NCBI RefSeq assembly: GCF_910596095.1
Contig: NC_056540.1
Coordinates: 11,339,001 to 11,403,000, forward strand
DNA: 64,000 bases
Origin: Thunnus maccoyii
Taxonomy: Eukaryota > Chordata > Actinopteri > Scombriformes > Scombridae
Direction: 5' to 3'
Position numbers and translations under genes: made by a program. Positions within the stretch are counted from its first letter, which is position 1. Every line of letters starts with the position of its first letter. Under the pieces are notes generated by a model. The model saw only the letters and a program-made list of their open reading frames with translations, made no database searches and was not told where the DNA came from. Of this stretch, positions 1 to 64,000 are shown piece by piece.

Positions 1-925
1 CGCTTGACTGCTCGCAGAAGGGCACCATGCAGTTGAGGATGAAGAATGGGAGCCAGCAGCACACAAACACCCCCATGATCACAGACAGTGTCTTCAGCAC
101 CTTGGTCTCCCTCTTGAATGTCATTTTGAAAGAGCTTTCAGACTCTGCGATGCTGGAGCCCCCACCCATGCTGTCATGTCTGTTCTTGGCATTTTCGGCG
201 GCTCGTTCCAGTGCAGAGATCCTCCTGATTTGTCTGTGGGCTATGCGGTAGATCTGGGTGTAGGTGGCCACCATGATGGCCACAGGGATGTAAAAGCTTA
301 TGAGAGAGGTGGAAATGGCATAAGTCCTGTTTAGGCTTGAGTCACAGTTCTCTGAGCTTTGGTAAGAAGTAGCGTTTGATCCCACAGGGTCAGAGGACCC
401 AGTGAGAGGGAGGAGAGAAGCCTTTGTTTGGGCCTTGTGCCAGTTTAGTTGCACCGGGATGAAGGAAATGAGGACAGACAGCGTCCAGGCCACGCTGATC
501 ATCACATAGGCCACTCTGGGTGTCATTTTCCTCTCATAGCGAAAGGGGCTGGAGATGGCCCAGTAGCGGTCCAGGCTTATCACACAAAGGTTCAAAATGG
601 ATGCCGTGGAGCACATAATATCAAAGGCCACCCAGGTGTCACAGAAGGATCCGAATGGCCAGAACCCTGCGATCTCTGTCACCGCCTTCCACGGCATTAC
701 CAAAATGGCAACCAAGAGGTCTGACACCGCCAGCGAGATCACAAAAAAGTTGGTTACTTTGGAGCGCAGATGGCGGAACTTGGTGACAGCAGCGCAAACT
801 AGCGTGTTTCCCAGCAAGGTCGTGAGGATGAGCAGCGAGAGGAAACAACCAGTTAGGACGCGGCTTGATGGAGCCTCATCCAAAAACCCATTGTCGATGA
901 CAGTCGTAAAGTTCATGAGATCCAT
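1..925 (-). CDS. drd1: Dopamine D1-type receptor, 5' part (partial at window edge)
   Basis: A rhodopsin-class GPCR of the D1 family, which couples dopamine binding at the cell surface to Gs and cAMP. The frame is open for 308 codons from the ATG at 925 and runs off the left edge at the end of TM6. A second in-frame ATG lies at 916. Visible in order: an N-terminal NFT glycosylation site, TM1 with GNTLVCAAV, the IC1 stretch [12 protein letters not shown]2 [11 protein letters not shown]3 [11 protein letters not shown] with the amine-binding Asp, then [15 protein letters not shown], a long second extracellular loop, TM5 AISTSLISF, the short IC3 typical of D1 receptors ([10 protein letters not shown]), and TM6 [12 protein letters not shown]. 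There is no intron in the coding part, as in DRD1/DRD5. The TM5 serine at position 5.42 is threonine here. drd1a or drd1b is more likely than drd5 by loop and TM similarity, but the paralogue is not certain. The C-terminal tail is outside the window. Confidence 0.93.
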
Positions 926-1010
926 CCCTGTACATGTGGGGAGTGTTCATTTAAGTCATGCTGAGGGGACGTCCTACATTATATCCACAGGATCAGAATC
1001 TAGGAGGCTC
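926..1010 (-). other. drd1: 5' UTR part of the drd1 coding exon
   Basis: On the minus strand a strong splice acceptor (pyrimidine run then GCATTTCAG) ends at 1011, so the coding exon probably begins at 1010 and carries 85 nt of 5' UTR. A 5' UTR intron is known for D1 receptor genes. This is read from sequence only. Confidence 0.5.
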
Positions 1011-1603
1011 CTGAAATGCAAAAAATCTCCATCATTGTGTTTTCTAATAAACGATGAAGGATGAGTTTTTTGAGGCAAACCCTCTTGGGGCCAGACATTA
1101 GCCCCCTGACTTTGTAAATTAGATTTGACATCGTTTGAGCAGCACTGCTGAAGAGGTAGTGGTAACTTAATTCTTAAGTGGAATGGCCAGATGTCTGTCT
1201 GCTCAGTTTGTAAGTCCCAAATCTCTGCAATTTCAGGAATCCTCTGTCTGCTCACTCAAGTCACCAGCAGCCCTGTGGATTAAAGAAATGAATTAAAAAC
1301 ATTGGATATATCTGTATTAATTTAGATAATAGTTGTTACCATCAAAGTGCAACATTGTTTACATTTTTTATCTTTTTTTGTGGTTTCTTGATTATGTAAT
1401 CTCTGATGATACTTACTCGTGTAGAGCATATTATATATTTATAATAATCCTATTTTCAAATAGCATGCTGCATAGGCTATTACTGTCAAACCAGGATCTT
1501 CCCATGAGTGCATTGTAATTACTAAAGCATGACTCATTATCAAGAGTCACACCTTCCCACGTACATAAACAAAATGCTCTTTTTCCATCATAGTCTTACT
1601 CAC

Positions 1604-1945
1604 AGAGACGTGGTCAGCTGTTGCTTGATACTGGGTTTTTTTTTAAAAAGAAAAAGAAAAAAAAATTCCCATCGCTTCCATCAAAAAACTTCAGTGCTCA
1701 AAGTCCGTCTGAAGGGCATCAAGTCTCCATGTCAGATAAAAACAAAACAAACAGTCCGATTATATCCTCGGTGGCTCCACATAGCTGGCTGTTGTTCACG
1801 ATTAAATAATACACACAACATCATCATCATCACCATCACAGCTCTGGCTGCGTCCTCCTGCAGCTTCAGCGCGCGTCTGCGGGCAAATCCCGGAGTCTTT
1901 GCGCTCCCGCGGCTCAGTTTCACATCGGCGCTCTGACGTTGTCCC
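1604..1945 (-). promoter_or_regulatory. Probable noncoding first exon and promoter of drd1
   Basis: A consensus donor GTGAGTAAG on the minus strand lies at 1595-1603, directly preceded by this segment. Its distal half (about 1845-1940) is clearly GC- and CpG-richer than its surroundings, as expected of a promoter. With the acceptor at 1011 this gives a 593-bp 5' UTR intron. No transcript evidence is available here. Confidence 0.4.
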
Positions 1946-3559
1946 ATTCAAGAGTAAGTGAAGTAGGAATTAAAGCACGTGACTGTGGCCTTTGGTAACC
2001 ATCCTTGCTATACTGCCTAATGTACAGTAAGATACAGCAGGTAACACTAGATTTATCTTTAGTGTCCACTTGTGCTGAGATTAGAGGTTAAAAGTGTCAC
2101 AGTTCCGATTAAACCGTCCCATATCGCCACTTTAATACCCAGTGATTTCTCTTAATTTGACTTTATTCAATCTGCACTGTGGTTTAGTTTAATTAAATTA
2201 AGATGCAGGTTACAAAACTCCATCAGGACATGAGGGCAAACACGTAGGGTAGTGGGTCGCTGAGGCCACCTAATGGAGAAAGAGAACAATTGCTTCTGTA
2301 GATGGAAATAAAGGTGGAGAAACATAAATCCTCGCTGTGAGGGATTTTACTTCTGTGAAGGGTTTTAATGAATGAAATGGAGATTTCATGAAAGACAGGT
2401 TTATGCCCAGACAGAAGATTAGAAGATTATGCCAGAGTTTTCATGTGCAGACCAATGTCACCTTCAGCCGCAGTCATCATTTCTGTCTGCTCTGACTGAT
2501 AAATTGTGCAGTGCTTGTAAAAATCCTGGCAATATCTGTCAGCATACCCCTAGTGCCCAGTTGTTTTTTTCAGTTCAAGCTGGTATCTTGCATGCAGAGC
2601 ATCATGGGATGCAGAAACAATCGTGACATGCCAGCTGTCACCTTACAGTGATGTAAGTACTTCTGACAGGAGGAAAAGAAACAGCTTTTACCCTTTTCCT
2701 TCACATACATTCACATTAGAAGTACATTAATAGATGGGCTAAAGCCATGAGACCTAAGGAATGATGCAAATAAGTGAATAAAATAAGAAAAAACATACTA
2801 TATGTTTGCCATATGCCATATTTTCCATCTGTCACTTTGCTCTTTAATCCTTAATCCAAATTATACAGCAAAAAAAACCAGTAAACACATGGGGGATATT
2901 TCATTATTAAATTATGATTAAGCCTTAATATTTTTTTTTATTTTTACGGTTTCAGTATTTAAGATGTAAATTTAGCTTTTCAAGTATTGGTGCCTGTTTT
3001 TTGTAACAAAGAAATAGAACACACCTCCATTAATTTAATTTAATTTAATTAATTTGTCCATTAATTTAATTAGATTATATTGATTTTAAATTTAAAAAAA
3101 GTAAATTTAACTATTGGATAGTTGATTAATGCGGTTTCAGAGCTTCAGCTTCGCAAATGTGAGACTATTCTGCTTTTTTTGGTCATATTTGACAGTAAAC
3201 TGAATATCTTTGAGTTTTACATTGTTGTCGGATGAAACAAAATAATTCAAGATGTCATCTTGGTCTCCTGGAAATGATACCGTACATTTTAAATTAAAAT
3301 AATAATTTTCTGGCGTTCTATAGAAAAAAAATGTATTAATTGTAAAAATAATCTGAGGATTGAAGTATAATGAAGATAATTGTCAATTGTGGTCATAAAT
3401 TACCATTTTTTGCAGAATCGCTGATTGCAAATCTCACACTAAAGCTGCTGTACACAGGAAAACATTGCCAATGGTATAATCAGGGAAGTATACAATTTTT
3501 ACAATTCATTTTTATCAAAAAGGTATATTGAGCACCAAGATATCAGGCTTATTTTTAGT

Positions 3560-3800
3560 GAAGTACTGAAGCAGTCAATGAACCCATCACATATTACCAG
3601 GGATGGATACAGATGGGGATGTTATCATCTCTAGACATTTTGGAGTTACATTTTTTGTAAGGAAGATATAACATGGATTATCAAGGTGAATTATGTTACC
3701 TTGACACAGAGCCAGGCAAGCTGTTTCCTCTGTTTATAGTCTTTATGCTAAGCTAAGCTAACGAGCTGGTGTTAGTAGCTTCATATTTAACTCACAAACA
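3560..3800. repeat. Dispersed teleost repeat with GCTAAGCTAAGCTAA core
   Basis: Contains the core GCTAAGCTAAGCTAA preceded by a CTGTTTCC...CTTTATGC stretch. Copies with the same order occur at 31600-31770 and, inverted, at 58130-58380. A repeat with this core (AACAGCTAGCCTGG...CTTAGCTTAGC) is familiar from many teleost genomes. Ends are approximate. Confidence 0.6.
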
Positions 3801-4979
3801 TGGGAGTGTTTTCGGGGGGAGAGTGTATGCTCATACCCTTTCCCCGTTCTTTTTCTATGACTCAACCTCAGAGTGCTGCCTTGCTGCCAGGAAATCAAAG
3901 ACACAGCAGCCGGGCAGGGTCAAGAGTTCAAAGGTCAGAGGTGAGAGCGTTGGTAGACGGGCGATCGGAGGTCGCGTGTGTGGGCCTACTTCAGAGTGTC
4001 TCTCTCCACCTGCCTCCTGCTCTGCTAGTTTCCTCTGTTCAAAGGTGCAGCTGCTGCCCCTCTAACTCATGTCCCATGCAGTTCAAAGGCTCTCGTGCCA
4101 CACACGGGCCACTGCTGCATGTACTGAACCGCTGTAGGTTAGGGTTTCCCAAAATGCTGATTATCAAACCCTCTGAATCTTATTTTCCTAACAGTGTACT
4201 GAGTCACCGAGCCATTTTCTGTCTTCAGACAGTGGGAAGTGACAAGCACTATTAAAGACATCAAAGAGATGTTAGTGAGGTTGTGAGAGTAGATAAGACA
4301 ATCCTCATCTGCAGACACTTTTCACATAATCTGCCAACCACATGCTCTGATGGAGACTTTGGCTTATGGGGCTTTAAATTTTCTAAGATCTCGTGACAAA
4401 ACTCCTGGGTGTTTTTTGTTTGATTCAGGATGACAGATACCAAACCACCCGCAAAACTCACAAGTGCTATGAGTAAGACAGCCGAGAGCAAAACTGGCTG
4501 TTTTATGAATCAAAATGTTAAGAAACCTCAGCCCTCTGTCTGCTGTGTATTTGTGTGTGAATACACGGCCCTGCATATTTATCAGTCACGCATAGTTGTG
4601 CAGGTTCATGTGAATACATGTGTTTGGTCTTTTTGTGCCAGCACGCAAACACGTCACCTCGTTCTGCTCTCCAGATGGGTAGAATAGATAAAAGAGAGAG
4701 TCATACTCTGTAGCCTTCTCCTGCTCAGCCTGTTTATTTATTTCTGTTGCTTTCAAAATAGCTTCTGTCATGCTTTCATGGCGCACTTCACACTTTTTAG
4801 GTCAAACAGGAGGTGGGGAAGTTTGAATCAATTCGAACTCTGTCTTAATCACCTCCAACACTTACGCCTCCCCCTTTCTCACCCGCTAAGGCCTTGCAGT
4901 CTAAGGTATTAGCATCTCCGCATTTTTGTTTTCAGTTTTCAAGACTGAATTTTTTCAGACACAAGAGAAACCTCACTGC

Positions 4980-5006
4980 TTTATTTATTTATTTATTTAT
5001 TTATTT
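4980..5006. repeat. (TTTA)n microsatellite
   Basis: About six uninterrupted TTTA units on the plus strand. Confidence 0.9.
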
Positions 5007-5119
5007 TTGTGTTCTATACACAGCACAATGGGATTAAAACCATGTGAATAAATTCTCAATTGCTATGACATCAACTCTTCAGCTGTTAAAGCAGTTCAAT
5101 AAATGATCGACAAATACTC

Positions 5120-5454
5120 AGTAAGTATGAAAGTTGTTGATTTATTTGAAGACAGCAGCACAATATTTCTCAGCCAAAATGTTTTTCACAATCTGATTAT
5201 TACTTTGCGCCATCTACTCAGTTTAATACATCTATATGAAATGTCTGTGAAAATGAATGGTCATATAAGAACAAATAAATAAATAAATAGCTAATTAAAT
5301 AACAGTAATAAATAGATAAATAATATTTATGTGAATATATGTGCAATACATTCACTGTTCACATTTAATCCTGACGGAAAGTAATTTTCTAATCAATATT
5401 GGTAGAAGCTGCCCTGCATAAAACTGAAAACAAGTTTTGTTTGTTGAAGTTTCT
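5120..5454 (-). other. 3' UTR of the IL-4/13-like gene
   Basis: Follows the stop at 5455. An AATAAA on the minus strand lies at 5141-5146, which would place the poly(A) site near 5120-5130. The UTR contains the AU-rich element listed separately. Confidence 0.5.
5274..5330 (-). promoter_or_regulatory. AU-rich element in cytokine 3' UTR
   Basis: Read on the minus strand this stretch carries overlapping ATTTA pentamers (ATTTATTTATTTATTTG) plus further ATTTA copies nearby. Such elements destabilise cytokine mRNAs by recruiting TTP/AUF1-type proteins. The location inside a cytokine 3' UTR fits that role; function is inferred. Confidence 0.6.
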
Positions 5455-6924
5455 TCATCTTCTTTTTGAGTTTAGTATCCTGAGGAAATCCTTGTACAAC
5501 TCGAAAGGCTTCGAAATGTTCTTGAGCTTTTCCATTTTGCATCTGGCGTCTGTCATCTGAAAGCAAAACAGAGTGAGTTTAGTTTTTCTGTCTGGATACC
5601 CGCTACTGATGCAGCAGTCATGAAGTTAACAGCGAGAACTCAGTGTCTGTGAAGACATCACACTTTCATGTTTTTGTTAGCTAACCTGTACAGAAGGAGA
5701 TGTGAGACTCTCAAGGTTGTCGCGAAGTTCACCTAGGACTTTGCTGTCTCTATGTATCCTCACATGTTGTAGAAGGTGCTCCAGCCCCTTTTTAAAGACA
5801 TTTACACAGGAAGACTGCAATGGAAAGAGGACAGGGTCTGGTCAGGCTACCATGGCAAACAAAATGCATTTGCTGTCAAGAATTGAGCTCAATCGAACTG
5901 TTCAGAATGTAGATGGTGAAAAGATGCAATACTTACCAAATGTCGTTTCATTTGTTTAGATGGCACCTTCACTGTGTTTAGCTATAGGGACAGAAAATGA
6001 ATGTAATTAATATAATGTATTAAGCACAGGAAGACTATTTTAAGTGGCAGATCATGACAATAACAGTCACTGAGAGCAGGCCTCGGAGACATATCAAATT
6101 AATTTGATTAATTCAATTTTTTGTTTTTCCTCAATGTGTCCTCAATCAAAAATGTCTGCATCATAAAAATCAAGTTATTACAACATGCAAAAAAGTTATT
6201 TTTAGTCAAAAAGTAACTGATAATTGGCAACATTAGCTGTCTTCAGTTACAACAGTTCTGTAAACTGTGGCATGAATAGTTACAAAATGTATACCTTTCT
6301 CATCTATGAGAGAGACAGACTGAAAAAAGACAATAAATACTGATCGGGGCTTTCGATTCAGTATTATGGACTGAAAAATGTGGAGATTCTACTTCAATCT
6401 TTCTGTCTGTACCTGCCGAGTCGCTAACACTAGCTAGCCAGCAGTCTGCACATATCAGGCTGATGTCTTGTCAAGAAACCCAAACAGCAGGAGCAGACTG
6501 TGTGTAGAGTTTTCTGCTCTATCTGTGCTGAAACTGATTATTAAACTGGATGTCTCTGCCCTACCTCGTCAGAACACCTAGTATTGGTGTTCCATAACTG
6601 CATGAGATAACCTGTATTTTTGACACTTGAGCAAAAAAATTAAAACACCTGCAGCACATGCAAAGCAAGTTATGATTATGTTTCCATTTTCCTGCATTTT
6701 GCAGGGGGAAAAATGATTAATATCCTTAATTGACCCCAAAGTTATATGTGATAATACCAGTGTCTCATACTTACAGATTCAATATTGAGTTCTTTGTCTT
6801 TGTAGAGTTTGGTGAGATTCTGCAGTCCGATCAAAAGCTCCCTGTTCCTGTTCATGTCATTACCATTGGTAGCACTGTAGGACAAATGCAACAGAGCAAC
6901 GAGGACAAACACACACTTCATCAT
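5455..6924 (-). CDS. il4/13: IL-4/IL-13-like short-chain four-helix cytokine
   Basis: Secreted type I cytokine with four coding exons, all joined in phase 0: 6775-6924, 5937-5981, 5686-5814 and 5455-5556, with GT-AG borders. They encode 141 residues. Residues 1-17 are a signal peptide (KCVFVLVALLHLSYS). Helix A carries an NLT glycosylation site (36-38), and a second site NIS is at 121-123. The mature chain has only two cysteines, C68 (opening exon 3, SSCVNVFKKGLEHL) and C114 (opening exon 4, ARCKMEKL). These match the IL-4 disulfide that links the start of helix B/C to the CD loop, and the 4-exon phase-0 layout is that of the IL-2/4/13/15/21 group. A TATA box and an AU-rich 3' UTR flank it. 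IL-4/13 is the best fit; IL-2 or IL-21 relatives are alternatives. Which teleost paralogue (A or B) cannot be decided here. Confidence 0.65.
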
Positions 6925-7018
6925 ACTGCAGCGTCGTCTCTCTCACTTCCTCAACAGCTTGTCTTTGTTGTCTTAAGTATGAGAAATGATGATGATATGA
7001 TCGGTGTCTGCCCATTAT

Positions 7019-7027
7019 TTTTATATA
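7019..7027 (-). promoter_or_regulatory. TATA box of the IL-4/13-like gene
   Basis: TATATAAAA on the minus strand about 95 bp upstream of the start codon at 6924, a normal distance for a short 5' UTR. It sits in the TATA-driven promoter style usual for inducible cytokine genes. Confidence 0.6.
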
Positions 7028-7389
7028 CTCAAGTCAGCAGGCAAGGGAAGTGATGATGTCATTATACACCTACGTGGAAATCACTCAAAATTTTAAATGC
7101 ACAAGTTAGCAAAAAAAAAAAAAGTAATTTAAAATTTTTAAAAAAGAATGCTTTATGGTAAGGGATTTAGAAACTGATAGAAGAAGAAAGGTTGTCCTTG
7201 CTCCACCTCTGATGAGTGAAAGCAAACAATCTTGTTTCACTACATGCTAACAGTCTTGTTGAGACAATAGTGACCTATTTTGAAACTACTGTTATTACCT
7301 GAAGAGTACTTTAAATCCTTTCAAAGAAAACTAAGACAGAGCTACCAAACTGGAACTGTGAGTATGAATGCCAAATAGAAAGGGCCTCC

Positions 7390-8166
7390 TATCACAAAAT
7401 ATCAAAACTGTCCCAAGCCCTTCTGCAGCCATGTCATACCACAGAACCTGTCTTAAGGAGATAAAGGCCTGGATGAGCACAAATTTCCTCCAGTTAAACA
7501 GCAGCACAACTGAAGTTCTCCGTATTCGCACTCCACACTGGATTCAGTCATCCCCCATACCTCATCTCACCTTTGACGGCCAGGACATCCCCCTTTGCTC
7601 CTCAGTCACTAATGTGGGTGTTAGGTTTGACCCTCACCTGACTTTTAATGACAATATAAGACATCTATGCAAAACCTCTGTCTACGATCTCAAAAACATC
7701 CCTAAACTCAGCCCCTCTCTCACCCTGTCAGATGCAGAGAAACTTCTCCATGCCTTTATTTCCTCAAGACTGGACTACTGCAGTGCACTTTTCACAGGGA
7801 TCCCTGGCAGGAGAATCCCGAAGCTCCAGTACATTCAGAACAGCGCTGCCAAAATCCTGACTCCTTCAAGAATGAATACAAAGTCCTGCTACTAACATAC
7901 AAATCCATGAGTGGACATGTGCCTCCCTACCTACAGGAATGGATCATATTACAAACCTCCACCCACACCCTCAGGTCTGCCAGCAGCTTGGTCCTCTGGG
8001 CCCCCAGTACTAAGCTCCGCACCATGGGGACTTGAGCCCTCTGCTCTGTTGCACTATGCTTGTGCTTATTACTGTTTTCTTTTTGTTGTGTGTTCTATGT
8101 TATTAATACTGTAGCACTTTGAGTATCACTATGAATGAAAAGTGCGGTACAGCTGAAATGTTTTGT
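7390..8166 (+). mobile_element. L2-like non-LTR retrotransposon, 3' fragment
   Basis: A 5'-truncated LINE. The plus-strand frame 7368-7895 translates to the C-terminal part of a CR1/L2-clade reverse transcriptase: LTFDGQDIPL, NVGVRFDPHLTF, AFISSRLDYCSALFTGIP and LQYIQNSAAKILT are the typical blocks. The frame then breaks (about 7895) but related sequence continues to the 3' end, where GCACTTTGAGTATC...AAAAGTGCGGTA is the standard L2-type tail before the ATT repeat. Not functional. Confidence 0.8.
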
Positions 8167-8169
8167 TAA

Positions 8170-8232
<63 letters not shown>

Positions 8233-8242
8233 TATTATTATT
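8167..8242. repeat. (ATT)n microsatellite at the LINE tail
   Basis: About 25 ATT units with one interruption, directly after the LINE 3' end; L2-type elements often end in such short tandem units. Confidence 0.9.
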
Positions 8243-8249
8243 AAACCCA

Positions 8250-9060
8250 TAAATTAAAATGCAATTGAATACAATAGCTACATTTTGTCATTTTGACACA
8301 TATAATGTTGAATTTTCAGGGTAGGTTTGGCAGTTTCCTATTGTGTTATATTGTATAGTATAGTACATTTCCTGTTAATTGCTGTCATTTTTCAAACATA
8401 GATTGTGGTAAAACAGCGGGCGCTCAATCTGCTGACATCATACCAAGAAATGGTCTGTGAGCTCATATACATATATATAGCGACCACATGAGCAGTTCAA
8501 ATCTCTGAAAACATCTCTATACACCCTCTCTTGTTCACTAGTTAGAGCTGGAGGTGATCCCTTTAGTAATGCTGTGAGGTCTTAATGCAAATATTATAAA
8601 TGTACCATATTTTATGGATAACATTAGGATCACTAATGAAAGAAGTCCTCTACACTACTACTAAATGCCCTCACTCACTGTGGTCAGACCAAATTTACCA
8701 TTAACTTTGGTAGATATCATAGTTTCCGTGTTACTATACTTGTCGCATGGCTCGTGGTACTTTCTTTTTGACCTTTATTGCAGAGTTGCTACAGAGTTGG
8801 CGGGGAAGGGAGACGTGGGAAGATCTCTCACACAGATCGTGTACCAGTGACGGCGCCTACTGTCTACTTGATTTTGAGTTTCTCTGGGAAATAATGTGCT
8901 CAATGTCTGATCAACATTATTTGAGTGAATATATTTAATAAGTTGAAATGTACTACAGCATGCATTGACACTTGTTTGTTGACATGTTCCGTATCTTATC
9001 ATAATCACAAATCAACATCAAGATAAGTGTAGCGTTGAAAATATACAAAGAACAGACAGT
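8250..9060. other. Intergenic, nothing recognised
   Basis: AT-rich spacer between a LINE fragment and a gypsy remnant. Short open frames only, with no motif that I can assign. Confidence 0.5.
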
Positions 9061-9550
9061 ACTGAAGATGATCTTTTGTTATATCGAGGGAATTCAATTA
9101 ACGCCAAACCTTGATTCTATACCAGCTAATCCCATGGCATGACATATACTTAGTGCCATCAGTTGATAGATAAGGATGATGGGCCTTATCTGAGCCCTGG
9201 TGAGTCCAGAGACTAAACAGAAACTACTTTAGAGATGAGGACAAAACCTAGTGTCCATTATCATTGTCTCAACAAAAGAATCATTTTGCTACTCTGCTGC
9301 ATACCAGCTTTATTGTGTTTGTTTGTCCATCCTTTTCCTAAGCTTATATTAGATAAGACCGGAACCTGACATTTGGCAACCAGTGTTAGGGAAAATGACA
9401 ACCATGTGACCGTGATATTCCCCTTGACATGTAATTCTTTCAGCTTCTGGAGGGCATCAGCCTTCACATTATTCCTGCCTGATATGTGCTTGACTTCAGA
9501 GTCATATGGCTGCCACACCAGGCCCCAGCTGAACACTGGCACTGGCACGC
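9060..9550 (-). mobile_element. Ty3/gypsy LTR retrotransposon remnant
   Basis: On the minus strand 9420-9548 encodes WQPYDSEVKHISGRNNVKAD followed by AL, the conserved end of the gypsy-type RNase H domain (pattern hxGxxNxxADALS). It is followed by LTR-like sequence including AATAAAGC (near 9310). No other pol domain is left. Boundaries are approximate. Confidence 0.5.
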
Positions 9551-9604
9551 TGAAACTTGGCCAGAATAGCTAAAAGGATATGGTCATCACTAGTGACATG
9601 AGTA

Positions 9605-10090
9605 AGTAATTAAATAACTTTATTTATATAGCACCTTTCAAGAGCAGAGAGGTCACAAAGTGCTTCACAGAAGAAATAAAGCATAAACATACAGACAGAC
9701 ATAAAACACAATAAAAACAGAAATAAATAGAAAAAATGCACAAAGGCAAGTCTAAACAAATGGGTCTTGAGCTGCTTTTTAACAGTGTCCGCAGTGTCCA
9801 CAGATCTTAAATCCAAAGTGAGAGAGTTCCAAAGTTTAGGAGCCACAACCTAGTTTTAAGCCTAGATCGAGGAACAACCAGTAAATCCTAATCAGAGGAC
9901 CTTAGAGACCTGCTGGTGAAATACAGTAAGGCTGAAGCAGATCTTTAATGTAGGCAGGTGTCTGACAAGAACTTTGAATTGGATTCTTGGACCTTTTGGA
10001 AGACCTGGTCAAGAGTTTAGCAGCAGCATTTTGGACCACTTGTAAACCATCCAGGGATGATTTGAACTTGGTAGACTCTCCCATATATAT
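9605..10090 (-). mobile_element. L2-like non-LTR retrotransposon, 3' fragment
   Basis: On the minus strand 9902-10084 gives GLQVVQNAAAKLLTR and 9610-9846 gives APKLWNSLTLDLRSVDTADT followed by KKQLKTHLFR, the last two blocks of an L2/CR1 reverse transcriptase. The end GAAAGGTGCTATATAAATAAA is the usual 3' end of this LINE group. Frame breaks separate the two blocks. Dead copy. Confidence 0.8.
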
Positions 10091-13000
10091 CAGTTCCTAT
10101 TTTCTTCTCTCTGTTTCTATTTGTTGCTACCATTTCACAGTTTCCATGAAGGTATCACAATGTTGCATATGATCTTAATTAGTGAATATTGTTAGTAACC
10201 AGGCTGACCAATCATATCTTATGAAGAGACACATCCCAGAGTTTACATTAATTGCCTAAAACGACAATGTTTTCTGAAATTTGGATCAACACTCTCAAAA
10301 GAAATTCTATGAAATACTATTCATTCTCTGGAAATGAGATGACTGAAACTTAAAAACACTTGTCTGAGAAAAAGTCAAAAAAAGGCCAAAAATGTGCATT
10401 GAGTCATACAGAAAGTAGATGTATAAAAATATTAGCAGTGTCATTACAATTAATTTCCAATCCTCTGAAGCCCCTGTGGATTGACCAAAGTTTGGCCTCT
10501 TCCAGACAAATATCAACAAACCTTTATGAAAGAATAATCTGACTCTGGACAGAAAATGAGGTCAGATAAATTCTCTCTTGCTGCTGTAGTGAAGAGAGAG
10601 ATAACACAGGATATAAAAGATAAAAAATAAAATAAGATATGCTGCCTGCAGTTTTTTTCAGGGCCTCACTTTCTAAATTTATGATAAGTTATCTACTTAA
10701 TGCATTTCTCCTATTTTTTTTACCTATAGTGTCTTTTTAGATTGTGGAGATGTAACTTTCTTTATGACTCATACTCTCTAATGTGGGGATTGCAACATTT
10801 AGCAGCTGTCATCAAAGAAAGCTAGTGTGACACTGTTGTCTTGACACCATCAGTGGATAAAGTTTCAGATGAGTGTGCAGTGGGGACTGACAGGAACATC
10901 ATACCTCTTCTGCGCACAGCGGTGGAACTTTGCATAGTGGGAAGGTGGTGACGGAGAGGAAATGGAGAAAAAAATCCTGTGCCACAAGTTATTGTTAACT
11001 CAAATATACGCATGCGTGTGTTGCTTATGTTGAGTTTACAAGTGTTTATTAGCTAGTCGTAACTCCACTCTCAGACCTTATAAAGTGTAGTTCAAAAATA
11101 TCAGCTTTAAATTAATTGTGGACAAATTATGAGATGATGGACTACGTAGGCGCAATTTATGAAGATGTCATGATGGCTACTTTGCTGTGACATCAAAATG
11201 AAGATGTTGAAAGACTTTTGATTAAAACATTTGACTCTCCAGTAGGAAATAGTCATATTACACAGAGGCACTGGTTTAGGTGCCCTTTGATCTAATTGGG
11301 CTCGGTCAGTAATCCATTCATAGTGAAGGATGTGGACTAACTATAAGGCTTAAACAATGTTTGTTAACACGGACAAACGACTGATCAGCTGTTACAAACT
11401 GATGATGATGTAGGTAGACTTTCTGCTCATACAGGAAACTGTTCATGCATTTCCCGCATGATAGAAATTCACAAATGATGGTTACCTAGGCAGCTAGCTC
11501 ATGGAAAAATGAATGTGTGTGTGTTCCCTCAGAGTATAAACTGTACATTCTAACTTCTTTACTGCTTGTAAATGTAATGTAAGTGAGTGAACCCGAGACT
11601 GCTGACTTGGAAGCACGGAAAACTTTGGTCAAGTCATGATAGATCGTGTGTTGATAAAACGTGAATCTTACATTTCCGTTGAGACAACATTTCATCTTGA
11701 GATTATCATATTCAAAGCTTAACTTCAAAACCCATAATTTATGCATCTTTAAGATGTGTAGTAAATGTGTTAATGGCAAAAACATGATTCCTATAACTTC
11801 TGCTTCAGACCTTACTTATCTACCATGTCACAAAGTGCATGAATACTATTTGATGTCACTGATAAGGTGATTGTGCATGTGTGTGTTTGTATGTGTGTGT
11901 GTGTGTGTTCATGTTTTTTATAATGTTACTCCAAGGTCATTTCAAGTAAACAGCGTTAAATGACGTACAGTTTAATAATGATTGGAAGAAGCTAGTGAGT
12001 GTTCAACCTTTAAGTATATTTGATGAGCGATGATGCACTATGAACGAGGCGTCCTTACATGGGCAAAGGGAAGTGGAAGTTACATAGCATTACCGCCGCT
12101 ATCATAACACCTTGCAGTTTATCACCGTGCTAATACCACTGACTCCTAACACAAGCAAAGGCTGTGTTCAAATCAGCAGTTTTGCCCAAGCTTATGGTTA
12201 GCATGAGCTACTTGATAGAAAAGTATAAAGCAAAGATACTGTTGCTACTACAGCTCCCATGAGGCTTTGAAGCACGCCACTGGCTAGACTCATGGTATAT
12301 GCTGCAGTTGTTTTTGCTCTATATTCAAAACAGCATTTACTGATTTTCTGAACTGAAACACCATAACCTTTTCGGTTGATATGGCGAACATGTTAGCAAA
12401 CAGCTGCTTATTTACACATCCTGAAGGAAATATCTGGCTCTTTAGCTGTTAAAGCTAGTCACTAACTGTGTTTCTGCTACACAGATCTGTATTCATTTTT
12501 AGGACTTTTCCCGATACTTGGCTTCTTTTGTGAAATATTGGACAATTTTGCCTCTCTGAGCCTCAGTCTGTTATTTAAATTAATCTATCTGAGAAATTTA
12601 GAGGGGAAATGTCCCTTTGGGAGAACTGCTGACAGCTCATAGATGTCTGAAACTTGACAAGGAGCCGCAACTAGACATTGCCTTTTTTCTGAGGGATCAC
12701 AAGGTTTTTTATGCAAAATTTTAATCTGAACGCTCAACTAGGAAGTTGCAGGCTGGACAGCTAAACAATGAGATGAAACTCGCTACAAAACTCCAAGAAA
12801 GTCGAGAGGAGCTGTAGAATCAGGTGATGATTCTCTGTAGGTTCATCACTATGACCGACGTCTCTCACTTTACACATTGTCATTTGTTACATTATTATAA
12901 AAAAAACATTGGTTACAGCCGCTTTAATGTTTACGGGATGTTTGCTTTATGCATCGATCTCAAATATATGCTTCAAATCATTAAAGGTCCTGCTCTTAAA

Positions 13001-14097
13001 CCGATGCGTCACCTTTTTTCAGCAATTGCATTTTGACTCACTCTTCAGCTGCTTTCAGCACTTACACTTCAACAGACTTTCAGACTGTCAACAGTCAGCA
13101 GTTTCCAGTTCAGTTCAAAATCAGCACTACATTTTAACTTCCATTGACATTTGAATTTTCCTGCTTAGAATTACTTGACACTTTACCTCCTTTAACTGCT
13201 TCAACTTCATTAGTTACCTCCATACAAATTCAAAGGCCCCGCTCAATATTTTAAGACTTTCAAATTGTTTAAAATGTTCAGCTGTGGGGACACCTTTCCT
13301 AGTTGTTGCTTACCCTCAGTTACAATGACAGTGAGTTCAAGTTTTACTAGCTAATACAGTAGTAAATACTTATTTGTTTTGAACACTGTCACGTACTCTG
13401 CTTCTAACTGAAACTGATGTAACAGGAAGGAAAAAAATTCAGCTGTGTGGCAGTTCTTCCAGTTAAAACAGATAAGTGAAATTAAAAAGCTCAATAAGAG
13501 TTAGAAATTACTTTTTTAATGACCTTTAAAACCTTGATTGAAGTAATCAGAGACAATAGAAAACAACAACAAAAATGCAGCATCTAAGGCCAAAAAAAAT
13601 AAAAAATCATATTTATTTCATTTTGCTTATTTTACTGGACAAATCTGTTTACTGTGGGTTGGTTTCCAAGGATGTGTCTAGCTTGTGGTTTTCTCTCATC
13701 TTTAGTTTCATTATTGTTCATTATTAGATATCATAGCAGGAAAACGTCTTTGCGGACGCAATATATACCACATACGTTCTTTGAAGTCATAGTTGTAAGC
13801 AATATCTAGCCTTTCATCTCATTTTGAGATAAAGATAAACAATTATGAAATTTTGCATAATAACATGACATACCAAAACAATGAAAATGTAAGACGGCAG
13901 ATTTGCAGCCGGTCTATTTCTACGTTGTGCTCAAACTGTGGCAGCAGATGTTTTCAACCAAGGCCTTTCTCAAAGGATCCTCTAATCTTCTCAAATATAT
14001 ATAATGTCATTTTTAGTGACAAATGCATATAAAACACTTAACATACAAGGCACTTAACAGATATTTTACTGTTCCAACATATTTCACATCGCGGTTT
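10091..14097. other. Long intergenic stretch, no gene recognised
   Basis: Four kilobases of AT-rich sequence. Open frames are all under about 100 codons, on both strands, with no recognisable domain or splice-linked series. A short GT microsatellite lies at about 11880-11910. I see no RNA gene, but I cannot exclude one by eye. Confidence 0.5.
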
Positions 14098-16564
14098 TTA
14101 AGGATGCAAAAGTTTTACCCCGTTTTCCTTCAGTGCCTTCAGCGTGATGGTCAGTCCTCCAGCATCACACAGCTGAAACTCCTCCAGTGCCTCATCGTGT
14201 GGCTGCTGAAGACCAATGGTGTGAACTAAGCCTGCTACATCCTCATAATCTTCCTTCTTCCTCAAAGTCATCTGGATCATTTCTGCATAAATACATCACA
14301 AAACAACTTCTCTATATATAAACCACAACGGAATGGCTTCACATATTTAACACCTGAATATTTTGAATGAATATTTTCCCATTGATGATAGTGGATTTTT
14401 TTTCATCTACTCTATAATACTCTAATCTGCTCTATAATATGTCAAAAAGTAGTGCCTGTCAGTTTCCCAGAACCTAAATTGACTTCTTCAAATTGCTGAT
14501 TTAGTACAAAAGTTGCTTTTGGTTAATTTCCTTGACAAACTGTTTCAGCACTAGTCTCCACTAATGTTTTTATGGCATAAATGCTTCACATTGTCATAGT
14601 TATGTTTTCCTTTGGGTTTTTTTTTGTTTTTTGTTTTTTTTTTACAATTTCCCGACTATGTCTAGAATATAAAGCTATTCATGTGTATCAGTTTTGGTGC
14701 TTGTAGGAAAATTTCAATCTAAAATTGTGAGCACAATATTAAACAACTCTCTTACGATTTGGTTAAAAAGCAAAAACTCCCAACTTAGGACATTTTGAGG
14801 TATCTAATATTTAAATTCTGCAAGATCACAGTATCACAGCTAGTTTCATATTATCAGCTTTGACATGAAATTCTCTTTAAACACTCACACTGTATAAGCA
14901 GCAGTAGTGGAAAACACATTACTCAAGTGCAGTTTTGAGGAACTTAGTTCATTTAGTAGAAGTAGTTTCATTTCATGCTACTTATATAGTTCAAGGTACA
15001 TTTCACAGACATACTGTACTTTGTCTTACATTACATGTATTTGACAGCTATAGTTCCTAGTTACGTTTTCAGATTAAGACTTTACATTAAAAAAAAAACC
15101 ATTGGATTTGACACATTTCCCCTTTAAACTTCACAGATAGTTTCATTTAAATATGTATTTGAGACTCAGAGAAATAAAATGATCCAATATTTCACAAAAA
15201 AAGCAAAAAATGGGGGGGATTCCTGAAAATAAATAGCGTGTAGCAGAATTCATCAGCAATAAGAATCTAATAATGTAATAAAATAACATTTGGTTCATTT
15301 TTTTGCAGACTGAGTACTTTAAGTAGATGTTGCTGATTTTTACTTGTGTAGAATTTTGAATTTTTTTACACTGTGGCATTAGTACTTTTACTTGAGTAAA
15401 GGATCTGAGCATTTCTTCAACCACTAATATGAAGATGTTTGACTTTACATTTCCACTCCCACATTACCCAAAGGCTCAGCAGAACTGCTCCTCATCAGTG
15501 AACCTGAACGTTCACTGTCTTCCTCCAGAAAGGACAAACTTTCATCTTCATCAAAGTCCTCAGGGTAGTGGCAGTCAATGTGAGCATCTTCCTCCTCCTC
15601 ATCACTGGAACTGGCCTCCATATTGTGCTTTTTCTCTTCCCATGAGTGGGACTGACTGAGAACATGTGACGTGGGACAGATCTCTTCTTCAGGTTCAGTC
15701 ACAGGAACACAGTCAGTCTGAGTCTCTCTGTGTTTGATATACTCCAGCTGATGTTGCACGCAGGCACTGCTGAGTATGCAGGCAGCACTTGGCCTGTTCT
15801 CAGGTTTGAGGCAGAGCATTCTCTGGATCAAAGAGGAGATGTTTTCCGAGTAAACGCTAAGGACAGGATCATACTCTCCTTTGGGGATCTTGTAGAACAG
15901 ACTGAGGAGGTTCATGGCTGCAAACGGAGGCCTGAGAGCACAGATCTCATACAGCAGACAGCCCAGATCCCAGATGTCAGACTTGGAGCTGTATGGGACA
16001 TCCTGGCAAAGCTCAGGGCTGAGGTAGATGGGGGTGCCAACACATGTGGAAGCCATGTCAGCTGTGTTTGTCATTCCTTTGGATATCCCAAAATCCCCTA
16101 ACTTCACCACACCTCTCTTCATTAGCAGTACATTTGAGGTTTTGATGTCCCTGTGAAGTATTTTAGCCGTGTGTATGTAATAAACAGCCATGGTGACCTG
16201 TATAAACCACCCCATTACAGTACTCTCTGAGAAAAACTCGTTTCCTCTGTTTAACCTTGTCATCTAATGTCCCACCATCACAGTAGCTCATCACAATGTA
16301 AATGAATCCGTCGTCAGAGTTCACAAAAACATCGCTTCACTTCACTATGTGAGGGTGCTTCAGCCTCCTTATGATTTCAGCCTCCTGGAGGATAGCTCTT
16401 TGTGTTGTTGCTGTCCTTGCGTCCTTTACTTTTATCCTCTTGACTGCGTGCAAGCTTCTGCGCTCATCGTGCCTCATCAGGAACACGTCCGCGGCTCCTC
16501 TCCGGCCCAAACACAACACCTGGTATTTCACAATAACACAATAAAAGGTCCGGAGAATGAGCAA
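14098..16564 (-). pseudogene. NEK-family serine/threonine kinase gene, disrupted
   Basis: The main exon (15468-16564) encodes an almost complete kinase domain: nucleotide loop LGRRGAADVFL, Lys in AVKRIKV, helix-C Glu in LQEAEI, then IYIVMSYCDGGTL, catalytic loop [31 protein letters not shown] and [13 protein letters not shown]. The GTPxYLSPE and DFGIxK wording is that of NIMA-related (NEK) kinases. After the kinase comes an acidic, serine-rich tail ([11 protein letters not shown]). A donor at 15466-15467 joins in frame to exon 14098-14282, ending EEFQLCDAGGLTITLKALKE...LLHP. Two lesions: an in-frame TGA at 16337-16339 between HIVK and SDVFVNS, and a one-base frame change near 16250, between DDKVKQ and RGNEFF. 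No in-frame ATG opens the kinase frame; two upstream stops lie between it and an ATG near 16635. The catalytic domain has no introns, unlike other vertebrate NEK genes. It is either a decaying retrocopy that gained an intron, or a real gene with assembly errors. Confidence 0.65.
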
Positions 16565-16679
16565 AAGACGACGGTATCGAGGAGGTTAACGACCACTTCA
16601 ATATAAGCCAGCTGTCAACACACTGTCCGTCATTTTGGCCTCCGTATGTGTACAGTGTTGTTGCCATGGTAACCATTGA

Positions 16680-17570
16680 CGCCGTGAAATTGGATAGGGC
16701 GGAAAGTTTTTTTTTTTTTTTATCAGTTGCAACAAAATGTGTTAAATATTTTTAATTTATTGCAATTATGTAACCGAATACGACATTAAGCTATAGGCTA
16801 ACCCCAGAGTTTGCATTTTATTTTTTATAAAAAGAAAAAAAGAGATACAAAATCTAAATAAACTCAAATGATTATGCTTATCAGATTTAACCGACTTTCT
16901 CTAAAATCGTTTTACCAAAATTAGTAGGCCTATTTCCCCTTTCATTACTTTCAATTCTGACTTTAAACTCAGAACTCAAATATAGCCTTAATCCTCTTCC
17001 GTAGTGTATTATGTTTCTGTGTTGCATGCTTAACTAATTCACTACCTGACTTTGTTAATACCTTTGGTATGATGCATTGGATTTTTGCTGACTTTAGGTC
17101 TATTTCCTTTTTATTACCTGTCACTCTGCATTATTTCAATAACGTTTTAATTTCACATTCTCTGGGGTTAAAAACATCTGGACTACAGGTGAAAATTTAC
17201 CTTTTGTTTAACAATGTTTACTGATGTACGTACACGTCTGTGTTGAATAAATACATTTTAAGTTTGAATAAGTTATTGGACAAAGTAGAGAAACTTTGCC
17301 TGTATAAAATGGACCTTGGATAGAGAGGATATATGAGAAAAGTAAGGATATATTTTAATTTGATTTAATTAACTTTAACAGACGGGTTATTTACTACATT
17401 TATGTACTACATATCTTTGGAGGCTGTACACTGGGTGGAGGTGTGCATATTAGCAGGCTGCAATCTGCCAATATTTACCCAAAGAAGAAGAAAGACTTGA
17501 GCTTCCTGCGCAAGTCCTCTGTTATTGTCAATTATAATAAATGATATGATGAAAAAAAATAATATGAAAA
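16680..17570. other. Spacer between kinase and LINE, nothing recognised
   Basis: AT-rich sequence without a usable frame. A short GAAGAAGAAAG tract near 17485 resembles the tail of the adjacent LINE family. Confidence 0.5.
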
Positions 17571-19410
17571 AATGATATGAGCAAGTCAGTCCAGATATTG
17601 GAAAATCAATTTTTGCAGACGATGTGGCAATTTGGATAAGAGGAAGAAATGTAAAGTATGTTGTTAAAAAAGTTCAGGAAGCTATCAATGAAGTTGAAAA
17701 CTGGTCTCAAATGTGGGGATTTAAATTATCTGTAGAAAAATCTCAAACTGTTTTTTTTTTTTTACGAGAAAGAGAGTCAATGAAGATGTTTACCTGAATC
17801 TTTATAATCAAAGATTAGGAAAAAAGAAAGTGTTCAAGTTTTTAGGTTTGTGGTTTGATGCATTGCTCACATGGAAGACTCATATAGACAAAATTGAAAA
17901 TAAAAGTAAGAAAGTCTTAAATATTATGTGATGCTTGACAGGCACTGTTTGGGGAGCTGCTAGCTATGAAAAATATCTATATAGAATTGATTAGATCAGT
18001 TCTAGACTATGGGTGCATTTTATTTGGATCAGCAGCTCAAACCCCATTAAAGAAAATTAGACCGAATTCAGGCTAAAGCACTGCGGTTGTGTTGTGGGGC
18101 AGTCAAATCAACACCGTTGTCAGCACTCCAGGTGGAAGATGGGGACATGCCGTTAAGAAGGAAACAATTAATGGCCAATTATTGGGCAAATCTACAAAGT
18201 CACAAAGATTTACACCCCACTAAAAAGGTTGTGGATAGTTTTGGGGAAAGTAGCAAAATCAAAAAGGAGAGTTTTAGCACAATCATATCAGCTATAACTA
18301 AGGAGTTGGATGTCAATGATTAGGCTATTAGTCAAACTGTTTTAATGCCAGCTGTTCCTCCATGGCTACTGCCTCAACTATCTATTGATTTCTCAATTTT
18401 GGATCATGTTCATTCAAGTATAAAAGCATTTAATCTGCAGGCTTATGTGAACACTGTATTACATGAGCGATATGGGCAATATGTACAGATATTTACAGAT
18501 GAGTCAAAAAAATCCAGAGAATGAGAAAACAAGTAGTGCATTTTATGTCCCTGAGTTAGAAGTGAAATTGAACAAGAGAACTACAGACCACATATCTGCT
18601 TATACAGTTGAAATGATGGCAATCTTGTTAACCATGCGATAGATAGAGGAAGTCAAACCACTGCGTACACCGCTTTGCTCAGACTCAAGTGCAGCCCTGG
18701 TTTATCTCAAGCATACCTCTTCAAGATGCAGACAGTATATCCTTTGTGACATTATACAATCTTTATATAGAATTTGTAAATTATGAAGTGATGTACAGTT
18801 TGTATGGATATCAGCACATGTGGGCATTCAGGGAAATGAGGTTGTGGGCCACCTTGCCAAGAAAGGATTAGATAGAAATCAAGTAGAAGTTGCAATAGCA
18901 GTAAGAAAAATAGAGGCAAAAGCTTTTATATGGAGCAGGATAAAGACACAGTGGCAAAAGCTTTGGGACAGGGATACTAAAGGAAGGCATTTATATCAGA
19001 TTCAACAAGAGGTTGCAGGGGAAAAACAGGAGACACGAGTGCCTGATCATCAGAATAAGACTGGGACACACAAAACTAAATCCATCTCTGCACCCCATTG
19101 GGAAGCATCTAACTGGAACTTGTGAAAGCTGTAATCATATGGAAAGTGTGAATCAAGTCTTGTTTCATTGTCTCAAATATACAAGACAAAGACAGCTGTT
19201 AAAAATAAACTGGAACATAAAGGGGTTGAACACACGGACTTGGAAACACTCTTTCCAAATGATTCTGGAAACTATATTTTAAATCATGTCTTCACTTATC
19301 TTCAAAGCACTGGTTTAATAATAGGATTTAAGAACTATGTAATTCAACCGTTGGTGGCGATAGTGCTCTGAATGGTGGTAATACGCCATTAAACATGAAG
19401 AAGAAGAAGA
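17570..19410 (+). mobile_element. I/Nimb-like LINE with RNase H, 3' half, decayed
   Basis: A 5'-truncated retrotransposon. It opens inside the reverse transcriptase with SIFADDVAIW (the FADD catalytic box), then ENWSQMWGFKLSVEKSQ and FKFLGLWFDALLTWKTHI. After several stops and shifts an RNase H domain follows with its acidic residues still visible: IFTDESKK, YTVEMMAILL, LCSDSSAAL and VWISAHVGIQGNEVVGHLA. A zinc-knuckle-like C-terminal block is near 19120-19200 (CESCNHMES, LFHCLKY). It ends with GGTGGTAATACGCC and a GAA repeat tail at 19398-19417. RNase H after the RT marks the I/Nimb group. Not autonomous. Confidence 0.8.
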
Positions 19411-19526
19411 AGAAGAACCGCTTTCTGCGCAGACTTTTGCGCACGTTATTCACAACACTGTGAAAGCGTGCTGTCACAGCTTTCCTTTTTCATAATTGCT
19501 TGAATTTCAGTGTACTGTAATCTAAA

Positions 19527-22500
19527 ATGCCACCAAAGGGAAAAGGTGGCAAGGGTGGTAAAGGTCAGTGGTCCATTAGTTACGTCCTGTCAGTTGTGTG
19601 TTGTGTACTTTTATCTTAAAGCCACATTTACTAGCTAGTAGCATACAACTGCCAGAGCACTTCACATGCTTTATGATGGCTTGCTCGCCAGGTTTAAGCT
19701 CATCGTGTTGTTTGTTACAATGTTACTGCTGGTATTTGTTGTCCTCACGGCTGTTGTCCTGGTGATGAACGTCTTTGCTGTGTGTAGGAGCCGCTTCAGG
19801 AAGTGGAGACGCTGACAAGAAAGAAAAGGCACCGAAGGGAGGCACTGCTGTTAAGGTAACATTACACGCAACAAAACCACATTTTGTATACACACACATT
19901 TTTACTTACTTAGTCATTACTGGGGACTTTTTGCCAAACGACTACTGCTCTCCTCCTTGTACCACAAAGGGAGCTTGAAGGAAAACGGAAAGAGCTGAGT
20001 GTGTCGGTGTGGGGAGCCACATTTAGACTTAATATAATAATAGATATAATTATTCTCAATGAGAGGTGAACCTTTTAAAAGGAGCCTTGATTTCAACTTG
20101 ATTTGACTACAACATGCAATGTACAACCCGTTGTGACCTTTGAAATGATTAAATCTTAGAGATTTTTTTTTTTTTTTTAACAAATATTGCCCTTTTCTCC
20201 TTGAATCATACAACCCATGCAATGTTTTTGTTGAATTCGTAGAGTGTAGGCCCTGCATGTTAGGGAGTATTTCAAGCAGTTTGTCTTTTCTCCATTAGTG
20301 GAAAAATTTCCATCACTGCTGCACCAACATCTGCTTTGGGTCACAAAAGTAGGGATGCATGATATTGGATTTTTTGCCAATATTTCCAACTCATTGTGGC
20401 CGATACCAATATATGCACATATTTTTTTCTAGCTGGCTGAGGAGACTATTATGCATGCAAGCATAGATTGTACTGAGTATGATCAAGAAAGACAATATAT
20501 GAAGGACAAATTTAGGAAGACTGGATTCAGGAGCTCAGCATTAAAACTTTAATGAACCTTCCAAGTGGGTGGAGCAGTAGAGTTTTCTTTGAGTTTATTA
20601 GACAGACAGGATTAATGTGTAGGAAGGTGGCGGTAATGCATCTAATACGCTGGTTGCCAACCGCTGTTATGAACCAAAAAGAAGAAGATGAAGTTTTTTA
20701 TTTTTCACAGTGTGGTACATCCTGTCAGCCGAGGGATTTCCTATCTGTGCAGCTGAACACCGCAACACCTTGATGGACTGTATCACCCCGACGGTCCCGG
20801 TGCTTCCTCCGCAGGCTCCACGTCACTCAGCTGCCCGTCAGACCCGCTGCTTCTTCCCACTTGAACCTGAATAACAAACTGGGGATCAGTGGTCCAGTTT
20901 GATCCACATGGAGAGCCGGGGATAACGTTAGCTGGGAGGCTAGAGAAGGCTAGCTGGCTGTGCTTCTCCACCAATCCCCAGTTTGTTATTCGGGTTAAAG
21001 TGGGAAGAAGCAGCGGGACTGACAGGCAGCTTGAGTGAATTGGAGCCTGAGGAGGAAGCACCGGGACCGTCAGGGTGATACAGTCCATCAAGGGAAGCAC
21101 AGTTAGGCGGCGGAGGAGAAGGCGACATATCGGCCTTTCATTATTGGCAGAATACGCTGATACCGATGACGTGCCAATAATATCGTGCATCCCTACATAA
21201 AAGTGCTGGCAGTGCTGGACAGCATGAATGAGTTAGGGGTTTTTGATCCACTATTGGGATGCTTTATCAGTGCTTGCTAAGCATAATGACTACAGTGAAT
21301 TTAAGTAGTTATAAACATAGCACAAAAAGTAAGGAAAGGTGTTTGGTAGATTATTTCTTTGTTGTAACAATGCTTCTTGGCAATAAATCTTATTCCGTTG
21401 GAAACCTGTTTATTTCCCTTTTAAATGGTGCCACATTTGTAAGGAACATGCATTTGTGGGATGAGCAGCAGAGCTGAGTATGCGGCTTGCGCCCCCATGA
21501 AAAATATGTCAAATCTTCTCTGCCAATGCCAAATGACTTATTCTGCCATTGACTCTTGTTTGGTGTTTGGTGGATTGGATGATTGAAGTATGAAGCGTGT
21601 GGAAGAACCATACACAGACACAACAGCCTGGCACCTTCTCCTCATGCTGGTCACCAGGTGGCGGTAATGCATCTAATACGCACATCCCACTGCTGTGGGA
21701 TGGCATCCCATTCTTCAACCAGCGGGGTTTATCAGAGACTACCTCCAGAATTTGGGAGTGGAGAGGATGGAATGGCCTGCCAGCAGTCCTGACCTCAACC
21801 CCATTGAACACTTGTGGGATCAGCTTGGGTGTGCTGTTCGTGCCATACTGACCAACACAACCACGTTAGCTGACTTGTGACAAATGCTGGTTGAAGAAAT
21901 TGTTAAATTGCCAATATGTCTTGTTTCTTCATACCTCAATTATCCAATCCACCAAACACCAAACAAGAGTCAATGGCAGACTAAGCTGTTAGGCATTGGC
22001 AGAGAAGATTTGGCATATTTTTTATGGGTGCAACCCACATACTCAGCTCTGCTGCTCATCCCACAAATGCATGTTCCTTACAAATGTGGCACCATTTAAA
22101 AGGGAAATAAACAGGCTTTCCAACGGTATAAGATTTATTGCCAAGAAACATTGTTACAACAAAGAAATAATCTACCAAACACAAATTTCCTTACTTTTTG
22201 TGCTATGTTTAGTTTGCTGCCCAACCATTGTTTATTCCTGGTAGTATTAACTGTGCTTTTGTGATCTGTGTGGCCCCAGGTTCGACATATCCTCTGTGAG
22301 AAACATGGAAAATGCATGGAGGCAATGGAGAAACTGAAGGCTGGAGTCCGTTTCAGCGAAGTAGCCTCACAATACAGTGAAGACAAAGCTAGACAAGGAG
22401 TAAGAACATTCATTCTAGTCATTTTCAACCTCATTACTGATTCAAATGATCCCACAGTATTAACTGTACGCTCTAGGAGCACTGCAACTATTACTTTCAT

Positions 22501-23338
22501 TGCTATTGTGCTTATTATTTTCTTGATTAATCATCTGTAAAATATCAGAAAATGGCTAAATGGCCAAACGCTAGATAATATCTTCAAATTGCTTGTTTTT
22601 TCAGTCCACATCCCAAAGATATTCACTTAACTATCACATAACAAGGAAAGCAGTGGGCTCTTCAAGATGGAATACATCTGAACAGGTGGTGATAAATATG
22701 GGACAAATATGAGTAATGATGAATACACATATGATCTACGGGCCTAAACCTCATAATGACTCTTCATGGGTGATGAAATCCAGACTGATGACTAATAAGT
22801 CTTTCTACCTGATAATTTCTTTACAGCTCTTTTACTAAACTTGGCTATTTTTCACCCACTAGAACACCTACACTGATATATTCTCAGCTACTGGGAAACT
22901 TCTTTGGCCAATGTGTTGTTACTCAGGGGCACCACCTAATTTTTGAGTTGTTGATATTTTTCATGTGCAACAAAGCTTCTATCTCATTTCCTTATCTGTG
23001 GCCTACCGCTTGGTAACTGAAGCTGTAAAAGGCGGTAGTTTCAAATTCCTGCATTGCTCACAGTTGTGAAAATATTTTTTTATGTTCAGTGCAGTGAACA
23101 CATCTTAGCTTTTTGCCTTGTTTCTGACTCATATTAGGTGCATACCATGTTTTGTTCATGACTGTTTTGTTCATGACAGGGTGATCTGGGGTGGATGACC
23201 CGAGGGTCGATGGTTGGACCTTTTCAAGATGCAGCATTTGCCTTGCCTGTCAGTTCCATGGATAAACCTGTCTACACAGACCCTCCCGTCAAGACCAAAT
23301 TTGGGTACCATATCATTATGGTGGAGGGGAAAAAGTGA
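19527..23338 (+). CDS. pin4: Parvulin-type peptidyl-prolyl isomerase Pin4 (Par14)
   Basis: Small prolyl cis-trans isomerase acting in ribosome biogenesis and chromatin. Exons: 19527-19563, 19788-19855, 22280-22399 and 23180-23338 (stop TGA at 23336), all with GT-AG borders, giving 127 residues against about 131 in human. Residues 1-35 are the basic Gly/Lys-rich tail of Par14 ([11 protein letters not shown], then [13 protein letters not shown]) that binds DNA. From V36 on is the parvulin domain: [51 protein letters not shown], and the closing [12 protein letters not shown] with its core histidine. The start has an adequate context (AAAATGC) and the N-terminus matches the family. Intron 2 has grown by insertion of a hAT-type and a Tc1-type element. 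A possible poly(A) signal ATTAAA lies at 23439. Confidence 0.95.
20350..21195. mobile_element. Non-autonomous hAT element with internal inverted repeat
   Basis: Ends are TAGGGATGCATGATATT at the left and the complement of TAGGGATGCACGATATT at the right. They are flanked by an 8-bp target duplication with one mismatch (cacaaaag at 20342-20349, cataaaag at 21196-21203). Eight-base duplications are diagnostic of hAT transposases. There is no transposase frame. Inside is a long palindrome: about 20768-20918 is repeated in inverted orientation at about 20960-21093. A LINE-tail fragment is nested near 20630-20700. Confidence 0.8.
20620..20700 (+). repeat. I/Nimb-like LINE tail fragment nested in the hAT element
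   Basis: GGTGGCGGTAATGCATCTAA then TACGCTGGTTGCCAACCGC and AAGAAGAAGA. This is the same kind of 3' end as the LINE ending at 19410. Confidence 0.55.
21314..22209. mobile_element. Tc1-like transposon with about 280-bp terminal inverted repeats
   Basis: Left arm 21314-21595 and right arm 21927-22209 are inverted copies of each other (AACATAGCACAAAAAGTAAG at both ends), nearly identical along their length and bounded by TA at both sides. The core (21690-21880) encodes the C-terminus of a Tc1/mariner transposase, [17 protein letters not shown], holding the third acidic residue of the DDE triad. The rest of the transposase is missing, so this is an internally deleted copy. Confidence 0.85.
22490..22690. 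repeat. Dispersed ATTAATC-type teleost repeat, partial copy
   Basis: Shares TTGATTAATCATCTGTAAAA, the TATCAGAAAATGGC block and the CCACATCCCAAAGATATTCA block with a repeat widespread in teleosts. Other partial copies are at 23940-24240, 41985-42130 and 55900-56240. Boundaries are rough. Confidence 0.5.
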
Positions 23339-23939
23339 TGAGGGTGGGCTCAACACTTGAAACTCTGAAACTGATGACTTCCTGATTTTACGTCCTCGAT
23401 GCAATGTTTGCTTTATATTTTTCTGAATGCTAAAGAAAATTAAATGATCCTGGTATAGAATACTGTCAGCTTTGTCTCTGTTAAATGTACACTACCACAC
23501 TGACAAGTCAACCTGAGGGAATATTTAACTTTTGCATTCACATAATTCACTGGATTTTCCTTTTCAATTAAATATATTTTCACTCATCAGGTCTGTGTGT
23601 GTCAGACATGACCTTTAGACAAAAAAAGACGTGATAGAAGTAGAAGAGTTGGCCTAATAAGAAGCCCTTTCTCCTAAAAACTACTACTTTAAAGTCTTTC
23701 AGAAATGAAGGTGGTGTCATTAATTACAGTGAAATTAAATATAACCCATATTTCTAATGACTGCAAAACCAACACTCCAAAGCTATAAATATAAATTAAT
23801 TACTTGTTAAGTTGCTGTTATTCAGTATTCTGGGGACTAGTTACAGTTAGTTGTTAGTAGTAACAAAAAAGTGGACTGATTATCAGTTATAGTTGGAAAA
23901 TATGAGATATAATATCAATACTGTTACAAATAAAGTGTG

Positions 23940-24240
23940 GTTACTGAGAAGGACTGCTGCAAGCTAATTTTATCGATTAATCTGCTGGCTATTTTCTCAA
24001 ATAATTGTGATATAAAATGTCAAAAAACAGTGAAAATTTACCTTCACAATATCCTAAAGTCCAAGATGATGTCATCATATAAGAAAAACACAAGCAGAAA
24101 AGCTTTACAATTAAGAGACTGAAATCAGGCAATGTCTGGCATTTTTGCCTAAAGAATAACTGAAATGATGAATAGATTATAAAAATAGTAGATGAATTTC
24201 TGTTGAATAGTCTAACTATCAAACTAATTGTTTCAGCACT
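23940..24240. repeat. Dispersed ATTAATC-type teleost repeat
   Basis: Starts with TTTATCGATTAATCTGCTGG, continues with ATATAAAATGTCAAAAAACA and ends AATTGTTTCAGCA. This is the head-to-tail order known for this family. Copy divergence is moderate. Confidence 0.6.
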
Positions 24241-24584
24241 CAATAATATGCATAATTTAGGTAGCTCATGTAGCAATATTCTTCGGATTTTAACACTTAA
24301 GTTAAAGGACATGTTCACAATTTTTCAAGTGTGTTTTAAAACAAAAGTCAGTTGCCTAAATGAAAACAGAAGGAGGTTTTCCTCACAGTAATCATTCAAT
24401 CATTTTGGTCCTTTCATTGTATGGTCACTTACATTATAAGTGCATTATGAAGGGATCTGCTAATGGCCAGTGTGAACAGGAGTAATGAAGAAAACCCTGT
24501 TTCAATGTTCATTGGGCACCTGACTATTGTGTTAAGACAGTCTTAAGACCTGTCCCCCTCCACAAAATGTGTTTTTCTTATTGT

Positions 24585-24890
24585 TACTTCAGTTGGATGT
24601 TTGAGCTTCACTGTGCAGAATGATGTACGTGCAGAGTTTGTTTTCACATTAATCTTGCGGTGGAGGAAAGTTTCTCTGTGCCCCCCTGAAAATCAGAGTT
24701 AAAGGGGCGGGCCATACGAGCATGATTTGTGATATCACAACAAGCCAATCCTGCTCCAGTATGCAACTTACACAAGTGTGATGTGGAAACTTGAAGCCTT
24801 AGGTGCACGTACACTGAGAATGGACTTTACAGTGAAGTAGGCGACATCTTGTGTCCAGCAGTTAAAACTTTTGAAATGAACAATATTTAT
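24585..24890 (+). repeat. Dispersed repeat, copy 1 of an inverted pair
   Basis: This stretch reappears inverted at 48109-48440. Shared blocks are GAGCTTCACTGTGCAGAATG, ACACAAGTGTGATGTGGAAA, CTTGAAGCCT, TTTACAGTGAAGTAGG and TTGTGTCCAGCAGTTAAA. No coding potential. The family is not one I can name. Confidence 0.75.
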
Positions 24891-25249
24891 ATTTTCATAC
24901 ATTAATTAATTCATAATGATAATAATAATTACTGAGGGACAAGGAGTAGAAGTAATTTTAGTAATTTCTAACAAGGGAATTTACCTTTTTTTGTGGAAAA
25001 GCCATGTCAGACACATTATCCAAAGTAGATTTTTTTTATGTCTTAAAACATGTCTGGAAGGGATGTTTAAGAACTTTGAAATCAAATAAAAGACATAATG
25101 TACAAATATTCCCTAATACAGACTTCATTAATCTATATCCATGTTAGCTGTAAATCCCTGGTTACAATAACTAATCAATGGAAATCCATGCAAGTAATGC
25201 ATGCGGACCATGGTTATAATAACAACCCAGGCAAATGAGCTCCAGTCCC

Positions 25250-25372
25250 TGATGACATCCAGACCACTAGGCGGCAGCAGCCCGCAGAGCAGCCGCAGAG
25301 CAGCGACAGCAGCCGGCATCAGGAAAAGACAGTTGACGTTGCTACGCCTTGCTAGATGATTGGCGAGGTAAG
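25250..25372 (+). promoter_or_regulatory. faf2 proximal promoter / 5' UTR
   Basis: GC-rich block just before the start, with CGGCAGCAGCCCGCAGAGCA-type repeats; no TATA box, as expected of a housekeeping gene. The exact transcription start is not visible. Confidence 0.4.
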
Positions 25373-28300
25373 ATGGCGGCGCCAGAGGAACCAGAATTAT
25401 CTCAGGCGCAGACTGAAAAACTCCTCCAGTTTCAGGTAGACAACCTAACTTTAACACTAACACGAGTCCATCTGAAACCTCATGTGTTAATACGCTATCG
25501 TTGGTGCTGAATTACTGCTAACAGGCGGAACAGTGCGTGTTCAAACGCTTTCTGCACAGTCAACTTCGATAACGTTTCCCGTCAACTTGAGTCAGAGCTA
25601 ACGTTAGCAGAGGTAGCTAACGTTAGCTCAGCTAGCTAACAAGTTAGCAGACTTCTAAGGGCCATGGGCGGATTGATATATATTTTACAGTTAGTTGTAT
25701 GTTATTCGAAGACATACACATTATCCACCTTTGTTAATCGACATTGCTCGTGCTGGATTTTTCATGTGATTATTGACTTTAAATTTAGCTAACGTCAGAT
25801 TAACAGTTAACGTGAGTGAGTTAACGTTAGCTCAGCAGTCATGATCGAGCTGTCACTGAAGTTTCGACACCACTGTATCTAGTTAATTGTTGGTTTTATG
25901 ACAATAAGAGGGATCCAGTTTCCCCCCCCTTTTTAATCTTTAGTCTGCTGAAGTTGTCTTAGTCGACAGTTAGTAATGTTAAGCTAACCGTCAGAATCCC
26001 TTGATATTTTCGAGAGCTAGCTAGCTAACCGTTAACGTCATCCTGCTTGATGTTGACGGATTTTTGTGTGTATGTTGACGTTGATTTTGAAGTTTGATAG
26101 CTGCACAACTAACTGGTAGCTTATCAGTTCATCTAATGATTTCATTCTGACTATTTGACAACCGAGCTTATGTAGTTTTTGTATGAATTTTGCTACTTGC
26201 TAATGAAGGACTTGACAGGGCAAACCAGTAGCCCGTAAGATACCCGAAGATAAACCTGAGTATATAAGATTAAAAAAATGTAACGATGGTTTTGAGGCCT
26301 TCAGTGTGATTTCTTCTTCATGTCTCACAGGACCTGACTGGTTTGGAGTCAATGGACCAATGTCGTCGAACATTAGAGCAGCATAATTGGAACATAGAGG
26401 TAAAGTTACTGCACAAATGGACATTACAGGAATCACAGAGGCTTTGCAATTGGCTTTTCATGGCAATGTTCAGTTTTTTCCTATGCAGATCCTGTGAACT
26501 TGATTGCCTTGCTTTGATTCATCTGTTATGTTTTCTTTTGGTTTATTAAAAAAAAAAAAAAGACCTGAGTGATGGGATTAAATGTATGTGTTTCAGGCTG
26601 CAGTACAAGACAGACTTAATGAGCAGGAAGGAGTGCCCAGTGTGTTTAACCCTCCACCATCCAGACCATTACAGGTCAATACGGCAGACCATAGAGTATA
26701 TAGTTACATCGTCTCAAGGCCACAACCCAGGGTAGGTCTGCAGGCTTTCATGAATGTGCTTTAGGATGATATCTCTGCATAGTTGTTGAATATTGACGCT
26801 GCTCAGCAGAGGATATGGGGTTCCTGTTATAATCTGCAATACTATTGTTTATGCTAAACACAGTGTGTAATGGTGTCGCTCAGTTATTGTTGTGACATAA
26901 TACATTTGTTACTTGATTTTGCCTCACTTTTTAATCTTTTTAACTCTTATATCTTAAATTTGTGTTCTGTTCATGTTTATTCATCAGGATTGACTGTCTG
27001 CTTTGTTTTTCAGGGATTACTAGGATGGAGTTACTACTTGATAATGCTACCTTTCAGATTTACATATTACACACTTCTGGACATATTCAGGTAACTCAAA
27101 CACATTTATTGATACCTGCTGCTGGACCTGGAGGACGGTAACTAATCTCCACAATGTCTTTTTATTCAAGGTTCGCCCTGCGGTTCATCAGGCCAGATCC
27201 TCGTGGTCGTGTGACAGACCCTGTTGGAGATGTTGTGTCCTTCATTCATAGTTTTGAGGAGAAGTATGGTCGGTCACACCCTGTATTTTACCAGGGAACA
27301 TACAGCCAGGTGAGTTCAGAGATATTAAGTTTGAAAACATGTTTTTTTTTTTCTGCACTGAAGTTCAGTCATTTAAAGTCCAGATGAAACATCATTTTGA
27401 GAGTATCTAACTTCTGTATCATGACATATTTCTGAGTGAAACAGGATAGACAGGCGGGACATAATGTCGGGAGGAATTTGATTAAACATTGAAAAGTGGG
27501 CGTGTCATAATGACTCTTAGCTCTGTGCTGTTAAAAGATTGATTGATGGGTGGATGTCATGATATTATTGGGTGAAATTGGTTGGTTCAAACCTACGTAA
27601 GCAGATGTCATATTTTGTTTTTCAGAAGGAAAACATGATTGGATTTCAGGGCATAGAATTAGCACCAGCCAAATGCTGGTAAAATAGGCAAGTGGCTGGT
27701 AGATTTACTTCACTCACCACCCAAAAAACAATGGTAATCTACTGGGTGGCTGGTAAAATTTGAACATTCACTAACCATTTGACCGGTGGACAAAAAAGTT
27801 CATTTTGCACCCTGTTGGATTTTGATACAAGAATACAAACAAATTGATTTTTTTTGTCTTTTTTGGCATATATTGTAAAGTAGGTGCACAATTTAGGGAT
27901 GTGATCTAAAAGGGTTAAAAAGGCATTTTTCATTTCATCTCGACTTTAAAGTACCAGGCTTTCGCTTTGGGATATACATTTATTTTCCTTCTGGATGGGA
28001 GTTAGATGAGAAGATTGATACCACTCTCAAATCTGTTAAAGGTGACATATTATACTCCTGTTCAAGTTAATATCGGTCTCTTAGGTCCCCAAACATGTCT
28101 TTGAAGTTTTTTGCTGAAAATACCACAGATTTTGCATTCTAGAATGCCTCTACTCGCCTTTGTTGCTGTTCTGGATGGGCTGTTTTCTGTGTCTATGCAA
28201 ATGAGCTGCTGCTCCCCACACTTCAATCCAGATCTGGCTGTGGCTTTCTGGCCGTGATTCATTTTGAGATTACATGACCGCAACAGAAGAGAACGAGGGC

Positions 28301-31300
28301 TGTTGACAGTATTCATATTCATACAGGAACTGCAACAGAGCTGCAGTAGCGTCACTAATACTAATATTACAGTAACGCAAAGTGTATCTGTGGACCAGAA
28401 TGGACGTATTAACCTCAGCTTGACTTTACACACACTGTCACAGTGAATCACTACAGCTCTATGGTCTGAGTAAATTAGCTGCTGGGTGCTAATCAGAGTT
28501 ACACAACGTTGCCTAGCAAAGGAATTCCTGCAGTTTGACCATTGCTTTTTCACACATGTATCGTGTCCTTCATGGCATGTCTATCAATCACATTTACATA
28601 ACGTAACAGCAGCTACACACACTACCGGCGAGGATCATGGAGCAGAACAATCTAACATGTAACAACAAAACTAGCTGAGCTAGCGCTGCAGTCTAAAAGT
28701 TCCACAAAAAGCCACACGAAAAAACAGTTCCCACCATTCAACCTACTCCTGTTGTCATTTAGTTGGCTTCAAATGAGGCTTAATGTTCACACAGTTTCTC
28801 TTGACTGTCCCTCAATATGACATAAGTCCAACATGCTAACATCAAGTTCAACAGGCTAACCTGCTAAACAAACAGTAAAACAGCATAAAGCATGGCAAAA
28901 TTTACAGCTTCCAAGATTGAAGTTGGGACAAGGACAGCCGGTATTGATCCATCACACACACATAAAACAGTTTTCCGGTCATTGGGGGGACATTTCCATC
29001 AAAAATAACGTGAATCCAATGGGTCTTCTCTTCCTCAGATGATGGAAGGACATAAAGACTGTTGTGTTGGTTCCTTCAGTCAACAACAGAACTGTGATTC
29101 AGTTCAAAAGCTGATTAAGTAGGTTTTCAGTGGGCGGGGACCATTAGCCTGCTGGAGGGGGAGGTCTATGTTCAACAGATCCCTTTATGACGTCATAAAG
29201 GAAGCAAAATTTAAATGGTGTTTTTGCACCCACATTTACTCAAAGATGGAGCAGGAGAAAATGAGAGAGGATGGTCTTTTCTCATAGTTTGGGTGTCTCT
29301 AGACACAACAGGGACACACAATTATGTTGACAAGACATGAAAAAGTGCATTTTGCATAATATGACCATAAAATTTAAAGCTGCAGCCAATAAGCCTGGCA
29401 AAATGTACCTAGTAGCACTTCTAAAGGCCTTTACACACTGGGGGCGATGCGAATAAACAACACGAAATTGCGAAATAATCGCCTGCGAATAGTTTGCATC
29501 AAAACTATTCACCTCGGAAGCGATATGAATTTACGACAGAAACACAGAAAAAGGAATTTGCGAAGGAATTTGCAACAGCTCATTCTGCTGTCAGTCCGCC
29601 TGGTGAAAGCAGTTTGTCCAGCAGCTGCTTCTGTGGACAGAGACACTGAACGCAGGTTGGAGCCGTTGTGGATTGAGCGGATATAACGCTCTCCTCTTCT
29701 TTTGTCGAGTGAGGAGAAGAAGGACAAGATCATCATCACTGGAGGATGATGTCAACATCCTCCAGTGATGATGATGATGATGATCTCTGACCTGCGTTCA
29801 GCGTCTCATGTCCACAGAAGCAGCCACCTGTCAGCTGCAGCTCCTGGGAAGCTGAGAGGACAAACTGCCTTCACCAGGCTGACTGACAGCAGGGAGTTAC
29901 TGAACCAAAACAGTTTGCATGTCGGCTCCACGGGAAGAAATTCACAGTGTTTGTATTTATAAATACATGGTGATGATTCATATGATACATGATACATCAA
30001 TGTATTGATTCATTGGCTTTATATCTCCGCCCACTGTAGCGAGTGAACCTACCTGTCTGCCTGCAGTGCTCACAGACAGACCTGGAGCTGATCAATCAAT
30101 ATAGATACGGTAAATAAGTTCAAAACACATACAGCAGGATACTCAACACCCCACGTGGGCCGTCGCAAGGCACAGCTGTCTGTGCAGATTACACTTTGTG
30201 ATTGGTTGATGCTTTTATTTGCTGTGTGAAAACGCCGGAAAAAAATCACGTCGCTTTTTCGCCTTGTAATATTCGCCTTCTGTGTGAAAGTACTCATTAC
30301 ACAAACAACAGTTCGAAAAAATATATTGACGTGCGAATCAATCGCACGAAATAATCGCATCCAGTGTGTAAAGGCCTTTAAAGCTCACTAATTCACACAT
30401 TATCTGAAATATAAAAATGATAATGTTGTTTTATGGTAGGTTATGTGCCAGACTATTTCTTGACTGGGAGCTGTTGCCTGGTAACCAGCAGATATACCAG
30501 GAAGTTACTCCTCAGAGCCAAGAAACGGGGTACCTCCCAATTCACTTATTTGATTGTCCCTCACTCCTCAATCCTCCTAAGACCCGGAAGCCATTCTGGT
30601 CCGCCTTCTTGAAGGCTGTCCAAAGTGCTTTTTCTGCTCTGATGAGCGAGGAGGAATCTCTGAGGTACCATGAGCAAGGATATATGAGATCAGCCTTTGC
30701 AGAAGTCGGCCAACACGACCCCCTTAGTGGAAAGCAGTTATTGATTGGACGCTGCAGCTGATCAGACTAATGTGATACATCACAACATCACTGAGTGGAC
30801 AGACAGATTACAGATTATACTCAAGTGTGTCACTCCCAAGTTTTATATTTATTTTGTTTTCTGAGTCACCATCTGGTTAAAAATAGTGCGTCTGTGTTAA
30901 TTTTAGGTCTGATCAACAAGAGAACCATAAACTACTTTCTTCATTGATTAGAAAGTTTGTTCTTTTCATGATCTGTTATTTCCCCCATTAGCTTTTATCA
31001 TGGATAAAATTAAAGTCAGAGAGAATCTGTCTGTCAGCAAGAAACACATTTTAAACACATTTATATTTTGCATTATTTATAGTCATTTCCATTCAGTCAC
31101 ATGTGAGGCTGAAAATTTCTGATTGGTAGGTTTGATACGAGTTACATAATTTCTGTTTTCCCTGAATCATTTAGCCAGATAAGTTATTTCCAGTGTTCAA
31201 AATACACTCTGATCATATTCTTGGTTATTAAATAATTAATTCACAATCAGAATATCAATAAATACAAACACGAGTAATTAATAAATTAATATAAAGGCAT

Positions 31301-34300
31301 TCTGCCAGTGGAAATTGTTCATGTACCTCTGAGCGGGACACAGTAGAAATACAGAATACATGCGTGTGCAAACACAAACTTCATCAAAAGTCACTACAGC
31401 TGTTTAAACCGACTGACAACTGATCAGCTGCTGCTTTCATCAGAATCTGACGTTGCTTCACATGTGCTTCAGAGGAAAGGACGTCTCATTTCTCTAAAAA
31501 CATATTTCCTCGTTTCATCTCTCCTTGCATCTTGAGTGGGAGGGACTACGATGCAAGTGAAGGAAATTTGGATGCAATCTAAGGGAATTGGGGTTTACTC
31601 ATGATCTGGCTCGTAACTTCTCATAAAACAGCAAGCCAGGCTAGCTGTTTCCAGTCTTTGTGCTAAGCTAAGCTAATCAGGCTCTGCTGTGGCTTCGTAT
31701 TTGACAGAAAATCTGAGAGTGATATCATCTTATCTATCTCTGTGCCAGAAAGCCAATAACCATGTTTTTCAATATGTAGAACTTTTGCTTTAATAAGTTA
31801 AACCTGCAATTTGTTGCATTTCTTTTGTTTACCCTTAAACATGTAGGCACTGAATGATGCCAAACGGGAGCTCCGCTACCTATTAGTGTACCTTCACGGG
31901 GAGGATCATCAAGACACTGACGAGTTTTGCCGGTATGTTCCATGATTTCATACCTACATCTGTCTGCCATCAGAATTAGTTATGTAGTGCTTGTTGTTGC
32001 AGTGTGTCATGCAGTTACTTGAGATTGTTTTGTCTGCTTGGTCTTTGCCACATGTTATAAATGAACATCATCTCTACATGAAAAAGGTGATTCCTGTTAA
32101 GTAGTTTGTTTTGTTACTTTATAGCTCCACGTTATGTACAGAAGAGGTCATAGCCTTCCTCAACACGCGAATGCTCTTTTGGGCATGCTCGACCAGCAAG
32201 CCTGAGGGCTACAGAGGTATGCAAGTGTTTTCCTATTTAACCCACTGTTTTGTTGTCAGTGGGCTGTTTATTGTAAATGTGAAATAGGCTGCAGTGATCA
32301 TGAAAAATATCTGTGTGCGGAAGAGGAACAAGACAAAGAAAAGTGTTTCCTTTATTGTGTGGAAATGGTTTGGTTATAGGGAGAAAAAAAAGACACTGAA
32401 CAGGAACTTAATTCATTGTTCATCTTTTATTGCACACGACTGGTTTATAGTCACGTATAGCAATACATCCTAAATAATAAATTAACATACCTGTTGTGGT
32501 ATCTGGCCATGCAGGTAGTTTTGGTTTTCTATTCCCAGGGTTTGAGTCTATTGAGACTTCTGTCGCCATCCTAAAGCAAAGGAATTGAAAGGAATTTGTT
32601 TGTGTCGTGAAAAGCATAGAAAAATTTAAACTGACAGCAAGTTCTGCGGTCTATCCTCAGTAACCACAACATTGTTTTTCTGGAAAGCCATACAAGTTGA
32701 GTTTTTTGAATGTAATCTTTTGATGCTTTTGAGTGGCACAAACAACATGATATTCACCTCTATTGTTTGTTGAGTTGGCAGAAGTCTCAATGGAGAACAA
32801 AAACTATTAGCATGGGAGCTACCGCAGATGCTAAGTGGTTTGTTTTGTGTGCTTTTTGAGTGAACTGACCATCTAACTAAGTTTACAAAATGAATAATAG
32901 CAGCATTGTTGACACAGTGACTTTTGTCTGTATAATATTGTTTTAGTGTCCCAAGCATTGCGGGAGAACACCTACCCATTCCTGGCCATGATAATGCTGA
33001 AGGACCGCAAGATGACAGTGGTGGGCAGGCTCGAGGGTCTCATTCAGCCAGAGGACTTCATCAACCAGCTCACCTTCATCATGGATGCCAACCAAACATA
33101 TCTGATGTCAGAGCGCCTTGAACGGTATGGGAAATGACTATTTCATTGGTGAAAATTGTTAATTATGTGTTGTGGGGGGGGTTTTGGGAAGGCGGTTGGT
33201 ATTGAAGCTCAAAGCGTGACAGCCTGGAGTTTGTTTATGAGGCAATTCAGTCAATTTTCAGTCTCCCATGTCAGTCTGAGGCAGACCAAAGGCCTTATTG
33301 TGGAAAGTGCTTATTAGATTAAATTTTACACAAATTTTGATGTGACTGAAATTCTACTTGAACTGTTAACCTCTGCATCATCCCATGAATTTGGGACAGC
33401 GCTGGTGCTTCACCATGTTAATTAGCTCTCTCTCTTTTTTTTTTTTTTTGGAATGATGTTGATTTGCCTGGAAAGATTTTTAAAAGAGACATACAGATGT
33501 CTCTCAAGTATCATTAATTTGGTGTACCTAGTAATTTTGCTTTCCTGATTAGTGTGTTGGTGTTAAAGAGGTTGACTTGTTTTTGTTATTTTACTTTAAT
33601 ATATAAAGCACTGCAGCTCTGAATTAAGTCTGGCTTTGCTAAAGAGGTCACTCAATCTATAGTGATAGGTCAAGAGTGTTTTAGATCAAAATCTAGTTAA
33701 TTGGTGTTGAAACAGCACATCTGTAATCAGACTAGTATCCAAGTTATGGGTCTTATCCTGACTTTGATCATTTTGAGGAGATGATGTTTACATGAAACAG
33801 ACATAAAAAGGACACTTGTAAAACCCAGAAATAACCAGGATACTCGTGTGTCCGTAAATGTACTAAAGGAAAAAAAAACAAAACCAATTCATGTTAAGTT
33901 TAATGCCACTCTAATACCAGATTAGTTTCATATTGTACAAGTAAAGATGAATGCTTTTGTTTCAGGGAGGAGAGGAGCCAGACCCAAGTGCTAAGACAGC
34001 AGCAGGACGAGGCTTACCTGGCCTCCCTCCGCGCCGACCAGGAGAAGGACCGAAAGAAAAGAGAGGAGCAGGAACAGCGGAGGCAAGAGGAGGAGAAGGT
34101 CCGACAGAGCGCTCTTGCTGAGGAGCGGAGACGACGAGTGAGTCTTATTTTCCATTTAATTCATGTCATACACGACTAGTCCACACACGGAGACCTTAAC
34201 TAATCAATTCTTTTCATGTTGCAAATTTTCGTTGTGTGACTCCAGACACTCGAAGAGGAGAAGGAGAGGAAGTCAGAATGTCTTCCTCCAGAACCGCCTT

Positions 34301-34836
34301 CAGATGATCCAGAAAGTGTCAAAATAGTGTTTAAGCTGCCTAATGATACACGAGTAGAGAGACGATTCCTCTTTGGGCAGTCTCTGACGGTGAGTACCAC
34401 AATTATCAAGTTATCCTGTGTAACCGGTTGACTGGTTAGATATTCTTACCCAGTGGTTTACAGTAGATTTGACAATGATATCTGTTAAGATTAATCTCAA
34501 TCTATGGGTGTCAAACCATTTACATCATATGATTGTCTTGATTTGGAACGAAACTCTGCACTGTCGAATCATGACAGTGTCTTTTCTGTACCTTTTTTTA
34601 GAATTTCACTCGTGGTTATTTGCTAATTCACACATCTAATTCTTCTCTCACAGGTAATATACGACTTCCTTTTCTCGTTGAAAGAAACCCCAGAGAAGTT
34701 TGAGATAGTTACAAACTTCCCTCGCCGAGTCTTGCCCTGCCTTCCGACTGAAGAGCAGCCCAACCCTCCCACACTGAAAGAGGCGGGACTCAGCCGCTCT
34801 GAGGTCCTTTTTGTTCAGGATCTTACGGACGATTAA
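25373..34836 (+). CDS. faf2: FAS-associated factor 2 (UBXD8/ETEA)
   Basis: ER and lipid-droplet protein that recruits p97/VCP to ubiquitinated substrates in ER-associated degradation. Eleven exons: 25373-25435, 26331-26399, 26597-26731, 27014-27090, 27171-27309, 31847-31932, 32125-32216, 32947-33124, 33966-34137, 34246-34389 and 34654-34836. Frames join at every border and give 445 residues, equal to human FAF2. Domains in order: UBA at about 12-48 (LLQFQDLTGLESMDQCRRTL, HNWNIEAAVQ), membrane hairpin from residue 90 (GLLGWSYYLIMLPFRFTYY), the UAS thioredoxin-like domain in exons 5-8, a charged coiled coil in exon 9 (EKDRKKREEQEQRRQEEEK) and a C-terminal UBX domain with the p97-binding FPR loop (NFPRRVLP). 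The start MAAPEEPE lies in a strong context (AAGATGG). Intron 5 (4.5 kb) is filled with transposons. A poly(A) signal AATAAA is at 34962. Confidence 0.97.
25590..26060. repeat. Cluster of TAACGTTAGC-type motifs in faf2 intron 1
   Basis: Within 470 bp the near-palindrome GCTAACGTTAGC and its variants (GCTAACGTTAGCAGAGG, AGTTAACGTTAGCTCAGC, CTAGCTAACCGTTAACG) recur at least five times, mixed with AGCTAGCTAAC. The same motif appears at the 5' end of rnf44 (47470-47700). Confidence 0.6.
27640..27930. repeat. Probable dispersed repeat in faf2 intron 5
   Basis: AATTAGCACCAGCCAAATGC, then GGCAAGTGGCTGGTAGATTT and CACTCACCACCCAAAAAAC. It contains three internal copies of a GGCTGGTA word and reads like a degenerate repeat seen in teleost introns; identity not certain. 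Confidence 0.4.
28041..29366. mobile_element. Probable non-autonomous DNA transposon
   Basis: Left end GGTGACATATTATACTCC; right end reads, on the opposite strand, GGTCATATTATGCAAAATGC. The shared GGT(GA)CATATTAT word suggests short terminal inverted repeats about 1.3 kb apart. No frame inside has a recognisable transposase domain. No clear target duplication seen. Confidence 0.5.
29422..30380. mobile_element. Non-autonomous DNA transposon with TAAAGGCCTTTACACACTG ends
   Basis: Perfect 19-bp terminal inverted repeats bound a 959-bp element. The next bases are also related: CGATGCGAATAA at the left and, inverted, GCGATTATTTCGTGCGATT at the right. Flanks read ctaa/ttaa, suggesting a TTAA-targeting family (Kolobok or piggyBac type), but one flank is imperfect. 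The interior holds a second inverted pair (about 29575-29665 against 29785-29900) around a hairpin at 29729-29775. No transposase. Confidence 0.7.
29729..29775. repeat. Perfect hairpin, 20-bp arms, 7-bp loop
   Basis: ATCATCATCACTGGAGGATG (29729-29748) is followed, after ATGTCAA, by its exact reverse complement (29756-29775). It is at the centre of the palindromic part of the surrounding transposon. Confidence 0.9.
30417..30761 (+). other. Unidentified open frame in faf2 intron 5
   Basis: A 114-codon open frame between two repeat blocks. It has tracts such as LPGNQQIYQEVTPQSQET and MSEEESLRYHEQGYMRSAF, with no signal peptide, membrane segment or domain that I recognise. It lies on the same strand as faf2 but has no splice sites linking it to the exons. 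It begins right after a transposon end and is most likely repeat-derived. Not claimed as a gene. Confidence 0.3.
31600..31770. repeat. Dispersed teleost repeat with GCTAAGCTAAGCTAA core, copy 2
   Basis: GCCAGGCTAGCTGTTTCCAG then CTTTGTGCTAAGCTAAGCTA, in the same order as the copy at 3560-3800. It ends in a GATATCATCTTATCTATCTC stretch shortly before faf2 exon 6. Confidence 0.65.
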
Positions 34837-36130
34837 TAGATGACATACCTCCTCTATGTGGAAACATTTTCCTTCGATGCCCACCCACACAGCCCCCCCC
34901 CCCCCGCCCCCTCCCTTTTTCTTCTTTTGTTAAATGGCCATTATGCACAAGGGATCATTGAAATAAAATCCTAACCTGGAAAAGTTTAAACCACCCTGCA
35001 TCCAGTCCTTGTTTGGTTGTGTTTACAGGGTTCCCAATAACCTGGAAAGTCTTGAATTTTATCAAATATTTCTTAAAGTCCTTCCTTGAACTCATATTTG
35101 TATCTACGCGGACAAAAGAAGTTTGTTTTTTCCATTATCTCTGTACTATTTACCAGTCAACTCTTGTCCTTCATCACCAGTAACTGTCGCAGCATCGATT
35201 TAATCATCTACTGAAATATACTGAAACGGTAGCATAGCTTCGTGCTAAACCAGAACCATATCCCAAATTAATGTCTGGGCAACTGAGGAAGGCAGGTTGT
35301 ATTAATTCCTGTTGATACACACAGGATGCAGCATGGATAAGTATGGATTTCTATGTTGTGTGAATGCCTTGGCCATTTTTTTTTTATTATTGTAATGTCA
35401 AAGACTCCATGTTTGATCCGTTTGTCCTAATTCAACACTCTTTTGCCTTAAGTTTACACATGCTTTCTCCACACTGACTGACAAGCACAGACCTGGTCTA
35501 AGTTTGGTTTGGTACTGCTGTGATTGTTGATCCATGTTGCGAGGAGAGCAAATGTACTACTTCAGGGAGCGGGTTGGTGGATTTGGACATAAAGGAAATA
35601 TGGGAACCCTGTTTTAAATGAGCCATGACCTGTACATAAGTTAGATATTTAAAAAAAAAAAAACAAACCCAAATTTACCGTGCTTTTTTTTTTTTTTTTT
35701 TGTTCTGTTTTTTGACTCATCTGTCATAAAATGACCAAATGCAGGTTGGTTACTATGTAAAGCAGACTGCCTCAAGCTCATGAAGTTTAAAAAAAAATAC
35801 AATATTTAACATTGGCCACAGCTTTTACATGTGGCTTAATCTAGTATAGTACAAGTCTGCTCATAGTGTGCCTGTGGTTACTCATAGATGACTGTTCTGC
35901 CTGTAACATCTAAATGGGCTCATGTAAAGATGTAATTTTCCAATTATAAATTAAAAACATTTTAAAAACGTGAGTTTATTGAGAATGTACAACACTTTCC
36001 TGTGGAAACGAGGTATATCTGCTATGTGATGAGTGAGCTGACAGTATGTTAGAGAATGACTAAACTGTTTTCAATGGGATGACAATATTTGAAGCATTTT
36101 CTAACCATTCAGTAGCTTAAGATATAAGAC
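34837..36130 (+). other. faf2 3' UTR and convergent spacer
   Basis: Starts at the stop codon. The first AATAAA (34962-34967) would end the UTR near 34985. Further AT-rich sequence could be an extended UTR. A C-tract (34892-34910) and T/A homopolymers (about 35650-35700) occur. No gene seen. Confidence 0.5.
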
Positions 36131-39100
36131 AAGTGTGATATTGGTATACATCATACATTTATTAGTGAACAACCCTCTCAAATCAGCCACAACAATTAAA
36201 AAAAAATATGATTGCACTACTTGGTAAAGCATAACTAGCAACTTTCATTTAAAAAAAGTACAAATCTTAAAAATTTCAAACAGTATACAGATGTATATAT
36301 AATACACTAACTAGTTATGTTAAATGCTACAAACAATATGATTCCAATGGAATGAAAAATTATAACATTAATAAGAACCATTTCCTATATATAATATATA
36401 TTAGTTGTTTTCTCCCCCCACCCCACCCCCCTCAATACAAACATGGAAAAAATGAGGTAACTGTAAATGTGCAAGTACCAAAGCAAAATATCTGCCTAAC
36501 ACAGAACACATGCCCCTGGCTCTGTTGGCGGGTGGGTAGTCTGGTGTTCAGGCAAAGACCCCTAGAGGCCAGGGAGAGTAAGAACAGTAAACCACTATCC
36601 CACCACAGCAAAAATCATTGGTAAACAATAAATGGCATCTACGGAGCAATCAATCACAAATCCTAAATAAATTTTAGCTGCTTATTGGAACACATTTTTG
36701 CACCACACAAGCTGTGAGATTATTTAATAACTCTTAACAGAAAGACTACAAGACTCTATTCTCAGTTGTCTTTAAAAAATGACCTCATTACCTATGCCTT
36801 AATGGGAGGTTCTCTTTTTATTTAATAGGGTAGCTGGATATTGTCAATTAAATATTTACTCAAAAAGAATAGTGCTAACATTAACATGAATTAAGGTATC
36901 TATATGTGAACAATACATTTTAAGAAATTGATACACAGAGCAAGAGCCTGATAGGCAGGTACAGTACTACACTGAAATAAGTATGACAACACTTTCATTT
37001 TTTAAATCCCTTAAACTATATTGATTTTCACTGACATTGTTTAGGGGTATTAGTATAACATGCTTTAAGAATACATGGGATCCATGACAAACTATTGCAT
37101 TCACGCAAGTGAGTTTTCATACCTAAAAGCAGAACATCTAGCACCTTTTCACTATGGCTTTTGATAAACTACAGTAGTCTCGGAGCATGTAATTTTCAGT
37201 CGTTAGGGCAATAACAGTAACACAATGTATGTAAGAATTTCTGGATTCAAGACCAGTTTTTTTTTTCTTCTATAAAATGAAGTTAGCGCAATAAAATCTT
37301 GTAGTCATTCAGTTCTATTACAAATGTGTGCAGTACAATGCATGGCAGTTATCAGCTGAGCGTTAAGATCCAAACCCCCAGAACCCCAAAGCCAACTAGA
37401 GCTAAAAATCAGTTGGGATCTGGTTGACAAGCATGCATATTGTGCACCATTAAATAGGTCCCCACCAGATTTTTGAGATATCCTCCACTATAACACACTG
37501 GTTTTACTTTTTTTTTCTTTTTTTAAAGTCATGCAAACATCTTTGAAGTAGATTTGGGAGTGAATTAGGTGGGATAGAGTGCACCGTGGCACGTTTAGAA
37601 ATGAACCGCTATGTCTCAACATATGGTTTTGAGTACAAGAACAAAAGTCAAACAGGTTTGAATAATACACTTTGTAATGAGTTGCAGTGTACATTGCCTC
37701 TTTTTCAGTGAATAACATATTTAGTGATCTTTTTTCTTGCATGCCTGTCTTTAAATGATGTAATATCTACTATTTCAGACAAAACAATATTATAATTGAT
37801 TACATTAAATCATTTATGGTCTGAGGAAAACGACCGAACTAAATTCAGATATACCCTTTTCATGGCATCCTTTCCATTTGAAATGGACTGTTGTCCTTTA
37901 TTTTTATATACTGAGAGGCCCTGAGTGATTTTTTTTTAAACTTACAATATATGCCAGCGAATAGATATGTACACATAGGTTAATTCTCAAAGCTGTGGGT
38001 TTAACTCATTAAATGGCTTCTTTTTTTCTCTCTTGAAGGTGGCACACACGTCAAAGACTCACATTTACTTAAGACACGAAAGTAAAGAAAAAGGCAAGAT
38101 CCCTTTACACATAAAAGCAAAGGTTACAACTGCCAGTTAGTGCTTACTGGGGCAGTTAAGTGACAAGAGTGAATCCAAAGCAAAACTTCATTAGTTGCTC
38201 TTTTCCCTCCCACCCCAAATGTATCCTGTTTGTTTTTTGTTTTTTTTGTGTGTGTATGTGAACACAGGCAGGGAACTAGAAGTCTAACAGTGTTTCTACA
38301 CTACTGAACACTCCAGCTCCTGTGTCATTTGGACCCCGTCCTGATCACTTTGGGATACGGACAGCTGGCGTAACGTGGAGTGTCACCAGTGACTTCTACA
38401 AGGGTTTTCAACATTCTTCTGTCTTCAAAACGTTCTAAAAGCATTCACGCTGAAGCTATACATACAGTTGCTCTTTTACAACACCATTACCATGGCCTAA
38501 GACGGTGACCTGACCAAGTTACCAGAATATAACACATACCATACACAAACATTGTTAGTGCTCCGACTGTTTCCTTCAATGTATTTTCTCTAGAAGATAA
38601 AACCAATAAATAAACCTTTTTTTTTTTTTAAAAATGGTATACTTTTAAAACAAGTGAAAATGACAAAGTATTTTCAGGATTAGTAATAGGTTTGTGCTTG
38701 TCAAGGTCATAAGAAGGCAGATCTGAAATCTTGAACAGTAGGCTATATCTGTATATTGGATTTGGCTCACAAACAAAGAAATAAAAAGCCCAGTCTTCCT
38801 AAAAGGGGAAGAAAATGTTCATTTAAAACTCGCCACTCAATGCACATATTGCTTTCTGCACAGGCCTCCAGAGCTCTATGACGTCAGCATAGATTTCAGA
38901 CGAGGACTCCCATCCTTTAACGCAGTCGGGGTGGAATCGCATGCTAGTCTTCCCTCATGGCGCTTTCTGAATAAGCAAGCAGTTCTTTTAGTATGCTTCT
39001 TTGTCTCTTCTTTTTCTTAAATGTGATAAATTTTGGTGGCAATGCTTGATTAAAATATTGCTGAATCAACTGAATCAACAGTTCATGCAAATCCTAGCAT

Positions 39101-39151
39101 GCTGCCCTGTATCCAGTGGTTACACAATGCATTGGCTCTGTGAACAGGACA

Positions 39152-39235
39152 AACACACACACGCACACGCGCGCGCACACACACACATACACACAATATG
39201 CGCACACACACACACACATACACACGCGCACACAC
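39152..39235. repeat. Imperfect (CA)n / (CG)n microsatellite
   Basis: CACACACGCACACGCGCGCG and further CA units with interruptions, in the rnf44 3' flank. Confidence 0.9.
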
Positions 39236-39326
39236 TTGCCAGAGGAACAATGCTCACGTGGAGGATGGATGTAGCACTTGTGCAGTTATGCCGGATGACC
39301 TCAAAAGGGCGCAGTCCATTAATCCA

Positions 39327-39330
<4 letters not shown>

Positions 39331-39360
<30 letters not shown>
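39331..39360. repeat. Poly(T) run of about 30
   Basis: An uninterrupted T-run; on the minus strand (rnf44 sense) it is a long A-run. Confidence 0.9.
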
Positions 39361-39365
<5 letters not shown>

Positions 39366-40125
39366 AGATGTGTGTTCCAGAGTGGATTATCTGGGGTAGA
39401 CGATACCCCGCAGTTGCATGTCCCATCACTTGCAGTCCATAACCTCAGGCTTAACAGAATCTGCATTTAACCACAGCAAGTCACACTTTCACAATAGCAT
39501 TGGCAAATCTAAAACAAATAAGGGATAAAACTGTTGAAATGATCAATACATTATTGCAGAACATACATTATTAACAAGTCAGTTTGCCCAACACCTACAC
39601 AAACATGCATCTATGATGGTCAGGCGTCGCCTCCAAACACAGATACCCATGTTGAAGTACTCCTATTATTTTTCTGCTAATTGCACAAGGTGTCCAGCCT
39701 ATCATCCTCCAGGCTTCTGACTCACCTCTTCCAATGCAGGACTCCCACTATTCATGAACACCACAACCAAATCCACTAAATAAAAATGAAACCCTGTAAA
39801 CAAAAGCAGCAAATAATGCATTGTAGGGAAAATCTTTGGAATCTGCGACGAGGGGGCAGAGAAAGAACTGGCTGGCGATCCCAGAACTCTGGCTATAGGC
39901 TGCAGTAGGCAGTGGGTTTCATGTGACTCGGACTATGAAGCACAGCAGAGGTACAACAGGCTCCAGAAACAATCCTGGATTGCTTATTATTTAGGGAGGG
40001 GCAGGAGTAGTGGGTTGGTAAGCTATATTTACTGGAGGACGCAGGTTAGGTGGCAGGTGTCCCCAGCTTTGGGACAAACTCTGGTGTGTGTGCAGCTTTC
40101 CAGTTCAGCACTTAAGAGATAGTTC

Positions 40126-45727
<5,602 letters not shown>

Positions 45728-45814
45728 TGGTGACGTCGTGCAGACGAGTCACACTCTGGGAAAGGAAACCGTACAGTGGAGGCACTTGTATGTTGCCTCT
45801 GATTGTCTTAACCC

Positions 45815-47479
45815 TGCAAAAAACACACCAATTGACAAATTAAGAACTCTGATTTTTACATTGTACCCTTTTGACAATCAAACTGAGTACACAATCTAGA
45901 CATTATAGAAAGTTAAGGTGACTAGTTTTACTCACTTTCCAAAAGTAAACTACCCGATATCAAGTTAAATGTGTCACATTTTAACACTGTATATCAAAAA
46001 AATTCACAAACATTTTCATATAATTCCCCCATTAGATGTGTTATACCACACATCCAAGTGAAATTAGATATAAGACAGAATTATGTAATTATAAACTAAT
46101 AAAATAGGGGTTGAAGCAATAGTAACATTAAATTATTAGTCATTTCTGATAGCCACTCTAGGTTTGTAGACCAAACTTTGGTAACAACTCCTTTAGTTTA
46201 GATTAAATCTCAAGCAATCAATTTTAAAGATAATGTGCTGTATAACCCCTAAAATTAGAAATACAAGAAAAATGGATGTCTAAGTGATTTGAGAAATGTT
46301 TCTGACTTTCTATTTTAATGAAGCAGACAGATATCAGGTATTGTTTGTTCGCAGAATAATTTATTTCAAAGCACATTATTTCTGTTTCACTGACCTTCCT
46401 CTGGCCGCCTATATTTTATTGTAAATAATAAATGACATGGTCTACATGTTTTTAACATACTGTAGGTCTGCAAGACCAATTCGCTCCACTTTCTAGATGC
46501 CTTTTGATGGTGAAAACTATACAAGTACTCAAATGTACTTTCATTAGTTCTTTATAAATGGAAAATACACTAGAAAAGTCTCTGTACATGTTTAAAATAC
46601 ACATTACCAACTGTAACATTACCATATTACAACACAGCCGTAAGGTGTCTGCTACAGGTGACTAATTAACATCATGTTGCTTCCAATCAAGTGAAAAGTC
46701 ACAAACGTATCCTAGTTAAACTCATGTATATTCCCTAGTTATAGTTATTAAATATTAAACACGTGTGTGCAGTTTAACCAAAATGTTCAAATACAGTGTA
46801 TTCACAAGTGTTTGAGTGGCAGTGTAATTAGTGTATGGTCAGAGACAGCATAAATAGGGGTCGCTGTAGCCTGCCTGAACAAAAACATGGAAAGCCATGT
46901 GCTCAAAAGACAAAGCAACAACAAAAGATGTGGTAGGCAAGCGGGACCGCTCGCTACCATACAACTCAAGAGGCCACTGCACCATTACGCTATTTCTTAT
47001 TAGCATTAAGCAAACCTCTGCTCACATCACTGCTCACATGAGAAACATTATCGTGGTGGTAGCCGCTGGTTCCTTACTGTTGGGTCAAAATCGACGTCCC
47101 CTGTTGAAGGAGAGCAGCTAACTTTAGCCACGCTAGGCTAACGCTTTGTCCCAACAGAGCAGGACTCAACAGCTTCAGACAGCCGTTGTTAGCGAGCCGT
47201 CGTGTTGATACACAGTCAAGACATTTGCTGAATAATCACAGAATATTCAACCCATATAGCTCACATGCTAGAGAGAGACCCGCGTTGTGTGGATAGGTTT
47301 AGCTCGCAAGTGTGAGTTGGCCAACAACAACATAGCCCCACAGCTTACTTTCTTAGCTAGTTTGCTTGCTCGGTGAGAAGGGGGAGGATGGCAGGTGTCT
47401 GAGCTTCCGAAATGTCGTGTCCCATCAAGTTATCCTCGCATGTAACGGACTACTGTCGCCCGACACAAGCTAACGTTAC
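45815..47479. other. rnf44 5' UTR intron
   Basis: On the minus strand an acceptor (TTTTTTGCAG) near 45815 opens the exon carrying the start codon. The candidate donor is at 47479. Nothing else is recognised in this stretch. Confidence 0.45.
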
Positions 47480-47760
47480 CTGACTATCAATCGACTGCCG
47501 TTTCCTCCCGACAGATTTCTGACAATGTCCCCGACGGAGCTGCTATTAGCTTGCTAACGCTAGCCAGCTAACACACGTTTCCAGATGCTGCATAGGATAG
47601 TCCGATCTCTTCCAGAAGCTGTTCAGTGGACCTGGCCGTTAACGGCGGCGTTTACCGGAGCAGGTTATACCGTTAAAAGGGTTGAAAGGTAACGTTAGCA
47701 ACCAGCGATAGAAAACATTCCTTGGCGCGTGTATGTTCCTTGAAATGCATTGTTATGACG
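47480..47760 (-). promoter_or_regulatory. Probable rnf44 first exon and CpG-bearing promoter
   Basis: A strong donor CAG/GTAACG on the minus strand ends at 47480. The segment beyond it is CpG-rich (CCGTTAACGGCGGCGTTTACCG region near 47635-47655) and contains several GCTAACG/CGTTAGC motifs like those in faf2 intron 1. It would join to the 5' UTR at 45815. Confidence 0.5.
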
Positions 47761-48108
47761 AAGCCACGCCCCCCGTCTCTGAGTGACCAATCAGCGCGCA
47801 GCAAACACAGACAGCAGACGTCCAGACAATGGCTACAATGTATCAAAACAAGCAGCTTGTTACTTGTAGTTTATAAACAAAAAGCTTCCCGAGAGGTCGC
47901 AGGGTCACCAAACACTAGTGAAAGACATTGTTTAAAGATCCCCTCCAGACATGTATTAAGACATATAAAATACTCTGCTTGGAACAATAATGTGTGTCTG
48001 ATACGGGGTTTTTTTTCCCACAAAAAAAGTTCAGTTACCTCGTTAAAAAATCTTAAAATAACATCTCCTCCCTCTCCCTCATTGTAAAATCTGTGCATAC
48101 ACAAATAT

Positions 48109-48440
48109 TTTTCATTTCAGACATTTAACTGCTGGACACAAGATGTCTCCTACTTCACTGTAAAGTTCACTCTCAGTGTTTGTGCACTAGAGGCTTCAAG
48201 TTTCCACATCACACTTGTGTATGCAAGTTGAATACTGGACCATGATTGGCTTCCAAACTATTTGTGATGTCACAAATCATGACTGTAGACCACCCCTTCA
48301 ACTCAGATTTTCAATGAGCACAGAGAGACTTTCAACTTTCAGCAGATTGACTTAAAAACAGCCTTCTAGTGTCAAACTCTGCACACGCATCATTCTGCAC
48401 AGTGAAGCTCCAACATTCAGTTGTAAGAACAAGAAAAAAC
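48109..48440 (-). repeat. Dispersed repeat, copy 2 of an inverted pair
   Basis: Inverted partner of 24585-24890. The blocks TTTAACTGCTGGACACAAGA, CCTACTTCACTGTAAAG, TTTCCACATCACACTTGTGT and CATTCTGCACAGTGAAGCTC appear in mirrored order. Confidence 0.75.
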
Positions 48441-48749
48441 CCATCTTTTTTAGTGGAGGACTTTAACTAAACATTTATGACATGAATTGTCAACCCAATG
48501 AGAAAAGGAAAAAGTAGGCCTACTCTTTCTGTAGACAGCTAAACAGTACTTGCTGTGATAATAGTTAGTCACCAATAATGGAAAATAACCATGTACATTT
48601 AATTGAGTAATGTACTTTAGTTCAATTTTTAGGTTCTTTTTTTTCTATTTTATGTTATACTGTTATTCTACTCCATTTAGGAGGGAAATGTACTTTTTAC
48701 ATACTTTCTATAGGGTTTAAATTCACTGATTCAGTATTTTATATATATT

Positions 48750-48785
48750 TTTCAAAATATATATATATATTTATATATATACTTT
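48750..48785. repeat. (AT)n-rich low-complexity tract
   Basis: Alternating ATATATAT with short T runs. Confidence 0.8.
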
Positions 48786-51700
48786 TTATACATATTTATT
48801 TACTGCTTCTTCTGTGATGGAACCTCCCAGCCAAAGTATTTCCCATGATTGTACTTCTATAACTGGAGTGACAATAAACATCTTGAATCTTGAAACTATA
48901 CATACTACAGTAAAAGCCATAGTTACTAAGATTTTACATACTAAACATGATGATCAGTTTATAAAATATAATGCATTGTTATAGATTGATATAAAACAGT
49001 AAATTTAGCTCCACCTCAAGTAAATAAAACATTAAAATACTGCATACATGTGAAAGCATCAATAGTAATGATCCAATAATACTCAGTAATATGACATGAT
49101 TACATTCGGTTGTGATACTTGAAGAACATTTTGTTGCTGATACATTTAATTGAATAAATTAAGGAGGACTTTCATAACACGGTGTTGCTACTTTTAGTTA
49201 AGTAGTGTAAACAATCTAAATACTTCTTCCAACACAGACAGTCACTTTAAATAATCTTGTCAAAAGAGATTTCCAAACGAGGACTGTGGTATAATACTTA
49301 ACCATTTAAGCAGCCATCACCGACCTGAACACTTTGTCAATCTCCCAACTAATGCATCTCTCTTGTGGCAAACTGGCTCCTTACAAAAACACAAACATTA
49401 TCATCTGTTCAATTTTAGCTAACTGCATTTAAAACAAATAAGACCCCGTCCACTGAAAACATACAGTAAGTGTTTATTTTGTAGTACACACTGTTTAGTT
49501 GGTTAACTCCACTGAGCCACAGTCTGTTTTTTTCACACTGGAGGCCACAGTGTCCTACTGTAGACTACCCAGCCGGTTATGTAATATTGCACTTGCATGA
49601 TCAAGTGAGGAAACATCCCTCATCAGCTGATATTTGAAATGTTTAAACAATGTTTTTATAATGCAGCTGTAAAAGCTGCCATGCGATGTTACACTAGGCT
49701 GATTATCAATCATTATTAGGCCTTGTATACATGTATATATATACAGAATATATCCCTCTCAGGCCCAATTTGTCCAGTAAGAGTTAATAAATTATGTATT
49801 CGCCGGGTGTGAGATGCTTCACTGCAAAGCATTAGAACATACTGAATGCATCCGAAGCTGTGCATCTAATGAAAAGCTGACTAAGGAGAGGAGCAGTGGT
49901 ATGCAACATAGACTAAATGTAAACATTACAACATCGCACTCGGTAGCAGCAAAACAAGGAGGGGCTGGAGGCTGAGCTAGATGACAGCCCTAATAACCCG
50001 TCTAAGCATCTCCCGTAAACATGCGCCGCAAATCTCCCGAAAATCAACCGAGACAAAGCAACAACAAGAGGAGCAGTGGAGTTACCTGATTGTTAATATG
50101 CAAACATCTGATCACTGATTATTTTCCTTGTAATGTTCACATCTCGTTAGGCTAAGTGCGGCATCCTCTGGTCAGCTGTTCCCGTGTGGAACATTCCGTG
50201 GATTTCACCACTGCTGTAAAAAAGGTGCTAAACATCAGATCCGTACAGTATGAGCGCACTCTGTCTGTGTGCTGAGGGGGTTTATGGCTTTGAAACCCCT
50301 CCAGATTATTTCCGTACTCGCCACTTTCTCGTTTTGGAAATGGCAATCCAGCCCCACGGTTGTTTTGGGTTTCTGCGGTTCCCTGTTACACCCCCATTTC
50401 TGCGTATTTCCAGAGCAGAGAGCACACTCCATGCTGCCATTTTTACCGTAATGGACAGAAAAAGTGTCAGTCTGTCTCGAAAGTTCAGCGTCGCCTATGA
50501 AAAGCGTTCATTTGTATTCTGGGAATTTGGTGAAAAGAGGAGAAAAAACCTTCAGCACTGGTGGATGAAGTACTCAGAATGTTTAACTGTGTAAAAATAC
50601 TGTGATACAAGTAAAAGTCCTGCATTCAAAATATTACAAGAGTACGGAACGTATTACCGACAATATTCACTTATCAAAAGTAATAGTACTCATTGTACAG
50701 AATGGACTACTCAACAAGTTGTCACATATAAATAAGCAATGCAACGTTGTAGCTGGTCGAGGTGGACCTAACTTTAACTACTTTATATACTACTGTTGGG
50801 AAGTTTAATCCATAATGCTTCATATTTTGTTTTTATTTTAAATAAAATCTTCATCTGCAAAGCTGTCAGATCAATGTCGTGCTGTCAAAAGTACAATAAT
50901 TCCCTCATAAATTATGTGGAGTAGAAATACGAAGTAGCTGGAAATGAAAGTAATTATGAGTACAAATACCCCCAAATTGTTCCTTGGTACAGGCTTGAGT
51001 AATTACACTATACCCCACATCTTCTCCTCAGTAATGTCTGTGTAGTAGAATATGTTGACTTTACAGTAAACACCATGAAGGATTAATATGAAGAGTTGAA
51101 ATAACATCTATTTCAACTTCTCTAACTTCTTATTCTATGGGAACAGAAACCTACTTAAATACTAACTCACTTTATGATCCTATTTGTGATTCCACACTAA
51201 TAATAATAAAGAGGAACCTTACAGTGACTTTTTTTTTTACACACTTCCTTTATTTTTCACTCCTGTTCAACAGCTGGAACTGTTAGTTTGCAGTATTCAG
51301 TCTGAGGTTAAATGTTAAGGGATTGTTTTACAGCAAGTCTTGTGATTTCTGTCATTCTCTCTTCATTTGACTGTGTGGTGACCTCATTTAATCATAAGTA
51401 AGTATTTGCTAGCAATCAGTTGGGTATGGATTTAACCCATATAAAAGATTTTAATTTACCTATATTTTGTGCGGCCAGTTATTTATTGCATTTTGGTATT
51501 AAAATGAAATGAGTGAAAACATCATGTACCCTAAGACACACTAATTCCCTCCCAAAAAAAGCCAGAAAGACAGACGTCTTCAATCCTGAGGAAGTGACAA
51601 AACACACATCAGTACAAACGCAATTCTCCCCAAAACAAAATGATAACGTTCATGAGTACTGAAAGACAAAAACAAATGCATAAATAATAAAGAAGTGAAC

Positions 51701-52659
51701 AAAAAAGGGGGGAAATATAGACAAAAATGTATGAAATATAGGAACTCCTAACCCTAAAAAGTAAGGTAGTAAAAGGGCCTTCCAAAACTTTCCAACATGT
51801 TGCTGTGTTGGCACAAGTGTGTGTGCAATATAATTACAGTCTTCTGTCATCCTCATTACAAAATTATGTTTTTTAATTGATGAGTCAGTGTGCATCATCA
51901 CTTTATCAGGATTTATTACATCATTTTGTTTATGGAAAGACAACACCCTGACTGACCCTAGATCTATTTCATATATAAGTTTCTGTTTACTGGAATTAAT
52001 TTCACTGTTTTATTACATCCCCACCCACTGATATAGCTGTATTGCTAGATCAAGAGTGCAGTGGTGTGTTCAGTACTGTGCATAATAAACCAAAGTCTAA
52101 TTGGATAAGATTTTGGGAATAGTTGCCTGGTACGGCTGTGATATATCTACACTGATTGTTATCATAAGTAAATGATAATATTACTGTGGACTAACCTTTG
52201 GTTGTCTCATAAAAAGTCAAATATTCTCTTCAACTAACTGAATTATTTCTCTATTAATCCTGAGCCTTCTGTTCACCGCTCTACTTTTTTTCTGACATGT
52301 GACACATTAAAAGACCAAGTCAACAAATTGGCATCATGATCCTGCTTTCATGCACAAAAAAGACTCAAACTAACTCATAGTTTTATTCTCCTTCAGTAAT
52401 GTAATTTGATTAGACTGCTCAAGTTTTAAATGTTACAGATTATAAAGAACTACATGGGCTTCTGAGTAGTTATTTGATATTTTTAAAATAAATGTCAAAT
52501 GAGCTGTCAAGGACCACATTAAGCAGACCAAGCTCTACCATACCCACAGGAGAGCAACTCAAGATGTCACAAGTCCTGGTCCAAACTGTAGCAAGTCATA
52601 TCCTCTTTTTTTGCTTCTGTTGCTAATTCAATCTAATGAGCCTAAACCATTTTTAACCA

Positions 52660-53020
52660 ACACAGCTCTAGGGATATCAAACCTTGGCCCAGACTGAAAT
52701 ATCTTAACGACCATTGGATGGATTGCCATGACATTTTGGTACCGACACATTCTTTCCCTTCAGGAAAAATTGTAATAACTTCAGTGATCCCCTTACTTTT
52801 CACCATTATCAGTTCAAAACTTAAATTTCTCCAATACTTTTGTTTTTGGGCAAATATCTGCAAAACCACATTCCCATCCGCCTCAGCTGTACTTTGTGTA
52901 AAGTGCTAATTGTAAAATTATCATGCTGACACACTAAACTAAACCAAGATGGTAAACATACCATCAGCATGTTCACAATGTCATCGTTAGCAAGCTGACG
53001 TTTAACTATCATGGTAGACT
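52660..53020. repeat. Abundant teleost repeat (GACTGAAATATCTTAACGAC type)
   Basis: Begins CCCAGACTGAAATATCTTAA, then CATTGGATGGATTGCCATGA, and ends with ATCATGCTGACACACTAAAC and AACATACCATCAGCATGTTC. This block order is familiar from many fish introns. A fragment of its end seems to occur at 56100-56170. Confidence 0.65.
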
Positions 53021-53160
53021 CTTCGTCCCTTTTGAAAAGTCAGCTGAGTGTCTTTCAATGAATAAAAATACTTTTTAGTTAGATTTTCTATTTGTTTTAT
53101 AACAGAAAGAATCAATTTTATGGCATCAAAAGTTATTCTTTTCAAAATCCAAAGACCCTC

Positions 53161-53230
53161 AGTAGGGTCCAAAAGTCTGAGACCACTTTCAAGTGAATGG
53201 GAAAGTGATCTCAGACTTTTGGACCCTACT
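53161..53230. repeat. Hairpin with 30-bp arms, 10-bp loop
   Basis: Left arm 53161-53190 and right arm 53201-53230 are reverse complements with one mismatch. The arm starts AGTAGGGTCCAAAAGTCTGA. The loop is AAGTGAATGG. Confidence 0.92.
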
Positions 53231-53959
53231 TTATAGAACAACCACTTTGCTTGTAGCTTACTTTTAATGATTTCCTAGTGTATTTTCATGTGTAAGACTT
53301 CATTTGAAATTGTGGAAAATTAATAAAATATACTAACAAATGTTTCTGTCTGAAGTGGATTGCTGTGCTTTTGTTTTGAGGCAAAAGTGATCGTTTGTGA
53401 ATGAAGCCTGTGAGCACCAGAGAAGATCATCCTTTGTGTGGAACCCTTTAATTAGGACAGCAGGCCAAAAAGGGAGGAGGGCTTTATTGGGAAGAGCTCA
53501 TTAGGGAGGTGCATGGATCTGTGCTTTCTGAAAAAAGGCATCGGTCCACTGATTGGTTCTGATGAGACACGTTTTAGAAAGGCCTCTGCTCATGCAAAGA
53601 GACTACTGTTATTGCCATGACAACAGAAGCGCCCATTCAAACAAAAGAGCAATTCAGATGCTTCTGGGGTTCTGGTATGGACGCTGGTGACCCACTATGG
53701 CATGGGGTTATGCAGTCCTGGTGACAGAGCCGGCCAGCCAATGACAGAGTGAGGAGTTTTTCTCTCACTACTACACAGCCATAATGTAGCCATGTGTGAG
53801 AGCAAACGGTTGGATATTTTGAACTTTGCAAAGCTGATCTATTTCACTTTTTACAGTTTTACTGCTGTTGGGTTTCTATGAGGAACAAACACAGGGAGAA
53901 GGTTTTGTCACGTTGTACTGGATGTGCGTTTCTTGCATGTGTTAATCATTTATATTTAC

Positions 53960-54049
53960 AACCGTGAGACGATAATCACTAGGAGGACCAAGAGTCAAAG
54001 GTCTCATCTAGACATCAGTCAGTGAGAAGCCCTTTGTCAACGTCGTCAG
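53960..54049 (+). other. Candidate 5' UTR exon of the cadherin gene
   Basis: Ends in a consensus donor GTCAG/GTAAGTCTG at 54049. The next usable acceptor on this strand (TTTCTTTGCAG) ends at 56268, two bases before the cadherin ATG, so a noncoding leader exon is needed and this one fits. Its 5' limit is unknown. Confidence 0.45.
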
Positions 54050-55899
54050 GTAAGTCTGACTGCTGCATTTTTAATTCTATTTACCTTTTTAAAGTGTTAG
54101 TGTGGTGTTTGATTGTGTAGTGACAATCTCAAAAAGAACAAATGCAGTTCTCCTTAAAATATGTGTGCTTAAATCTGCAAATAAAAACTAGAAATAGGAA
54201 ATACATGTGCTGCTCTCTTTGATCCGACGTAGTAAAATATCTGCATAAGATAAAACCAACCAAAAGCCAGATTCTAACTTTATGTCTTTAAGTAGAAACA
54301 ATGGACTAGTGACAAAACCCTCATTCATATAGATTCAGGGTTCCTTAAATCCTTAAAGGGGAACTGAATCATGAATGTAAAATCAGACTTGTGTCGCAGC
54401 TTTTGTGACTTGATTTTGGACTGTTGAAGACTGAACTTGAAGATTAACTTCAGTTGTTTTTACCTCTTAAATAGATTTGTGTGAAATAAAAGGGTTCTGC
54501 TTTGTTGCTGTAGTGAAAGTAAGGCAAAATTTCAAAGACGTCCTCAGACTCAGAATTACTCATGTTATACTACATGTTGCTCCTGAGCAATTGCTGGTTT
54601 CATTGTGCTCACATTGGAAAACACGACAGATTATCCAATTTAACATCATTTTACACAGTGTAGGTCTACGTCTGCTTCTCTTACAGCAAACCTCTAGCTT
54701 TATGAGTATCAAAGTTGAAATCAACACTAAACCATGCAGGGCAGAAAACTGACACTGCTCTTCTCTCTGTACTGAGACTGCCAAGCATGTTATGGCACCT
54801 CTGGCGCCACTCCACCCAGTGATGTCACAGCAGGTGTTTTCACATGAGGCAGAACACCTGCTATAATTTGGGTGTAGACAAAGTGCAACGTGCTGTTCAG
54901 TTTCAACCCATAGAAATCAGGGCAAAATGCAGTTTTCTCCCTTTGTGATTCCCTTCAAGTAACTTCAATGTGGTTAAATTCTACCAAAAGGAATAAAAAT
55001 GTTTAATGCTTTAGAAAAAATGTCCATTCATTGATTATAGAGCACATAAATATTGTTACATTATGATAGACTTACAAAAGGTTTTCTTTGGGAAATTATA
55101 TTGTTAAACATTTTAAAATATGGAGTCATTTTTATTGCTGAAAGTCTGGGAGGTATGTACCTTTGCAACTGTAGCTAAAAAGTACACTGTGTATGTTTTT
55201 AAAATTATATAATGCTGTAGACAAGTACTGTAGTTTTGGGATCCAATATAGGATTCCTCAGGTTAGAGCAGAATCTAGACCTGTCAGATCACAAACAATA
55301 GTGAGGCAGAAAAAATATAATTTAAGTCACAAACAAGCCCGTTGTGGTTTATTGGACAACATACAGTATAAAGAATAATGCAGCAATAACGCACCTTTTC
55401 ATTTGTGAACATGACATCAGAAGTCAATATATCACATTTTATATGAAGGTTTAAAATAAAGTTTTTTATACCAAGTAAAAGTGCCACATGTAGATTGTTT
55501 CCTTTTCTATGCTATTGTGAAAGTACATATAGGCTAAGAATGTTGTACCCTGTAATTATTTCATATGAACCAGGTAATTAAAAAGTACTTATGCTGAAAT
55601 TTATTTCTATGTCCCTCCTGAACACAACATCTGTTATCCCATAATATCAATATCCCTGCGCTTCTTACCTTGTACCTACCAGTAGGTATCCAGTAAGAAC
55701 TTAATTACTACCTCGTATATAAACAATATTCACACTGTTATATGCTGGTTGTGATCTAAAACGTTTCCATAAAATGTTTTGGAACTAATAACAGTGTTGA
55801 TTTATTTCACCAAATTTTCTAAATAAGCCAAAAGATGAAAATTCCTGGATTCTCTTTTAAAATTTCATAACTAAAATAGGTTTTTTTTTACCTTTTACG

Positions 55900-56240
55900 T
55901 AGAGCTACAACTAATGATTTTCATTATTAATCAAACTGTCAATTATTGTTTCAACTAATCGTTTAGTCTGTAAAATGTAGTAAAAAATGTCCATTCAAGT
56001 CATAGTGACTTCTATAAGTTGCTTATTTTGTCCAAACAAAAGTCCTAAAACCCCAAAATATTAAACTTACAGTAACAGAAAAGCAGCAAAGCCTAAGTCA
56101 CTGTGAGCATGTTAGCATTCTGTGTCAGCCTCACAGAGTCACTAGCACTGCTGTAGACTCTTGAATGATTAACTGATTATTAAAATAGTTGCCAACTAAT
56201 TTCTGTCGATTGACCTCATAAATGAATTGATTATTGGCTA
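55900..56240. repeat. Dispersed ATTAATC-type repeat with nested fragment
   Basis: Opens AGAGCTACAACTAATGATTT and ends TAACTGATTATTAAAATAGT, with the typical TCAATTATTGTTTCAACTAA. A different repeat (GTTAGCATTCTGTGTCAGCC, 56100-56170) seems to be nested within. Confidence 0.6.
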
Positions 56241-56270
56241 TAAGAATTCTCTGTATTTTTCTTTGCAGGC

Positions 56271-57106
56271 ATGGAGGGGATCACAGGAAGCATACTACTG
56301 TTGTGTCTTATCAGCTTAACTAGCGGTGAGTATTTAGTTATTTTTATTGTAATTTTGTCATTATATCTTTGTATCACTACTTAACATTTAAATATTGTGT
56401 GTTTCTACAGCAAATAAAAGTCCTTCAATCGATACAGAAATTTATCACGTGTGCGAAGACACCCCCATAGGTATCTATGTGTAAAATACAGAAAACTGTT
56501 TTTATTTCACTTTGGTGATATTATGCCTCAGTTTACAGCAAACATTTTTATATGTTCCACTGATGTTATTTTCATAGGTGCCTATGCGTTTACTATAAAT
56601 GCATCAGACCCAGAAAATGACAGACTAACCTATAAACTCACTGGGCCCAATGCCGTACTCTTCAGTGTGAACGAAAATACTGGGGAGGTATCAGTCAAGA
56701 GGCAGCTGGATAGAGAGGTATGGTGTGATGTGGTGGAGAAACCCGTCAATTGTCACTGACTTCATTTTGGTTCTGCATGTGTGTTTTATCAATTCATTTT
56801 TTTATTCTAGAGTACTCCATCAATAGATCTTGGAGTTATTGTCTCTGATGGTTCCACTAATGTAAGTCACATTTAAGACAGCTTTAATCATCCATTCCCC
56901 ATCAATTTGTTCATTATGTTCACAGAGTGCATCATGAATTGTCTTTCAGACACCTGGAACGTTACTTATAGTAATAGATGACGCCAATGACAACAAACCT
57001 ATATTTGTGAAGGCTGAGTATGATACTGAGATCGCAGAAGTGAGTCAAACATCTTTAAATTCCTTCATTACTTAATTCTTTTAACTTTTATATAGACATG
57101 TGTGTA

Positions 57107-57148
<42 letters not shown>

Positions 57149-60100
57149 TTGTTAAATCCCCTGTATAAATTCCTTTAGTTAAACCATATACTCCAAGTCT
57201 CTGTGAGAGAAAAGCATTAATTGTGATGTCAAAATTACAACAAAACAATTGTTAATACTGAGCAGGATTATTGTGTTTGATTTCTTGGTTCTCTTCTTTT
57301 TTTCCATCCAATTTATCAGAATGCCCCAATAGGTACAACTCTATTTAAGGCGGAGGCAACTGAGGCAGACACTGGAAGCGCCTTTGTGATTAGATACAGC
57401 ATTGATGAAGTAAGTTTCTTTCTTAAATCATGTAACTCATTAATATTACATTCTGATGTTCCATGAATGTTATTAACATTATCTTTTACACGTGTTTTCT
57501 AGGTTACTCCAAGTGAAGGATTCAGTCTATTCAGAATTGTACCCTTTACTGGGGAAGTCATATTAAGAGGAAGTCTAAATTACACTGAACTGAGCACTTT
57601 CTATCGATTGAAGATTAACGCAACTGTAAGTATTATGTTTATAGATGACTTTGGGTTTTATAATTTTGTTCTTAATAATAACATTGATACCGACCTGACA
57701 GTGCTTTGCCAGGCAGCTGTTGACTAAACACAGTTTGAATGACAATGCAGCATGTGCAGTGAAACATGAGCTGATTTGAAAGTGAATATACAGTTTTCTT
57801 GCCACTTAAACCCTCTGAAGCTTTCAATAACAGCTTGTTCTCATATTTAGTATGGATTGCTAATAACGTGCAAAACCTGCCACAAGTGCAGCATCTTTAA
57901 ATAATTAAAAAAAAAAATTAATCAACTTTTAAAAATCATTGCACGAGCAAGAAAAGTGGAACTACTGGGAAAGAATCCCTTAAAGATGCCTTGATAATCA
58001 ATACTAACACATAAACATAATGTCAGGGTTCCTTGAATCTTGAAAGCAATAGTTGTAAAGAAATACCAGTTGTTAGAGCAATAGTTCTACCTCATTTGTA
58101 TGTCGCTTTGAACAAAAGCGTCTGCCAAATGAATAAGTTGAATATTTTGCTATTTGCTTTCTTGCAAAGATTATTACTACTCTCAAATCTGTCGTCAAAT
58201 ATGAAACTACAGCCAGCAAACCTTATGCTTAGCCTAGCATAAAGACTGAGAACAGGGGAAAACAGCTAGCCTGGAACTTTCCAAGGTCTAGTCAACTGTT
58301 TTGCCCTCTCTGCTAAGCTAAGCTAACCAACTCCTGTGAAAGTGGTATCAATCTTCTTGTCTGACTCTCAACAAGAAATTTAACTAGTGTATTTTAATTG
58401 CAGACTACTCCATATGGGACAGTTCACTTAAGTTAACTAATAATTAAATTTCAAGGTAGACTGAGGAGCATGCTATAACATTTACAGCCAACATTTTGGT
58501 CTGTTGAGTATTGAATTCAGCTGTTTTTACATTTACCATGATCTTAATATGAAAATCACGAGTAATTTATTTGATATTAATTATTCAATTGATACAGTGA
58601 AAAAATAGTATTTGAACAAGTCAATCAATATTTTATGTCAAAGTTCATTCTGTCTTTACTCAGTGATTATACCACCAAATGCGGAGCTAAATTTAAACAC
58701 TACTTTTTGTATTTACTAAACAACACTGTCATGCACACAGAATCAAATTTTAAAAATAATCACACTGATTTTTCAGTTTAATTGCATTTCACTTACTGGT
58801 TTTATACATTTAAGTTAATTAGAAATAAGTGTCCTGTTTATTAGTAATATCATCCATTATATTTTAACTGATATTATGATTAATCAATAATAATCACTTC
58901 ACCAATCTATAGTTATTATTGTGGCAAACAAAATCCTCTTTTACAAGAAGGACAACATTTTTGAATTTCAACAACATTGTGTGTCCCACAACAGGATGGT
59001 GGAGGCCAGTGTTATTACAACGTAACTAATTTCCAGTCAAGCTCGGTTTTTTCCTTTGTTACCGTTGTGGATGTCCCAGACCTCGACCCACAGTTCCTCG
59101 GTCTTCCCTACATTGAGAAAGTTGAAGAGAATTCTGCTCTAGTGAGTGCTGATGGATTTTAATCAGAGTGGAAAAGATGGATTCATATAAATATTCAAAG
59201 TGTGAATCAAAAGGAAATGAAAGTTTTACTACAATCTGCAGGCAGTAAGGCTGCTTAGAGTTGTTATAATGTTTATGTGTAAATAAGGAGACTTTCATCT
59301 CATTCATCTGATCAGAAAATCTCCTTTTTCTTTGGCAGGGCACTGAAGTGCTTAAAGTGACCGCCATGGACCAGGACATAGGAGTCAATGATAATATAAT
59401 CTATAGCATTGAAAGTGAGCTTCAACAATTATAACAATAATGATAAACAATAAGTTGTTTGCAGTGAGGGAGTAAGAAAGGTTTTTGTTTTCTTCCCATT
59501 GTTTGACAGATTCCACAGTAAATGGCCTGTTTAAAATCTCACCAAATAATGGCATTATATCTGTACTGTCACCAATTGACAGAGAATCCACTGGTGATAC
59601 TGTTACCCTGATTGTAAAGGTAAGCAAAATCCCTCTTGTAGATTTAAATTGATCACCTGGAATTACTGCCCTCATTGAGGATATCAAAACATGTAGACAT
59701 TGTTTATTTCAAAGCATTTATGACAAAATATTTACTGAAAAAGAAAACAACCATGAGGAGGAAGAAAAGGAATATGGGAAATGAACAAAACCTCTGGTTA
59801 TGGTGAAACTCTTCTATTCTAGGCCACTGAGTCTAAACCAAACATCCACGGGGTCGAAGCCAAGACCACTGCACATGTACAGATTAACATCATCGATGTC
59901 AACGACGAAAAGCCAGAGTTTTACAAGTGCCGAGACTCAGACGATGATCTCTCCTGTGTGAGGGCGAATAACTTCGCAGGAGAGGTCTTTGAGCACTCGC
60001 TGGGGGCTATTCCCATCAACATGACTGTCAGAGATCTGGATAAGGTACAAAAGAAACTCCACAAATGGAGAACATTCTTCAATTAAAAGGTGCATTTTCC

Positions 60101-63100
60101 TTGTAATGTATGTATAATAAGTATCCAGAATCTTTCTTGGCTTTTTCACAGGTTGCACATACTAAACTAACCCTGGAAGGGCCTGACAAGGATGTGTTTT
60201 CTGTGGAACCTCAATTTACCTCGTCAGATAGCATTGTTCAGCTTCTGGTCAAGCAGCCCCAAAAGCTGGATTTTGAAGAAAAACAGCAAATGGTTTTGCA
60301 GGTGCTGTGATAATAATATTAGTGACATCTTTTATCTTTTTCGTTGTCACATTTGTGATTTTTAAAGTGCTTTACTAGTCTGAGGTGTTTTCTGTATTGT
60401 GGTGCAGGTGATTGCTGTAGATCAAGAAAATCAAAGCTCCTCCTCCACTGCCACGGTTACTATTGAGATCAAGGACACCAATGACAACAGCCCCAAGTTC
60501 CCACAAAATACATACAAGTTGCAGGTGGCTGAACACTCTCCTGTTGGGACAATAGTGGCCAACATTACTGTAAGTCCTTTACAGCCTTGAGTTTTAATCA
60601 GACAATTTGAACTTGTATGTAAGAAACTCTTAAATACTCTTAAAACTCTTTCATAGGCAGAGGATCCTGACACGATGGATCAAGGCAACATCACCTACAG
60701 ACTTCTTCCAGAAAGCATGTATGTCTACACTTAAACCAAACTGCAGTTATTCTGGTTACTTGAATGTCAAGACACTAAACAGGCCATATCTGCTTTCCAG
60801 ACTTCTGTATTTTGATGTGGAGCCACAAACGGGTGCAGTTTATGTGAAAAACAGAACTCTGTTGGATCGTGAGGTCAGATCTCTGTATTCAGCGACTCTG
60901 CAGGCCATAGACACTGATGACAAACCCGGCACCACAGTGCTGGAGATCACCGTGACTGACATCAACGACCAGCATCCAGTCATCAACAGAGACTCTTACC
61001 TTGAGTTTGTTAAAGAGGGTGGAGAGCTTAAACTTAAGATAGAGGTAACTTCTAATTTCCTTGATTCTTTGTATCAATACATTGATAAAAACCTAAATCA
61101 CACAAATTTTTAATGAAAAATATGTGATTGCGTGTCTTAACTTTGGTAGATGGGAAAAAAAAAAGCTATTTGAAAGGCAAAACTGTGGACTAATTTTCAT
61201 GATTTTGGAGATGGAAGACGTGGACAGTAATGTTCTTCCAACATTGTGGCAACAGTTGTTTGGTGTGGAAGAACTTGACTGAATTATATACTCCTGTCTT
61301 TACTGTTTCTTCCACCTTGTCTTGTTCGGATAGGCTACTGATGCCGATGACCCCGATACGGAAAACAGCAAAATTGTGTTTGCAATTGTGCCGAGCAAGT
61401 ACAGCGATAACTTCACCATAGACCCTGACACAGGTGTGTTGACAAACAGCGGTGAACTGGACCGTGAAGCTCTGGACCCAGATATGGATGGAAGGATTGA
61501 GCTTAACATTACAGCTACTGACAAGGGTACTCCCCCCTTATCCACCATGGTCAAAGTTATCATCAATGTAGAGGTAAGTCTTGTAACCAATTATTGGTGC
61601 TTTGATGCTACTGATGCTGCCTCTACTGATGTTTCCATTTAATGCATCCCAGGACGTCAATGACAACAAGCCAGAATTTGAAGCCTCCTCTTACAAATTC
61701 TCTGTTAAAGAAGGAGTAAAAGGTCAGTATTTCACTTTGCAAAGAGCTTTCAAGTCTTCATAACTGTTGTTAAGGTATTCATTTTATTTTTCCATCCAAT
61801 CAGGTGCATTTGTGGGTTCTGTCTATGCTGAGGATTTGGACCAAACGACAGACTTTAACCGCATCTCTTTCAGGATCATTGAGGGAAGCTTTGGCAGTTT
61901 TATCATTCGCACCTTTGCAGAGGAGAGGGGTTACAGGGGGAACATCACCGTGGACCCAGACATTGAGCTGGACTATGAGAGCAATCGCAAGCACTTCAAG
62001 CTGCGGGTGGAGGCCACAGATCTGGAGCAGAAAACAGCTGTAAAGGACGTGGAGGTGGAAGTGTTGGACGTGAATGATGAGAGGCCCGAGTTCAAGCCGC
62101 CTTCGCCTGTTGTGAAAGTGAAAGAGAACACCACCATCAGCGAGGCTATTGGGAATTTCACAGCGCAGGACAAAGACGGGAACCACTCACTGATCTACGA
62201 GCTGGAATCCATCAATTGTAGATGCAACGGCTCTCTGGCACCTTGCGACTATGTTATCCTGGAACCGACAGGGGAAGTGAGACTCAACCCGGAGCACGTG
62301 TTGGATTATGAGCTATGTGACCAGGTGTGGGTGGAGGCTCAGGTGGTAGACAAGCACACAGAGAAAGGAGAGAACAACAGTGTCAAACCAGGTCAGCACT
62401 GGGTTATTTACAGATAACAAAAACATTAGAGCATCAAGTATAATCAGTGAAAGCATGAAAATACTCAAATACAGACCTACAAACACACATCCCACACACA
62501 AGCTGTTTCACTGTTTTTCTTCGGATCATTTCAGAACGAATGGAGATCATCATCGAAGACATCAATGACAACACTCCAGAATTTATCTACTCAGATTCTG
62601 TGTATGGTGAGTGTATATCTGAAATTGTAAGTAACATTTTTCAGTTTCCAACCTTGTGACACCTTGCACTTGCATATCTCTCTTTTTACACATTTTATTT
62701 TAATAATGTTTTGTCCTGTGAAAAAATCCAGGAATTCTCAAGAAAAAACAAACAAACAAACAAACAAAAAACTAATTAGAGGATTATGCCAAAGCAATCT
62801 TAGCTCATGGTCCACTTACAAACTTTTAATCGTATCACATGACCTTCATCATTGGATGGAGTTTGCTCAGTTGTCATAGAGAAAGATCTGTTGATGTGCT
62901 ATAATGTTATATAATAATAATTATTAAAAACACACACACACAAAAGATAGTTCTGTTTATATGTTTTTTCCCCCTGTCCTATAAATTGTCTGGTGACCCC
63001 TCACACTAATCTTGGGAGGGTCCCAAACCGCTGATCTAAAGTGACACTAGTCAAATTTACAAGAAATTCTCTTCTGAGCAAGTCATTTAAATAAATAAAC

Positions 63101-64000
63101 TTTTTCTTTTTGAACAGGTGTAAAAATCATACAACTTTGGGGCTGAATTTCATCATTTTTGTCACTTTGACTGTTTTGAGAACATAATAATCTAAGATTT
63201 ATTCCACTAAATTTAAAGTTTAATAATGTTTTTCCTTCTTTTGGAATTAAGTTGTGGTGTCAGAAAGTGCAAGTAAGGGGACATCGGTTGCAGGAGTCAC
63301 TGTGAGTATGAGTGAAATGCAAATGCCTGACATGATTTCAGCTTGTCATTGATATACTGTACGTGACATGATGTCTGGACATTCTGCTCGTGTCTCTTGC
63401 TGCTCTCAGGCTACAGACCGTGACTCTGGAGTAAATAAGCAGATTGAGTTTAAAGTAACATCAGTGCTCTTTGAAAATACCATGAATCAAACAACTACCC
63501 AGAGGATGCTGTTTGAGGCCGTCACCACACAGCAGAGGGATGTTTATGTCGGGATTATTCAGTGAGTACAAAGTCATCCATCAGCATCATGCTGCCATAA
63601 CTCATTCTGGTCTAAACACATGTTTATGTTTTCTCACGAGCTTTGCTGTTTACTGCTGCACTCATGGTTTCTCCACATTCACACAGAACTACTGAAGTGC
63701 TTGACCTGGAGCTAAAAGGGAAGTATTTGGTAACAGTTAGTGCAACTGATACTGGTGACCTCTCCACCAACACTGTACTGGAGGTGAGTGACTGAAATCA
63801 TGCAGCTGAAAACAGCAGGCGGACAGTAAGACTGCACCTTTTGTCAATATTTCTGTTCTTTCTATATTGCAGATTTTCACAGTTGACAAATCGTATAAAG
63901 TTGTACTTCGATTTGTATCAACCCAAGCTGAAGTTGAAAAAAACCTGGGTACCATCATCAGGTACATATCTTCATGCTATACTGTAAATTAGTAACCTGG
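56271..64000 (+). CDS. cdhr2: Cadherin-related family member 2-like, N-terminal part (partial)
   Basis: Microvillar (brush-border) protocadherin of the intermicrovillar adhesion complex in its human counterpart. Twenty-three exons up to the right edge, frame continuous: 56271-56325, 56411-56470, 56578-56717, 56811-56861, 56950-57039, 57320-57409, 57503-57625, 58995-59141, 59339-59414, 59510-59619, 59823-60044, 60152-60301, 60408-60569, 60657-60718, 60801-61044, 61334-61573, 61653-61722, 61804-62391, 62535-62606, 63252-63301, 63410-63561, 63687-63783 and 63873-63961, about 1028 residues. It opens with a signal peptide (GSILLLCLISLTS). Eight inter-domain calcium linkers are readable: DDANDNKP, VDVPDLDP (degenerate), IDVNDEKP, KDTNDNSP, TDINDQHP, EDVNDNKP, LDVNDERP and EDINDNTP, implying nine EC repeats as in human CDHR2. 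The last exon (VDKSYKVVLRFVST) starts the membrane-proximal region. The membrane segment and tail lie outside. Adjacent rnf44 matches human synteny. Confidence 0.88.
57108..57150. repeat. (TG)n microsatellite in a cadherin intron
   Basis: About 17 uninterrupted TG units after two TATG units. Confidence 0.92.
57630..58990. other. Cadherin intron 7, repeat-bearing
   Basis: The largest cadherin intron in view (1.37 kb). It contains an inverted copy of the GCTAAGCTAAGCTAA repeat (58130-58380). The rest is AT-rich with nothing recognised. Confidence 0.6.
58130..58380. repeat. Dispersed teleost repeat with GCTAAGCTAAGCTAA core, copy 3
   Basis: AGCATAAAGACTGAGAACAG, AAACAGCTAGCCTGGAAC and then GCTAAGCTAAGCTAACC; mostly the opposite orientation to the copies at 3560 and 31600, with a duplicated core. 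Confidence 0.65.
62744..62772. repeat. (AAAC)n microsatellite
   Basis: Six AAAC-type units in a cadherin intron. Confidence 0.9.

Follow-up and report, generated by a model that had tools for sequence, protein, structure and literature searches.

Beside drd1 in the window (the whole stretch of 64,000 nucleotides of Thunnus maccoyii DNA analysed here, C8:11339001-11403000) lies a four-exon gene predicted to encode a secreted short-chain type I helical cytokine, and its sequence and location lead us to favour, with moderate confidence, a placement within the IL-3/IL-5/GM-CSF family (the beta-common cytokines, 'IL-5fam'), in which it would be divergent. The gene stands apart from the IL-4/13 models of the same genome.

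Teleosts possess candidate common beta receptor chains. If the placement is true, the gene would supply the partner so far missing for the common beta chain of teleosts, and would explain an IL-5/GM-CSF-like myeloid axis in percomorph fish. The evidence tilts slightly towards percomorphs having kept a ligand of the common beta receptor, in the form of a drd1-linked IL-5-family cytokine located in the gap between DRD1 and a protein kinase gene. According to the 2015 account (PMC4690019), no candidate IL-3/IL-5/GM-CSF gene was found in non-cyprinid teleosts, and a 2020 table of receptors predating their ligand includes CSF2RB (PMC7244123). No later report of such a gene was among the matches listed in the open-licence literature; the gene may already be known or annotated in subscription journals, preprints or sequence databases, which lay outside the scope of that search. 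A defined gene next to drd1 gives an address for checking other teleost genomes, and whether fish have an IL-5/GM-CSF axis becomes directly testable.

Structure of the predicted gene

The coding exons and the flanking signals of the gene, all on the minus strand, are as follows.

6775..6924, minus strand: exon 1 (150 coding nt, 50 amino acids) with a signal-like stretch, helix A (RELLIGL) and sequon N36
5937..5981, minus strand: exon 2 (45 coding nt, 15 amino acids), A-B loop, without cysteine
5686..5814, minus strand: exon 3 (129 nt, 43 amino acids) with Cys68 followed by the helix-B motif VFKKGLEHL; putative helices B and C
5455..5556, minus strand: exon 4 (99 coding nt plus stop, 33 amino acids) with Cys114, sequon N121 and putative helix D (YKDFLRIL)
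7020..7027, minus strand: TATA box, 101-103 nt 5′ of the ATG (pattern match only)
5276..5321, minus strand: AU-rich element in the 3′UTR with six ATTTA and three nonamers (motif search)
5141..5146, minus strand: AATAAA poly(A) signal (motif search)

The exons are free of stops and frameshifts and are separated by GT-AG introns; joined in phase 0 throughout, they give a protein of 141 amino acids, just as an earlier note on this DNA had described. Of its further statements on the protein, the two N-glycosylation sites also hold, the sequons being N36-L-T and N121-I-S, and the signal peptide corresponds to a hydrophobic signal-like stretch at the N-terminus, as assessed by eye. The cysteines occupy positions 4 (within the signal stretch), 68 and 114, leaving one mature pair. 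Calculation of the hydrophobic moment supports helix B (p 0.001) and weakly helix D (0.05); helices A (0.44) and C (0.20) are unsupported by this measure.

The six ATTTA pentamers fall within 338 nt counted from the stop codon, a number reached by 0.7% of intervals of the same size on both strands of the 64 kb, and the AU-rich 3′UTR presents the layout of an inducible cytokine. We regard it as almost certain that the predicted gene is a real cytokine gene.

Sequence comparison with the beta-common cytokines

In the exon-anchored test each exon was aligned with the counterpart exon of a reference and the summed score was compared with that of shuffles. Human and mouse IL-5, human and mouse GM-CSF and spotted gar IL-5famA served as the beta-common references, and human IL-4, human IL-13 and the three IL-4/13 models of this genome as the IL-4/13 references; the mammalian sequences and their exon borders were assumed, the gar exon borders were guesses, and IL-3 was omitted because of its five exons. 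All five beta-common references reached p<0.05 with the window gene (z 1.9-3.2, p 0.002-0.039), the best being gar IL-5famA (z 3.2), and none of the five IL-4/13 references did so (z 0.3-1.5, p 0.084-0.367). The sequence is by this measure nearer to the beta-common cytokines than to IL-4/13, though p<0.05 was also reached by 17 of 50 cross-family control pairs, as against 29 of 34 own-family pairs (the counts leave out the human-mouse IL-5 and GM-CSF orthologue pairs and the pair of IL-4/13B models, B1/B2), so that the test is directionally right but noisy. Mean z was higher with the own family for 10 of 10 reference proteins, and the contrast between the beta-common and IL-4/13 means kept its sign in all nine combinations of matrix and gap settings; a first run, without the IL-4/13A model, was concordant with the later one. 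High scores among the cross-family controls were obtained for gar versus human IL-13 (z 3.7) and human GM-CSF versus the IL-4/13B1 model (z 2.9), and the control of human IL-5 against gar IL-5famA failed (z 0.3).

BLASTP of the window protein gave E 0.005 with gar IL-5famA (a single comparison) and E 0.21 with the IL-4/13B2 model. The whole-sequence test is cruder, its free-end global alignments being largely meaningless and superseded by the exon-anchored ones; it gave p<0.05 for two of six beta-common sequences (gar and mouse IL-5), with human IL-5, human and mouse GM-CSF and IL-3 above p 0.05. The window protein had no cytokine match among Pfam and PDB sequences, and a two-sequence profile combining it with gar IL-5famA matched nothing in PDB; the Pfam result is uninformative, since gar IL-5famA has no Pfam match either.

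Spotted gar IL-5famA (PMC4690019), the best-scoring relative in the local whole-sequence and exon-anchored tests, has 143 amino acids against the 141 of the window protein and is about 22% identical to it, both genes having a Th2-locus setting. The likeness is most visible at helix B, where Cys followed by IFLKGIKHL in gar corresponds to Cys followed by VFKKGLEHL here, and in the early exon-4 Cys. The gar protein differs in having two extra mature cysteines, and its gene lies in a RAD50-containing locus, whereas the window gene lies beside DRD1 without RAD50.

Following the Cys of exon 3, the helix-B motif [FY]x(1,2)G[ILV], defined post hoc after inspection of the sequence, occurs in the window gene, in five of five beta-common references and in none of the five IL-4/13 references; it arises in 0.5% of shuffled exon 3 sequences and, as judged by eye, is absent from IL-3. 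Mammalian IL-5 and GM-CSF, with four phase-0 exons and the helix-B G[IL] motif, resemble the window gene in these respects, and their exon 3 measures 129 nt and 126 nt, respectively; the identity is low and the spacing of the helix-D Phe, compared by eye, is one residue shorter than in the IL-3/IL-5/GM-CSF family. The arrangement of helix A, AB loop, helices B-C and helix D on four coding exons with three phase-0 introns, known from IL-5 and GM-CSF, is found here with putative helix limits, but is not specific to the family as it is common to IL-4/13 too. The same applies to the cysteines near the start of exon 3 (Cys68, helix B) and of exon 4 (Cys114). The earlier note had read this single pair as placed as in IL-4; the pair is present and IL-4 has it, yet it is not an IL-4 signature, since IL-5 has just that one pair, like the two mature cysteines of the window protein, and GM-CSF has it as well (a comparison made on assumed sequences). 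By eye, E29 of helix A aligns with the Glu through which the family engages the common beta chain; IL-4 and IL-13 also carry a helix-A Glu.

As a member of this family the secreted protein would fold as an up-up-down-down four-helix bundle, and Cys68 and Cys114 would form an intrachain bond like that of GM-CSF or an interchain one like that of IL-5. The protein would bind a private alpha chain together with the teleost common beta chain, the latter presumably contacted by the helix-A glutamate E29, and may signal through JAK2-STAT5, helping myeloid cells, for instance eosinophils or macrophages, to survive and differentiate.

IL-4/13-like models of the same genome and other readings

A helical cytokine of IL-4/13 type was what the earlier note had placed between drd1 and pin4/faf2. 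An apparent four-exon cytokine gene is indeed there; the IL-4/13-type label finds no support, because both teleost IL-4/13 loci of this genome carry models of their own and the window gene is without their two extra cysteines. Teleost IL-4/13A is described as linked to RAD50 and IL-4/13B to KIF3A (PMC5440397, PMC4905449). Neither gene was matched by RAD50 and KIF3A query fragments in the window or in the 100 kb on either side, so that neither linkage is found for the window gene within that distance; the query fragments were assumed sequences. In the 782-Mb genome assembly the RAD50 zinc-hook has a single match, on C13, and a four-exon IL-4/13A-like model lies 1.4 kb downstream of the RAD50 end (L031 6163-5297; C13:14254297-14255163, minus strand). 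Two tandem IL-4/13B-like models lie directly downstream of KIF3A (L027 6478-7331 and 7974-8830; jointly C8:13778128-13780480), and after they had been found the reading of the window gene as IL-4/13B was discarded. The 15 kb upstream of RAD50 (C13:14283170-14298069) gave no DRD1 match and no convincing cytokine-like chain. At the RAD50 locus, two segments (L031 7583-7714 and 9073-9321) match the same C-terminal residues of RAD50 with 82% and 58% identity, perhaps because the last exon is duplicated or because the match runs on into an intron.

The B1 and B2 models are very similar (exon-wise z about 22). The likeness among A, B1 and B2 is partly built in, since the fourth exons of A and B1 were picked by cysteines, nearness and likeness and do not have the top splice score. 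All three models show a four-Cys layout (end of exon 2, FFC in exon 3, start of exon 4, helix D) and have 4-5 cysteines, as against two mature ones in the window gene; teleost IL-4/13 proteins are described as carrying 4-7 (PMC5440397, PMC11649633, PMC4905449). Teleost IL-4/13A and IL-4/13B share with the window gene the fold class, the number and phase of exons and a Cys early in both exon 3 and exon 4. The models of this genome differ from it by xFFC at exon 3, by the exon-2-end and helix-D cysteines, both missing from the window gene, and by their site at RAD50 or KIF3A. We conclude that the window gene is probably not IL-4/13.

That the gene is instead a third type of IL-4/13, copied long ago in tandem or as part of a segment, stripped of two cysteines and acting via IL-4Ralpha/STAT6, is possible but rather unlikely. 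The four-exon phase-0 structure is the same, and helix A, RELLIGLQNLT, resembles RELIEELVNIT of IL-13. The exon 3 of 129 nt lies within the range of 120-129 bp given for IL-4/13 of the 2R vertebrates gar, shark and amphibian (PMC4905449), and DRD1 is described as flanking IL-4/13B in zebrafish (PMC5440397). Against this reading, other models already fill the two teleost IL-4/13 loci of this genome, the two cysteines absent here are present in three of three of these models, and closeness to IL-4 or IL-13 was not seen in the exon-anchored test, with none of the five references at p<0.05.

Relocation of a different short-chain cytokine, of IL-2/15/21, IL-7/9 or TSLP type, to a place beside drd1 appears improbable. 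Such cytokines have the fold in common, IL-2 has Cys in exons 3 and 4 as the window gene does, and the whole-sequence test returned p 0.024-0.028 for human IL-15; IL-2 and IL-21 were non-significant in that test, and human IL-2 scored z -0.5 in the exon-anchored one, the cytokines compared for this reading being IL-2, IL-15 and IL-21. The window represents the Th2-locus neighbourhood, which is distinct from the IL-2/IL-21 locus.

How readily gene models of this kind arise was gauged with a chain finder (signal-like start plus four phase-0 exons) applied to both strands of the window and 100 kb on each side (264 kb). It yielded 647 chains, 40 of them with a Cys placed early in exon 3 and in exon 4, and the top score among these 40 belonged to the predicted cytokine gene, several of the 40 being its variants. 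When re-run, the finder gave 692 chains in 17 position clusters, the cytokine gene being second by splice score to a cluster at 41605-38497; this cluster overlaps the ring-finger gene, and its top chain lacks such a Cys pair. The same finder recovered the three IL-4/13-like models elsewhere in the genome, which serves as a rough positive control. A decayed or spurious model, made of chance exons or a pseudogene without product, would account for the missing Pfam and PDB matches, but is highly improbable given exons without stop or frameshift and the concordance of open frames, good splice sites, Cys pair, TATA box and AU-rich 3′UTR.

Genomic neighbourhood and the presumed ancestral IL-5 site

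The following features of the window bear on the identity of the locus.

2..946, minus strand: drd1, C-terminal part, truncated by the left end of the window (Pfam 7tm_1 only)
15448..16585, minus strand: protein kinase gene at the position of TSSK1 in stickleback (Pkinase match, two frames)
22265..22537, plus strand: open frame with a PIN4-like exon (Rotamase_3, E 0.0037, under the curated cut-off)

The first frame we take to be drd1, a name that agrees with the stickleback gene order, and the frame at 22265..22537 is presumably PIN4. The window also holds FAF2-like exons, a ring-finger gene and a cadherin gene, several of the names resting on single exons; several of the names given to the six genes (drd1, kinase, PIN4, FAF2, ring-finger and cadherin) are our assumption. 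To the left of the window lie MSX2 (tblastn match) and a frame presumed to be CPEB4-like, and the cytokine gene sits on the side of DRD1 facing away from MSX2. On stickleback chromosome 4 the order is RNF44, FAF2, PIN4, TSSK1, DRD1A, MSX2A, CPEB4A, with B paralogues of these genes on chromosome 7, and the figure legend lists no cytokine or other gene in the TSSK1-DRD1A gap (PMC5719529). The gene order around the window is that of stickleback chromosome 4.

In gar, IL-5famA takes the IL-5 position in a locus that also has RAD50 and IL-4/13 (PMC4690019), and an association of DRD1 with RAD50 is described for sea bass and pufferfish (PMC5440397). From the two papers combined we infer that the ancestral IL-5fam gene was on the DRD1 side, the IL-5 site lying between RAD50 and DRD1 in a gar order that is itself pieced together from both. 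KIF3A is on C8, 2.4 Mb from the DRD1 of the window; in zebrafish KIF3A and DRD1 are the flanking genes of IL-4/13B (PMC5440397), whereas here they are far apart. Together with the stickleback-like gene order, this indicates a fish that is probably a percomorph, or at least no cyprinid. A position next to DRD1, on the chromosome that carries KIF3A, would be the expected IL-5fam place if RAD50 was lost and KIF3A with IL-4/13B moved later, and the location would then fit the ancestral IL-5 site. The gene may have survived in a copy of the teleost-duplicated Th2 locus in which KIF3A, IL-4/13B, DRD1, MSX2 and CPEB4 were kept and RAD50 was lost, a later rearrangement having carried KIF3A and IL-4/13B away from DRD1. 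The neighbourhood, cited in the earlier note as independent support for the IL-4/13 name, speaks rather for the IL-5 side of that ancestral locus, although DRD1 does flank IL-4/13B in zebrafish.

The cyprinid 'IL-5fam?' genes (zebrafish, carp, goldfish, mahseer) are described as KIF3A-linked in zebrafish and carp (PMC4690019), and the window gene is also on the KIF3A chromosome; judged by location, it is possibly their orthologue.

Upstream of the cytokine gene a (TTA)26 microsatellite occupies positions 8166-8243 of the window. Open frames at 7368-8035, immediately upstream of the gene, and at 17576-19279 resemble, by eye, fragments of decayed non-LTR retrotransposons.
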